The notes below the pieces were generated by a model that worked only from the letters and a program-made list of their open reading frames with translations, had not been told where the DNA came from and searched no databases. DNA of 45,220 nt from Deltaproteobacteria bacterium (GTDB lineage Bacteria > Desulfobacterota > Binatia > Binatales > Binataceae): positions 3,228 to 48,447 of the forward strand of contig JAJYYI010000003.1 of assembly GCA_021801125.1 (NCBI GenBank). The letters are read 5' to 3'. Positions 1 through 45,220 of this stretch are shown here, in pieces (position 1 is the first letter of the stretch; every line of letters begins with the position of its first letter). The position numbers and the translations under genes were made by a program.

Positions 1-869
1 GGCCGTGGCAATACAACGTGAATCGGCCCGGTTCCACGTGGTTCATACCCGTTGGCGACCTCGGCTTTGAGTGGGTCAACGTTCTCTTCTCGTCTTACGA
101 GTGGTGGCATATGTACCTGACCGATCCCGACACGGGCGAGCCGGCGGGATGCAAGGAATGGGTTAAGCCCGGAATGCTCGAAATGGGGGTTCCGGCGACC
201 ACTTATGACGAGCTGCTGGTGCTCGTGCATGGGCATCAGGTCGGCTGCCTGGTAAATAACATCCGCCTGGCGTGCGAGGCGTTGGGACTGGGAGCCTGGG
301 TTTTCTGCGGTTTCGTGGATGAATTAATCCTCGGCGGCATCCCCAGCATCGCTAAAGGCCTAGGTTTTAAGTACCTGGAGCGGGATCCGAACAAGAACCC
401 CACTAAGACGATGACCTCGCTGGGCCTGCCGGGGATCAAGGAAGCGTGCGTAACGCCTTCGCCCCAGTTTCCCACTGCAAAGGCGATATGCGACTACGTG
501 TGCGACATTCGCTATCGGCGCGGCAGTATTTTCGCGCGGCAAGACAACTGGGCGTTGCGGAACAAAGCGCCTTACAAGCCGGATGTGATGAAGCAGCTCA
601 TCGAGCATCCCCGCGTGCACATCGCCGACTGGGTGAGGGAAGCGGCGGAGGCGACGATTGAATATATCGTCAACAAATGGGGATGCGCTCCGGCGTTTAC
701 TAACCCGATTCAGGCTCAGTTCACCGCGCAAACCCATCACGTCGACGTCGATTATTACCGCAAATTCTACACGACCAATGGTGGCGACGAGCCTTACTCT
801 ATGACTCCTCAAGTTTTTGAGCATTTTAAGCGCTACCACAAAGGGGAGCCCGACCCATATGCCAGATAA
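1..869 (+). CDS. Nitroreductase-like protein, 5' end outside window
   Basis: The frame is open to the window edge (it reads PWQYNV before the first GTG at 18, and no ribosome site precedes that GTG), so this is the 3' part of a longer gene. About 288 residues are visible. Residues after the first GTG include NNIRLACEALGLGAW, which resembles the helix of nitroreductase-fold flavoproteins that carries an A-x-x-GLG motif. The rest (many Trp/Tyr, a HH-V-DVDYY segment near the C-terminus) is not recognised. The stop overlaps the next gene by 11 bases, and a clear nitroreductase-family gene follows at 1298, so these probably form one operon. The flavin-enzyme assignment is an inference from a single motif. 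It could equally be an unrelated large unknown protein. Confidence 0.6.
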   Translation, partial: PWQYNVNRPGSTWFIPVGDLGFEWVNVLFSSYEWWHMYLTDPDTGEPAGCKEWVKPGMLEMGVPATTYDELLVLVHGHQVGCLVNNIRLACEALGLGAWVFCGFVDELILGGIPSIAKGLGFKYLERDPNKNPTKTMTSLGLPGIKEACVTPSPQFPTAKAICDYVCDIRYRRGSIFARQDNWALRNKAPYKPDVMKQLIEHPRVHIADWVREAAEATIEYIVNKWGCAPAFTNPIQAQFTAQTHHVDVDYYRKFYTTNGGDEPYSMTPQVFEHFKRYHKGEPDPYAR

Positions 870-1212
870 GCGAACTGTATCGGTTGGCACCCATGTCTGC
901 TGCAAACAGCATCGCTGGCGTTTGCAAGAGGTGCTGGAAAGCTGCGAAGAGCTAGGCCTTGAAGCGCCGATTTTTGAGACCGCATCGTTAGCCGGCAAGA
1001 AAGCGAAGATCCACGCTCCAGTCACGGCCTTGAACGCGGACCTTTTGGCAGACCAGGCCCTCGACGTCCTTAGCACGCTGCTTGGGTCAAAGAGCGAGCT
1101 TTGGCACGGCGACCTAGTAGTCGAGCTGTCCGGTATGGGCGACGGCGGGCGACTAGCGCAGGGAAAGCAGGCAGTTGAGAAACGGGGATATCACGTGGAG
1201 ATACGCTCGTGA
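859..1212 (+). CDS. Small conserved-looking hypothetical protein (117 aa)
   Basis: The ATG lies inside the last codons of the preceding gene (11-base overlap), typical of translational coupling. The product is soluble and mixed alpha/beta in appearance, with Cys-Cys at residues 13-14 (THVCCKQH) and a C-terminal half rich in Gly and charged residues. I do not recognise the family. Its position between two nitroreductase-like genes suggests a small partner or accessory subunit, which is inference only. The downstream gene starts 85 bases later behind its own ribosome site. Confidence 0.6.
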   Translation: MPDKRTVSVGTHVCCKQHRWRLQEVLESCEELGLEAPIFETASLAGKKAKIHAPVTALNADLLADQALDVLSTLLGSKSELWHGDLVVELSGMGDGGRLAQGKQAVEKRGYHVEIRS

Positions 1213-1282
1213 ATATTGCACCCGAGGATTGGGCGTAAGACGAGGGACGGGCCTGGGTCCGCAGTCTTATCAAGGATCAGAT

Positions 1283-1288
1283 GGAGGT
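1283..1288 (+). promoter_or_regulatory. Ribosome binding site fixing the nitroreductase start
   Basis: GGAGGT lies 9 bases before the ATG at 1298. The frame is open further upstream to about 1175, but that part has no comparable site and does not look like protein, so this motif decides the start. Confidence 0.7.
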
Positions 1289-1297
1289 AAGTATATA

Positions 1298-2134
1298 ATG
1301 CAATTCCTGGATGTATGTGGCCTGAGACGCAGTGTGCGCTTTTATAAAACCTGGCAGCCCGTCGAGCGCGATAAGATTCAGCGTATTCTTGAGGTGGTGC
1401 GCGTGGCGACCACCTGTCCGGGTAACCTGCAGCCGTGGCGGGCGGTCGTGGTCGATGCAACCAAGCTGGCCCCAAAGGATCGAGAGATGCTTCTGGCGGC
1501 TGATAACTATCAGGGGGCGCATCGCACTGCTCCTATCTGGATATATTGGTTTGCCGACCCGGAAGATGGCAAACCGCAAACCTTTCAGAAGCGGGTGCAT
1601 CAGTTGATGGATGTGGGCGCTCTGGCAAGCTGCCACGGATGGACTCACGATGCCATTGACGCTTCGATCGAGAAGGGAGTGCGTTCGCCCGAAGGGATGC
1701 CGGAGATAGGCGGGTTTCTGCACAATCTTCCTTATGAAATAAGTGTGGCTGTTGCCCGCGGCGAGACCATCGGTGCCTGCGACGTTGCCTGTTTGGCCGC
1801 GGTTAACGAAGGCTTGGGAACGTGCCTGCACATGATTGCCACCGTCGACAAAGTTGCGGAGGTCAAAAAGTTCCTCAAGGTTCCGGATCGCTGGGAAGCT
1901 GTTTGGCTTCAACTCCTTGGGTATTCGGCAGAGGAGCCTGAAGCCGGAGGGCAAAGGCCGCGATTGCCTTTCAACGAAATATTCTTTGAAGGCGAATACG
2001 GGAAGCCTTTTCCCCGCGATGAGACGGTTGTCAACGACCTGCGCAAAGAAGGGCTGTTGCGCGCTCCGGCGCCCAAGCCCGAACGGTTCGAAGAAATTAA
2101 GCATCTGGCACGGATGTTCGGCTTTCCTGTATAG
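1298..2134 (+). CDS. Nitroreductase family protein
   Basis: The product is a 278-residue member of the FMN-dependent nitroreductase fold. The N-terminal RRSVRFY is the usual R-R-S-x-R-x-Y/F FMN-phosphate element. It is followed by VATTCPGNLQPWR, which matches the family's A-P-S-x-x-N-x-Q-P-W FMN-binding loop. The helix DVACLAAVNEGLGTCLHMIA matches the A-x-x-x-GLG-x-C motif. These enzymes move hydride from NAD(P)H or a substrate to FMN and act on nitro groups, quinones, dehalogenation substrates or cofactor precursors. The substrate cannot be told here. An extension of about 40 residues after the fold (from residue 230) is unusual. The gene follows the 117-residue unknown in an apparent operon that closes at the hairpin at 2168. 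Confidence 0.85.
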   Translation: MQFLDVCGLRRSVRFYKTWQPVERDKIQRILEVVRVATTCPGNLQPWRAVVVDATKLAPKDREMLLAADNYQGAHRTAPIWIYWFADPEDGKPQTFQKRVHQLMDVGALASCHGWTHDAIDASIEKGVRSPEGMPEIGGFLHNLPYEISVAVARGETIGACDVACLAAVNEGLGTCLHMIATVDKVAEVKKFLKVPDRWEAVWLQLLGYSAEEPEAGGQRPRLPFNEIFFEGEYGKPFPRDETVVNDLRKEGLLRAPAPKPERFEEIKHLARMFGFPV

Positions 2135-2167
2135 GCGCCGTCGTCCCTAAACGGAAGTCTTATGGTT

Positions 2168-2205
2168 CGTTGCCTCAGCCGGTGCGGTCGCCGGCTGAGG
2201 CAACG
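2168..2205. terminator. Perfect 15-bp inverted repeat, hairpin after nitroreductase operon
   Basis: Bases 2168-2182 and 2191-2205 are exact reverse complements separated by an 8-base loop. It lies 33 bases after the nitroreductase stop, so transcription termination or 3'-end protection is the likeliest role. There is no run of T after either arm, so it is not a textbook intrinsic terminator. The remaining bases to 2394 are GC-rich and show no gene. Confidence 0.6.
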
Positions 2206-2394
2206 CGAGTGTCGCCGTAAAGACCTAGACGGGCAACTCGGAATGCCTCCGTGCGGCGGGCCTTTCCGGTGTCTGGCGGGGTTTCGACCTTCGGAGCCCG
2301 ACGGGGTGCTCTGGTTCGCCAGGGGTCCGTGCTCCAAAGCTGCGGATCGCGAGTATCGCCGTGACGGAAATAAATTAGACGTTCAGGCTTCACT

Positions 2395-2727
2395 ATGGAC
2401 AACGACCTCAAATCTTATAGTTCCGTTCAAAAGTGGATTAGAAACGTGAATCAGATGTTCGCGCTTAGTGAATCGGAATGGAATAACCGTCTTCAGGTGC
2501 TGGCGGATTTCTGCGCGCACGTCGGGAGGAATCCGGACGAGATCATCCAGGATGCTCTCGAGGAAAAGGGACAAAAAGTCGATTTCATGCGCCGGTTGAG
2601 GGAGGCGAGCAAACTCAAGTTCCAGGATTCGATTAGGGCCCATGAGTGGCAAAACGTCGTGCGCAGCTTTTTCATCCATAACGGCGCGCGTGTTGTGGTG
2701 CGCACCTATCCTCAAGGTACGACCTGA
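2395..2727 (+). CDS. Small protein resembling a tyrosine-recombinase N-terminal (SAM-like) domain
   Basis: The product has 110 residues and is all-helical in appearance. The segment VLADFCAHVGRNPDEII resembles the core-binding domain of XerC/phage-type integrases (F-C-x-x-x-G-x-x-P-D-E-L/I), and the VQKWI and NVVRSFF helices fit too. No catalytic domain (R...H-x-x-R...Y) follows, so it is either a free DNA-binding domain or a truncated integrase relic. The stop overlaps the ATG of the next gene as TGATG, which argues that it is translated. No good ribosome site is visible upstream. The function is unassigned. Confidence 0.5.
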   Translation: MDNDLKSYSSVQKWIRNVNQMFALSESEWNNRLQVLADFCAHVGRNPDEIIQDALEEKGQKVDFMRRLREASKLKFQDSIRAHEWQNVVRSFFIHNGARVVVRTYPQGTT

Positions 2728-3233
2728 TGCTCCTTCGGATAGCCACCGTCTTGCACGTGCTGGCTGCGGCCGTGTACGTCGGCGGTAGCGTGTTTCTAGA
2801 ATTAGTATTTGGTCCTTCACAAGACTCGATACCGCCGTCGCAAGCGAGCGTTATTGGACAAAAGGTAGGAATCCGCTTCGCAGTCCTGGCGTGGATTTCC
2901 CTGCTCATAATAGGTCTTAGCGGAGCATGTCAGTTATATGCCAAGGGTTTGCTGAATCCTCTGCTTTTCACAACCAGGGTCGGGATCTGGACGCTGAGCA
3001 TGATAGGACTTTGGGTTTTGCTCGCGATCAACGGTGCCGTCATGACCCTCGGAATTCGTCCCAGACTCGAAAAGCGATTATCTTTGCCGGTAACACCGGA
3101 GATTGGTGTGAGAAGACTCGAGGAGTTGGGGTTGGTTTCACGAAGGCTCGATAGACTTGTGCGACTGAACACGGCGCTGGCGACGATCGCTCTCATCATT
3201 GGGGCATCGTTGCGCTACGGTGGTCTGTTTTGA
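2727..3233 (+). CDS. CopD-like four-helix integral membrane protein
   Basis: The product is a 168-residue membrane protein with about four hydrophobic helices, near residues 5-25, 48-68, 82-106 and 145-165. The first helix, HVLAAAVYVGGSVFLELV, resembles the H-x-L-x-x-x-x-W/Y-x-G-G start of the copper-resistance CopD/YebZ and DUF2269 families. In these, the helix-1 histidine is often a heme or metal ligand. The start overlaps the preceding stop (TGATG), so the two are translationally coupled. Copper handling or heme binding is an inference from family resemblance. A generic electron-transfer membrane subunit is possible. Confidence 0.65.
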   Translation: MLLRIATVLHVLAAAVYVGGSVFLELVFGPSQDSIPPSQASVIGQKVGIRFAVLAWISLLIIGLSGACQLYAKGLLNPLLFTTRVGIWTLSMIGLWVLLAINGAVMTLGIRPRLEKRLSLPVTPEIGVRRLEELGLVSRRLDRLVRLNTALATIALIIGASLRYGGLF

Positions 3234-3457
3234 GGAGCAGCAATAGAGAAATCCCGGGATTCTCGTTGCGCTCCTTGCTATGGCTGGATGGCGTGTGACA
3301 GAAAACGCGTTCGTTGCCACACGAGTTCGTCTGTGCCCTAGAATTTGGGCGGGATGGTATCGCGACGGGGAGGGGCTCGCCCGTACGGTATCGCCAAGAG
3401 CGCCGCAAGGCGAAAACCTAAAATTTAGAAATATACCAAAAAGGGAAAGGATCGAGC

Positions 3458-4675
3458 ATGCGGAACATAAGCAGAGCATTGGAACGCGCAACTGCTGGAA
3501 AGCGTCTGTCAGCGGAAGAGACCCTGCTGCTGTACGAGGCTCCGATCGAAGAATTACGGGCCGCTGCCGACGAGATAAGACGACAAAAGACACCTCCCCA
3601 GTTGGCCTACTATGTGATCAGTGGCACCATCGACTACACGAACGTTTGCTCCGTGGGATGTGGGTTTTGCCACTTTTACAGGACAAGGCATCATCCGGAG
3701 GCTTCCACGTTAACCTTGGAAGAGATCCTCGGCCAGATGGAGGATATGCGCAAGGTCGGCGCTCGCCTGATACTCTTCCAAGGTGGAATCAACCCAGATT
3801 TACCTTTCGAATGGTACGAGGAGGTGCTCAAGGCAGTAAAGAGTGAATATCCTGGCATTCACATAGACGGCTTTAGTCCCGAGGAAGTGCTCGGCATGGA
3901 ACGGCTGACCGGGCGCTCATCCAAGGAGGTGCTCGAGCGGCTAAAGCAGGCCGGCTTGGACGGGCTACCCGGCGCGTCGGCGGAGGTCTTGGTTGACGAT
4001 GTACGCAGGCTAACTGCCCCGACCAGGATACCGACCCGCGATTGGTGTCGGATTATTGAGGAGGCCCTAGAAGTCGGTCTGCATAGTAGCTGGGTCAGCA
4101 TGGTCTTCGGAATGGGTGAGACTGCTAAGGAGCGTGTTTCTCATCTGACGCTGCTTCGCCAGATCCAGGACCGGGCACTAGAGCGGTCTTATCCGTCGCG
4201 GTTCTTCTCCTTTAAGGTCTGGCCTATGCGTTTGGCATCCACTAGGGCGTCTAGACGAGTGGTGTCTAGAGGTGGAAAGGTCTACCCGGTAGGGCCAGAG
4301 GAATACCAAGAGAATCAAAGGGAAAGAGGGGCGGCATGTTCCTCGGCCGAGGAAACGGCGGCAATGTACCTCCGTGAAGTGGCGATAGCGCGACTTGCAC
4401 TGGACAACATCCCGAATCATAGTGCTCTTTGGCTGACTCAGGGATTTAAGGTTGCTCAGATGGCTCTGCAATCGGGCGCCAACGACCTGCAGGAGACAGG
4501 GGCGATTAATGCAGTCAATGCTGCTGTGCTAGCTGCGGGTAAGGCGCTCCCACAAGTGACCCCGCAGTTGCTCTCCCAGATCTTCAACTGCATTGAAGGT
4601 GTGGGCCGCAAACCCGCTCAGCGCGACGCATATTACCGCGTGGTCGAGCCGGCAGGACTTTCGTACGGTCATTAG
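3458..4675 (+). CDS. MqnC/CofH-like radical SAM protein
   Basis: The product is a 405-residue radical SAM enzyme of the MqnC/MqnE/CofH superfamily. The 4Fe-4S cysteines are C64, C68 and C71 in CSVGCGFCHFYR (C-x3-C-x2-C). LFQGGINPDLP, IDGFSPEEV and the C-terminal LAIARLxLDNI-type helix with the LTQG-FKVAQ-ALQSGANDL region match MqnC, which cyclises dehypoxanthine futalosine in menaquinone synthesis. Two features depart from MqnC: the acidic E-E-N motif after GANDL is replaced, and residues of about 255-305 are a divergent basic insert. No mqnA, mqnB, mqnD or mqnE is present in the window. GGAAAGG 7 bases upstream supports the start. It heads the run of adenylate-forming genes, so I infer a role in another pathway. 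Confidence 0.85.
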   Translation: MRNISRALERATAGKRLSAEETLLLYEAPIEELRAAADEIRRQKTPPQLAYYVISGTIDYTNVCSVGCGFCHFYRTRHHPEASTLTLEEILGQMEDMRKVGARLILFQGGINPDLPFEWYEEVLKAVKSEYPGIHIDGFSPEEVLGMERLTGRSSKEVLERLKQAGLDGLPGASAEVLVDDVRRLTAPTRIPTRDWCRIIEEALEVGLHSSWVSMVFGMGETAKERVSHLTLLRQIQDRALERSYPSRFFSFKVWPMRLASTRASRRVVSRGGKVYPVGPEEYQENQRERGAACSSAEETAAMYLREVAIARLALDNIPNHSALWLTQGFKVAQMALQSGANDLQETGAINAVNAAVLAAGKALPQVTPQLLSQIFNCIEGVGRKPAQRDAYYRVVEPAGLSYGH

Positions 4676-4872
4676 CCTGCCCGGCCGCGGGCGTTGATGC
4701 TGGTGTGAGGTATGTTGATGCTCGGCGCTCCTGGCGCAATGCCGTCAGGTTATCGACCTTCCATTCTCGTCGGATTGCTAGGGTGCCGCAGGGCGGCGCT
4801 CCCGCGGGTGTCGCTTGGGGTGGGACCGCGGGCACGCTGCGACCTGTAGGCGAACACCGCAATCAGGCCGAA

Positions 4873-5853
4873 ATGAACGCATCCGGAGATAGCCGTAAAA
4901 CTGTTGCCCGGCTCCGACGAGCCGTCAGCAACGCGCTGCGTATACCGTTTATGCGTGGGCGGGTCGGAGGGGTTTCTGCCCGTCGAATTCGCTCGATCGA
5001 AGATTTCGCGGCTGTCATACCGCCGTTAACCATCGAGGAACTCCGTAAAGGGTGGGAGGAAAATCAACTTTCACCTGGGAATGATGCTCGCCGCGATGTC
5101 GGACTCATCGCACAGACGGCGCACGACCCGCCAGTTTATGTAACGCTCAGCAATCGCGCGCTCGAATTGTACGCTGAGGTTCTGGCGGACTGCTGGCTTA
5201 GTGCCGGCGTTTTGGCAGGGTCGCACGTCCTGATACATGATTACGGCACGAGCCCTCTGGTCTATTTGGCGTCGCGAAATTTTTGTCCATATCTGAAAAC
5301 CGGCGCGGCCGAACGAGTCGGATGCATTCCGGTTTGTAACGATGGCTTGCCTGAATTTACCGAGCGCGCGCTGCATATTCTGCGATTCGTAAGACCGCGG
5401 GCGATTTTTCTGCGTGGAGATGCTGTAACGCCGCTCGTCACGCGTTTGAGCGAAACGCAAGAAAAACTGCGCCGAGGACTTGAGCTTAGAGCCGTGTTGG
5501 TAAGTTCGGACGAAGTGATGCCGCTGCGTGATAACAGGGGGCATGCGATGCTCAGTGGTCTCCTGGGGGCGCCCGTCACTACCTTGGTGCGAGCGGACGC
5601 CGCCTTATTTATGGCATCGGAATGCGCAAAGAGCGGACGGCTTCATGTCCGGACCGATCGCTACTTCGTAGAGACCCTTGACCCAACCAGCCTGAGGCCA
5701 ACGGCTGCGGGAGAGCTGGGGATGCTCGCGATAACACCTCTGTTTTGCGACGCTTATCCAGTTTTGCGATACGTGACCGGCCTCGAAGCGGCACTGGATC
5801 TCGGCGGATGCGTTTGCGGCGCCGCCGGCGCGTCGTTGTCAACCTCAGCATGA
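4873..5853 (+). CDS. Degenerate PaaK-like (ANL superfamily) protein
   Basis: I chose the ATG at 4873; the in-frame 56 codons before it read like non-coding DNA. The 326-residue product has the layout of the N-terminal domain of phenylacetate-CoA ligase/CoF390-synthetase-like proteins: a helical start with a RSIEDFAAVIPPLT segment (PaaK: L-x-D-L-x-x-x-P), an aromatic central sheet (HVLIHDYGTSPLVYLASR) and a late GELGMLAITPLFCDAYPVLRYVTGL matching the PaaK G-E-L-x-x-T...P-x-x-R-Y-x-T-G-D region. The Ser/Thr/Gly ATP-binding loop is absent (TAHDPPVYVT stands there), and there is no C-terminal lid domain. It is probably non-adenylating or a partner subunit. ATGA overlaps the start of the next gene. 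Confidence 0.6.
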   Translation: MNASGDSRKTVARLRRAVSNALRIPFMRGRVGGVSARRIRSIEDFAAVIPPLTIEELRKGWEENQLSPGNDARRDVGLIAQTAHDPPVYVTLSNRALELYAEVLADCWLSAGVLAGSHVLIHDYGTSPLVYLASRNFCPYLKTGAAERVGCIPVCNDGLPEFTERALHILRFVRPRAIFLRGDAVTPLVTRLSETQEKLRRGLELRAVLVSSDEVMPLRDNRGHAMLSGLLGAPVTTLVRADAALFMASECAKSGRLHVRTDRYFVETLDPTSLRPTAAGELGMLAITPLFCDAYPVLRYVTGLEAALDLGGCVCGAAGASLSTSA

Positions 5854-7178
5854 CTTCCCAGGTCGAATATCTCGACCGAATAGAGACGGTCTCGGCCGAC
5901 AAGCTGGCGCAACTGCAATGGCGTAAGCTCAGGAGGGTCATCGCCTATGCCTATCACAACTTGCCGTTCTATCGCAGACGTTTCTCCGACGCAGGAATAA
6001 CGCCGGCCAGTATAAAGAGCATCGCCGACCTCGCGCGCATTCCGATGGTCACAAAGGCGGACATTATAAACGAAACCATAGCCTGTGAAGAGTATCGTAT
6101 CGGGATAGAGGCCCTCGAGGGTCGCCAGCCTGACAACGTCGTTATGACCTCCGGAACTCACGGCTTCCATACCTTTGCAGCGATCGGTGACTACGAACTC
6201 TCGCGCGGGGCAATTCGGGCTGTACAACGAGAGTTTTGGATGCAAAAGATGCGGCCGGGAATGCGCGTGGTTGCGCTATGTCCGGGGTGGCATTTTCTCA
6301 GCCTGCTTGATTGCAAAGCGATGGGCCGGCTTAGAGTGAATTGCATATTGCCGTGGGGAACGCACATACCGCGGTTCGCAAAGTCGTTCTTGGACGCAGT
6401 GCAAACACTGCGGCCCGACTATCTGCTAACGATGCCGCCGATGCTGTACGCGATGCTGCGCGAGTGCGAGCGCGTGCAGGTCGACCCAAGGCGCGTGTTC
6501 GCCAGCGTTCGATACGTCTCGACGGTGGGCGAGCCCGTGACCGCGGGCCTCCGAAGCAGACTGCGTGAAGAACTTGCGCTGGAGGATTTCTTCGAGCGCG
6601 GCGGATCCAGCGACGGCCTATGGGGAGGCGGGGAGTGTTCATTTCATAGAGGGCATCACGTGTTCGCGGACTACTTTTATATCGAAATAGTTGACCCGGA
6701 CACTGGCCGATCACTGCCCGCAGGGGAGCGCGGGGCAGTGGTGGTTACTAACCTCACACTCGGCAAATCGTTATACGTGAGATTTAACTGCGAGGACCTG
6801 GGAATGATTCTGCCGGGAGAATGTCCCTGCGGGAGAACGCATCCCCGCGTCGAATTGTTCGATCGCTTGTCCAACGTTCTGATTCTCGACGGACGGTCGA
6901 TTACGACGTATGATATTCGATGCTGCCTAGACGAGATTCCGCAGACATGCGGCGTTCCATTCTTCGTCGTCAAGCAATCGGATGGGGGAGCGCGTATAGA
7001 GCTCTACCATCCGTCGCCCGAAGCCCCGAAGGATTTTGATCGAGTTGGTCGCGTGTTGTCTGAACGGCTGGGCGTTCAATTGCCCGTCCAGGTCATTCGC
7101 ACCATGCCTGCCCGATGGAAGGGGCGAATAATTGATGAACGGGCCCAGACCGCCGCGGAACGTTATCCGCGCGCTTAA
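5850..7178 (+). CDS. PaaK-like phenylacetate-CoA ligase family protein
   Basis: The product has 442 residues, normal for the PaaK family, which activates aryl acids as adenylates for CoA or amine transfer. The N-terminal LRRVIAYAYHNLPFYRRRF is the classic PaaK opening (L-x-x-x-x-x-A-x-x-x-S-P-F-Y-R). The ATP loop reads TSGTHGFHT, where PaaK has SSGTTGxPT. FERGGSSDGLWGGGECSFHRGHHVFADYF aligns with the Y-G-x-x-E...G-x-H core. RFNCEDLGMI matches R-Y-x-T-G-D, and a Cys pair in CPCGRTHPR follows, as in the metal-binding loop of this family. The C-terminal lid ends with the RTMPARWKGRIIDER strand, including a likely catalytic Lys. This looks like the only complete ANL protein of the trio. The ATGA overlap couples it to the preceding gene. 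Confidence 0.8.
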   Translation: MTSQVEYLDRIETVSADKLAQLQWRKLRRVIAYAYHNLPFYRRRFSDAGITPASIKSIADLARIPMVTKADIINETIACEEYRIGIEALEGRQPDNVVMTSGTHGFHTFAAIGDYELSRGAIRAVQREFWMQKMRPGMRVVALCPGWHFLSLLDCKAMGRLRVNCILPWGTHIPRFAKSFLDAVQTLRPDYLLTMPPMLYAMLRECERVQVDPRRVFASVRYVSTVGEPVTAGLRSRLREELALEDFFERGGSSDGLWGGGECSFHRGHHVFADYFYIEIVDPDTGRSLPAGERGAVVVTNLTLGKSLYVRFNCEDLGMILPGECPCGRTHPRVELFDRLSNVLILDGRSITTYDIRCCLDEIPQTCGVPFFVVKQSDGGARIELYHPSPEAPKDFDRVGRVLSERLGVQLPVQVIRTMPARWKGRIIDERAQTAAERYPRA

Positions 7179-7200
7179 AGAAAATTTTTGAGCCGGTCGA

Positions 7201-8409
7201 ATGTCGAAGAAAGTCGCCACGCTTCCAACATGGTTTTGGCCGGAAGGCGTGCCGCGCGCAGTCGGGGTGCCACCGTTATTTTTGGACGAAGCTTTGGTTG
7301 GTAAATGGGCCGAGGAGCGGCCTGACCAGTTGGCGATCATCGCTCCCTCTGAGGCGTTCACATACTCTATCCTCCAAAGCCGGATAACCCGGAGTGCCGG
7401 GGTAATTTCAAAGCATCTAGCCGCCGACGGGGAACGGCGTCTGTTGATCGAGGTAAGTTCGCGTACGAAGGCGTTGTTATTGCTTTTGTCCGCGTTGAAA
7501 GCCAGGTGCGTGGTTCACTGCTCATCGTCCGCCGACGAACGTAGCATCACTCGCTTTAACCCTGAGGTTTTGGTGACGGAGCGGCTGATTCGGCCGGGCG
7601 TTGGAGCAGCGATCTTGGTAGCGGATGACGTATTGCACGGCTCAGAAGGGAATGGCGCAGCCGAGGGCGGCGAGCCGAGGTCACCTGCGCTTGCGCTGCT
7701 GACCGAGCGGCACTCGTTTGCTCTTCACTCCCACCTTGGTCTCCTAAGCGGAGCCATTGCTCTAACCTCATTTATGGAAATGCCTGACGGCGTGAGGATT
7801 CTGCTGAGCGCCGATCCGGGAAGTTGGTGGGGATTCTACAGCGCGATCAGCGCGCTTTACTTGGGCGGGTCGGTGGTCATATGCGAGGAAGACGACGGCT
7901 CGGCGATCGCGCAAACGGTGCGGGGCCATCACGTTGACGCTGTTTTTCTTACAGCGGAACAAGCGATGAATGTAACTCACCGAACGGCGCGAAGTGAGCG
8001 AATGATAGTTAGAGAAACTTGCAAGTGGCTGCTGATGTCAGTCGATACGCCTTTTCCCGTTAAGCAGCGAAAAGCGCTGAACAACCTGATGGGCCGCCTT
8101 GCGCCCACGGTGTACGGCACAGCCGAGACCGGTCCCATCATCGCGTCTCATCCCAGTTGGTGTGTGGATGAGTCGGTCGGGATACCTCTGACGAATGCCG
8201 AATTGCGGCCGGTGGATCCCGTTTCGCGCGAACCGATCGAAGTACCATGGGAACTGTTGGAGTACGCGGCTATCGACGTCAAAGCCTCGCACATGATGAC
8301 CGGTTACGACGACCCGAAGGAGACCGCCGAACGAGTCAGAAGACGCTGGTTTTTCACCGGGCGCTTGGCGATGATGGATGGCAACGGGCTCTATTACCTC
8401 TTGCCTTGA
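7201..8409 (+). CDS. AMP-dependent synthetase-like protein lacking ATP loop and lid
   Basis: The product has 402 residues and an acyl-CoA/aryl-acid synthetase N-domain. AEERPDQLAIIAPSEAFTYSIL is the usual opening, and PTVYGTAETGPI is the A5 motif (Y-G-x-T-E). VRRRWFFTGRLAMMDGNGLYYLL matches W-x-x-T-G-D-x-x-x-x-D-x-x-G-x, with the ribose-binding Asp changed to Arg (TGR). The phosphate loop T-S-G-S/T-T-G-x-P-K is missing (TERHSFALHSHLGLLSG is there instead). The protein stops where the roughly 100-residue lid should begin. It follows the PaaK gene after 22 bases. I infer a catalytically altered or scaffolding paralogue. Decay is less likely because the frame is intact over 1.2 kb. Confidence 0.7.
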   Translation: MSKKVATLPTWFWPEGVPRAVGVPPLFLDEALVGKWAEERPDQLAIIAPSEAFTYSILQSRITRSAGVISKHLAADGERRLLIEVSSRTKALLLLLSALKARCVVHCSSSADERSITRFNPEVLVTERLIRPGVGAAILVADDVLHGSEGNGAAEGGEPRSPALALLTERHSFALHSHLGLLSGAIALTSFMEMPDGVRILLSADPGSWWGFYSAISALYLGGSVVICEEDDGSAIAQTVRGHHVDAVFLTAEQAMNVTHRTARSERMIVRETCKWLLMSVDTPFPVKQRKALNNLMGRLAPTVYGTAETGPIIASHPSWCVDESVGIPLTNAELRPVDPVSREPIEVPWELLEYAAIDVKASHMMTGYDDPKETAERVRRRWFFTGRLAMMDGNGLYYLLP

Positions 8410-8531
8410 TACGAAAATGGCGGCGGTTTGTCCCTGGTTAACAGCTCGTGCTATTCAATATGCCGCTTATGGTCGACGTAATCAGATGCTGTAGTGATGT
8501 GAAGAGTTCCTTTGAGGAGCGGACGAGGGCA

Positions 8532-9206
8532 ATGGAACTAAATCGAGAACTGGAAGAATTTGTGAATAGCCAGATCGGCCGCACGGTTCGTCATCCTCTC
8601 ATTGAACAAATCGGAGAAGGCCGTCTGAGTCTTGCGCAGCTTAGGGTGTTTGCGCAGCAGTTCTACCATTTCCTTGCCGAAGCGGAATATCGATTCTCTG
8701 CGCTTAGCGTAGTTCGAAGCCCTGATTTGGAATCGGTCAAGCGGAATCTCGCGCATGCGGTGGACGAAGCTGGACACATGGAGCACTATCTGCGGTTTGC
8801 CGCGGTCTTAGGTTTGACCGAGCAAGATTTGGAGCAGAGCGAGCCGAAGCCAGGCGTCTTTCATTTTGCCAACTACTTCTATCGACTGAGTTTTTTCGCG
8901 ACACCCGCAGAGGTCGCCGCGGGAGCTGGGCTACCAGAAGGAGTTTTCGCCGCGCAGTGCGAGAGAATCGAGCAGGGGTTACTAAGGTACTATGGCTATT
9001 CTGGCGTCGAAGCTAAATTCTTTTCGCTGCATACCGTAGCCGATCGTGAACATGAGAAACTTCATTACTGGCGCATCGAACGACAAGTAACCACAGATAT
9101 AATGCGAAAGAAGGTAATGCGGGCTGCACGGCTGGGTTTCCAATACTACGTCGAGATGTTCGACGCCATCTTAGATGCGGTCAGTGAGCAGCGCCAGGAC
9201 GCGTAG
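8532..9206 (+). CDS. PqqC/TenA-fold heme-oxygenase-like diiron oxidase (CADD-like)
   Basis: The product is a 224-residue helical protein of the PqqC/TenA/CADD superfamily. FAQQFYHFLAEAEYRF is the helix-2 signature (Q-x-Y/F-x-x-x). The candidate metal ligands are E79 and H82 or H85 in DEAGHMEHYLRFA, a glutamate near 144-147 in QCERIEQGLL, and H167, D171 and H174 in HTVADREH. The H-x3-D-x2-H spacing is that of the CADD diiron site, whereas PqqC and TenA are metal-free. Family members do oxidative chemistry such as N-oxidation, C-C cleavage or self-sacrificing pABA formation. I chose the ATG at 8532 (upstream CGAGGG); earlier in-frame starts from 8448 add an unmatched tail. It closes the ANL/radical SAM run, and a hairpin follows. 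Confidence 0.8.
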   Translation: MELNRELEEFVNSQIGRTVRHPLIEQIGEGRLSLAQLRVFAQQFYHFLAEAEYRFSALSVVRSPDLESVKRNLAHAVDEAGHMEHYLRFAAVLGLTEQDLEQSEPKPGVFHFANYFYRLSFFATPAEVAAGAGLPEGVFAAQCERIEQGLLRYYGYSGVEAKFFSLHTVADREHEKLHYWRIERQVTTDIMRKKVMRAARLGFQYYVEMFDAILDAVSEQRQDA

Positions 9207-9244
9207 CGGGTCGCGAACGCTATCCTACTTAGGTCGAACGCTTG

Positions 9245-9278
9245 CCGGACGCCGGCCTGCGGGCAAGCCGGCGTCCGG
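9245..9278. terminator. 12-bp perfect hairpin between convergent genes
   Basis: Bases 9245-9256 and 9267-9278 are exact reverse complements with a 10-base loop. The stem can be extended by CTTG/CAAG after a small bulge. It sits between the 3' ends of the PqqC-like gene (plus) and the thiolase (minus), where a bidirectional terminator is expected. There is no T tract. Confidence 0.65.
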
Positions 9279-9319
9279 TATGGCAAGACTCGGTGGAGAT
9301 GGCCTCTGGCTGGAGCCGG

Positions 9320-10528
9320 TCAGATTCCTAAGATGTGTACGCTGACGGCCGCGGGTTCGTTTCGGATCATTCCGCCCGCGTTTTCCGTGAGTCCGACCTT
9401 CGGATTAGCGACCTGACGCTCGCCCGCCTCGCCTCGAAGCTGCCAGAAAATCTCGCAGATTTGTGCCACGCCGGTAGCGCCCACAGGATGGCCGCGAGCG
9501 ATTAAGCCGCCCGAGGGATTCACCGGAATTCTTCCGGTCAATTCGGTTGTCCCGTCGTCGACGAGCTTCCCTCCTTCGCCTGGCCGGCAGAGTCCCAACT
9601 CCTCGTAAAGAACGAGCTCGGCAGGCGAAGAGGCGTCGTGAAGCTCAATGACGCTGCAATCGTGCGGTCCAAGGCCCGCCGTCTCGTAGGCTTGATGTGC
9701 AGCACGCTCAACGCTCGCGCCTTCCTCACTGCCCGAAGCGAGCACTGAAGCGAGCACGCGAACGGGTTTCGCGGTATAGCGCCCGGCCATCGATTGTGGA
9801 CAGAGCAAGACCGCTGCCGCTCCGTCGCCAATCGGCGAGCACATCAGCCGGGTGAGCGGCTCGGCAATAAGAGGAGAGTTCAGGATGTCTTCCAGCGTGT
9901 AGACTTCGCGATACTGCGCGTACGGGTTTAAGCTTCCGTTGCGGTGGTTTTTTACCGCTACCCGCGCAAATTGTTCCTTGGTCGTCCCGTAGGTCTTCAT
10001 GTGCTTGCGCGCGAAGGAAGCGTAAAAGTCCATGAACATCGAATGAGAACTACCACCGCCGCTTTGTTCGCCTGCACCTTCGTGCGGCCGGCTCTGCAAC
10101 TGGGCTTTTAACGCTTGCATAGCTTCAACATCGACGGCCGAGGCGATCGCGGCAAAAGATCGCTTCTTGTCGCTGTGGTATAGTTTCTCCATGCCGAGGG
10201 CGAGCACCACATCGTACATCCCCGACGCCACGTACAACCACGCCAGATGGAAAGCCGTAGCCGCGCTGGCACAGGCGTTCTCGCAATTCACGACCGGTAT
10301 GCCGCTGATCCCCATTTCGCGCAGAACGACCTGTCCTCGCACGCACTCCTGGCCCGTGATAAGGCCAGCCATCGCGTTGCCCACGACGGCGGCCTGAATT
10401 CGCTCCTGCCCGACTCCCGCGGAGGCAAGAGCGCCGCTCACCGCGTCGCGTGCCAAGACCTTCATGCCTTTGTCAAGGTACTTGCCAAAACGGACCATTC
10501 CTGCGCCGATCACTGCTACTTCACGCAT
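9320..10528 (-). CDS. Thiolase family protein (SCP2/acetyl-CoA acetyltransferase-like)
   Basis: The product is a 402-residue thiolase-fold enzyme. The nucleophile is C86 in ENACASAA, the family's N-x-C-A-S-G/A loop. VIELHDASSPAE and NPSGGLIARGHPVGATG carry the conserved His residues. The last motif reads LTENAGG instead of C-x-G-G-G, so the second catalytic Cys of classical thiolases is absent, as in SCP-x/lipid-transfer-type thiolases. These act on branched or steroid-like beta-ketoacyl-CoAs or serve non-canonical condensations. I chose the ATG at 10528 because GGGGGA precedes it by a good distance; an in-frame GTG at 10555 is an alternative. It converges on the PqqC-like gene. Its relation to that cluster is uncertain. 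Confidence 0.9.
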   Translation of the reverse strand: MREVAVIGAGMVRFGKYLDKGMKVLARDAVSGALASAGVGQERIQAAVVGNAMAGLITGQECVRGQVVLREMGISGIPVVNCENACASAATAFHLAWLYVASGMYDVVLALGMEKLYHSDKKRSFAAIASAVDVEAMQALKAQLQSRPHEGAGEQSGGGSSHSMFMDFYASFARKHMKTYGTTKEQFARVAVKNHRNGSLNPYAQYREVYTLEDILNSPLIAEPLTRLMCSPIGDGAAAVLLCPQSMAGRYTAKPVRVLASVLASGSEEGASVERAAHQAYETAGLGPHDCSVIELHDASSPAELVLYEELGLCRPGEGGKLVDDGTTELTGRIPVNPSGGLIARGHPVGATGVAQICEIFWQLRGEAGERQVANPKVGLTENAGGMIRNEPAAVSVHILGI

Positions 10529-10764
10529 GACGAATCCCCCGGAGTGAGATGACACACCCTCTAATACGCTTATATCACCTCCCCCTGCAGCTAGCTAGGC
10601 CGCTGCCAGGCGGTGAGGCGGCCGTATGATGCGGATTGCGCGCCCATAGCCTAACAGGCGGTAGAAGTTCACAAACGATCGCTGCGATTCAGCCCTGTTG
10701 CGGATTATTGGTCGCATTATAGACGACAGGTTAAACTAGTCAGCGGCCGGAAACTGTAGTCTCC

Positions 10765-11688
10765 ATGGAGTTATTTCGAGAACCGTCGCAGCCGCCAAGT
10801 GGAGTCTATCGAGTTGCCGCGCTTGGCGACTTCGATGGGGTTCACCTGGGCCATCAATCGGTAATCCAACTTGGTCTCAAGCGCGCTCGGGAGACCGGGA
10901 CGTGCTTTTGCCTTATAACCTTTAATCCGCCGCTTGCGAAAATAGGAAGAGGCGCCCAAGAGATCTGCCTTTTAACGACGGTGGACGATAAGGTTGAGCT
11001 TTTTCGCTCTCTCGGGGTTCACGCGGTTTGGATCGCCCATCCCCCGCGGGACGGACTTGCGCGCGCGCCGCAATCACTACTCGAACGTTATGTAGCGCGA
11101 GGGCTTGGCGCCACCGAGTTCGCAACCGGAAGCGTTTGCCGCTCTCTAGGCCCTGATGCACCAGGCGCCAGCGCGTTGACCAAGGTCGCCGCTCAACTCG
11201 GCATAGGTACGCTCAGAGCGGACGCCGTGTCCATGGCGGGGGGAGTCATCAGTTCCAGTCGCGTCCGTAGCCTTGTCGAATCAGCGCGCGTTCGAGAGGC
11301 GGCGCGCCTTCTAGGCAGGCCGCATTTCGTTTGCGGCATCGTGGTGCATGGCCGCGGCAGAGGCCGCGCGTTCGGCTTTCCCAGCGCCAACGTGAGTGCT
11401 GAAACGGAATGTCTTCCTCCCAACGGCGTCTACGCTTGCCGGGCGATTTTCCGCGATGCTTCTTATCCGGCGATTGTCAGTATCGGGCCGCGCCCGACCT
11501 TCGACGATGACGAGAAAGCCGTGGAAGCCCACATCATAGGGTTCGACGGCGACCTTTACGGCGCGAGAATCAAGCTAGAAGTGGTTGAACTTTTACGCGC
11601 CCAGCAAAAATTTGATTCGCCGGCACTTCTTGCTCGCCAGATAGAGCGCGACATCATCCGCGTGGGACAAGTTCTGGAAAAGTACTGA
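10765..11688 (+). CDS. ribF: RibF-type riboflavin kinase/FAD synthetase
   Basis: The product has 307 residues, standard for bifunctional RibF. The N-terminal nucleotidyltransferase has GDFDGVHLGH (residues 21-30) and ISSSRVR (162-168). The flavokinase domain has GRPHFVCGIVVHGRGRGRAFGFPSANV (184-210), PPNGVY, the SIGPRPTF metal/ATP motif and VEAHIIGFDGDLYG. Together these convert riboflavin to FMN and FAD. The adenylyltransferase half is unusual: the TFEPHP motif reads TFNPPL, and the G-x-D-F-x-F-G-x-x-x-x-G segment reads GATEFATGSVCRSLG, so FAD synthesis may be impaired or altered. It stands alone, divergent from the thiolase. It may be the sole RibF of the genome or a second, specialised copy. 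Confidence 0.88.
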   Translation: MELFREPSQPPSGVYRVAALGDFDGVHLGHQSVIQLGLKRARETGTCFCLITFNPPLAKIGRGAQEICLLTTVDDKVELFRSLGVHAVWIAHPPRDGLARAPQSLLERYVARGLGATEFATGSVCRSLGPDAPGASALTKVAAQLGIGTLRADAVSMAGGVISSSRVRSLVESARVREAARLLGRPHFVCGIVVHGRGRGRAFGFPSANVSAETECLPPNGVYACRAIFRDASYPAIVSIGPRPTFDDDEKAVEAHIIGFDGDLYGARIKLEVVELLRAQQKFDSPALLARQIERDIIRVGQVLEKY

Positions 11689-11807
11689 CGCTCTTGCTCG
11701 CCTTCGAAAAAGAACCCCGTTTTGCGATGACCAGCGAGTCTGGTTAAACGTAACGGTCGTCGTGTCCTAGCCTTCGCTAGCCTCGGGGGATTCACTTCTA
11801 TGCTGGC

Positions 11808-12044
11808 CTAGCAAACTATTTTTGGCCAGGCCTCGTTGAATAACTTGTAATTATCGTCGTCTGTATCGTAATGTTTGTCGGCGTCTCGGAGGTTAATAGA
11901 GCTTATTAAGATCGCAGTGACAGCGTTCTTCAGGTTATCGTCCGTTTGCGAAGGGTCGATTCCGCGCTCGATCATACGATCTTTTGTGGCGGAAATTTCT
12001 AGCAGCGCTTCTGTCTGGGGCGGAGTCGATTCTATCTCATGCAC
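11808..12044 (-). CDS. Possible small acidic hypothetical protein (78 aa)
   Basis: A GTG-started frame encodes a hydrophilic, Asp-rich product with the central segment DDNLKNAVTAILISSINLRD. Composition is protein-like, with hydrophobic residues spaced as in amphipathic helices and no Arg/Pro runs. An AGAGTGAG stretch lies 5' of the start within reach of a ribosome. No family is recognised. The neighbourhood (11.7-12.45 kb) is AT-richer than the rest and otherwise empty, so it could be chance. Confidence 0.4.
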   Translation of the reverse strand: MHEIESTPPQTEALLEISATKDRMIERGIDPSQTDDNLKNAVTAILISSINLRDADKHYDTDDDNYKLFNEAWPKIVC

Positions 12045-12449
12045 GAGTGCTCACTCTCTGTATGGATAAGCGGCAAATGCTTCGAGGAGATTACTTAAAA
12101 ACTTGATCGCTTTGGGGCGCCGATGAAGAAAAAAATAGGCGAGCCGCTTTCTAGGCGGGGAACAATGAGTGGGTGGTCTGCCTCCGATTGGAACTGGTCG
12201 ATCTTCGAAACCATGGCGCTGGGGCGCACGGTGTTTGCTGCTTTTAAAGTCTCGGCGTCATATCCGGCTGAGCCTGTTTCATCCGGATGTTTCGTTGGGG
12301 TTGGTCAGCGACTCGCTGCGTATCCACGAGTTAAATAACAAAAGGGTCGCGGTTCCCAGCTAAGCACGCAACGCTATCGCGGTTGGTTGAGTGCGGGTGC
12401 GTTGCGCCCCGCTTCAAGCACGTGTTGGGCTCGGCGCGGCAGTAAACCA
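12045..12449. other. 405 bases with no supported gene
   Basis: Short open frames occur on the plus strand at 12123-12363, but they give Trp/Arg-rich unstructured products without ribosome sites. I see no repeat, hairpin or RNA motif. Confidence 0.5.
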
Positions 12450-14039
12450 ATGCGCGTATTTCTCATTCACATTCGTGATCCGCAATTTTATGCCCTGCCG
12501 ACCGATGCCCGCAGTCCGAAGGGAAATTTCCGCGTCATGGGGTTCCCGCCGATTGGAATAATGTCGCTCTCGGCCGTGCTCAAACGCGCCGGCCATGAGT
12601 GCGTCATGTTCGATCAGGCCAACCCCGAGACGCCCAATGCGGTTATCATCGAAGAGATCCGCAGGCAGCGGCCCGCACTGGTCGGACTCAGTTTCCTTAG
12701 CACCACGAGCTACCCGTACGCCAAGATCCTCGCGCGCCAGATTCGCGCCGCCGATGCGCACGTTCGACTAGCCTTCGGGGGGGTGTTTGCGACACTCAAT
12801 GCTGCGCCGGTAAAGCAGCAGTGCCCGGAGGTGGATTTTGTCTGCCGCGGGGATGGCGAACAACTCCTGCTCGATCTGCTCGATCGCCTGGATGATCCCG
12901 CGACGGTTGCCGGGCTAACGTGGGCAAAAGACGACAAGGTGGTAAGCAATCCGAACCGGCCGCTGGACCGCAACCTCGATCAGTGGCCCTTCCCCGACCG
13001 CGAGAGTCTGCCGCTGGATTTTATCGAATCGATGCCTCTCGACGTGCCGGCGGTCCTGTCGATGGAACGGTTCACGACCATGCAGACCTCGCGCGGTTGT
13101 CCGTGGCCGTGCGTGTTCTGCGACATTCCCATGTTCAACGAAGGCAAGTGGCGCGCGCGCAGCCCGCAGCACGTCGTAGAGGAGTTTAACCACCTTCAAC
13201 GCCTCGGCTACGGGGCCGTATACTTCGTCGACGACCACTTTTTACTGCAGCCCAAGCGTATAGAGGCGATCTGCAAAGGTATCAACGACGCCGGAGTCAC
13301 CATTCAGTGGGGCTGCGAGGGACGAGTTGATTCGGTGGCGCAGCATCTTTTCCCGGTCATGGCGAAAGCGCACTGCCGGACATTAATGTTTGGTATCGAG
13401 AGCGGCAGCCAGAGGGTGCTCGACAGGCTCAAGAAAGGGCAGACGTTGGCTGAGGTGGAAACGGCGGTGATCAACGCCAAGAAAGCGGGGATCGAGCTGG
13501 TCCACGGGTTCTTCGTGGTCGGCAGCCCCGACGAGACCGTCGAGGACATGCGGGCAACCTTCGACTTTGCCGCGAAGCTCCCGCTTGACACGTTCGCCTT
13601 CAATCGCCTTTGCGTGTACCGCGGCACCCCGCTGTGGCAGGAGTATCTGAGACGCGGTTTGGTCAATGACACGGAAGATTGGTACAAGTATTTCAAGTGC
13701 TCGGAAATTGATCCCACCTGTTTGATTGGCGAGGTGATCAATGCGGAGCGTACCGCCGGATTAAAGCGGCTGTTCCGCTACAAGCTCACCCACTATCCGC
13801 TGCAGACTCTGCGGCTGTTGCGGCGCTTTCTGCGCCATATGCGGCTGCGCGATGTCGTTTATCTGTTAATCAAGCCGTTCCTCGGCGCAAAGCGGGGGTC
13901 AACGAAGAACGAGGTGCTCTCCAGGGCCGTCGAGCACGGTGCACAGAAGGATGCGGCAGCTCTCCTCACGCGGGTTTCCGATGCACTGCTCACGAAGGCG
14001 GTGACTCCGTCAAGCAGCGGGCCATCGGGGACGCCTTGA
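12450..14039 (+). CDS. Cobalamin-binding-domain radical SAM protein (class B type)
   Basis: The product has 529 residues. Residues 1-150 form a B12-binding-like Rossmann domain (PPIGIMSLSAVLKRAGHECVMFD; VDFVCRGDGE). The SAM domain follows, with the 4Fe-4S cysteines C217, C221 and C224 in TSRGCPWPCVFCD. GIESGSQRVLDRLKKGQT is the strand 4-5 segment typical of B12-radical SAM and elongator-like enzymes. About 120 C-terminal residues are Arg/Leu-rich helices (PLQTLRLLRRFLRHMRLRDVV cut into two amphipathic runs), perhaps for membrane contact as in HpnP/BchE relatives. The reaction cannot be named. Methylation of an sp3 or sp2 carbon, or ring formation, is typical. I chose the ATG at 12450; the preceding 21 codons look non-coding. 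No pathway partners adjoin it. Confidence 0.85.
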   Translation: MRVFLIHIRDPQFYALPTDARSPKGNFRVMGFPPIGIMSLSAVLKRAGHECVMFDQANPETPNAVIIEEIRRQRPALVGLSFLSTTSYPYAKILARQIRAADAHVRLAFGGVFATLNAAPVKQQCPEVDFVCRGDGEQLLLDLLDRLDDPATVAGLTWAKDDKVVSNPNRPLDRNLDQWPFPDRESLPLDFIESMPLDVPAVLSMERFTTMQTSRGCPWPCVFCDIPMFNEGKWRARSPQHVVEEFNHLQRLGYGAVYFVDDHFLLQPKRIEAICKGINDAGVTIQWGCEGRVDSVAQHLFPVMAKAHCRTLMFGIESGSQRVLDRLKKGQTLAEVETAVINAKKAGIELVHGFFVVGSPDETVEDMRATFDFAAKLPLDTFAFNRLCVYRGTPLWQEYLRRGLVNDTEDWYKYFKCSEIDPTCLIGEVINAERTAGLKRLFRYKLTHYPLQTLRLLRRFLRHMRLRDVVYLLIKPFLGAKRGSTKNEVLSRAVEHGAQKDAAALLTRVSDALLTKAVTPSSSGPSGTP

Positions 14040-14107
14040 GGCGCGCCAGCGAACGAACTCGCACCAACTCCGTGGTTTACATCTTTGCCGGCCTGGCGGG
14101 AACGTGA

Positions 14108-14209
14108 AGTCGGCGGCAGTTCCTTTAGTGCCGCTTCCGACACCTGCTTGATGCCTCGCAACGGAGGCTCTCTGGGAATCCGTTGTTCTAGATTCACCAC
14201 CATCAACAC
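14108..14209 (-). pseudogene. Remnant of IS5-family transposase N-terminus
   Basis: On the minus strand the translation reads MVVNLEQRIPREPPLRGIKQ followed by VSEAALKELPPT. This is close to the opening of IS5/IS1182-type transposases (N-x-E-Q-R-I-P-x-D-H-P-L-R-x-I-K...D-x-A-L-x-x-L-x-P-x-F). The similarity stops abruptly; the frame then runs into unrelated sequence that overlaps the 3' end of the radical SAM gene. No DDE domain and no terminal inverted repeats were found nearby, so this is a dead fragment. Confidence 0.6.
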
Positions 14210-14574
14210 CGACCGCTGCCGCCGCTCTTCTCCAGGCATCCGCCGCTTCCTCCTCTGCCGCCCTCAACTACCAGTATACAGGAACCTTGTGGCGTGGGTT
14301 TTTCAACGGCCTGCTAGAGAACCTGTTTAAGGGCGAGTCGTAGAATCTGCGTGCCTTGGTAGGGAACCTGCTCGATCTAATGCCTTGCGGCTGCCGAAAG
14401 ACACGATGTTTGCGGTCCTTCGAACGTCAAATCGGAGGTGCGAGAGTGACGGTGGAGCCGATCTCGTGCGCCAGCAAGCAACTCGCCCCGACGATCAGCC
14501 TTCTGGTGGAGGTAGCCGGATGCTCTTTGCTCAACCATGCTACGCGCGACGACTCGGCGCAGGGTCAAGCCGCG

Positions 14575-15115
14575 TAGGGTCGCGTTGAAGAAAACCCGGA
14601 GAATCGGCCGTTCTTTCGCCCCGAGCATCAGCTAGGCCAGCACGGTACGAAGACTTGGTTGGACCATTTCATCGAGGTCGACCCCGGAACCTTCAACGTG
14701 CCGGTCGCTTAGCAATATCTTAGAAAGCCGCCCGCCCGCACCGCTGTGCTGCCCTTCGGCGATATGGGGAGCGCCTTTCGCGTGGACAGGGTGAAGATTA
14801 CTCCCGCCGAGGCGATGAACGCCTCGACTGGTTCTGGACCTACGCGCAGCGCTTGCGCAAAGCGATGCAGACCTGAATGGCCGAGCGGGAGTTCTTTCTC
14901 GCCAACCCGTTGAGTGTCGACGCCGTGCTGAAAAGCCATTGGGTCGACACCGTCGCGAAATTGCATCGCGTGCCGCCGCAGGAACTCGGCTTGTGGCTTG
15001 GTGCCTCGGGCTGGTGTCCGGCTGGAGACTCGCAGTTGACGCGAGACTGGTTTCAGCGCGCGATGGAAGTACGCTCGAGCGCGCCGAAGGTTCACGATTC
15101 ACCTAGCAGGCCCTG
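14575..15115 (+). pseudogene. Frame-disrupted coding remnant of unknown family
   Basis: Protein-like stretches follow one another in different plus-strand frames. One carries FFRPEHQLGQHGTKTWLDHF and ends at a TAG near 14709. The next reads PPARTAVLPFGDMGSAFRVD. Then come DERLDWFWTYAQRLRKAMQT with a TGA at 14874-14876, and a stretch from 14877 including LSVDAVLKSHWVDTVAKLH and ELGLWLGASGWCP. The succession with frame shifts and stops suggests one decayed gene. I recognise no family. It lies between the transposase remnant and the tRNA. Confidence 0.45.
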
Positions 15116-15370
15116 ATGGCGCCGACTCTTCCAGATGTCGCCATCAATTCCGCCACCAACCTCCTGAATCTCCGCGACATTGTCATGGATCGCGCCGAAG
15201 AAGAGGCTTGCCGCGAAATCGTGCACCGAATCCCGATGTCCGAAAAGCTGCGCAATTTTGCCGAAGAGCACGGGCGGCGCTATGACCGGGTGGCCGAAGG
15301 GCGCGACGTCGCTGTCCCCGCCAGCGATCCGAGCCCCTCGCACGGACGCCCCAGCGCGAATCTCACTTGA
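15116..15370 (+). CDS. Doubtful hypothetical frame (84 aa) in decayed region
   Basis: The frame starts at the end of the preceding remnant and has a plausible helical middle (DIVMDRAEEEACREIVHRIP), but its tail is Pro/Ser-rich. No ribosome site or family match is visible. It may be another piece of the same decayed locus. The bases from 15371 to 15684 hold no gene that I can see. Confidence 0.25.
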   Translation: MAPTLPDVAINSATNLLNLRDIVMDRAEEEACREIVHRIPMSEKLRNFAEEHGRRYDRVAEGRDVAVPASDPSPSHGRPSANLT

Positions 15371-15684
15371 CTTAGGGGTTCCTGCTACTTGGGCGATTCT
15401 TGAAGCCCCCGTCGCCGATGGCGTGAGGTTTCCCTGAGCACTTGCCCGCTCGCGTGGCTGATCACGGGAAGTCGACGGGCTGGCGTTGAGGAAAGCCCTG
15501 GGAGGGTGTTAGTGCAATTCCCGCGAGCTGGCAGCGTTCTCGTTCCGCCGTTTATGAAAGCGCGGAAATTAAGACCGGAACCATCTGCCCTCGAAGGCCC
15601 TGGCGCCTTTTCTCATTCTCCCCGCGATTCAAGCCGAATTGGCCTTGCGTGTGCAATTAGTTGAATTCAGGGGTTTTTGGGGGG

Positions 15685-15758
15685 TGAGCCGTCCGGGACT
15701 CGAACCCGGGACCCTCTGATTAAAAGTCAGATGCTCTAACCGCCTGAGCTAACGGCTC
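15685..15758 (-). tRNA. tRNA-Lys (anticodon TTT)
   Basis: Read on the minus strand, the acceptor stem GAGCCGT pairs with ACGGCTC. The D-arm is GCTC...GAGC, the anticodon arm is TCTGA-CTTTTAA-TCAGA, and the T-arm is CCGGG-TTCGAGT-CCCGG, followed by discriminator A. The anticodon TTT gives lysine. The CCA end is not fully encoded (the next bases are CCC). The 3' side faces the decayed region at 14.1-15.4 kb, the usual side for integration at tRNA genes. Confidence 0.97.
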
Positions 15759-15895
15759 ACCGGAAAGGCGGGGCAAAAGCCTGACCTTAGCGTAACTCTT
15801 CACGCTTGAAAAGCGCCAATACGTCCGCAGTCTCTTGGCGGTTTGACGGCGCGGGATGATGATGCGCCGACACTGCGGAGCGTCAATCGAGCGCG

Positions 15896-16756
15896 CTAAG
15901 CCTTGTAACGCGACTGAGTCTGGTCCCATTCATCAGCGCCGAAGCGCTCGAAAAGCTCGCGTATCGTTAGCGGATGCTCCGTCGCGGGTATTGCCCCGCT
16001 CTGCGTTATAGCTCGCAGCACTAGCTCGCACGTTTCAATCACCGCGGCGAGCAGCATCGTAGGCAGAATCGCGATACGGTAGCCGAACGCTTGCGCCTGC
16101 TTGAGCGTTACCGGCGGACTTTTGCCGCCTTGCACGATATTTAGGAGGCACGGTCCTTTTACCAACCGAGGTATCACACGAAGCTGCTCTTCCGTTTGCG
16201 GTGCCTCCACAAAAGCCACATCGGCACCCTCGGCGAGCGCGTCGTTTGCGCGCACGATCGCTTCGTCGAAGCCGGCCACAGCGATGGCGTCGGTGCGCGC
16301 GATGATGACGAAGTCCGGGTCGTGGCGCTCGCCCGCCGCGGCACTGATTTTGGAGAGGAACTCTGCCCTTGGAACAATCTCCTTGTGCTCGAGGTGCCCG
16401 CATTTTTTCGGAAACACCTGGTCTTCGATATGAATGGCCGCCACGCCGCGCTTTTCAAACTCCCGCACGGTCCGCGCAACGTTGAGTTCGTTGCCGTACC
16501 CGGTATCCGCGTCGGCGATGACCGGGACGCGAACGGCGGCGGCGATGGCGCCCGCGTTCGCGACCATCTCGGACATCGTGATTAGCCCGTAGTCGGGAAA
16601 GCCTAAGCGGCTGGCCGAGGTCCCCGCGCCGGTCATGTAGACGGCTGGAAAGCCGGCTTGGTCGATGAGCTTGGCGGTGACGCAGTCATAGGCGCCAGGG
16701 GCAATGATAAGCCCTTCTTTCAGCAACATCTCACGCAGTACTCCACTGGCGCCCAA
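15896..16756 (-). CDS. Isocitrate lyase/PEP mutase family protein (methylisocitrate lyase-like)
   Basis: The product is a 286-residue TIM-barrel enzyme of the PEP mutase/isocitrate lyase superfamily. GAYDCVTAKLIDQAGFPAVY opens the barrel. PVIADADTGYGN (78-89) carries the Mg-binding aspartates. EDQVFPKKCGH (111-121) holds the catalytic loop Cys of the lyase branch (K-K/R-C-G-H), absent from true PEP mutases, which points to a C-C lyase such as 2-methylisocitrate or dimethylmalate lyase. No methylcitrate synthase or dehydratase adjoins it, so propionate degradation is not supported by context. It lies upstream of the tRNA on the same strand, 137 bases away. Confidence 0.92.
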   Translation of the reverse strand: MGASGVLREMLLKEGLIIAPGAYDCVTAKLIDQAGFPAVYMTGAGTSASRLGFPDYGLITMSEMVANAGAIAAAVRVPVIADADTGYGNELNVARTVREFEKRGVAAIHIEDQVFPKKCGHLEHKEIVPRAEFLSKISAAAGERHDPDFVIIARTDAIAVAGFDEAIVRANDALAEGADVAFVEAPQTEEQLRVIPRLVKGPCLLNIVQGGKSPPVTLKQAQAFGYRIAILPTMLLAAVIETCELVLRAITQSGAIPATEHPLTIRELFERFGADEWDQTQSRYKA

Positions 16757-17186
16757 AGCGGTCTCTCCTTTCGCTACGCCTCAGTGCGATAAGGCCCCCG
16801 TTCACGCATTGCCGTGCCCATGGAAAATCCTATCGCAATTATGCTGGATGTTAACCAAAGAAACCGCCTGAGTGCCATATCGCGATTCGGCCCCGCAGGA
16901 CGTTGCCGCCACGCTCGCGCCGGCCAGGCCCGTGCTTGCGGCGATTCGCTCAAGGCCGCGGAATTGCCGCCGATCCGCGCCGGCCGGGGTGTGCAGGAAG
17001 GGGCGGTATTTCCCGGATGCTCCCGATGTGGACGCTCCCGATGCGGTTGCGTGAGGGCTGCGCTATGCTTTAGGAGCGCTTCTCACAACGATATTTGCAG
17101 GACACTTTCCGGTCGCGACTCCATGCCTTCGCGCAGTTGCGACGAGATGGTCGTGGGACAGGCGTGGCGAGAAAGCCGGAGGTGGC
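16757..17186. other. 430-base intergenic region between divergent genes
   Basis: This region must contain the promoters of the lyase gene (minus) and the kinase operon (plus). I find no clear -35/-10 pair, hairpin or small gene. GGAGGT at 17178-17183 is the ribosome site for the kinase. Confidence 0.5.
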
Positions 17187-18656
17187 GTGAACGCGATGGC
17201 TTACGCCTTTTTTTCGATGCCTTTGGCGCGGTTGGGCCTTAAGCTTCGCTTCAACCTACTTATTGCAGCGATTCTGTTGCTTAGCATGGGGCTGGGCGGG
17301 CTTCTGATCATAGAGAATAATCGCCGCGCGGTGCGCAATGAGATTGAGGCTTCAACCGAGCTGACCCTGGGATTGCTCGACGCAACCACCGACAATTTGC
17401 GTTTTTCCGCTGCCGAGGGTCCCGAGTTTCGCCGCCGGCTGGCGCGCTACGTGGCCGCGCTCAGCCGCGTCCGTCACGTCCGGCTTCAAGTGCTGGACTC
17501 TAGCGGCCAGCCGCTCGTCAAGACGGTGACCGGGCCGCCAACCGGCTTCGCCCGCGCACCGAGTTGGTTCGTGCGCTTGGTCGCGCCCGAGCCGATCACC
17601 TATCGCAAGCCGATTAGCGCGGACGGCACGCCATATGGCTTTGTCGTGGTTAGCACTCATCCAGCCGACGAGATGGCCGAGGACTGGCTCAACGTACGCG
17701 ACCTGTTCCTGGTCGGCGCCGCGCTGTTCGTGCTCACCTGGATTCTAGTCGTATGGTCGGTCGGACGCGCGCTTCAGCCGGTCGAGGTCTTGTTGCGCGG
17801 CTTTGCCGGCCTTGAGCGCGGAGATCTCCAGACGCGCCTGCCGGTTTTCAGCGTGCCGGAATTTGCCTTGATAACTCGCAAGTTCAACCATATGGCGCAG
17901 ACCCTCGAGCAAACCGCGCGCGAGAACCGGCAGCTTACCCAGCGTTTGTTCAACTTGCAGGATGAGGAACGGCGCACCGTTGCCCGCGAGTTGCACGACG
18001 ACCTGGGTCAATACTTGTTTACGCTCAAGACCGACGCCTTTGCGATCGATCAGTTGGCTGCTGAAAACAAAACCGCGGAGATTCGCGAGAAGGCGCGCGA
18101 GATTGGCACGCTGACCAGCCGAATGGAGACGATCGTGCGCAAGATGATTCAACGGCTGCGCCCGCTAGTGCTGGACGAACTGGGGTTGGCCGACGCTCTA
18201 CGCGATCTCGTCGCGTCCTGGCGTACTCATCATCCGCAAGCAGCCTGCGTGCTAGAGATCAGCAGTCCGCTCGACGGTCTCGGCAAGGAGGTTGATAGCG
18301 CGGTCTACCATATGGTGCAAGAATGCTTGACGAATATCGCCAAGCACGCCAACGCCTCGCGCGTCGAGATCCTGGTGCGTCGTGAACCTCGGCGACAGCA
18401 CGTGGAGCTTGGCGCTTGCGAAGCCGAGGCTGAGGCGCAGGGTTCGCCGCGCCTCGGGGAAGCTCTCTCAGTGCGGGTAAGTGATAATGGTCGCGGGATG
18501 CAGGGATCGTCTCGATCAGGCATGGGATTGGTCGGGATGCGAGAGCGGGTCGAAGCGCTCGGAGGACGGCTGACGATAGTGCCGAGCCCGAGCGCTGGCA
18601 CGTGCGTGACGGCGATGATTCCGCTAGATAAGGGCCGGGGGGATAGCGGCTCGTGA
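17187..18656 (+). CDS. NarX/MoxY-type sensor histidine kinase
   Basis: The product has up to 489 residues. Two membrane helices, about 20-41 and 172-195, flank a periplasmic domain of about 130 residues like the LapD/MoxY N-terminal sensor domain. A HAMP domain (about 195-245) follows. The HisKA_3 segment QDEERRTVARELHDDLGQYL has the phospho-accepting H270. The HATPase domain includes NIAKHANASRVE, SDNGRGM and GMGLVGMRERVEALGG. It phosphorylates the response regulator that follows (GTGA overlap). GGAGGT is only 3 bases from the GTG at 17187 and 12 from the ATG at 17196, so either may be the start. The signal sensed is unknown. Confidence 0.93.
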   Translation: MNAMAYAFFSMPLARLGLKLRFNLLIAAILLLSMGLGGLLIIENNRRAVRNEIEASTELTLGLLDATTDNLRFSAAEGPEFRRRLARYVAALSRVRHVRLQVLDSSGQPLVKTVTGPPTGFARAPSWFVRLVAPEPITYRKPISADGTPYGFVVVSTHPADEMAEDWLNVRDLFLVGAALFVLTWILVVWSVGRALQPVEVLLRGFAGLERGDLQTRLPVFSVPEFALITRKFNHMAQTLEQTARENRQLTQRLFNLQDEERRTVARELHDDLGQYLFTLKTDAFAIDQLAAENKTAEIREKAREIGTLTSRMETIVRKMIQRLRPLVLDELGLADALRDLVASWRTHHPQAACVLEISSPLDGLGKEVDSAVYHMVQECLTNIAKHANASRVEILVRREPRRQHVELGACEAEAEAQGSPRLGEALSVRVSDNGRGMQGSSRSGMGLVGMRERVEALGGRLTIVPSPSAGTCVTAMIPLDKGRGDSGS

Positions 18657-19297
18657 GCGCGCTCGCGAAAATCTTGCTGGTAGACGATCATCCAATCGTT
18701 CGCGCCGGATGTCGTGAATTCCTTGAGCGCGGCTTGCCGGCAAAGGTTATCGAAGCCGGCAGCGGCGAAGAGGGCTGGCGCGCTTTTGTCGAGCATCATC
18801 CTGACTTGGTGATTTTGGACTTGACCATGCCGGGGGCTGGAGGGCTCGAAATTTTACAGAAGCTGCGTGCCCACGACCCGCGTTCGCGCGTGCTGATCTT
18901 CAGTATGCATGCCAATCCGATCTTTGCCGCGCGCGCCATGCAGGCTGGGGCGAAAGGTTATGTGGTCAAAAGCAGCCCGCCCGAGCAGCTGCTCAAGGCG
19001 GTGCAAGAGGTGCTGGCGGGCGGCAATTATCTCTCGCACGAGATCGCGCAGGAGATTGCTCTAATAAATCTTGGCGGAGGGCCGAATCCGCTGGACGAGC
19101 TTTCAGCGCGTGAGCTTGAGATCTTGCGCCTAGTCAGCTCGGGGCGTAGTCTCTCGGAAATCGCCACGATTCTTTGTATCAGCTACAAGACCGCCGCTAA
19201 CTCCGTTACACAGCTCAAGTCCAAGGTGCGCGCGCGACATACCAGCGACTTGGTTCGTATCGCTATCGAACACGGGCTCATCGACAATCCACGCTGA
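18653..19297 (+). CDS. NarL/FixJ-family response regulator
   Basis: The product has 214 residues. The receiver domain (5-120) has acidic D11/D12, phospho-acceptor D56 in VILDLTMP and the switch Lys in YVVKSS. The LuxR-type helix-turn-helix (about 147-205) has LSARELEILRLVSSGRSLSE followed by the recognition helix region SYKTAANSVTQLKSKV. It binds DNA when phosphorylated by the overlapping kinase gene. The start is GTG, sharing GTGA with the kinase stop. Target genes are not evident; the flippase-like gene downstream is 344 bases away. Confidence 0.95.
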   Translation: MSALAKILLVDDHPIVRAGCREFLERGLPAKVIEAGSGEEGWRAFVEHHPDLVILDLTMPGAGGLEILQKLRAHDPRSRVLIFSMHANPIFAARAMQAGAKGYVVKSSPPEQLLKAVQEVLAGGNYLSHEIAQEIALINLGGGPNPLDELSARELEILRLVSSGRSLSEIATILCISYKTAANSVTQLKSKVRARHTSDLVRIAIEHGLIDNPR

Positions 19298-19357
19298 TTT
19301 CGCCTGTTAAGCGTTCGTCGCGCGAGATTTCGATGCCTTTGATCGAGGAGCTTCATC

Positions 19358-19387
19358 CCGCCAGCGGAAAAAGTGGGTTGCTGGCGG
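19358..19387. terminator. Possible hairpin after the two-component operon
   Basis: CCGCCAGC (19358-19365) and GCTGGCGG (19380-19387) are exact reverse complements with a 14-base loop, 60 bases after the regulator stop. There is no T tract. The rest of 19298-19641 shows nothing else I can support. Confidence 0.4.
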
Positions 19388-19641
19388 CGTCGAGCGGCGG
19401 CTCAATGGGCAGTAGGCCAAGGGTTAATGAGGAGTAAAATGCATACGTACCGGTTTTGTCGACGAATGAGGTCTTCGTCGAGCATGCGCGGCGAATAATC
19501 GCATTGTGATGATGAGGCTTTTACGATAGCGAGGGCTGGCGTCGCCTTTTTGGGATTTCCGTTTGGTGCCAGGTGTGATTTAACGAAAGGCATCCGCATA
19601 AGCTAAACTCTTTTGCAGGCGGCGGTTCCTCGCTGATTCGC

Positions 19642-20784
19642 GTGGAATCCTTGAGCCAGAGGGCCGAATCGACACGTCAATCCGTTGTGATACGTAAAAT
19701 CAAGAATTTCGCCGCTAGGGTGTTAGGTCGGCTTTCGGCAGGTTTCTCAAACTTAAGCCCTCGCAGTAAGAACCTCATTGCATACGGACTGGCGCTGGCT
19801 ATCGTCGCGTTCGTGGCGCGAGGAGTTTCCGCCAGCGAGCTGGGTGACGCGCTCGGGCGTGCCAGGCTGTCGATCTTCATTCCCGCCCGCATCGTCTCCT
19901 TCTTGTGCTTCTTTTTTGGCGAAACCCTGCTCTTTTCTTTACTCTTCACTTTTTTTAACGCGCGCATCACGTTTCGCGAAATGCTGCCTGCCAACGCAGC
20001 CCAGTATTTTCTTCAAGTGGTGAACGCGGCAGTCGCTGGCGGAGCTTTGGTTGCCTTTCTGCATCGGCGCAAGGGTGTGCCGTGGCTAGCAGGCGGCTGC
20101 ACGATGATTTTCGAGGCCCTGTTGGACTTCCAGGTGATGGCGTGGATCGCTCTTTTCGGGACCTTGCTCGTGCCCGAATTCCCGCTTCGGGTTCCGTGGT
20201 ATTATCCGGCGTTGGCCATCGCTGGGCTGTGGCTCTTAGCGGGCTTCTGGATGTCCGGCCGCCCGCGGTCGCCGATTTTGCAATGGCTCTATGACCGTCC
20301 GTCGTTCGGTGCTTTTCGCAAGGCTCGTTTGCGTCATTACCTGGTCTTGATGTCGATTCGCTTGCCGATATTCCTGGTGCAGTGCGTATCGTTTTACTTG
20401 CAGATGATAAGCTTTAACATTCACGTGACGCTGGGTCAGGTGATTGCGTCCACGCCGGCGATAATGCTTATCACGGCGCTGCCGATCGTGCCGGTAGGGC
20501 TGGGACCCGATCAGGCAGTGATGGTGTACGGATTTCGCGGATACGGTTCGCAGGCCGATTTGTTGGGAATGGCGTTGGCGACCAATATGATGGGCATGAT
20601 GTTCCGGCTGATCCTTGGTATAGGGTCCGCCGGAACCTTTGCGCGCGAACTCGCTGAAGAGGTACAGACGGCCGAAGCGCCCGCGCGCAAAGTGGGCGGG
20701 GGCGCTGAAGCATGGCTCGATTCCTCCCAGCCGGTGGCCGAGCCATATGAAAAGACCACCGAGGCCTTTTACGGGGAAGAGTGA
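19642..20784 (+). CDS. Lysylphosphatidylglycerol synthase TM/flippase-like membrane protein
   Basis: The product has 380 residues and about seven hydrophobic helices between residues 47 and 335, then a soluble Glu/Ala-rich tail of about 45 residues. The order of helices, and ITALPIVPVGLGPDQAVMVY near residue 275 (family: L-P-I-S-x-G-G-L-G-x-x-E), match the UPF0104/LPG-synthase transmembrane family, which includes lipid flippases (MprF N-half) and AglD-like proteins. The soluble aminoacyltransferase domain of MprF is absent, so lipid or lipid-linked substrate translocation is the likely role. The start is uncertain (GTG at 19642 or GTG at 19687); neither has a strong ribosome site. Confidence 0.8.
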   Translation: MESLSQRAESTRQSVVIRKIKNFAARVLGRLSAGFSNLSPRSKNLIAYGLALAIVAFVARGVSASELGDALGRARLSIFIPARIVSFLCFFFGETLLFSLLFTFFNARITFREMLPANAAQYFLQVVNAAVAGGALVAFLHRRKGVPWLAGGCTMIFEALLDFQVMAWIALFGTLLVPEFPLRVPWYYPALAIAGLWLLAGFWMSGRPRSPILQWLYDRPSFGAFRKARLRHYLVLMSIRLPIFLVQCVSFYLQMISFNIHVTLGQVIASTPAIMLITALPIVPVGLGPDQAVMVYGFRGYGSQADLLGMALATNMMGMMFRLILGIGSAGTFARELAEEVQTAEAPARKVGGGAEAWLDSSQPVAEPYEKTTEAFYGEE

Positions 20785-21054
20785 TTCCGCAACCACTCGG
20801 TGCGCGATTTACCTCAATCGGTTAACGATGCGAAACTGCATCCGTCGACAGGAAACAACCTGAGTCGCGCTCGATCTTCGCGTGCCGCCGGGTTGGGTGT
20901 CGCGCGGTTTTTACGCGCCCGTGCCAACGAAAAGCAGCGAACGGCTGAACGTTCTTAACCCTGGTTATATTTGCGAGGTCCAGACCTGCCGGAGTAGTCC
21001 CGGTCGGCGAGCGATAGTGTTCCGGCGGCCCTAGTCGGGGGACAGATCAAGACG

Positions 21055-21948
21055 GTGGCTGAGATTTGGCCTAATTTTTTCGTAGTCGGTGCGGCAAAAG
21101 CGGGTACCACGTCGCTTTACGCCTATCTGAGGCAGCATCCCCAGGTGTTTCTCCCCAAGATAAAGGAGCCGCATTTTTTCGCCCATGTTCGCCCTTCACC
21201 TGAGATGAAGCATCTGTACGCGGCAATCAACGATCGCTCGACCTACTTGAGGCTCTTTCGCAACGCGGAGGGTTATCGGGCGATCGGCGACGCCAGCCCG
21301 TCGTATTTATGGGACCCGGAGGCCGCAAATCGGATTCGCCGCTCCGTTGGCGAAGCCAAAATTGTGATTACCTTGCGCGACCCTGTGGAACGAGCTCACT
21401 CGCATTATCTGGCGGACGTACGCGAAGGGGTGCACGACCTGAGCTTTTACGACGCCTTGCGTCAAGACATGGCGCGTCCCAAAAAAGGCTGGGCGGTGTC
21501 GCTCCTATATGTGGAGTTGGGGCAGTACGCCGCTCAAGTAAGGCGCTACCTCGACCTCTTCGGCCCCGCGCAGGTAAAGGTTGTGCTCTTCGAGGAATTG
21601 AAACGTAACAGCGCCAATGTGCTGAAGGAATTGGCTCAGTTCCTGGAGGTTGATCAGGGGGCAGTCGAACAAATCAACACCAGCGAAGTGCATAACTCTT
21701 ACGCGGCGCCGCGCGGTAAGTGGGCACAACGAATGGCTGGCGCGAAATTCTCGCGCTTGTTGGGAAAAACGGTAATTCCCCATGAGGTTGGGCAGTTCAT
21801 CTTCGAGCGGGTGCTCCTGAAGCAGGCGCCCAAGCCGAAGATTGAACCCGAAGCCAAGCGTCTCTTATGCGAGATTTACGAGCCTGAAATCCGGGAGCTA
21901 GAGGGTATTTTGGGACGTCCCCTGCCCGAATTACGCCGCTCGTGGTAG
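21055..21948 (+). CDS. Sulfotransferase family protein
   Basis: The product is a 297-residue PAPS-dependent sulfotransferase. FFVVGAAKAGTTSLYAYL carries the 5'-phosphosulfate loop with K15. TLRDPVERAHSHYL carries the 3'-phosphate residues R108 and S116. KIKEPHFF is typical of the heparan-sulfate-like bacterial branch. It transfers sulfate to a hydroxyl or amine of a lipid, glycan or metabolite; the acceptor is unknown. The GTG start has a GGGGGA stretch about 13 bases upstream. The preceding 270 bases (20785-21054) contain nothing recognisable. It converges on the selenoprotein gene, with 26 bases between the stops. Confidence 0.92.
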   Translation: MAEIWPNFFVVGAAKAGTTSLYAYLRQHPQVFLPKIKEPHFFAHVRPSPEMKHLYAAINDRSTYLRLFRNAEGYRAIGDASPSYLWDPEAANRIRRSVGEAKIVITLRDPVERAHSHYLADVREGVHDLSFYDALRQDMARPKKGWAVSLLYVELGQYAAQVRRYLDLFGPAQVKVVLFEELKRNSANVLKELAQFLEVDQGAVEQINTSEVHNSYAAPRGKWAQRMAGAKFSRLLGKTVIPHEVGQFIFERVLLKQAPKPKIEPEAKRLLCEIYEPEIRELEGILGRPLPELRRSW

Positions 21949-21974
21949 ACGGCGGCGCGCCGTGCTCGAATCTT

Positions 21975-22874
21975 CTACGGCCGCGGCGGCTCGAAACATA
22001 CGGCACACGTAGCGCCGTCGCAGGACTCAGCCAGCACGCGGTCCTCGTCATATTGATACTGCGGAGTGTCGACGCGCGGCAGCCGAGAATCCGTCGAGAA
22101 AGTCGTACTTTTCCAATCCTCGCTGTCGCTCCATTTAAAGGGCAGCATCTTGACTGACCCGGGTTGTTTGAGCGTTACGAACGCCTGCAGCGCTTCAATC
22201 ATGATCGCACGCTGCAACTGCGGCTCGCCAACCTTGCCTGCTGTCTGACCGAGCGGATAGTCGAGGAAGGCCGCGCGAGGCGGGTTCACCGCCTGGGTTA
22301 TGTCGAGCGCGCTCGTCATGCAGAGCGTGGCAATTCCCGCAGCTTCGATCTGGCGTGCGATCAGTCCTACGGACTGATGGCAGACGGGTCAAACAGGCAC
22401 CAGCAAAGCCAAGTCGGCCTTTTCTTCCTGGGCGCGCGCGACCAGGGCCGGCGCCAGTTCCGTATTCACTCGGCGGGTCGAATAGATTCCCCCCATGAAG
22501 GTGTAGGCGTGGGAGGCAAGTTCCCCGAAAAATCCTTCTGCGGCGAGTCCGCGCAGGGTTTCAAGCGGAAACACGCACCGCAAATCGCGCCGGGCGTTGG
22601 CAAGGTCGTAGGCGAAGTGCGTCGCGCGCAGCGCGGACGCCGGCGCGTCCTTAGGGATGGCGCGATAGGAGGAGTCGTCCTTGTAATGGAACGCGACTTG
22701 TCCCGCAAGGTAAATCCCGCCGGAGGCGATGAGCATCAGGCGGCAGTCGCGCAGCGGCTTGGTCACCGGTGTCCACGGTGGCTCGGTTTCGTTGACCGTC
22801 CATCGGTAGGCCGGGTAACCCAAGCCTTGGTATAGGCATTGAATGCGCTCGATGTACCGTACGGGCTCGCCCAT
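21975..22874 (-). CDS. Selenoprotein, glycine/sarcosine/betaine reductase B family (Sec at residue 162)
   Basis: One continuous minus-strand frame of 300 codons is broken only by TGA at 22391-22389. Read as selenocysteine it gives LALLVPV-U-PVCHQSVGLIA, the U-x-x-C redox motif of GrdB-like selenoproteins. The sequence on both sides belongs to the same family: YRAIPKDAP, FYST-like GGIYSTRR before the Sec, then MTSALDIT, PPRAAFLDYPLGQTAGKVGE and QRAIMIEALQAF after it. Length is 299 residues. ATG at 22874 has GGGGA 9 bases upstream. The genuine glycine reductase partners (GrdA, GrdC/D) are absent, so it probably acts as a free-standing selenoenzyme or thiol-type redox protein. The C-terminus carries three further Cys (ESCDGATCAVCF). 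The gene lies downstream of fmdB on the same strand. Confidence 0.88.
22360..22378 (-). promoter_or_regulatory. Bacterial SECIS-like hairpin downstream of UGA
   Basis: On the minus strand, ATCAGTCC and GGACTGAT form a perfect 8-bp stem with a GTA loop. It begins 10 bases after the UGA, so the apex is about 20 bases from it. A small G-containing apical loop at that distance fits bacterial SECIS elements that recruit SelB with Sec-tRNA. The element lies within the coding sequence, as in other bacteria. Confidence 0.8.
22389..22391 (-). other. In-frame UGA, selenocysteine codon
   Basis: TGA (minus strand) separates two halves of one conserved protein without any frame change and sits exactly where the family has Sec or Cys (U-P-V-C). 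This favours recoding over a nonsense mutation. Confidence 0.85.
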
Positions 22875-23048
22875 GTGAAATTTCCCCGGACCTTGGTCTA
22901 GTTATAGCCTAGCACCTGTCGGGCGACGATTTAACCCAAGCGATTCATCCTCCGCCGGGACCGTATCATAAGCGGGTAGCTGTGCTCGGCGGCATTCTCT
23001 TTGAAGGCGTCGTGTAGGTCGGGGGGGCGGCTGTGCCGGGATGCGAAC

Positions 23049-23423
23049 TTACAGGTCGCTGTCGTCCGCGCCGCCACTCCCCGTTCCTTCGTCCGCGTCG
23101 AGGTCGCCGCCGCGTTCGAGTTCGTCGATCGCCTCTTCGAATTCCGGTCCCTGCACTTCCTCTCCCATTTCGCGTCCGATCCGTTTCATCATGCGAGCGA
23201 CGCTCTTCGGGTCATTCTCGTCCACGTCGCTATAGCGCGATGGGTCGGCGAGCGCGTCGAGGCGGTTTTCTTCGCTGCGCGGGGTGGCGAAGCGCGACAT
23301 CAGGCGGCGCATCTTGCGACTTCCACAATGGCAGCATGCTGCGTGTACCCGCTCGCTCACCCGCATCGTGAGCACGCTGGTACGCCGGCCGCACTTGTTG
23401 CACTGATACTCGTAGATCGGCAT
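23049..23423 (-). CDS. FmdB-family zinc ribbon protein
   Basis: The product has 124 residues. The N-terminal MPIYEYQCNKCGRR is diagnostic of the FmdB/CxxC-CxxC-SSSS putative regulator family. The second pair is CHCGS, so the zinc ribbon has C-x2-C...C-x2-C. The C-terminal half is very acidic (DADEGTGSGGADDSDL) and probably disordered. FmdB was named for amide-induced porin regulation, but most members are uncharacterised small metal-binding proteins. AAGGAG lies about 13 bases before the ATG. It precedes the selenoprotein gene by 174 bases on the same strand. Confidence 0.9.
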   Translation of the reverse strand: MPIYEYQCNKCGRRTSVLTMRVSERVHAACCHCGSRKMRRLMSRFATPRSEENRLDALADPSRYSDVDENDPKSVARMMKRIGREMGEEVQGPEFEEAIDELERGGDLDADEGTGSGGADDSDL

Positions 23424-23763
23424 CCGCGTTGGCGCACTCCTTGATTAGAATCACGAAAATTTTATGCTAACGCCCTGGTTTTGTGAAAATCACGAGCGCT
23501 ACTTGCTGGAAGAGAAACACGAGGAGGTAGGCCGCCGGCCGGCCGTCGCGAGACGCCCGGGGTTTCAAGGCGAGAGAGCGCCTTCCGTGTAACCGAGCCT
23601 TTAATGAGCCGGTGGCTTAAGTCAGAGTCGCGCCGTTACGCGGCCCGTCGGGCCCTCACACATCGGTTCGCCCCCGGACTTCCGGTATGATAAGAGGCGG
23701 GAGTCAGGCCGTCGATTCGGCGCCCATTTTGCGCAATTGCGGGCGGTAAAAGAGCTTCGATTG
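23424..23763. other. 340-base divergent intergenic region, no riboswitch recognised
   Basis: This region should hold the promoters of fmdB and the ECF operon. A short GC hairpin, GGCCC-GTC-GGGCC, occurs at 23642-23654. I looked for the cobalamin box, the TPP CTGAGA core and FMN-type conserved stems and found none. Confidence 0.4.
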
Positions 23764-24531
23764 ATGTGGCACGACACGCGGATGGTCGTGCTGTGCGCGA
23801 TTTCCGCCGCGCTTTATGCCGCGGTGCTCATTCCATTCAAAGTTGTCCCGCTTATTCCCGGCGTCACCGAGCTGCGTCCGGCCAACGCGATTCCGATCGT
23901 CTGCTCGTTTCTCTTCGGTCCGGCCGCGGCGTGGGGCTCCGCGATCGGCAACCTGGTGGGCGACTTTTTCGGCGGTGCGGGGCCGGGGGATTTTTTCGGG
24001 TTTTTCGCCAATCTGGCGTACGGATTTCTGCCGTACAAAGTCTGGGAAGCGATCGGCGGCAGGCACAGTCCGCTCGACCGCTCTGCCGCGGCGATTAGCA
24101 AATACATTTTCACTTGCTTCATAGCGAGCCTGCTATGCGCGGATGTCGTCGGCTGGGGCGACAATCTGCTTGGTTTGCGACCTTTCGCCGTGTTAGGCAA
24201 TCTGATCGTTTTCAACAACATGCTGGCCTCCGTGGTGCTCGCTCCCTTTCTGCTCGCCGCGATTTACCCGCGGGCACGAGCCGGCCGTTTGCTTTACGGC
24301 GACCTGATGCCGCAGGAACCGCCCTTGCGCCGCAGCGTGCGGTTGTACGGGCTTTTTCTGCTGGTGGGAGGTGGACTGTTGGCTTGGGCTGCGGGCAACC
24401 TTATCTCCGCGGGCTACTGGTTGCCGGCGTTTTTACCGGGCACGATGCTCCATGCTCCGTATAGTGGCGTGGTCGCCGTGGTCGTGAGCCCTCCGCTCGC
24501 ACTGGCAGTTCTCGGCGCATGTCTTCTGTGA
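23764..24531 (+). CDS. ECF transporter substrate-binding (S) component
   Basis: The product is a 255-residue protein with about six membrane helices. RPANAIPIVCSFLFGPAAAWG and GNLVGDFFGG resemble the S-component core, in which helix 1 carries small residues for docking on EcfT. I chose the ATG at 23764 (AAAGAG upstream); a TTG nine codons earlier is in frame. It overlaps the fused ATPase gene by 13 bases, and EcfT follows, so the operon encodes a complete group I-type vitamin or metal importer. The sequence does not match ThiT, BioY, RibU or QueT closely enough to name the substrate. Confidence 0.82.
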   Translation: MWHDTRMVVLCAISAALYAAVLIPFKVVPLIPGVTELRPANAIPIVCSFLFGPAAAWGSAIGNLVGDFFGGAGPGDFFGFFANLAYGFLPYKVWEAIGGRHSPLDRSAAAISKYIFTCFIASLLCADVVGWGDNLLGLRPFAVLGNLIVFNNMLASVVLAPFLLAAIYPRARAGRLLYGDLMPQEPPLRRSVRLYGLFLLVGGGLLAWAAGNLISAGYWLPAFLPGTMLHAPYSGVVAVVVSPPLALAVLGACLL

Positions 24532-26333
24532 AGAGTGAAAGCGGCGCGACGGCGCCGCAGCTTATCCCCGAGATCTTGCTGGAACAAGTCAGCTTTACTT
24601 ATCGCGGTGCGGACGCGCGCGCGATCGACGGCGCAAGGCTCGTTCATCGCGCAGGCGAGACGATCGCTATCGTCGGACCCTCCGCGGCGGGCAAATCGAC
24701 GCTGGTTAAGTGTCTCAACCGAATCGTCCCCGGCTTTGAGGACGGCATTCTTGAAGGCACGATCCGAATCGGTGGCCGTGAGTTGGGAGGCCAGCGCGTG
24801 TGTGACGTCGCGCCGCTGGTCGGGATGGTATTTCAAGACTTCGAGTCGCAGCTATTCTCGAGTAGCGTCGCCAGCGAGGTCGCCTTTGCGATGGAGCAGC
24901 GCCGGTTCGATCGCGCGATGATGCGCTCTCGGGTGCGTGACGCGCTTAGCGCCGTCGGCCTTGCGGGCTTTGAAGGTCGCGACCCGGCCACGCTTTCCGG
25001 CGGCGAAAAACAGCGCCTGGCGATCGCTGCAGTGATGGCGCTGCGGCCGCGCGTCATCGTGCTCGACGAGCCCACGACGGACCTGGATCCGCAGGGTCGC
25101 GCGGAAATCTTCACGTTGCTCGAGGAGCTGCGCGCGCAGGGCCTGTGCCTGGTGATTATCGAGCATGATCTCGAAGCGCTGCGCCGTTGCGACCGAATCA
25201 TTTTGCTGCGCGAGGGGAAGATCGTCGCCGACGCTGCACCTGCGGAGCTGCTGCCGCGGGTCGATTTGTTGGAGCAATGCGGCGTGCGCCCGACGGACCT
25301 GGACCGCTTGTGCCACCGCTTGCAGGTTCGCCCGCCGCTGCCGACCATCGACCATGTTGAAGCGATGATTCGCGGCAAGTACGGGATTTCGGGTGTAAGC
25401 CCCGGTTCGCTCGCGCCGAGCCTCCGTGACCCGGGAGCCGCTGCCCAGCCTGCCGCGAAAGTCGCTCGAACGCCCGCCATCGCTGGAGGTTCAGACAGCG
25501 GGGCGTGCGGAAGAGAAGACGAAGCCGGCGGGCCTGCGCTTATCGAGGCGCGCGAATTGAGCTACGCCTACCCGCACGGCAACGTCGCGCTGCACGGTGT
25601 GAGCCTGACTATCCGCGAGCGTGAGTTCCTCGCGATCGTAGGTCAAAACGGGTCGGGTAAAAGTACGCTGGCCAAACTGATAGCCGGGCTTATGCGACCG
25701 ACAACGGGCGAATTGAAGCTGCAGGGGCGCGACCGAGCCGCCTATGCGCCTGCGGAGAGCGCGCGCGAGATCGGATTTGTCTTCCAAAACCCCGACTATC
25801 AAATTTTTGCTGCTACCGTCGAGGACGAGATTGCTTTCGGCCCGCGCAACTTCGGCCTGCCCAAAGACGAGATCGCGCGCCGCGTGGAGAGCGTGCTGAA
25901 GGCGGTCGGGCTTGACCCGCTGCGCCGCAGGGATCCTTTTTTGCTGGGCAAGGGTGAGCGCCAGCGCTTGGCGGTTGCCGGCGCGCTGGCGTTAAGACCG
26001 CGCCTGCTGCTTCTCGACGAGCCCACCACCGGCTTGGACTACCGTGAGCAACGCCGCATGATGGATTTGCTCGCGGAACTGAATCGCGATGGCGTCGCGA
26101 TAGCGATCATTACCCACGCGCCGTGGCTGGTCGCCACTTATGCAAGGCGGGTCGTGATGCTGCGCGGGGGTGAGAAAGTCTTCGACGGCGCGGTGCGCGC
26201 GTTCTTTGCTCGCCAAGATTTGCTCGCCAACTCCGCATTCCGGCCGCCGGAGGTGACGGCGCTCGGTTTGCGCCTCGGTCTGCTCGCGCTCTCCGTGGAA
26301 GAGTTGGCGAATTTAATCGAAGAGCGGGGCTGA
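24519..26333 (+). CDS. Fused ECF transporter ATPase (EcfA-EcfA')
   Basis: The product has 604 residues with two complete ABC domains. Domain 1 has Walker A GPSAAGKST (53-61), signature LSGGEKQR and Walker B VIVLDEPTTD. Domain 2 has Walker A GQNGSGKST (about 374-382), Walker B LLLLDEPTTG and a signature LGKGERQR (about 475), in which LSGGE has become LGKGE. An Ala/Gly-rich linker joins them near residues 300-335. The fusion provides both ATPases of an energy-coupling factor module, as in YkoD-type proteins. The unusual second signature may make the two ATP sites unequal. TGATG overlaps the EcfT gene. Confidence 0.93.
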   Translation: MSSVKSESGATAPQLIPEILLEQVSFTYRGADARAIDGARLVHRAGETIAIVGPSAAGKSTLVKCLNRIVPGFEDGILEGTIRIGGRELGGQRVCDVAPLVGMVFQDFESQLFSSSVASEVAFAMEQRRFDRAMMRSRVRDALSAVGLAGFEGRDPATLSGGEKQRLAIAAVMALRPRVIVLDEPTTDLDPQGRAEIFTLLEELRAQGLCLVIIEHDLEALRRCDRIILLREGKIVADAAPAELLPRVDLLEQCGVRPTDLDRLCHRLQVRPPLPTIDHVEAMIRGKYGISGVSPGSLAPSLRDPGAAAQPAAKVARTPAIAGGSDSGACGREDEAGGPALIEARELSYAYPHGNVALHGVSLTIREREFLAIVGQNGSGKSTLAKLIAGLMRPTTGELKLQGRDRAAYAPAESAREIGFVFQNPDYQIFAATVEDEIAFGPRNFGLPKDEIARRVESVLKAVGLDPLRRRDPFLLGKGERQRLAVAGALALRPRLLLLDEPTTGLDYREQRRMMDLLAELNRDGVAIAIITHAPWLVATYARRVVMLRGGEKVFDGAVRAFFARQDLLANSAFRPPEVTALGLRLGLLALSVEELANLIEERG

Positions 26334-27121
26334 TGCCGATCTATCTCTACCTCAACCGTGCGACAGCTCTGCATCGGCTTCATCCGGCGGTCAAAATTCT
26401 CGCGCTGTTTGCGGTGTTCTGGTCGATCTACTGGCTGGACAACCCGGCCGCGCTCGCGCCTCTCGGGCTCATGCTGGTGATACTCGCGCAAGTTTCCGGC
26501 TCATGGTCTAACTTCTACCGGCTACGCTGGCTGCTGATCCTGATTGTGTTCTTCACAACCTTGGTCTGGGTTCTGTTCTATCGGCAGGGGCCACCATTGT
26601 TCAGAGTCGGACCCTTGCCGATCAGCCGCGCCTCGCTGGAGTTCGGCTTCGGGCGCGGACTTAAGCTTGCCGAGCTTATCGCCACGACGATTCTTTTTCT
26701 GTCCACTACCCGAGTGGAAGAATTCGCCTATGGACTCGCCTGGCTGGGCATGCCGCATCGTATCGGCTTTGCCATCACGTTGGCTTTCCGCCTGGCGCCG
26801 CTTTTCATCGACAGCGCGCTGGACGTGGTGGCTGCGCAAAGGCTGAGAGGCCACGACTTTGGTCGCGGCGGTCCGATCGCGCGGATGCGCGGGTACGCTC
26901 CGGTCATGGTGCCGGTGTTCATGGGAGCCTTGCGCAAAGCGAACAACATGGCGATGGCGCTGGAGGCTCGCGGGTTCGGCCATACCAACCGGCCGACAAG
27001 CCTCGCCGAGTATCGACTAAGGCCAGCCGACTGGGTCGGCCTGGCCGCTCTCGGCGCGTTGGCAACCGGCAGCTTCCTCGCTTACTGGTTGGGCTACGGC
27101 GCAATTAAACTCACCCATTGA
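26333..27121 (+). CDS. ecfT: ECF transporter transmembrane component EcfT (CbiQ-like)
   Basis: The product has 262 residues with four to five membrane helices. The HRLHPAVKIL start is the EcfT N-terminal helix. The coupling helices carry AQRLRGHDFGRG and ALEARGFGHTN, the two A-x-R-x-x-G motifs (ARG/ALEARG) that bind the ATPase grooves. It overlaps the fused ATPase gene as TGATG. This completes the S-AA'-T set encoded from 23764. A 6-bp hairpin (GGCTGC at 27156, GCAGCC at 27173) lies after the stop. Confidence 0.93.
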   Translation: MPIYLYLNRATALHRLHPAVKILALFAVFWSIYWLDNPAALAPLGLMLVILAQVSGSWSNFYRLRWLLILIVFFTTLVWVLFYRQGPPLFRVGPLPISRASLEFGFGRGLKLAELIATTILFLSTTRVEEFAYGLAWLGMPHRIGFAITLAFRLAPLFIDSALDVVAAQRLRGHDFGRGGPIARMRGYAPVMVPVFMGALRKANNMAMALEARGFGHTNRPTSLAEYRLRPADWVGLAALGALATGSFLAYWLGYGAIKLTH

Positions 27122-27228
27122 CTCTGGCACGGCTCGTAGTTTGTGATGCGAAAGCGGCTGCGCTTGGGCGTAGCAGCCTGCCTCGCCTTTGGTGAGCGGC
27201 TTGGTTAGACTGATTCAGGCAACGGGGG

Positions 27229-27235
27229 AAGGAGG
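27229..27235 (+). promoter_or_regulatory. Strong ribosome binding site of the YciI-like gene
   Basis: AAGGAGG stands 9 bases before the ATG at 27245, close to the anti-Shine-Dalgarno ideal. It fixes the start of a short gene that would otherwise be doubtful. Confidence 0.75.
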
Positions 27236-27244
27236 AAACGGGGA

Positions 27245-27517
27245 ATGCTATTTGCCTTGATCGGACATGATAGTCCCAAGGGCCAGGAACTGCGGCCGAA
27301 AGTGCGGCCGACCCATCTCGAATACATCCGTGCGGCGGCCAACGCCGGCAAGATTGTCCTCGGCGGCCGGTTCACCGACGGCAGCGGAAGCCTGTTAGTT
27401 CTAGAGGCTGAGTCGCGTGACGAGGCGGCCAAATTCGCTCAGAATGACCCTTATACGAAAGAGGGCGTGTTCGAGCGCGTCGAGATAAAGCCTTTCCAGA
27501 AGGTTTTTCCGGAATAA
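27245..27517 (+). CDS. YciI-like protein
   Basis: The product has 90 residues, the full length of the YCII-related alpha/beta fold. RPTHLEYIRAAANAGKIVLGG contains the conserved His of the family and the G-x-x-x-x-x-G-G turn. GSLLVLEAESRDEAAKFAQNDPY is the second half, with the conserved N/D-D-P-Y. These dimeric proteins act as small hydrolases, dehalogenase-like enzymes or accessory factors in aromatic degradation. It precedes the CoA-transferase pair by 23 bases on the same strand and may belong to that operon. Confidence 0.9.
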   Translation: MLFALIGHDSPKGQELRPKVRPTHLEYIRAAANAGKIVLGGRFTDGSGSLLVLEAESRDEAAKFAQNDPYTKEGVFERVEIKPFQKVFPE

Positions 27518-27540
27518 ACCGGGCTGAATGCGAGTACTCG

Positions 27541-28746
27541 ATGGCGGGCGCACTTGCAGGGCTGAGGATCATCGAAATCGGCGAAATGGTTTCGGCGCCT
27601 TACGCCGCCAAGTTGATGGCGGACGTAGGGGCGGACGTGATCAAGATCGAGCGACCTGGGCTGGGCGATCCGGCGCGCAGGCGGGGGCCTTTTGTCGACG
27701 ACCAGCCGCACCCTGAGAAAAGCGGCCTCTTTCTGTACCTGAACAGCAACAAGCTCGGCGTCACTTTAGACATCGCCAACGCCCGGGGCTTTGCGCTTCT
27801 CGAGCGGCTGGTTCAAGACGCTGACGTCTTGATGCATAACCTTGCACCTGCCGAGATGGATCGGATCGGCTTGACCTTCGAGCGGCTCAGTAAGGTCAAT
27901 CCGAAACTTGTCATGACCTCGATCACGCCGTTTGGGCTGGACGGCCCGCATCGCGACTACCATGCTACGAACCTCACGCTGTGGTGCGCGGGCGGAGCAT
28001 GCTATCTCAACGGCAGCCCGGAGCATCCGGATAAGCCGCCGCTTGCCGCCTTCGGGCAGCAGGCGTACTACCAGGGCGGAGCGCATGCGGCGGTCGCGAC
28101 GATGGGCGCGCTGCTGGGCGGATTGAACGACGGCGTGGGGCAGCACGTTGAAGTCTCGGTTCAGGAGACGGTCGCCTCCATCCTGGAGATGACGTTTGCC
28201 TTTTGGCCCTATATCGGCATGATCGCCTCGCGCCTGGGACAGAAGCCTATTCAGCCGCTCGACGTCATGGAGTGCAAGGACGGGTATATCTTCATTTGCT
28301 GCATCGAAGAGCATCAGTGGCACTCCTTTGTCGACGTGATGGGCCATCCGCAGTGGGCCGGGGAGGAAATTTTCCAAGACCGTCTGAAGCGAGCGGCTCA
28401 CTGGGACGCGCTGCGACCGTTGCTCCAGGAATGGGTCGGCGAGCAACGCGTGCATGAGCTTTACACCAAGGCGCTTCATCGCAAGATTCCATTCGCGCCG
28501 GTCTCGACCATGGGAGATCTCCTGAGCGCGGAGCATCTCAAGGCCCGCGGATTCTTTGTCGAGATCGCCCATCCGGAGGCGGGGACTTACCGTTATCCCG
28601 GAGCGCCGACGAAGTACAGCGTCACTCCGTGGGAAATAAGACATGCGGCGCCGCTTTTGGGACAACATAACCGCGAGGTTTTCGGCGAGCGGCTCGGGCT
28701 CAGCGACGCGGAGCTTGCCGATTTGCGTAAAAGCGGGGTGATCTGA
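27541..28746 (+). CDS. CaiB/BaiF CoA-transferase family protein, catalytic Asp absent
   Basis: The product is a 401-residue class III CoA-transferase fold. The opening GLRIIEIGEMVSAPYAAKLM and GADVIKIERPG are the family's CoA-binding elements. ANLAPAE-type MHNLAPAEMDRIGL and SITPFGLDGPHRDY follow. At the position of the aspartate that carries the acyl anhydride (P-x-x-x-x-D), the protein reads AAFGQQAYYQGG (about 170-180) with no Asp, so it probably cannot do the transfer alone. TGATG overlap with the second transferase suggests a heteromer of an inactive and an active subunit, as known for BbsEF-type pairs. Confidence 0.9.
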   Translation: MAGALAGLRIIEIGEMVSAPYAAKLMADVGADVIKIERPGLGDPARRRGPFVDDQPHPEKSGLFLYLNSNKLGVTLDIANARGFALLERLVQDADVLMHNLAPAEMDRIGLTFERLSKVNPKLVMTSITPFGLDGPHRDYHATNLTLWCAGGACYLNGSPEHPDKPPLAAFGQQAYYQGGAHAAVATMGALLGGLNDGVGQHVEVSVQETVASILEMTFAFWPYIGMIASRLGQKPIQPLDVMECKDGYIFICCIEEHQWHSFVDVMGHPQWAGEEIFQDRLKRAAHWDALRPLLQEWVGEQRVHELYTKALHRKIPFAPVSTMGDLLSAEHLKARGFFVEIAHPEAGTYRYPGAPTKYSVTPWEIRHAAPLLGQHNREVFGERLGLSDAELADLRKSGVI

Positions 28747-29987
28747 TGACTGCGCCGCCGCTCAAAGGAATCCGGGTTGCTGACTTCAGCTGGGTGTGGG
28801 CCGGCCCCTACTGCACGCTTCAGTTGGCCCACCTCGGCGCGGAGGTGATACGAATCGAAACCGCTCGGCGGCCTTGCCTAACGCGCATGCTGCCGCCTTG
28901 GGCGGACCAGAAGATCGGCCTCAACCGTGCCGGATATTTTAATCAGTACAATCAGGGCAAACGTTCTATGTCGCTGAACCTCAAGCATCCCGCCGCCGTG
29001 GAAGTCGCCCGACGCTTGATCAAGAAGAGCGACATCGTGGCGCATAACTTCGTGCGCGGCGTGATGGAGCGGTTTGGCCTGGGTTATGAACAGATTAGAG
29101 AGTTCAAGCCCGACGTAATCATGGTCGCCCTGTCGGGCTACGGCGCAACCGGCCCTCTGTCTTCGTATATTTCATATGGGCCGGCGCAAGTGCCGCTGGC
29201 GGGTTTCTCCGCGCTGACCGGATACGCGGGTGGTCCGCCGATGCATACCGCGCTGAGCTACGCCGATCCGAACGCGGGCATCCACGCCGCCTTCGCGGTG
29301 TTGGCTGCCTTGTATCATCGTCGTAAGACCGGACAGGGACAGTTTCTGGACCTAAGCCTGTGGGAGTGTGCCACGGCGCTGACCGTCGAGGGGCTGATGG
29401 AAAAACAGATGAGCCATCGCGAGCCCGCCAGGCGTGGAAATCGCGATCCCTGGATGGCGCCGCATGGAGTATTCCGCTGCCGGGATTTGCCGGAACCGAT
29501 CGGCGGGGGCGTCGTTGATACGTGGGTGTCGATAGCGGTGGCGAATGATGATGAGTGGCGGCGTTTGTGCCGCGCGATGGCACAGGCCGAGCTCGGGGAC
29601 GACGCCCGATTTGCGACGGCGCCGGCCCGCAAGCGCCACGAGGACGAGCTGGAAGCGATAATCACCGCGTGGACGTCGCAGCGCTCGCCCCAAGAGGTGA
29701 CGAAAATCCTGCAAGAGGCGGGCGTTGCCGCTTTCACTTGCACGGCGAACAAGGATTTGGCTGAAGATCCGCATCTCAATCAACGCGGGTTTTTCGTCGA
29801 GCTTGAGCACCCGGAGATCGGCGCGCGCAAACACTGTGGAATTCCTTGGCGCCTGAGCCGAAACGAGTGCCGAGTGCAGACGCCCGCGCCCCTGCTCGGG
29901 CAGCATACGGACGAGGTTTTGACCGGTTTGCTCGACTACAGCGCGGCGGAGGTGACGGATATGCGAGAGGCCGGGGCGCTAAATTGA
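28746..29987 (+). CDS. CaiB/BaiF CoA-transferase family protein with catalytic Asp
   Basis: The product is a 413-residue class III CoA-transferase. It opens with GIRVADFSWVWAGPYCTLQL and GAEVIRIE. YFNQYNQGKRSMSLNLKHP is the family's N-x-x-K-x-S-x-x-L-D/N segment. SYADPNAGIHAAF has D174 where the catalytic aspartate is expected. The enzyme moves CoA between carboxylic acids through an anhydride/thioester on that Asp. It is translationally coupled to the preceding paralogue. The peptidase gene follows after 25 bases, so transcription may continue. Donor and acceptor acids are unknown; a benzylsuccinate-like, carnitine-like or other acid are all open. Confidence 0.92.
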   Translation: MTAPPLKGIRVADFSWVWAGPYCTLQLAHLGAEVIRIETARRPCLTRMLPPWADQKIGLNRAGYFNQYNQGKRSMSLNLKHPAAVEVARRLIKKSDIVAHNFVRGVMERFGLGYEQIREFKPDVIMVALSGYGATGPLSSYISYGPAQVPLAGFSALTGYAGGPPMHTALSYADPNAGIHAAFAVLAALYHRRKTGQGQFLDLSLWECATALTVEGLMEKQMSHREPARRGNRDPWMAPHGVFRCRDLPEPIGGGVVDTWVSIAVANDDEWRRLCRAMAQAELGDDARFATAPARKRHEDELEAIITAWTSQRSPQEVTKILQEAGVAAFTCTANKDLAEDPHLNQRGFFVELEHPEIGARKHCGIPWRLSRNECRVQTPAPLLGQHTDEVLTGLLDYSAAEVTDMREAGALN

Positions 29988-30012
29988 ACATACCGAGGTT
30001 TCCGCGTCTACC

Positions 30013-31350
30013 TTGAGTCATTCCAGGCTTCAAGCTAAGTCCTTGGCGCCGGCCGTGTTCCGGAGTCGGCGCGAACGCTTTCTCAAGGCGCTGGACGGCG
30101 CGCTTGCGATACTGCCCAGTGCGCCGGTCGCGCTGCGCACCAATGACGTCGAGTTTACTTACCGGCAGAACAGCGACTTCTACTACCTGACCGGCTTTGC
30201 CGAACCCGAGTCGGTCGCGCTATTTGCTCCGGGCCACTCTGAGGGCGAGTTCGTGTTGTTCGTGTGCCCGCGCGACAAGGAGCGGGAAATATGGGTCGGG
30301 CCGCGCGCCGGAGTTGAGGGGGCAGTGGCTGAGTTCGGCGCGGACCGGGCGCATCCGATCGAGGACCTCGAAAGCGTCCTGCCGCATTATCTTGAAAGCG
30401 CGGCCCACGTGCATTATCCGCTGGGCGTTAACGAGCGGCTGGATTTCAGGATGCTGCGACTAGTGCGCGCGGCGCAGGGCTCGCGCGAGCGTCTGGGGCA
30501 AGGGCCGCGCGCGCTGGTTGATCCGCGCGCGATCATTCACGAGATGCGCCTGTTCAAGAGCGAGCAGGAGCTTGCCGCCATCCGAGAATCGGTCGCGATA
30601 GCGGTCGCGGCGCATCGCGAGGCGATGCGCGCGGCGCGCAGGGGTATGATGGAGTGGGAGATCGAGGCGCTGGTCAATTTCGTTTTTCGCTCGCGGGGCG
30701 CCTGCGGGCCGGCGTATCCGCCGATCGTCGCCAGCGGTCCCAACGCCACCATACTTCATTACGTGACCAATGATCGCCGGCTCGGCGAAGACGAGCTGCT
30801 GTTGCTGGACGCCGGATGCGAGTATGACTACTACGCCTCGGACATCACGCGCACCTTTTCGCCGGGCGGGCGCTTCACTCCCTGTCAGCGCCACCTGTAC
30901 CAGATCGTCCTGGCCGCTCAGCTTGCCGCGATCGACAGCGTGCGTCCGGGCGTGACGATTGAGCAGGTGCATGAATGCGCCGTAAAAGTGCTCGCTGACG
31001 GGATGCGCACGACCGGTCTTGTGCCAGGTTCGCTGGACGAGATAATTGCCACCGGGTCGTACCGGCGCTTTTATATGCACCGCACCAGTCATTGGCTCGG
31101 GATGGATGTGCACGACGTCGGCGACTATCGGCGCGACGGCGTGTCGCGCCGGCTCGAACCGGGGATGGTCTTGACGATCGAGCCGGGACTTTACGTGAGC
31201 CCCGCGGACGAGACTGCGCCGCGCGAAATGCGCGGGATCGGCATCCGTATTGAGGACGACGTGCTGGTTACCCAGGAAGGTCACGAGGTGCTGACCGCGG
31301 ACGCGCCCAAGGCAGTTGACGAGATCGAAGCGCTCGCGGCGTCCCATTGA
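30013..31350 (+). CDS. Xaa-Pro aminopeptidase (aminopeptidase P, M24B)
   Basis: The product has 445 residues with the full E. coli PepP-type layout. The N-terminal AMP_N domain (about 10-145) includes DFYYLTGFAEPESV. The pita-bread domain (about 180-440) has the metal ligands in DAGCEYDYYASDITRTF (two Asp), HRTSHWLGMDVHD (His), TIEPGLY (Glu) and GIRIEDDVLVT (Glu). It removes N-terminal residues preceding proline in the cytoplasm. The start is TTG at 30013, with GAGG... only weakly present upstream. It lies 25 bases after the CoA-transferases. Confidence 0.93.
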   Translation: MSHSRLQAKSLAPAVFRSRRERFLKALDGALAILPSAPVALRTNDVEFTYRQNSDFYYLTGFAEPESVALFAPGHSEGEFVLFVCPRDKEREIWVGPRAGVEGAVAEFGADRAHPIEDLESVLPHYLESAAHVHYPLGVNERLDFRMLRLVRAAQGSRERLGQGPRALVDPRAIIHEMRLFKSEQELAAIRESVAIAVAAHREAMRAARRGMMEWEIEALVNFVFRSRGACGPAYPPIVASGPNATILHYVTNDRRLGEDELLLLDAGCEYDYYASDITRTFSPGGRFTPCQRHLYQIVLAAQLAAIDSVRPGVTIEQVHECAVKVLADGMRTTGLVPGSLDEIIATGSYRRFYMHRTSHWLGMDVHDVGDYRRDGVSRRLEPGMVLTIEPGLYVSPADETAPREMRGIGIRIEDDVLVTQEGHEVLTADAPKAVDEIEALAASH

Positions 31351-31848
31351 CGTTGATCGAGTGTCGCTCGCGTGAGCGGCGGCCGACTCAAAACGACGGC
31401 GAGAGCTTGAAGTTCAGCGCTTGAGGGAGCGGCCTCAGTCAGGCTGCGCGCGGGTCGCATAAGCTATGCCGGAGACGGGGAGAGCAGCACCGGCTCGGCG
31501 GACGCCAACCGCGGGCGACGGCAGGGGGCGGCGCGCCGGTCTCGAGCTTCGCGATTCCGTGCCGGGGGCGGGAAGGGGAACAATAGGAAAAGCAAGCGCT
31601 GGCGCGGCTTAGGCTGCATCGCGCAGCCGTTTTCCGACGCCGAGCCTATAGGTGCGTAAGGAGTGACGCGTCACGCTGCTGAAGCGGTGCGGCGAAAGGA
31701 AGATCCACGCAGGGTTGTTGTGGCACAATCTCACCCCGCGATTGCGCGTGTGAAGAGGCGATTTCGTGCCGAGCGGGACGGGTCTCGGACTCCGTCGCTG
31801 ACGCCTGGGCGCTCTAGACCTGATTCGGCGCGGATTCTCGGCCGCGAA
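31351..31848. other. About 500 bases before the sugar importer, no gene supported
   Basis: The frame of the solute-binding protein is open from 31663, but its first 62 codons encode an Arg/Ser/Pro-rich stretch unlike a signal peptide, so I treat it as leader DNA. I see no hairpin or operator. The importer promoter should lie here. Confidence 0.4.
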
Positions 31849-33036
31849 TTGCGCTCCAAGCTTATGTGCGTTGCGCTGGCGTTCGGGCTCATTGCTGGAG
31901 GATGCGGTGCGCCACACGTCCCGCGCCGCTCGCTTACCGTTGCGATGGCGTTGCTTCCCGGCGAGGCTATCCGGTACCGCAAAATCCTGGCTGATTTCGA
32001 GAGTGTGTCGGGAACCGAGGTTCAACTCGTAACCGAGACTTACGGCGATATCCTCCATCTTCTCGAAGCCGAGTCTCGCGCCGGTCGCGGCCGCTTTGAT
32101 CTGGTCGAGTTGGATATCGCGACCTTGGGTCAGGCGCGCAACGACGTGCGTGAGCTTGCGCCGAGTATACTGGCCGCTGATCGCAAATTATTTCCCGAGA
32201 CCGCGTGGCGCGTTGGGATGATGGCAAATCAGCTTTACTTCGTTCCCCACCGCATCATGTGGCAAGCGATGATCTACAACCGGCTGAAGGTTCCCAAGCC
32301 GCCCACGAACTGGGAAGAGTTGGCGAATTTCGTCCACGCTCATCCGGGCAAGCTCGCGATAAAAGGCGCGCTTTACGAGGGAACGCTGTGCGACGTCGCG
32401 CCGTTTATCTGGGAAGCGGGCGGAGCAATGGAGCAGCCGACCTCGACGGACACGCTGACCGCATTGGACTTCCTGGCCGGCCTCGCGCCAGGGCTTAACC
32501 CGCGCTCGGCGGTTTTCAGAGAAATGTCGGTGCTGGAGGCGCAAGCCCGCGGAGAGGTATGGATTCACTTCAACTGGCCGTTCGCGATGACTTATCTTCG
32601 TGACAAAGGGCTTGCGCCGTCGGTTAACCTGAGCGCGCCGATTCCGCTCGGCCCGAAGGGGCGCGCGACGGTGCTGGGCGGGGGTTATCTCGCAATCCCG
32701 CGCTCGGCGCCAAATCCGGACGACGCCCAACTATTTTTGCGTTTTCTACTGACCAGCGATGTTCAGCAGCGCTTGGTTACCGACCTCGGCTGGCAAAATA
32801 CCCTGCCCACGAGGTGGAATCAGCAGGCCACGTTGCTATACGCGGGGTTTTCTCAGATGCGCGCGTATCTGCGCGCACGCCCCGAGGTGCAGGACTATCA
32901 GGTGCTAAGTAATCGATGGCAGCGTGCCCTGGCGGCTATTCTGTTCGAAGGCACGCCGGCGGTCGTCGCGCTAAAGCCGCTGACCGCGTGGGCCGAGAGC
33001 TTGCCCTATGAAGAATCGGCGCGGCCGGCTTCTTAA
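31849..33036 (+). CDS. Extracellular solute-binding lipoprotein of carbohydrate-type ABC importer
   Basis: The mature part is a family 1 solute-binding protein: RSLTVAMALLPGEAIRYRKI starts the fold, FDLVELDIATLG and NWEELANFVHA are typical, and GGGYLAIPRSAPNPDDAQLFLRFL is the familiar C-terminal region. The signal is short: SKLMCVALAFGLIAGGCG, with a lipobox ending GGC, so it is probably an outer-leaflet-anchored lipoprotein of the inner membrane. The start is uncertain; I use TTG at 31849, which gives a basic n-region; ATG at 31864 or upstream GTG at 31750 are possible. The 3' end overlaps the first permease gene by 29 bases. The substrate, a sugar or polyol by family, is unknown. Confidence 0.88.
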   Translation: MRSKLMCVALAFGLIAGGCGAPHVPRRSLTVAMALLPGEAIRYRKILADFESVSGTEVQLVTETYGDILHLLEAESRAGRGRFDLVELDIATLGQARNDVRELAPSILAADRKLFPETAWRVGMMANQLYFVPHRIMWQAMIYNRLKVPKPPTNWEELANFVHAHPGKLAIKGALYEGTLCDVAPFIWEAGGAMEQPTSTDTLTALDFLAGLAPGLNPRSAVFREMSVLEAQARGEVWIHFNWPFAMTYLRDKGLAPSVNLSAPIPLGPKGRATVLGGGYLAIPRSAPNPDDAQLFLRFLLTSDVQQRLVTDLGWQNTLPTRWNQQATLLYAGFSQMRAYLRARPEVQDYQVLSNRWQRALAAILFEGTPAVVALKPLTAWAESLPYEESARPAS

Positions 33037-33877
33037 CCTGTGCTTTCTATGGCTGCCGCTTGCCTATCTTGCGGCCCAGTTCGCCTTTCCCTTGGCGAGC
33101 GGGCTGGTGATGTCCCTGAACGCGGGTGGGCCGTCTTTCGCCAATTATAGTTTTGTTCTGCACGACCGGCTCTTCTGGCACGCGTGCAGCAACAACCTTA
33201 TAGTTGCGGGCTTGAGCCTTTGCCTCGAATTCAGCCTGGGGCTTTTGTTCGCGTTGTTGCTTCACGCAACCCGCGGCCGTTCGCTCCTGGTGGAGATTTC
33301 GGTCCTGCTGCCGTTTCTGATACCTGAAATCGTCTTTCTGAGCATCGCGCGCTACATTTTGCTGCCGCGCGGCTATCTTAACGGAGCCCTGTTGTCTGTC
33401 GGGTTGGACGGTTTGGGTTGGCTTAATCCAGGGAGTTGGCTCGCGCTGCTGAGCGTGATTGTAGTCGACGCTTGGCATGTTACGCCTGTGGTTACGCTCC
33501 TGCTGCTCGGCGGGTTGCAGACGATCCCTTCCGAGCTGTACGAGGCGGCCTATTTGGACGGCGCGGGACCGGTCGCGCGACTGCGTTACGTTACGGTGCC
33601 GCTTCTGCGGCCGGCGCTGTTCGCGGCGCTTTTGTTGCGCGGAGTCGATGCGTTGCGCATCTTCTCGACCGTTCTGGTGCTAACGGGCGCGGAAGGCGCA
33701 CCGGTGCTTTCCACCTACGCATACCAGCTCTGGAGCGACGCGTTGGAGCCGCAAATTGCGATGGCGGCGTCCGTGATGCTCGCGCTGTTTATCGCCGCGC
33801 TCGCCGCGGTTGTTCTGGGTTTGCGCCGGCGCTCCGGGGGGCGCGCCGAGACATCCTGGGAGTATTTGACGGCGTGA
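33008..33877 (+). CDS. ABC sugar-type permease 1 (MalF/UgpA-like)
   Basis: The product has 289 residues and six membrane helices. ELYEAAYLDGAGPVARLRYV is the EAA loop that docks on the ATPase. The N-terminal LNLCFLWLPLAYLAAQFAFP resembles UgpA-type openings. It is encoded inside the importer operon, overlapping the binding-protein gene by 29 bases and the second permease by GTGA. Length and layout are normal for the family. Confidence 0.92.
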   Translation: MKNRRGRLLNLCFLWLPLAYLAAQFAFPLASGLVMSLNAGGPSFANYSFVLHDRLFWHACSNNLIVAGLSLCLEFSLGLLFALLLHATRGRSLLVEISVLLPFLIPEIVFLSIARYILLPRGYLNGALLSVGLDGLGWLNPGSWLALLSVIVVDAWHVTPVVTLLLLGGLQTIPSELYEAAYLDGAGPVARLRYVTVPLLRPALFAALLLRGVDALRIFSTVLVLTGAEGAPVLSTYAYQLWSDALEPQIAMAASVMLALFIAALAAVVLGLRRRSGGRAETSWEYLTA

Positions 33878-34689
33878 CCATTGAGAACAGGCTGCTTGTC
33901 TTCTGCCGCAAGGCGTTGTCCGCGTTCGTTGTCACTGCGGGGGTGATACCCCTTTACCTGCTGACCAAGCAAGCGCTTACGCCTGAATTGCAGAGCTTCG
34001 CGTGGCCTCCGGTGTGGTTTCCCAAATCGCTGACGCTTACTTACGTGAAGGACGTGATCGCGAGCGGCGAGTTGCGAACCTCCCTGATACTGAGCGCCCG
34101 CGTCGCGATCACCGCCGCGCTGGCGGCCACGGTGTTGGGCACGATGCTGGGGTATGCGATGGCGCGGCATACGCGCGCTCGCGCGCTCGGCCTTTCGGCC
34201 CTTACCGCGACCCGGCTCTTGCCGATGATCGCGGCGGCGATGCCGCTGGCGACCATCCTGATAACCCTGGGACTTTACGACACCCCCGGCGGCGTGGGGT
34301 TGGCACTGGTGCACGGCGCGTTGGCGTTACCGGCGGCGGCGATTTTGCTTTTCAGCGCGTTTGTCAAGATACCAATCGAGCTCGAACAAGCCGCCTACCT
34401 GGACGGCGCCTCGCCGCTCTCGATTTTCCTGCGTCTTAATCTCCCACAGGTACGCGGCGCGGTGGCCGGAGCGTTCGTGTTGAGCTTTCTGGTGAGCTGG
34501 GATGAGTTCGGGTTTGCGCTGCTGCTTCAGCCCACCAACCGGACGCTGCCGCCGCTTATCTACTACTACACCGTCTTCGGTGACACCGGCGCGGCGAGCG
34601 CACTTGCCTTAGTGTCCGCGGTGCCGGTCTTGATCGCTTTGGTCGCGCTGCGGCCGGTCTTGCTGCGCGGGTTGAGCGGGCGCGGATGA
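33874..34689 (+). CDS. ABC sugar-type permease 2 (MalG/UgpE-like)
   Basis: The product has 271 residues and six membrane helices. ELEQAAYLDGASPLSIFLRL is the EAA loop, and SFLVSWDEFGFALLL before the last helices is the characteristic W-N/D-E-F motif of MalG relatives. I chose GTG at 33874 because it shares GTGA with the permease-1 stop; the frame is open upstream but there overlaps permease 1 for over 400 bases. It pairs with permease 1 as the translocation pore. Confidence 0.92.
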   Translation: MTIENRLLVFCRKALSAFVVTAGVIPLYLLTKQALTPELQSFAWPPVWFPKSLTLTYVKDVIASGELRTSLILSARVAITAALAATVLGTMLGYAMARHTRARALGLSALTATRLLPMIAAAMPLATILITLGLYDTPGGVGLALVHGALALPAAAILLFSAFVKIPIELEQAAYLDGASPLSIFLRLNLPQVRGAVAGAFVLSFLVSWDEFGFALLLQPTNRTLPPLIYYYTVFGDTGAASALALVSAVPVLIALVALRPVLLRGLSGRG

Positions 34690-34723
34690 CGGGCAGCTTC
34701 AGCCTCCACCGGTCGGGAGTTAC

Positions 34724-34737
34724 CAACTCTTGAGTTG
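34724..34737. promoter_or_regulatory. Short inverted repeat before the importer ATPase gene
   Basis: CAACTC-TT-GAGTTG is a perfect 6-bp dyad with a 2-base centre in the 119-base gap between permease 2 and the ATPase. Its size suits an operator half-site pair rather than a terminator. No other copy was noticed in the window, so regulatory function is a guess. Confidence 0.25.
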
Positions 34738-34808
34738 ATATGAGATGCTGGCGGGCGCAAGTTCGAGATGCATGAAGATCGATTAAACAGGCTGAGCAGC
34801 GGGTCGCC

Positions 34809-35867
34809 ATGATCGAGCTTGCGGTGAACAATGTTACGCGGGCCCTGGGCGCGGATCGCGGAGTGCGTGACCTGTCGCTCACCGTTGAGCGCGGCGAGTT
34901 CTTTGTGCTGCTCGGCCCGTCGGGTGCGGGCAAGAGCACGCTGTTGCGAATGATCGCCGGCCTGGAGCGGCCCGACAGCGGAGACATCGAGATTGGCGGG
35001 CGGTCGATCGTGGGGTTGCGCCGTCCGGATAATGCTGTCGCGATGGTCTTCCAGAGCCTGGCCCTTTATCCCCACATGAGCGCGTTTGACAATATCGCTT
35101 TTCCCTTGAGAATGATGGGCCTTAGCCGGCGGGAGACCGAAAAGCGCGTGCGCGAGACGGCGGCGCTGGCCGGGCTGGAAATCGATCTGAGGCGCCGTCC
35201 CGCGTATCTGTCCGGCGGCGAACGCCAGCGCGTTGCGCTTGCCCGCGCCTTGGTCCGCGAGCCTCGCGTGATTCTCATGGACGAACCGTTATCCCAGCTT
35301 GACACCCAGTTGCGCAACTCCTTGCGCCTGGAGCTAAAAGAGTTTCAGCGCCGGACCGGTCGAACGATCGTGTATGTCACCCATGACCACGCCAGCGCGT
35401 TTATCTTGGGTGACCGGATCGCCGTGATGCAAAACGGAGGAATCGCGCAAATCGGCGAGCCGGTGGAAATCTATCGCTATCCGGCCAACCTTTTCGTCGC
35501 CCGCTTCTTGGGCGATACGCCAATGAACCTCGTCAAGTGCCGAACCAACGAAGGCCGCCGCGGTCTCTGGGTTGGCGAAACGCGCCTCGAACTTACGCCG
35601 CCCGGTTCGGTCACAGGCGAGCTGATGCTCGGAATCCGACCCGAAGATGTAAGCCTCAATGCCACCCTGGGAGCGGTCGAGATGCCTACTGTGGTTGAAA
35701 CCGCCGAGTTTCTGGGCGCGCGCTATTTGGTGCGGCTGCGCCTGGGTGATGCGACGCTGAGCGCCGAGTTTCCCACGCCGCTCAAACCGGGCAAGCCGGC
35801 GCACCTGTACGCGCAAAATGAAAGCTTTCACTTTTTCGATTTGGAGTCGGGGCGCCGAATCGCGTGA
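34809..35867 (+). CDS. ABC importer ATPase (MalK/UgpC-like)
   Basis: The product has 352 residues. The ABC domain has Walker A GPSGAGKST (about residues 37-45), a Q-loop in VFQSLALYPHM, signature LSGGERQR and Walker B VILMDEPLSQLD, then the switch His in VTHDHASA. The C-terminal TOBE region starts near 235 (FLGDTPMNLV) and includes LGIRPEDV. It is the energising subunit of the importer encoded from 31849. The 119-base gap before it is the only break in an otherwise overlapping operon. Confidence 0.94.
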   Translation: MIELAVNNVTRALGADRGVRDLSLTVERGEFFVLLGPSGAGKSTLLRMIAGLERPDSGDIEIGGRSIVGLRRPDNAVAMVFQSLALYPHMSAFDNIAFPLRMMGLSRRETEKRVRETAALAGLEIDLRRRPAYLSGGERQRVALARALVREPRVILMDEPLSQLDTQLRNSLRLELKEFQRRTGRTIVYVTHDHASAFILGDRIAVMQNGGIAQIGEPVEIYRYPANLFVARFLGDTPMNLVKCRTNEGRRGLWVGETRLELTPPGSVTGELMLGIRPEDVSLNATLGAVEMPTVVETAEFLGARYLVRLRLGDATLSAEFPTPLKPGKPAHLYAQNESFHFFDLESGRRIA

Positions 35868-35957
35868 GAATCGGCGACGGTCTCCCTCTGCGCCGCCTTC
35901 GCGAGCGATGGCGCAACGGGAGCAATGCTCTGTCCCGGCTCGCCTACCCAGCGCGGA

Positions 35958-36830
35958 TTAAAGAAGGCCCCTTAAAGTCTTAAGGTCCGCCGCTATATCC
36001 TTGTTGTCCGCGCCGGGGTCGGTCTCAAGGCACATCGGAAGGCCGAAAAAGCGCGCGTCGTGCAGCAAGCGCCGGAAGGGTTCTTTGCCAAGGTAGCCCT
36101 TGCCGATATGCTCATGCCGGTCGACCCGCGAGCCGAGCGGTTTCAGCGAGTCGTTCAGATGGAACGCGACGATACGTTTAAGTCCGATTTCCTTGTCCAA
36201 CTCCTCGAACGTTCGTCGGTAGCCGTCCTCGGTTGTGATATCGTAGCCGGCCGCGAAAGCGTGCTCGGTGTCGAAGCATAGCCGCAGGCGCTCGCTTTCC
36301 TTCACTGCGCCGAAGATTCGCGCCATTTGTTGGAAAGTATATCCGAGGTTGGTGCCCTGACCGGCGGTGATTTCCAATGCAATTTGTACTCGCAGTCCGG
36401 CGCATGCACGATGCGCCTCGTCGATCGATTTAGCGATTGTTTTGATGCCGGCATCCTCGCCCGCGCCGACATGGGAGCCCGGATGGGTCACCAAATAGGG
36501 CACGTCCAACGCTTCGCATCGTTGCAGCTCGTCGATGAAAGCCGCGACCGACTTTTTGCGCAGCGCTTCGTCGGCGGCGCCGAGGTTGAGCAGGTAGGAG
36601 TCGTGAGCGATGATGGACTCTATTCCGGTCTCTTTGCGGTTGCGCTTGAAGGCCTTTACCTCGTCGTCGGTGTAGGGCCGCGCCTTCCATTGGCGTGAAG
36701 ACTTCGTGAAAATCTGGATGCAGTCGCATCCGAGTTCCCGGCCGCGAAGTAGCGCTTCGCCTACCCCGCCGGCGATTGAGACGTGTGCGCCCAAAAGCGG
36801 CCGCTCTAATGACGCGCGTTTGCTCATCAT
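35958..36830 (-). CDS. nfo: Deoxyribonuclease IV (endonuclease IV)
   Basis: The product has 290 residues, the length of Nfo. GAHVSIAGGV opens the TIM barrel. THPGSHVGAG, FDTEHAFAAGYD and FHLNDSLKPLGSRVDRHEHIGKG carry the zinc ligands (including D-x-x-H and D-R-H-x-H-I-G-x-G). The second motif has Glu where many homologues have Cys (D-T-C-H), but the ligands themselves are kept. LETDPG near the end supplies the last Glu. The enzyme cleaves abasic sites in base excision repair. It is transcribed divergently from the zinc/manganese-type ABC genes and converges on the importer ATPase gene. Confidence 0.95.
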   Translation of the reverse strand: MMSKRASLERPLLGAHVSIAGGVGEALLRGRELGCDCIQIFTKSSRQWKARPYTDDEVKAFKRNRKETGIESIIAHDSYLLNLGAADEALRKKSVAAFIDELQRCEALDVPYLVTHPGSHVGAGEDAGIKTIAKSIDEAHRACAGLRVQIALEITAGQGTNLGYTFQQMARIFGAVKESERLRLCFDTEHAFAAGYDITTEDGYRRTFEELDKEIGLKRIVAFHLNDSLKPLGSRVDRHEHIGKGYLGKEPFRRLLHDARFFGLPMCLETDPGADNKDIAADLKTLRGLL

Positions 36831-37170
36831 TGCTCTTCGCCGCGCCGCAAGCCTGCGTCTGCCGGCGGTGTTCCCCTCAGCGGGTTAATCGTCTTTGCGA
36901 ACGACTTTGCGCTGGTCGTCGCACCAAGTTTATACGCAAATAGCCTCGCATGCTGCCATTATCTCACGTCCATATTACGGCTTTGCCGGTCCGATGAAAG
37001 CGCACGTCGGCAGCGCATAGTTCGGGCGGAGACGACCGTGCACGCGAACCCGCGCGGACATAGTAGTTAACGAGCGGTCAAGGATGGATTGCGGTTTCCG
37101 ACGTGTCATGCTGTAAAGGCGCCCGTTTGGAATTGAGCAAGGACAAGGCGAGATTGTTAAGGTAAGGTTG
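36831..37170. other. 340-base divergent intergenic region
   Basis: This region lies between nfo and the metal-type ABC genes and should hold both promoters. I looked for a Zur- or Fur-like dyad and found no convincing one. AAGGTAAGG just before 37171 serves as the ribosome site of the ATPase. Confidence 0.4.
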
Positions 37171-37926
37171 ATGTCTCCTGAGATTCCGCAGCATCTCACG
37201 ACCGAGCAAGCTTCAGCTAAGGGCGAGTCGATTCTTGAAGTAAGTCATTTAACCGTCGGCTTCGACCACACGGTAGTCCTTCAAGACCTTAGCTTTTCTG
37301 TAAAGCCTGGCGCGTCTCTTGCGGTGATCGGGCCGAACGGCGCGGGCAAGACTGTTCTCTTTCGAGCGCTGATCGGCGCGATACCGTACCAGGGTACGAT
37401 CCGCTGGGCGCCTGGGATGCGCTTCGGCTACGTGCCGCAGAAGCTCGATATCGAACGCGATCTTCCGGTTACCGGAAAAGACCTGCTTCGCGCCAAGCTC
37501 ACGATCACCGGCGCGCGAAGGGACGACGCCTTTCACGCATTGGAACGCGTCGATTTGCGCGAAGAGATGCTGGCGCAGCCGATCGGGGACATGTCAGGCG
37601 GGCAGTTTCAGCGTCTGCTGGTCGCCTTCGCACTGATCGGCAAGCCGGACGTTCTATTGCTCGACGAGCCGGCCGCCGGAGTTGACGCGCCGGGCCAAGA
37701 GGCGCTCACGGCGGCGATCGGTCGGCTTCAGCACGAGGTGGGCGTCACCGTCTTGTTGATTTCGCATGATTTGAGCGTGGTGTATCGCTACGCCTCCAGC
37801 GTGCTGTGTCTTGCGCGTAAGCGGAGCTATCTGGGGCCGCCCCAGACGATCTTGACGCCCGAGCGGTTATCGGAAGCCTACGGTACGCCGTTGAGCTTCC
37901 ACTTTCATGAGGACTATGGACCCTAG
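37171..37926 (+). CDS. Zinc/manganese-type ABC transporter ATPase (ZnuC/MntB-like)
   Basis: The product has 251 residues. Walker A is GPNGAGKT, the Q-loop lies in GYVPQKLDIERDLPVT (the Y-V-P-Q pattern is typical of metal-type importers), the signature is MSGGQFQR and Walker B is LLLDEPAAGVD, followed by ISHDLSVV. I chose ATG at 37171; an in-frame TTG directly precedes it. The 3' end overlaps the permease gene by 20 bases. Metal specificity is not decided by the ATPase. Confidence 0.9.
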   Translation: MSPEIPQHLTTEQASAKGESILEVSHLTVGFDHTVVLQDLSFSVKPGASLAVIGPNGAGKTVLFRALIGAIPYQGTIRWAPGMRFGYVPQKLDIERDLPVTGKDLLRAKLTITGARRDDAFHALERVDLREEMLAQPIGDMSGGQFQRLLVAFALIGKPDVLLLDEPAAGVDAPGQEALTAAIGRLQHEVGVTVLLISHDLSVVYRYASSVLCLARKRSYLGPPQTILTPERLSEAYGTPLSFHFHEDYGP

Positions 37927-38668
37927 GGAGCTAATGGTATGTGCCGCTGTGGCGGTTGCGGCCGGGCTCGTGGGATGTTTCGCGGTGATGCGCCGGATGA
38001 CCCTGGCGGCGGACGCCTTCTCGCACGTGGCCCTGCCGGGAATCGGCCTGGCGTTGGTGTTCAAACTTAATCCGCTCCTCGGCGCGCTCTTCGCGCTGCT
38101 GGCGGGCAGCGTCTTGATTTGGGCGATCGAGGGCAAGACGCGGCTTTCCACCGAAGCGATCACCGGAGTGATCTTTTCAGTTGCGCTGGCTGTCGGCAGC
38201 TTCACCGCTACCGGCGAACAGCTCATCGACGCTTTGTTCGGCGCCCCGGGCAACATGACGGGCACGGAGGCAGGATTTGCTTTGCTTGCCGCGCTTGCCG
38301 TGAGCGCGTTCGTTTTATTGCAACGAGATCGTTTGCTCTTGTCGCTAATTTCGAGCGAGGTCGCCATTGCCTCAGGAATCAACATCGCGAACCTTCAACT
38401 CTCATTCCTGATCGCCTTCGCGGTGACCGTAGCGCTTGGGATGCGCTATGTCGGAGTCCTGCTGATGGGCTCGCTCATCATCATTCCGGCGACCGTGGCG
38501 AAGCGTCTGGCCCGCAGTATCGACGGCATGTTAACGATCTCGATCGGAGCCGCGCTCACGTCCACGCTCGTGGGGAGTTGGATCGCCGAAATGATGCGCT
38601 GTCCTTCGGGTCCGGTGATCGTGATAATCGCTGGAGGCCTGTTTTTTCTTAGTCTACTCAGGCCCTGA
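37907..38668 (+). CDS. Zinc/manganese-type ABC transporter permease (ZnuB-like)
   Basis: The product has 253 residues and about seven to eight membrane helices. RRMTLAADAFSHVALPGIGLA is the conserved N-terminal loop (L-x-x-D-x-x-S-H-x-x-L-P-G), and MRYVGVLLMGSLIIIPATVAK is the EAA-like region of this family. It forms the pore for the overlapping ATPase gene. No periplasmic binding protein (ZnuA/MntC-like) is adjacent, so that subunit must be elsewhere. It converges on ruvB. Confidence 0.92.
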   Translation: MRTMDPRELMVCAAVAVAAGLVGCFAVMRRMTLAADAFSHVALPGIGLALVFKLNPLLGALFALLAGSVLIWAIEGKTRLSTEAITGVIFSVALAVGSFTATGEQLIDALFGAPGNMTGTEAGFALLAALAVSAFVLLQRDRLLLSLISSEVAIASGINIANLQLSFLIAFAVTVALGMRYVGVLLMGSLIIIPATVAKRLARSIDGMLTISIGAALTSTLVGSWIAEMMRCPSGPVIVIIAGGLFFLSLLRP

Positions 38669-38849
38669 AATTGGGTGGTTTCGCGCAGACGCGCCCCGCT
38701 ACCCCGTTGTAAGGCCGACCGCGGAACGCCCGACGCAGCAACTGGGACCGGGAGTCCCCTATGCCGCAAGGCGCTCTTTCCGTAGAGCTACAGCCGGGGA
38801 TGAATTGAACCTGGGCGCAGTCCGGGTGCTTTCGGTAAGGCGCGCCAAG

Positions 38850-39932
38850 CTACAGCAGCACGCCTTGCTTTGAGCGCCCCAGATGGCTGTACGCGCGAGG
38901 GTTTGCGACGCGGCCGCGCGAGGTCCGCGCGATGAAGCCTTCCTGAAGCAGGTAAGGCTCGTACACTTCTTCGATCGTCTCGCGCTCCTCGCCAATCGCC
39001 GCAGCCAGGCTTTCCACACCCACCGGACCGCCGCCGAACTTATCAACGATCGCTTCCAGGATCGCGCGATCCATTCGGTCGAAGCCGCACGAATCAATGC
39101 CCAGCAGTTCGAGCCCCCTGACCGCAACGTCGAGGGTGATTGACGGCTTGTTCTCGACCTGCGCGAAGTCGCGCACGCGGCGCAGCAGCCGATTGGCAAT
39201 ACGAGGCGTTCCCCGCGAGCGAGCAGCGATCTCTTTGGCGCCCGCTTCGTCGATCTCGGCCTTCAGCAGGCGGGCCGAGCGTATCACGATACTGGCCAGC
39301 TGTTCGGGAGCGTAGAATTCGAGATGAAACGCCTGACCAAAGCGGTCGCGCAAGGGCGAGCTCAGCAGGCCCGAGCGCGTGGTCGCGCCGACCATCGTGA
39401 ACGGCTTGATCGCCAGGCGCATCGAGCGGGCGCTTGGCCCCTTGCCGACCACGATGTTCAGTTCAAAGTCCTCCATCGCCGGGTATAAGACTTCCTCGAC
39501 CGCACGGGACAAGCGATGGATTTCGTCGATGAAAAGCACGTCGCCATGCTCAAGGTCGTTGACGATCGCGGCCAGGTCGCCCGCGCGCTCAATCGCGGGT
39601 CCCGAAGTGAGGCGCAGGTTGACGCCTAATTCGCGGGCAATGATATGCGCCAGGGTGGTCTTTCCCAGCCCAGGCGGTCCGGAAAGAAGCACGTGATCGA
39701 GCACGTCAGCACGCCGGCGCGCAGCCTCGATCGTCATGCCGAGGACCGTCTTGAGCCGCTCCTGGCCGACGAACTCGTTAAGGCTGCGCGGGCGCAGCGT
39801 GAGGTCGGTGACGCGCTCCTCATCGCTCGGCTTACCGCCCGTCACGCGCGGTGCGTCCGATCTTTGAGACGCTCGTGCGACGGCCGGCGCACCCGGCGGA
39901 TTTGCCGAATTGCGGCCCTTGCTACCTTTCAC
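38850..39932 (-). CDS. ruvB: Holliday junction branch migration helicase RuvB
   Basis: The product has 360 residues. After a basic/Pro-rich leader of about 40 residues comes [16 protein letters not shown], the RuvB opening. Walker A is GPPGLGKTT (85-93), Walker B is [10 protein letters not shown], sensor 1 is [19 protein letters not shown], and the arginine finger and winged-helix domain ([13 protein letters not shown]) close it. It is the AAA+ motor that drives junctions through the RuvA tetramer. The GTG start overlaps the ruvA stop by 11 bases. Confidence 0.97.
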
Positions 39933-40530
39933 CCAACAACAGCGCCAGAGATTTGCGAATCACTGTTTCCAAGTCCGCGCCGCCGGCGATCGCGGCCGGC
40001 GCCGCCTTCTCCACCGCCCGACGCGCTTCCAACGGCTTGTAGCCCAGGTTGATCAAAGCTGACACGGCGTCCTCCGACAACGTGGCGCCGCCGTTAGCCT
40101 CGGCTGCCGCCGAGGCCGTCGTCACGATCGCGTCCGTCTTGTCGCGCAGTTCGCGGACAATCCGCTCGGCAACCTTGGCGCCCACGCCCGGAACTGCGTC
40201 GAGCAGCCGGACGTCCTCGCGCTGGATGGCGTTGATCAGCTCGGTCGCGCTCAACGTGGAGAGGATCGCCAGCGCCAGCTTTGGCCCCACCTGCTGCACC
40301 TGCATCAGCAACTCGAAGGCTCGCTTCTCGCCCGGAGTCGCGAAACCGTACAGCATAACGCTGTCTTCCCGCACCACCTGCCTTATTTCAAGACGGGCCT
40401 GTTCGCCCGGCTGGGGAATCCGATGGTACGTTGCCAAGGGCACGAACACCTCGTAACCTACCCCGCCGGTTTCCAGCACGATCCGACCCGGCTCGCGAAG
40501 CTGAACCGTACCTCGTAGAGTCGCGATCAT
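39922..40530 (-). CDS. ruvA: Holliday junction DNA helicase subunit RuvA
   Basis: The product has 202 residues, standard length. The OB-fold domain opens with MIATLRGTV and has [10 protein letters not shown]. Two helix-hairpin-helix motifs follow ([14 protein letters not shown] and [20 protein letters not shown]). The C-terminal domain [22 protein letters not shown], binds RuvB. It is immediately upstream of and overlapping ruvB on the minus strand. Confidence 0.97.
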
Positions 40531-40705
40531 CGGCCTAGTAACCCGATTGCCGGCCTTTGCGCAAAACGCCTCCGCTCACAATACAAATCGCGCCGCCGTT
40601 GATGCCGGCGCGAGCACGCCGCGGCCGACACGCGCGCATTGACCATCCGAACCCCAGGCGCGCGGCGAATGCGCCGGCGCACGTGCCCACGAACGCCAGT
40701 GTAAC

Positions 40706-41587
40706 CTACGTGTCCGCCAAAAGCTTAATCAGGCTGCAGGTGTCCCAGCGCGCGCCGCCGAGCTTTTGCACCCGGCCGTAGAACTGATCGACCAGCGCGG
40801 TTACCGGCAACTGCGCACCATTGTTGCGCGCTTCGTCCAGGCAGATCGCCAAGTCCTTGCGCATCCAATTGACCGCGAAGCCGAAATCGAATTTGCCCTC
40901 GACCATCGGCTTCCACCGATTTTCCATCTGCCACGATGAAGCCGCGCCCTTGGAGATAACGCTCACCACGCGTGCGACGTCGAGGCCGGCCTTCTGCGCG
41001 AAGCTTAGCCCCTCCGCGAGCGCCTGGACCAGGCCGCCGATGCAGATCTGATTGACCATCTTGGTGAGTTGTCCCGCACCGACCGGACCAATCAACGAGA
41101 TCATCCGGCCGTAGGCGGCCATCACGGGCTCGGCCTTGGCGAAGACTTCAGGTTTGCCACCCACCATGATTGCCAGTGTGCCATTTTCGGCGCCTGACTG
41201 TCCGCCGGAAACGGGAGCGTCGAGAAGCTCGATTCCACGCTCCGCCCCTTGCGCGGCCAACTCGCGCTCAACCTTGGCCGATGCGGTGGTGTGGTCCACG
41301 AATATCGCGCCGGGCTTCATTGCGGCGAAAGCACCATTCTTGCCAAGGACGACGTCCCTTAAGTCGTCATCGTTGCCAACGCAGGCAAAAACGAGCACCG
41401 ATCCATCCGCGGCCTGTGCTGGCGTCGGCGCAGCTTTGCCGCCGAACCGCTCGACCCATGCCTTCGCCTTGGACGCGGTTCGGTTGTACACCGTGACATG
41501 GTGACCGGCTCGGGCCAGATGTCCGGCCATCGGAAAACCCATGACGCCCAGGCCAATGAATGAAACGTCCAGAGCGGGCCCGCTCAT
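40706..41587 (-). CDS. NAD(P)-dependent beta-hydroxyacid dehydrogenase (3-hydroxyisobutyrate dehydrogenase family)
   Basis: The product has 293 residues. SFIGLGVMGFPMAGHLARAG is the family signature with the G-x-G-x-M-G dinucleotide loop. DAPVSGGQSGAENGTLAIMVGG is the substrate-binding region, and GAGQLTKMVNQ carries the catalytic Lys. It oxidises or reduces small beta-hydroxyacids (tartronate semialdehyde, hydroxyisobutyrate, succinic semialdehyde branches). I chose ATG at 41587, because GGGAGG lies 9 bases upstream; the open frame begins 11 codons earlier. It sits between ruvC and ruvA, with no metabolic partner nearby. Confidence 0.92.
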   Translation of the reverse strand: MSGPALDVSFIGLGVMGFPMAGHLARAGHHVTVYNRTASKAKAWVERFGGKAAPTPAQAADGSVLVFACVGNDDDLRDVVLGKNGAFAAMKPGAIFVDHTTASAKVERELAAQGAERGIELLDAPVSGGQSGAENGTLAIMVGGKPEVFAKAEPVMAAYGRMISLIGPVGAGQLTKMVNQICIGGLVQALAEGLSFAQKAGLDVARVVSVISKGAASSWQMENRWKPMVEGKFDFGFAVNWMRKDLAICLDEARNNGAQLPVTALVDQFYGRVQKLGGARWDTCSLIKLLADT

Positions 41588-41723
41588 CTCCTCGCGCCTC
41601 CCAAATTGATTACACGGCAAACGAATCCGACCGTATCCGAGCGTTCGCCAAAGGATTTTGGCTCACCGCACGCGCAAGTTACAACCCCGCGCGGGGAGCC
41701 CATCGTCGTCCTTGGCCACGGGA

Positions 41724-42266
41724 TCACTTGCCGTTTCGCAGCGTGATGGGTTTGCCGCGCCTTTTTCCACGACCAGGGCGGCCCTCGACGGGGATGCGCG
41801 CGAAACAGAAGTGGCACAAGGCGAGCGCTAGCGCGTCGGCGGCGTCGTCCGTCAGCCCGACTGCCGCATCAAGTTTGAGCATGCGACGCACCATCACCTG
41901 CACGGCGCTTTTGTCGGCTGCCCCGTTGCCGGCAACCGCGAGCTTGACGCGGCTGGGAGGGTATTCGAACAGCGCGAGCCCGGCCTCAACCGCAGCCAGG
42001 AGGGCTGCCGCACGTGCTTCGCCCAGGCGCAGCGCGCTCTGAACGTTAGTGGCGACGTAGCTTTGCTCAAGGCTCATCGCCTGCGGTCTATATTCGGCTA
42101 GCAACTGGCGCAAGCGCACAAAAATCCGGTGCAGCCGCTGAGCCGCAGGCTCGGATGGCTTGGCGCGCACCACGCCGGACGCCACGTAGGCGGGTGCGCT
42201 CGCATCGCCATCCAGAATGCCGAAGCCGGTCGTTATTGAGCCGGGGTCAACTCCAATTACGCGCAT
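41724..42266 (-). CDS. ruvC: Crossover junction endodeoxyribonuclease RuvC
   Basis: The product has 180 residues. RVIGVDPGSITTGFG holds the first catalytic Asp, SLEQSYVATNVQSAL the Glu (usual I-E-x-x-F), and LTDDAADALALALCH the C-terminal Asp pair. NGAADKSAVQVMV is the lysine-rich DNA-contact helix region. It resolves Holliday junctions, partnering RuvAB encoded downstream on the same strand. The C-terminal tail is Arg/Lys/Gly-rich. ATG at 42266 begins the conserved MRVIGVDPG. Confidence 0.96.
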   Translation of the reverse strand: MRVIGVDPGSITTGFGILDGDASAPAYVASGVVRAKPSEPAAQRLHRIFVRLRQLLAEYRPQAMSLEQSYVATNVQSALRLGEARAAALLAAVEAGLALFEYPPSRVKLAVAGNGAADKSAVQVMVRRMLKLDAAVGLTDDAADALALALCHFCFARIPVEGRPGRGKRRGKPITLRNGK

Positions 42267-42645
42267 CGTGGGCCTACTCCGCCCAGCTCTGCACTGGGGT
42301 GCGCGCTCGTGCCGCTAGCCAGATGGATCCATACGCATCGGCGACCGAGCCACGCCTCTTAAGCATTCCCCAATTAATAGCATTTACACAGCAATGCCGT
42401 CCCGTGCGATTGACGCTGCCGTGCGTCGTTCAGTTGCCCAACGACGATTGAGCAACGACGGCTGGATGCTCGCTCAACTCGGCAACCGGCGTGCGAGCGA
42501 GCCGAGGCGAACGGGAAGACTGCGAAAGACTTTCGCTTTTTGCGAAGGACACCGGCCGCTTCCGCGCTCACGAAAATCCTAAATGGGGGTAGCCAACCGG
42601 CTTCCGCCGGCTGCTAGACAAGGTCGAGCTTTGCGAGGTCGAAGC
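42267..42645. other. 379-base gap between yebC and ruvC
   Basis: No gene is supported. Apart from the hairpin at 42595-42612, I see no ordered structure. A promoter for ruvC may lie here, because the distance is long for a simple operon. Confidence 0.4.
42595..42612 (-). terminator. Possible GGAA-loop hairpin downstream of yebC
   Basis: On the minus strand, AGCCGGC and GCCGGTT pair over 7 bp (one G-U) around a GGAA tetraloop, 34 bases after the yebC stop. No T run follows, so this is a weak or factor-assisted terminator at best. Confidence 0.35.
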
Positions 42646-43395
42646 CTAAGCGGTGAGCTGTGCCAGTTCCTCGTCGTCTATTTCGAGGTTAGCGGCAACG
42701 CTCTGCACGTCGTCGTGGTCTTCCAAGGCTTCGATCAGCTTGAGCACTTGCTGTGCGTCGTGGCCCGAGACGCGCACCGTGTTCTCCGGGGAGAGCGACA
42801 CCTCACCGTCCGCGACAGCGATCGACGCGTCCTCGAGCGCCTTTCTGACGGTCGCATAATCCTCGGGAGCCGTGACCACCGTGAAGGCGTCCTCGCTGGA
42901 ACTGACGTCCTCGGCGCCCGCCTCGAGCGCTACTTCGAGCAGGCGGTCTTCGCTGACAGCGCTTCTCTCCACGGTAATAAGGCCCTTTTTCTTGAACATC
43001 CAGGCTACGCAACCCGCCTCGCCGAGGTTGCCGCCGTGCCGTGAGAACAGATGGCGGATTTCGGCGACCACACGGTTGCGATTGTCGGTTAAGACGTCGG
43101 CGATAATCGCGACCCCGCCCGGGCCGTAGCCCTCATAACTCACCTGGTCAAGCTGGCCGCCGCCCAGCTCTCCCGTTCCGCGCTTGATGGCGCGTTCGAT
43201 ATTTTCGTTGGGCATCGACTGCGCCTTGGCGGTGAGAACCGCCGTGCGCAGCCGCGGGTTGGCGCTAAGATCGCCGCCGCCGAGGCGCGCCGCGATGGTG
43301 ATTTCCTTAATCAGCTTGGTAAAGACCTTACCGCGCTTGGCGTCGCGCGCGGCTTTCTTGTGCTTAACGGAACTCCATTTGGAATGGCCGGACAT
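42646..43395 (-). CDS. yebC: YebC/PmpR family DNA-binding regulator
   Basis: The product has 249 residues, the family length. MSGHSKWSSVKHKKAARDAKRGK is the diagnostic YebC start (shown in part), followed by FTKLIKEITIAARLGGGD, NPRLRTAV, NENIERAIKRGTGE and YEGYGPGGVAIIADVLTDN. YebC proteins act as transcriptional regulators in some bacteria and assist translation of proline-rich stretches in others. Its place upstream of ruvC-ruvA-ruvB is a common bacterial order. Confidence 0.96.
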   Translation of the reverse strand: MSGHSKWSSVKHKKAARDAKRGKVFTKLIKEITIAARLGGGDLSANPRLRTAVLTAKAQSMPNENIERAIKRGTGELGGGQLDQVSYEGYGPGGVAIIADVLTDNRNRVVAEIRHLFSRHGGNLGEAGCVAWMFKKKGLITVERSAVSEDRLLEVALEAGAEDVSSSEDAFTVVTAPEDYATVRKALEDASIAVADGEVSLSPENTVRVSGHDAQQVLKLIEALEDHDDVQSVAANLEIDDEELAQLTA

Positions 43396-43551
43396 GACGT
43401 AAACGAGTATCCCGCGTCTCTACAAAGGGCGAGCTATGCCGTAGCGAGCGATACATCTCTCATAACATGCCCAACGCCTAAAGTGAATCACACAGACTCC
43501 TCCGATCATTCCCGTCATGCCTCGCTTTAAGGTATTATGCCCGGCGCTCTT

Positions 43552-44106
43552 ATGAGACACCGCTGGGGACGAATGGTCGGTCTGGTGCCCGTCTGCGGCT
43601 GGCTTTGGGGATGTTTTTATCCACCGCTGACACAAGCGCCTTCTTTCCAGCAGACGGAGATTCATCTGCCCGTGCCTTATGACATTGCGTTTGCGGCAGT
43701 TATCGCTGTGGCAAAGAAAGATCATCTCGAATTACACGCGCAGGACCCCTCGAGCGGAGTGGTTGAAGCTGAAGCCCGGGGCTTTCGCGCAAGCGAGGCC
43801 GACTGCGGGCAGGTGAGAACGGGAACCGGCAAAATCGCCGCACTGCCCACCGAGGACGCGTCCGCCGTGTTCAACTTCTACATCAGGCCGAAAGGCCGAG
43901 AAGCGAGCACCGTAACCGTGCAAGCGGTTTTTTCGACGCCGGTGGAGGTGCCGCTGCATCCGCCGATCAGCGTTACCTGCGTGTCGCTCGGAGGCGCCGA
44001 GCAGCGACTGCTGCACGAAGTTGAGCAGTCCGCCGCCACGCTATATCAGGCGCAAACTAAGACGCCGCCAGGCTCCGAGACCGGCGATACAGGTGCCAAG
44101 CTGTGA
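43552..44106 (+). CDS. Putative lipoprotein of unknown function
   Basis: I chose the ATG at 43552 because it gives a clean signal: RHRW basic n-region, hydrophobic GRMVGLVPVCGWLW core and lipobox L-W-G-C, leaving a mature chain starting CFYPP. The mature part of about 165 residues has an alpha/beta look (YDIAFAAVIAVAKKDHLEL, SSGVVEAEARGF), reminiscent of small envelope-associated domains that mix a helix with a beta sheet, but I cannot name the family. An ATG five codons upstream is in frame. It is divergent from yebC, 156 bases away. Confidence 0.7.
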   Translation: MRHRWGRMVGLVPVCGWLWGCFYPPLTQAPSFQQTEIHLPVPYDIAFAAVIAVAKKDHLELHAQDPSSGVVEAEARGFRASEADCGQVRTGTGKIAALPTEDASAVFNFYIRPKGREASTVTVQAVFSTPVEVPLHPPISVTCVSLGGAEQRLLHEVEQSAATLYQAQTKTPPGSETGDTGAKL

Positions 44107-44506
44107 GGTCATCATGGGCGGCCGAAATTGTCGTCAGCGTAATTTAGCGGAGGATGAAGGTTCAGAGCAGAGCGGCCGAAACAGAGCAGACGCGAGCCCG
44201 ATGCGTGCGGAATCTTTTTTTGTAAAGCGCGTATTGTCTCGCGTTGCGCAAAAACTGGTTGCGCTCAACTCGGGTAACAGCTACGTAAAACCTCGTAATT
44301 CAAAACGAAACACGCTGGCACAAAAGATGCTCCGTTAGTCTGATAAGGTTAGGATGCTTGTATTCGGTATTGGCCAGCATTGGGCTTTTATCGCAACGCA
44401 GAACAGTGTAAAAAGTAGCGGACAGTTGTTGAGGCTGCTTTAAGGCAGGCCTAGCCAGGTACGATGAGGCGAGAGCGAGTCCGGGTAACCCTGCGCTCAT
44501 CTAGCG
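44107..44506. other. 400 bases without a supported gene
   Basis: The sequence is AT-richer than its surroundings, with only short frames of low-complexity composition. I see no tRNA, hairpin with T tract or repeat. It probably carries the promoter of the acetyltransferase gene. Confidence 0.4.
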
Positions 44507-45220
44507 ATGATTGAAGGAGAGCGGACGACGTTGGAACGCTCTAATCAAATCAGCGAAAACGCCTTGGCCGAAGGCGCGCCAGCCAATGAGCATCGTCCGC
44601 TCATTAAGCATTGCTGTTGCGGGCAAGACGTGTTGATTCGCCCGCTAGGGCGCGAGGGCGATTGCCGCCGGCTCAGCCAATATTTTTCTCGCCTTAGTCG
44701 AAACTCCGCTCATTCTCGTCTCTATGTTTTGGGTGTGCCTTTAGCCGCGCGCCACGAGCAACGTTGTCGCGGTGTGTCGGTCGACGAAAGCCAAGCGGCA
44801 ACTTCAACCGAAGCCGAGCGTGGAGTTGGCCGCTGTTGCGAGTGTCAAGGCGTATACGAATACACTTTGATCGCCGTTATTGAAGGGCCCATGGGCGACC
44901 AACAAGTCGTCGGCGAGGCTTGTTACGTCGTGGATCCGGGATGCGAGGGGCAAGCCGAGGCCGCCGCTTCAGTAGCCGATGCCTATCAGGCTCATGGGCT
45001 TGGCCGCGCCTTGGTCGCCGCCCTCGTCGAGGCGGCTCGCGCCCGCGGGATCAAACGGCTTGCGGCCTACGTCCTGGCGGACAATTATCCGGCATCGCGA
45101 ACCTTTCTCGGCCTCGGTTTTAGGGCCGTTCTCTGGCAGCCGGGGACGCTCAAGATGGTGTTGGACTTGGCTGATGATGGTCAGCCTCAAGTGCCTGCGG
45201 GTGCGAAATCTTCACCGTCA
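44507..45220 (+). CDS. GNAT-family N-acetyltransferase with Cys clusters, 3' end outside window
   Basis: The frame runs open from ATG at 44507 to the window end (238 codons). VLIRPLGREGDCRRLSQYF is the usual beta1-alpha1 opening of GNAT domains. ADAYQAHGLGRALVAALVEA is the acetyl-CoA pyrophosphate loop (Q-x-x-G-L-G), followed by LADNYPASRTFLGLGFRA, the N-x-x-x-x-x-x-x-x-x-x-G-F ending. The fold resembles Pat-type protein acetyltransferases. The odd features are CCC just before the domain (residues 40-42) and RCCECQ in a roughly 35-residue insertion between helices, which might bind metal or respond to redox. The start could also be TTG at 44531, which has GGAGAG upstream. Confidence 0.8.
   Translation, partial: MIEGERTTLERSNQISENALAEGAPANEHRPLIKHCCCGQDVLIRPLGREGDCRRLSQYFSRLSRNSAHSRLYVLGVPLAARHEQRCRGVSVDESQAATSTEAERGVGRCCECQGVYEYTLIAVIEGPMGDQQVVGEACYVVDPGCEGQAEAAASVADAYQAHGLGRALVAALVEAARARGIKRLAAYVLADNYPASRTFLGLGFRAVLWQPGTLKMVLDLADDGQPQVPAGAKSSPS

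Follow-up and report, generated by a model that had tools for sequence, protein, structure and literature searches.

A PrdB-like selenoprotein with a C-terminal CxxC tail, encoded in genomes in which no PrdA- or GrdE-type partner was found

Analyzing a 45,220-nucleotide stretch of a deltaproteobacterial genome of the family Binataceae (the window), we found that the minus-strand segment 21975..22874 is one gene for a PrdB-like selenoprotein of 299 amino acids, read in a single frame with TGA taken as selenocysteine (Sec, U). Judged by the conservation of the codon and its surroundings, UGA162 is recoded as Sec. The protein appears to belong to a known environmental selenoprotein family and to be a variant of it, marked by a redox-type C-terminal tail and by having no known partner. 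We give a probability of roughly 55% to the reading that it is a PrdB/GrdB-superfamily selenoenzyme that acts alone, without a PrdA/GrdE-type partner, and uses its C-terminal CxxC to recharge Sec.

Conservation of the in-frame UGA

Under genetic code table 11, the gene appears as two minus-strand open reading frames (ORFs), 22389-22874 (161 aa) and 21975-22319 (114 aa). Taking TGA as Sec joins them into a single frame of 299 aa plus stop, whose sole U lies at residue 162 (codon 22389..22391, minus strand) in the context LLVPV-U-PVCHQSVG. A sequence-only reading of this DNA had joined the two frames through that TGA with no change of frame, had read VPV-U-PVCHQS across it and had expected standard gene calling to split the gene; it was exact on the join and the reading is borne out, as is the split. 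The Sec codon opens a UxxC motif, U162-P-V-C165 (22380..22391, minus strand), defined by the frame with TGA as U and by an alignment (A3) in which column 162 holds C, standing for U, in 67/67 rows and column 165 holds C in 63 rows and D in 4. The rows of this alignment are 42 of 80 loci from named genomes, 24 of 30 loci from the phylum and the window protein; L047, L049, L053 and redundant loci (28 of 52 and the remainder) were left out by identity or by hand. The window protein aligns with its relatives over its full length, at up to 81% identity.

Homologues occur at 78 places in 63 of the 297 genomes of the host's phylum, and 77 of these places have at least one in-frame TGA; the lone exception, in genome G268, starts at query residue 164, past the Sec site. 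U stands at the motif in all 30 phylum loci whose site was read. Named genomes, searched with two patterns of which one had Cys at the site, hold 376 relatives; the best 80 by score, a choice that leaves room for rarer and more distant Cys forms, have UGA at the site in 80/80. In one of these loci (L031), a second TGA downstream was treated as a stop. Comparing residue 162 across homologues, as had been proposed, thus returns U throughout both samples and Cys in two alphaproteobacterial homologues, from Haematobacter and Roseomonas (CPICHQ/CPVCHQ), and this exchange of Sec and Cys is part of the support for Sec at the site.

Other motifs occur within the family. Four related loci (L036, L037, L038, and L039; also L144) form a Sec branch with UPLDHQSVG, in which Asp replaces the Cys of UxxC. 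Sec paralogues with other motifs (UPVCHVSVG and UPFCTRTVG) and longer open frames are seen at L142 and L143 and on contig C214 of genome G083 (L144). That genome has the PrdB-like family at five places, of which two lie on opposite strands with about 2.6 kb between them.

A SECIS-type hairpin within the reading frame

Just past the UGA we find a SECIS-type hairpin (22360..22378, minus strand) with an 8-bp stem and a 3-nt loop, the stem lying 10 nt and the loop 18 nt past the UGA; its form presumably fits the SECIS consensus. Fold energy, codon bias and covariation all point to it. The 55 nt beginning just before the UGA fold at -18.4 kcal/mol (z -3.0), and 0/200 shuffles are equally stable. 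The 50 nt that start at the UGA fold, on average across the window gene and 80 relatives, at -18.2 kcal/mol; resampling synonymous codons from elsewhere in these genes raises the mean to -14.6 kcal/mol (20 rounds, sd 0.30). Of the same 81 genes, 71 use GGA and none GGC for the Gly in the stem's 3' strand, whereas the Gly codons in the remainder of these genes are 14.0% GGA and 48.5% GGC; all six inner-stem base pairs are intact in 72.

Codons on the two sides of the stem change together. Among the 80 relatives, CAA (Gln) occurs with TTG (Leu) in 6/6 cases and ACC (Thr for Ser) with GGT (Gly) in 4/4, the latter all within related actinobacteria, and in four sequences the outer U-A pair is replaced by C-G. 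In 79 distinct sequences, 97.3% of cells are paired, 14 cells have changes on both sides and the covariation score is 0.106 compared with 0.054 in shuffles, and 0/500 shuffles reach any of these three values. Two further measures do not exceed the shuffles, namely the number of pairs with a change on both sides (35/500 reach the value) and the number of further pair types (198/500). Two stem pairs are unpaired in 9/79 and 7/79 sequences, and when the helix is shifted along the sequence at most 48% of cells pair. By these measures, the hairpin stem is kept through codon choice and paired changes.

Selenocysteine machinery of the host

The host assembly (150 contigs, 3.5 Mb, 96% complete, 4.2% contamination) encodes tRNA-Sec, SelA, SelB, and SelD. 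The tRNA-Sec lies on contig C72, scores 68.8 bits (gathering threshold 47) and has the anticodon tca according to ARAGORN. The selA gene is in two contig-end pieces, C42:2-733 (profile positions 1-241) and C149:12395-13009 (240-444, on a contig 13009 long), which score 320.9 and 251 bits. Gene callers would give two fragments for these selA pieces (L010 and L011; contigs C42 and C149 of genome G000). SelB (381.9 bits) and SelD (381.8 bits) are adjacent on C30, and SelD itself has one in-frame TGA (CKAAG-U-AGK). The sequence-only reading had implied a host with SelA, SelB, SelC (tRNA-Sec), and SelD and had named absence of the machinery as grounds for dropping the Sec assignment; all four were located, so that objection falls.

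A wide PrdB-like family

Among named models, TIGR04483 (PrdB) matches the window protein best, with 162.5 bits over residues 31-249, which is below its equivalog cut-off of 300 bits. Annotated PrdB proteins score 399.7 (Enterococcus raffinosus) and 310.2 (Peptoclostridium), and scores of 83-211 are seen in two further members of the tail branch and in six Sec or Cys proteins spread over four branches. Since the window protein and the scanned relatives all lie below the classical PrdB scores, we see the classical PrdB proteins as the small core of a wide PrdB-like family. The GrdH (43.1 bits), GrdF (41.7), TIGR01918 (40.5), and GrdB (39.2) models match the window protein far more weakly and under their cut-offs, which range from 65.45 to 800. 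Pfam GRDB (PF07355) gives 21 bits by hmmscan and 22.2 in a genome search that included frame neighbours, borderline against a cut-off of 22. An earlier assignment to the GrdB family therefore stands as distant homology, with the borderline PF07355 match in its favour, and gives way as to the nearest named family, which is PrdB (162.5 versus 39-43 bits).

AlphaFold2 predicts one confident domain (mean pLDDT 95.4, pTM 0.93), in which the last 20 residues are lowest, with ten-residue blocks at pLDDT 79 and 70. In the predicted secondary structure, Sec opens helix 163-178 after strand 155-159, from which we infer that it would sit where alpha/beta folds usually place a reactive nucleophile. Foldseek returned no match of the model to the PDB at E <= 0.001, and phmmer returned none against PDB sequences. 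VIA-align 2, applied to Foldseek's 1000 best chains, gave a top Z of 8.0 (7ylq_A, rmsd 3.7, 155 aligned), a range common for unrelated alpha/beta proteins. No solved structure is a clear relative, and we drew no function from these comparisons.

The C-terminal CxxC tail

Beyond the PrdB-like part, the protein continues through a stretch with PQYQ..ED to a C-terminal CxxC, C290-A-V-C293 (21996..22007, minus strand), on which the sequence-only reading was silent. A CxxC lies within the last 50 residues of 76/80 relatives (the best 80 of 376); of the others, L107 has CxxxC, and L073, L082, and L083 have neither tail motif.

A tree of 71 proteins pairs the window gene with L056 as its sister (support 100/100) and puts both inside a group of 44 rows (support 100/98), 41 of which have the tail. 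By taxon label, this group comprises metagenome-assembled genomes of Deltaproteobacteria, Binatota, Chloroflexi, Acidobacteria, Actinobacteria, Alphaproteobacteria, and Gammaproteobacteria. Outside it, in this unrooted tree, are tail-less Sec relatives, a four-member UxxD branch, the Cys pair and classical PrdB. The tail label requires 4 changes on the tree compared with a shuffled mean of 23.0, and 0/500 shuffles are as low. The tail-less rows inside the group are L029, L073, and L083; two of the three are from sulfate-reducer-type taxa (Desulfosarcina and Desulfobacteraceae), and L080, also of the Desulfobacteraceae, retains the tail. Because these three of 44 rows lack the tail, and so do all four of the Cys and classical PrdB proteins compared, the basic chemistry does not require it.

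Partner subunits, host physiology and gene neighbourhood

PF09338, which covers PrdA/GrdE-type subunits, was found in 0/30 phylum genomes with the gene (the best 30 of 63, own genome included) and in 0/40 named genomes carrying it, two sets that overlap by probably at least one genome (L062/G179). The same model is positive in 3/3 classical records, including the annotated prdA of Enterococcus, and as judged by it, which leaves room for a highly divergent PrdA, these 30 and 40 genomes have no PrdA (pyruvoyl proprotein). GrdA (PF04723) was found in none of 30 genomes, the host's own and 29 others, with a model that is positive in 2/3 classical records and negative in the Enterococcus record. 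The earlier observation that GrdA is missing thus extends from the neighbourhood to whole genomes, and its proposal that the protein works apart from classical glycine reduction is likely to hold, given that neither GrdA nor a PrdA/GrdE-type subunit was found. On these profile searches, the PrdB-like protein is probably not a subunit of D-proline or glycine reductase. Prd and Grd enzymes require a pyruvoyl subunit for activating an amino group. Since no such subunit was found, an amine of the Prd/Grd kind is an improbable substrate.

PF00115, the haem-copper oxidase family, is above its cut-off in 39/41 host genomes, own included, as would fit respiring hosts, and absent from the other two; it also covers nitric oxide reductases, so these counts are no proof of aerobic life.

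The upstream same-strand neighbour in the window is an FmdB-like zinc-ribbon ORF (23049-23423, minus strand, PF09723), whose end is 174 bp from the gene, and on the other side is a convergent sulfotransferase gene (21055-21948). The FmdB-like ORF adjoins the PrdB-like gene in the sister genome L056 too. Also in the window, at 23737-27121 on the plus strand, a QueT-like ECF S component, a double ABC ATPase and a CbiQ-type permease make up an ECF vitamin or cofactor uptake set. The window holds 156 ORFs of at least 80 aa, mostly mechanical, and among the 30 of them scanned with Pfam no prd-type cluster is seen around the gene. Eleven proteins of the window neighbourhood are common to L056 at 73-90% identity, a match that shows kinship, not function.

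For the comparison across loci, neighbours were called with a codon-based gene caller, as antisense ORFs in G+C-rich DNA had spoiled earlier clustering. A same-strand neighbour lies within 100 bp in 27/81 loci and not in the other 54. ABC transporter ATPases, the commonest neighbour cluster, occur in 24/81 loci with no fixed spacing, and no tight association extends beyond a single lineage. With 54 of the 81 loci lacking a close same-strand neighbour and no neighbour family widespread, the gene looks like a self-contained unit. We rejected the neighbourhood as a clue to the substrate, because neighbour families are lineage-bound. Fifteen loci of acidobacterial label (L086, L088, L096, L097, L099, and similar) have a same-strand gene about 650 bp downstream that is myo-inositol oxygenase-like by eye; five have a divergent gene 47 bp upstream that is MsrB-like by eye.

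Proposed mechanism and alternatives

The sequence shows UGA162 to be recoded as Sec through the in-frame hairpin and the Sec machinery of the host. In the mechanism that we propose, Sec162 would be the nucleophile that reduces the substrate, most likely a small molecule in respiring, free-living bacteria. The oxidised Sec would be resolved as a selenenylsulfide with Cys165 of UxxC; in the tail branch, the C-terminal CxxC (Cys290/Cys293) would then accept the disulfide by thiol exchange and be reduced again by a general thiol system, for instance thioredoxin. As Asp takes the place of Cys165 in four relatives, a selenenylsulfide inside UxxC is not general to the family.

The main competing account concerns the tail alone. 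It may be that the C-terminal CxxC binds a metal or mediates protein-protein contact, and that Sec162/Cys165 are recharged directly by thioredoxin or another thiol, a possibility that we regard as serious, if somewhat unlikely. The tail is short, the model is least certain there, and it is missing from some group members and from tail-less Sec relatives that retain UxxC, all of which would suit such a role. However, a zinc site would require further ligands, and only two conserved tail cysteines are seen; these have CxxC spacing, which recurs across many phyla, and stand beside a Sec active site.

The remaining alternatives concern the whole protein. That it is a true D-proline reductase PrdB using a divergent PrdA seems improbable: PrdB is indeed the best named family, and literature tables label such sequences proline reductase PrdB, but a score of 162.5 falls well short of the cut-off of 300 and of the 399.7 and 310.2 of annotated PrdB proteins, PF09338 is absent from the 30 and 40 host genomes while its control is positive, and the 30 scanned ORFs of the window include no prd-type cluster. 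We consider a GrdB-type subunit of glycine, sarcosine or betaine reductase very improbable, since the weak GrdB, GrdF, and GrdH matches that would suggest one (39-43 bits, with a borderline PF07355) face cut-offs of 65 to 800, GrdA is found in 0/30 genomes and PF09338 is not found. It is just as hard to credit a genuine stop or a sequencing error at the TGA, in a gene that is broken or encodes Cys or Trp. The standard code does give two ORFs, but UGA recurs in 80/80 relatives (best of 376) and 30/30 phylum loci from independent assemblies, next to a hairpin with paired changes and in a host with complete Sec machinery. Thus, we favour the partner-free selenoenzyme with a CxxC relay.

"PrdB" selenoproteins in the literature

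Selenoproteins labelled "PrdB" have been in print since 2005, so that "hidden", as the sequence-only reading had called this one, is too strong for the family (PMC1088965, PMC2398784). UxxC "proline reductase PrdB" selenoproteins were reported as 42 genes in the Sargasso Sea (PMC1088965) and as 235 Sec and 110 Cys sequences in the GOS data (PMC2398784), which places "PrdB" among the most numerous ocean-metagenome selenoproteins, filed as proline reductase (PMC1088965, PMC2398784). "PrdB" selenoproteins were also described in Anaeromyxobacter and Geobacter (PMC1794560), and of the 119 families or subfamilies in a 2026 review one is D-proline reductase, given as TIGR04483 with UxxC (PMC13188914). 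The GOS study uses none of the words "PrdA", "pyruvoyl" and "C-terminal" in its main text (PMC2398784), and the 2026 review does not use "PrdA" in its own (PMC13188914). Within the portions of the PrdB selenoprotein literature covered here, we found no mention of a C-terminal CxxC tail or a missing partner, and our literature search found no paper for "PrdB-like" with "selenoprotein" or for "selenoprotein B family protein".

The host genomes examined lack a known partner, and most have genes of the haem-copper oxidase family. If most ocean "PrdB" sequences are alike in this, then the proline reductase label leaves a major environmental selenoprotein without an assigned function. Some thioredoxin reductases have a mobile C-terminal redox pair. 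By analogy, we offer only tentatively the broader idea that respiring bacteria have an abundant selenoenzyme that needs no partner and has long gone under the name of proline reductase, and that its C-terminal dithiol might swing in as a built-in electron relay to recharge Sec162. If the electron-relay reading is true, the protein would carry out reductive chemistry of the Prd/Grd type on its own and in soluble form.

Comparison with known systems

The closest known system is PrdB (TIGR04483), with which the window protein shares the domain over residues 31-249, the placement of Sec, the xxC that follows it and the in-frame UGA. It differs in reading UPVCHQ where PrdB has UGTCH, in scoring below the equivalog cut-off, in a C-terminal addition of some 50 residues that includes CxxC and in that no PrdA-type partner was found in genomes carrying the PrdB-like gene. 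With GrdB, GrdF, and GrdH (PF07355), it shares distant homology and Sec-xx-Cys at the matching place, whereas it is shorter and far under the model cut-offs, and GrdA and PF09338 were not found in its host genomes. Haematobacter and Roseomonas have "selenoprotein B family" proteins that are homologous across most of the length at about 35% identity, but these have Cys for Sec and a cysteine-free C-terminal part and lie on a distant tree branch. The Sargasso and GOS "PrdB" sequences share UxxC and the family label with the window protein, although they have been treated as proline reductase in print (PMC1088965, PMC2398784). Likened by motif and label rather than by sequence, they and the window protein most likely belong to the same broad family.
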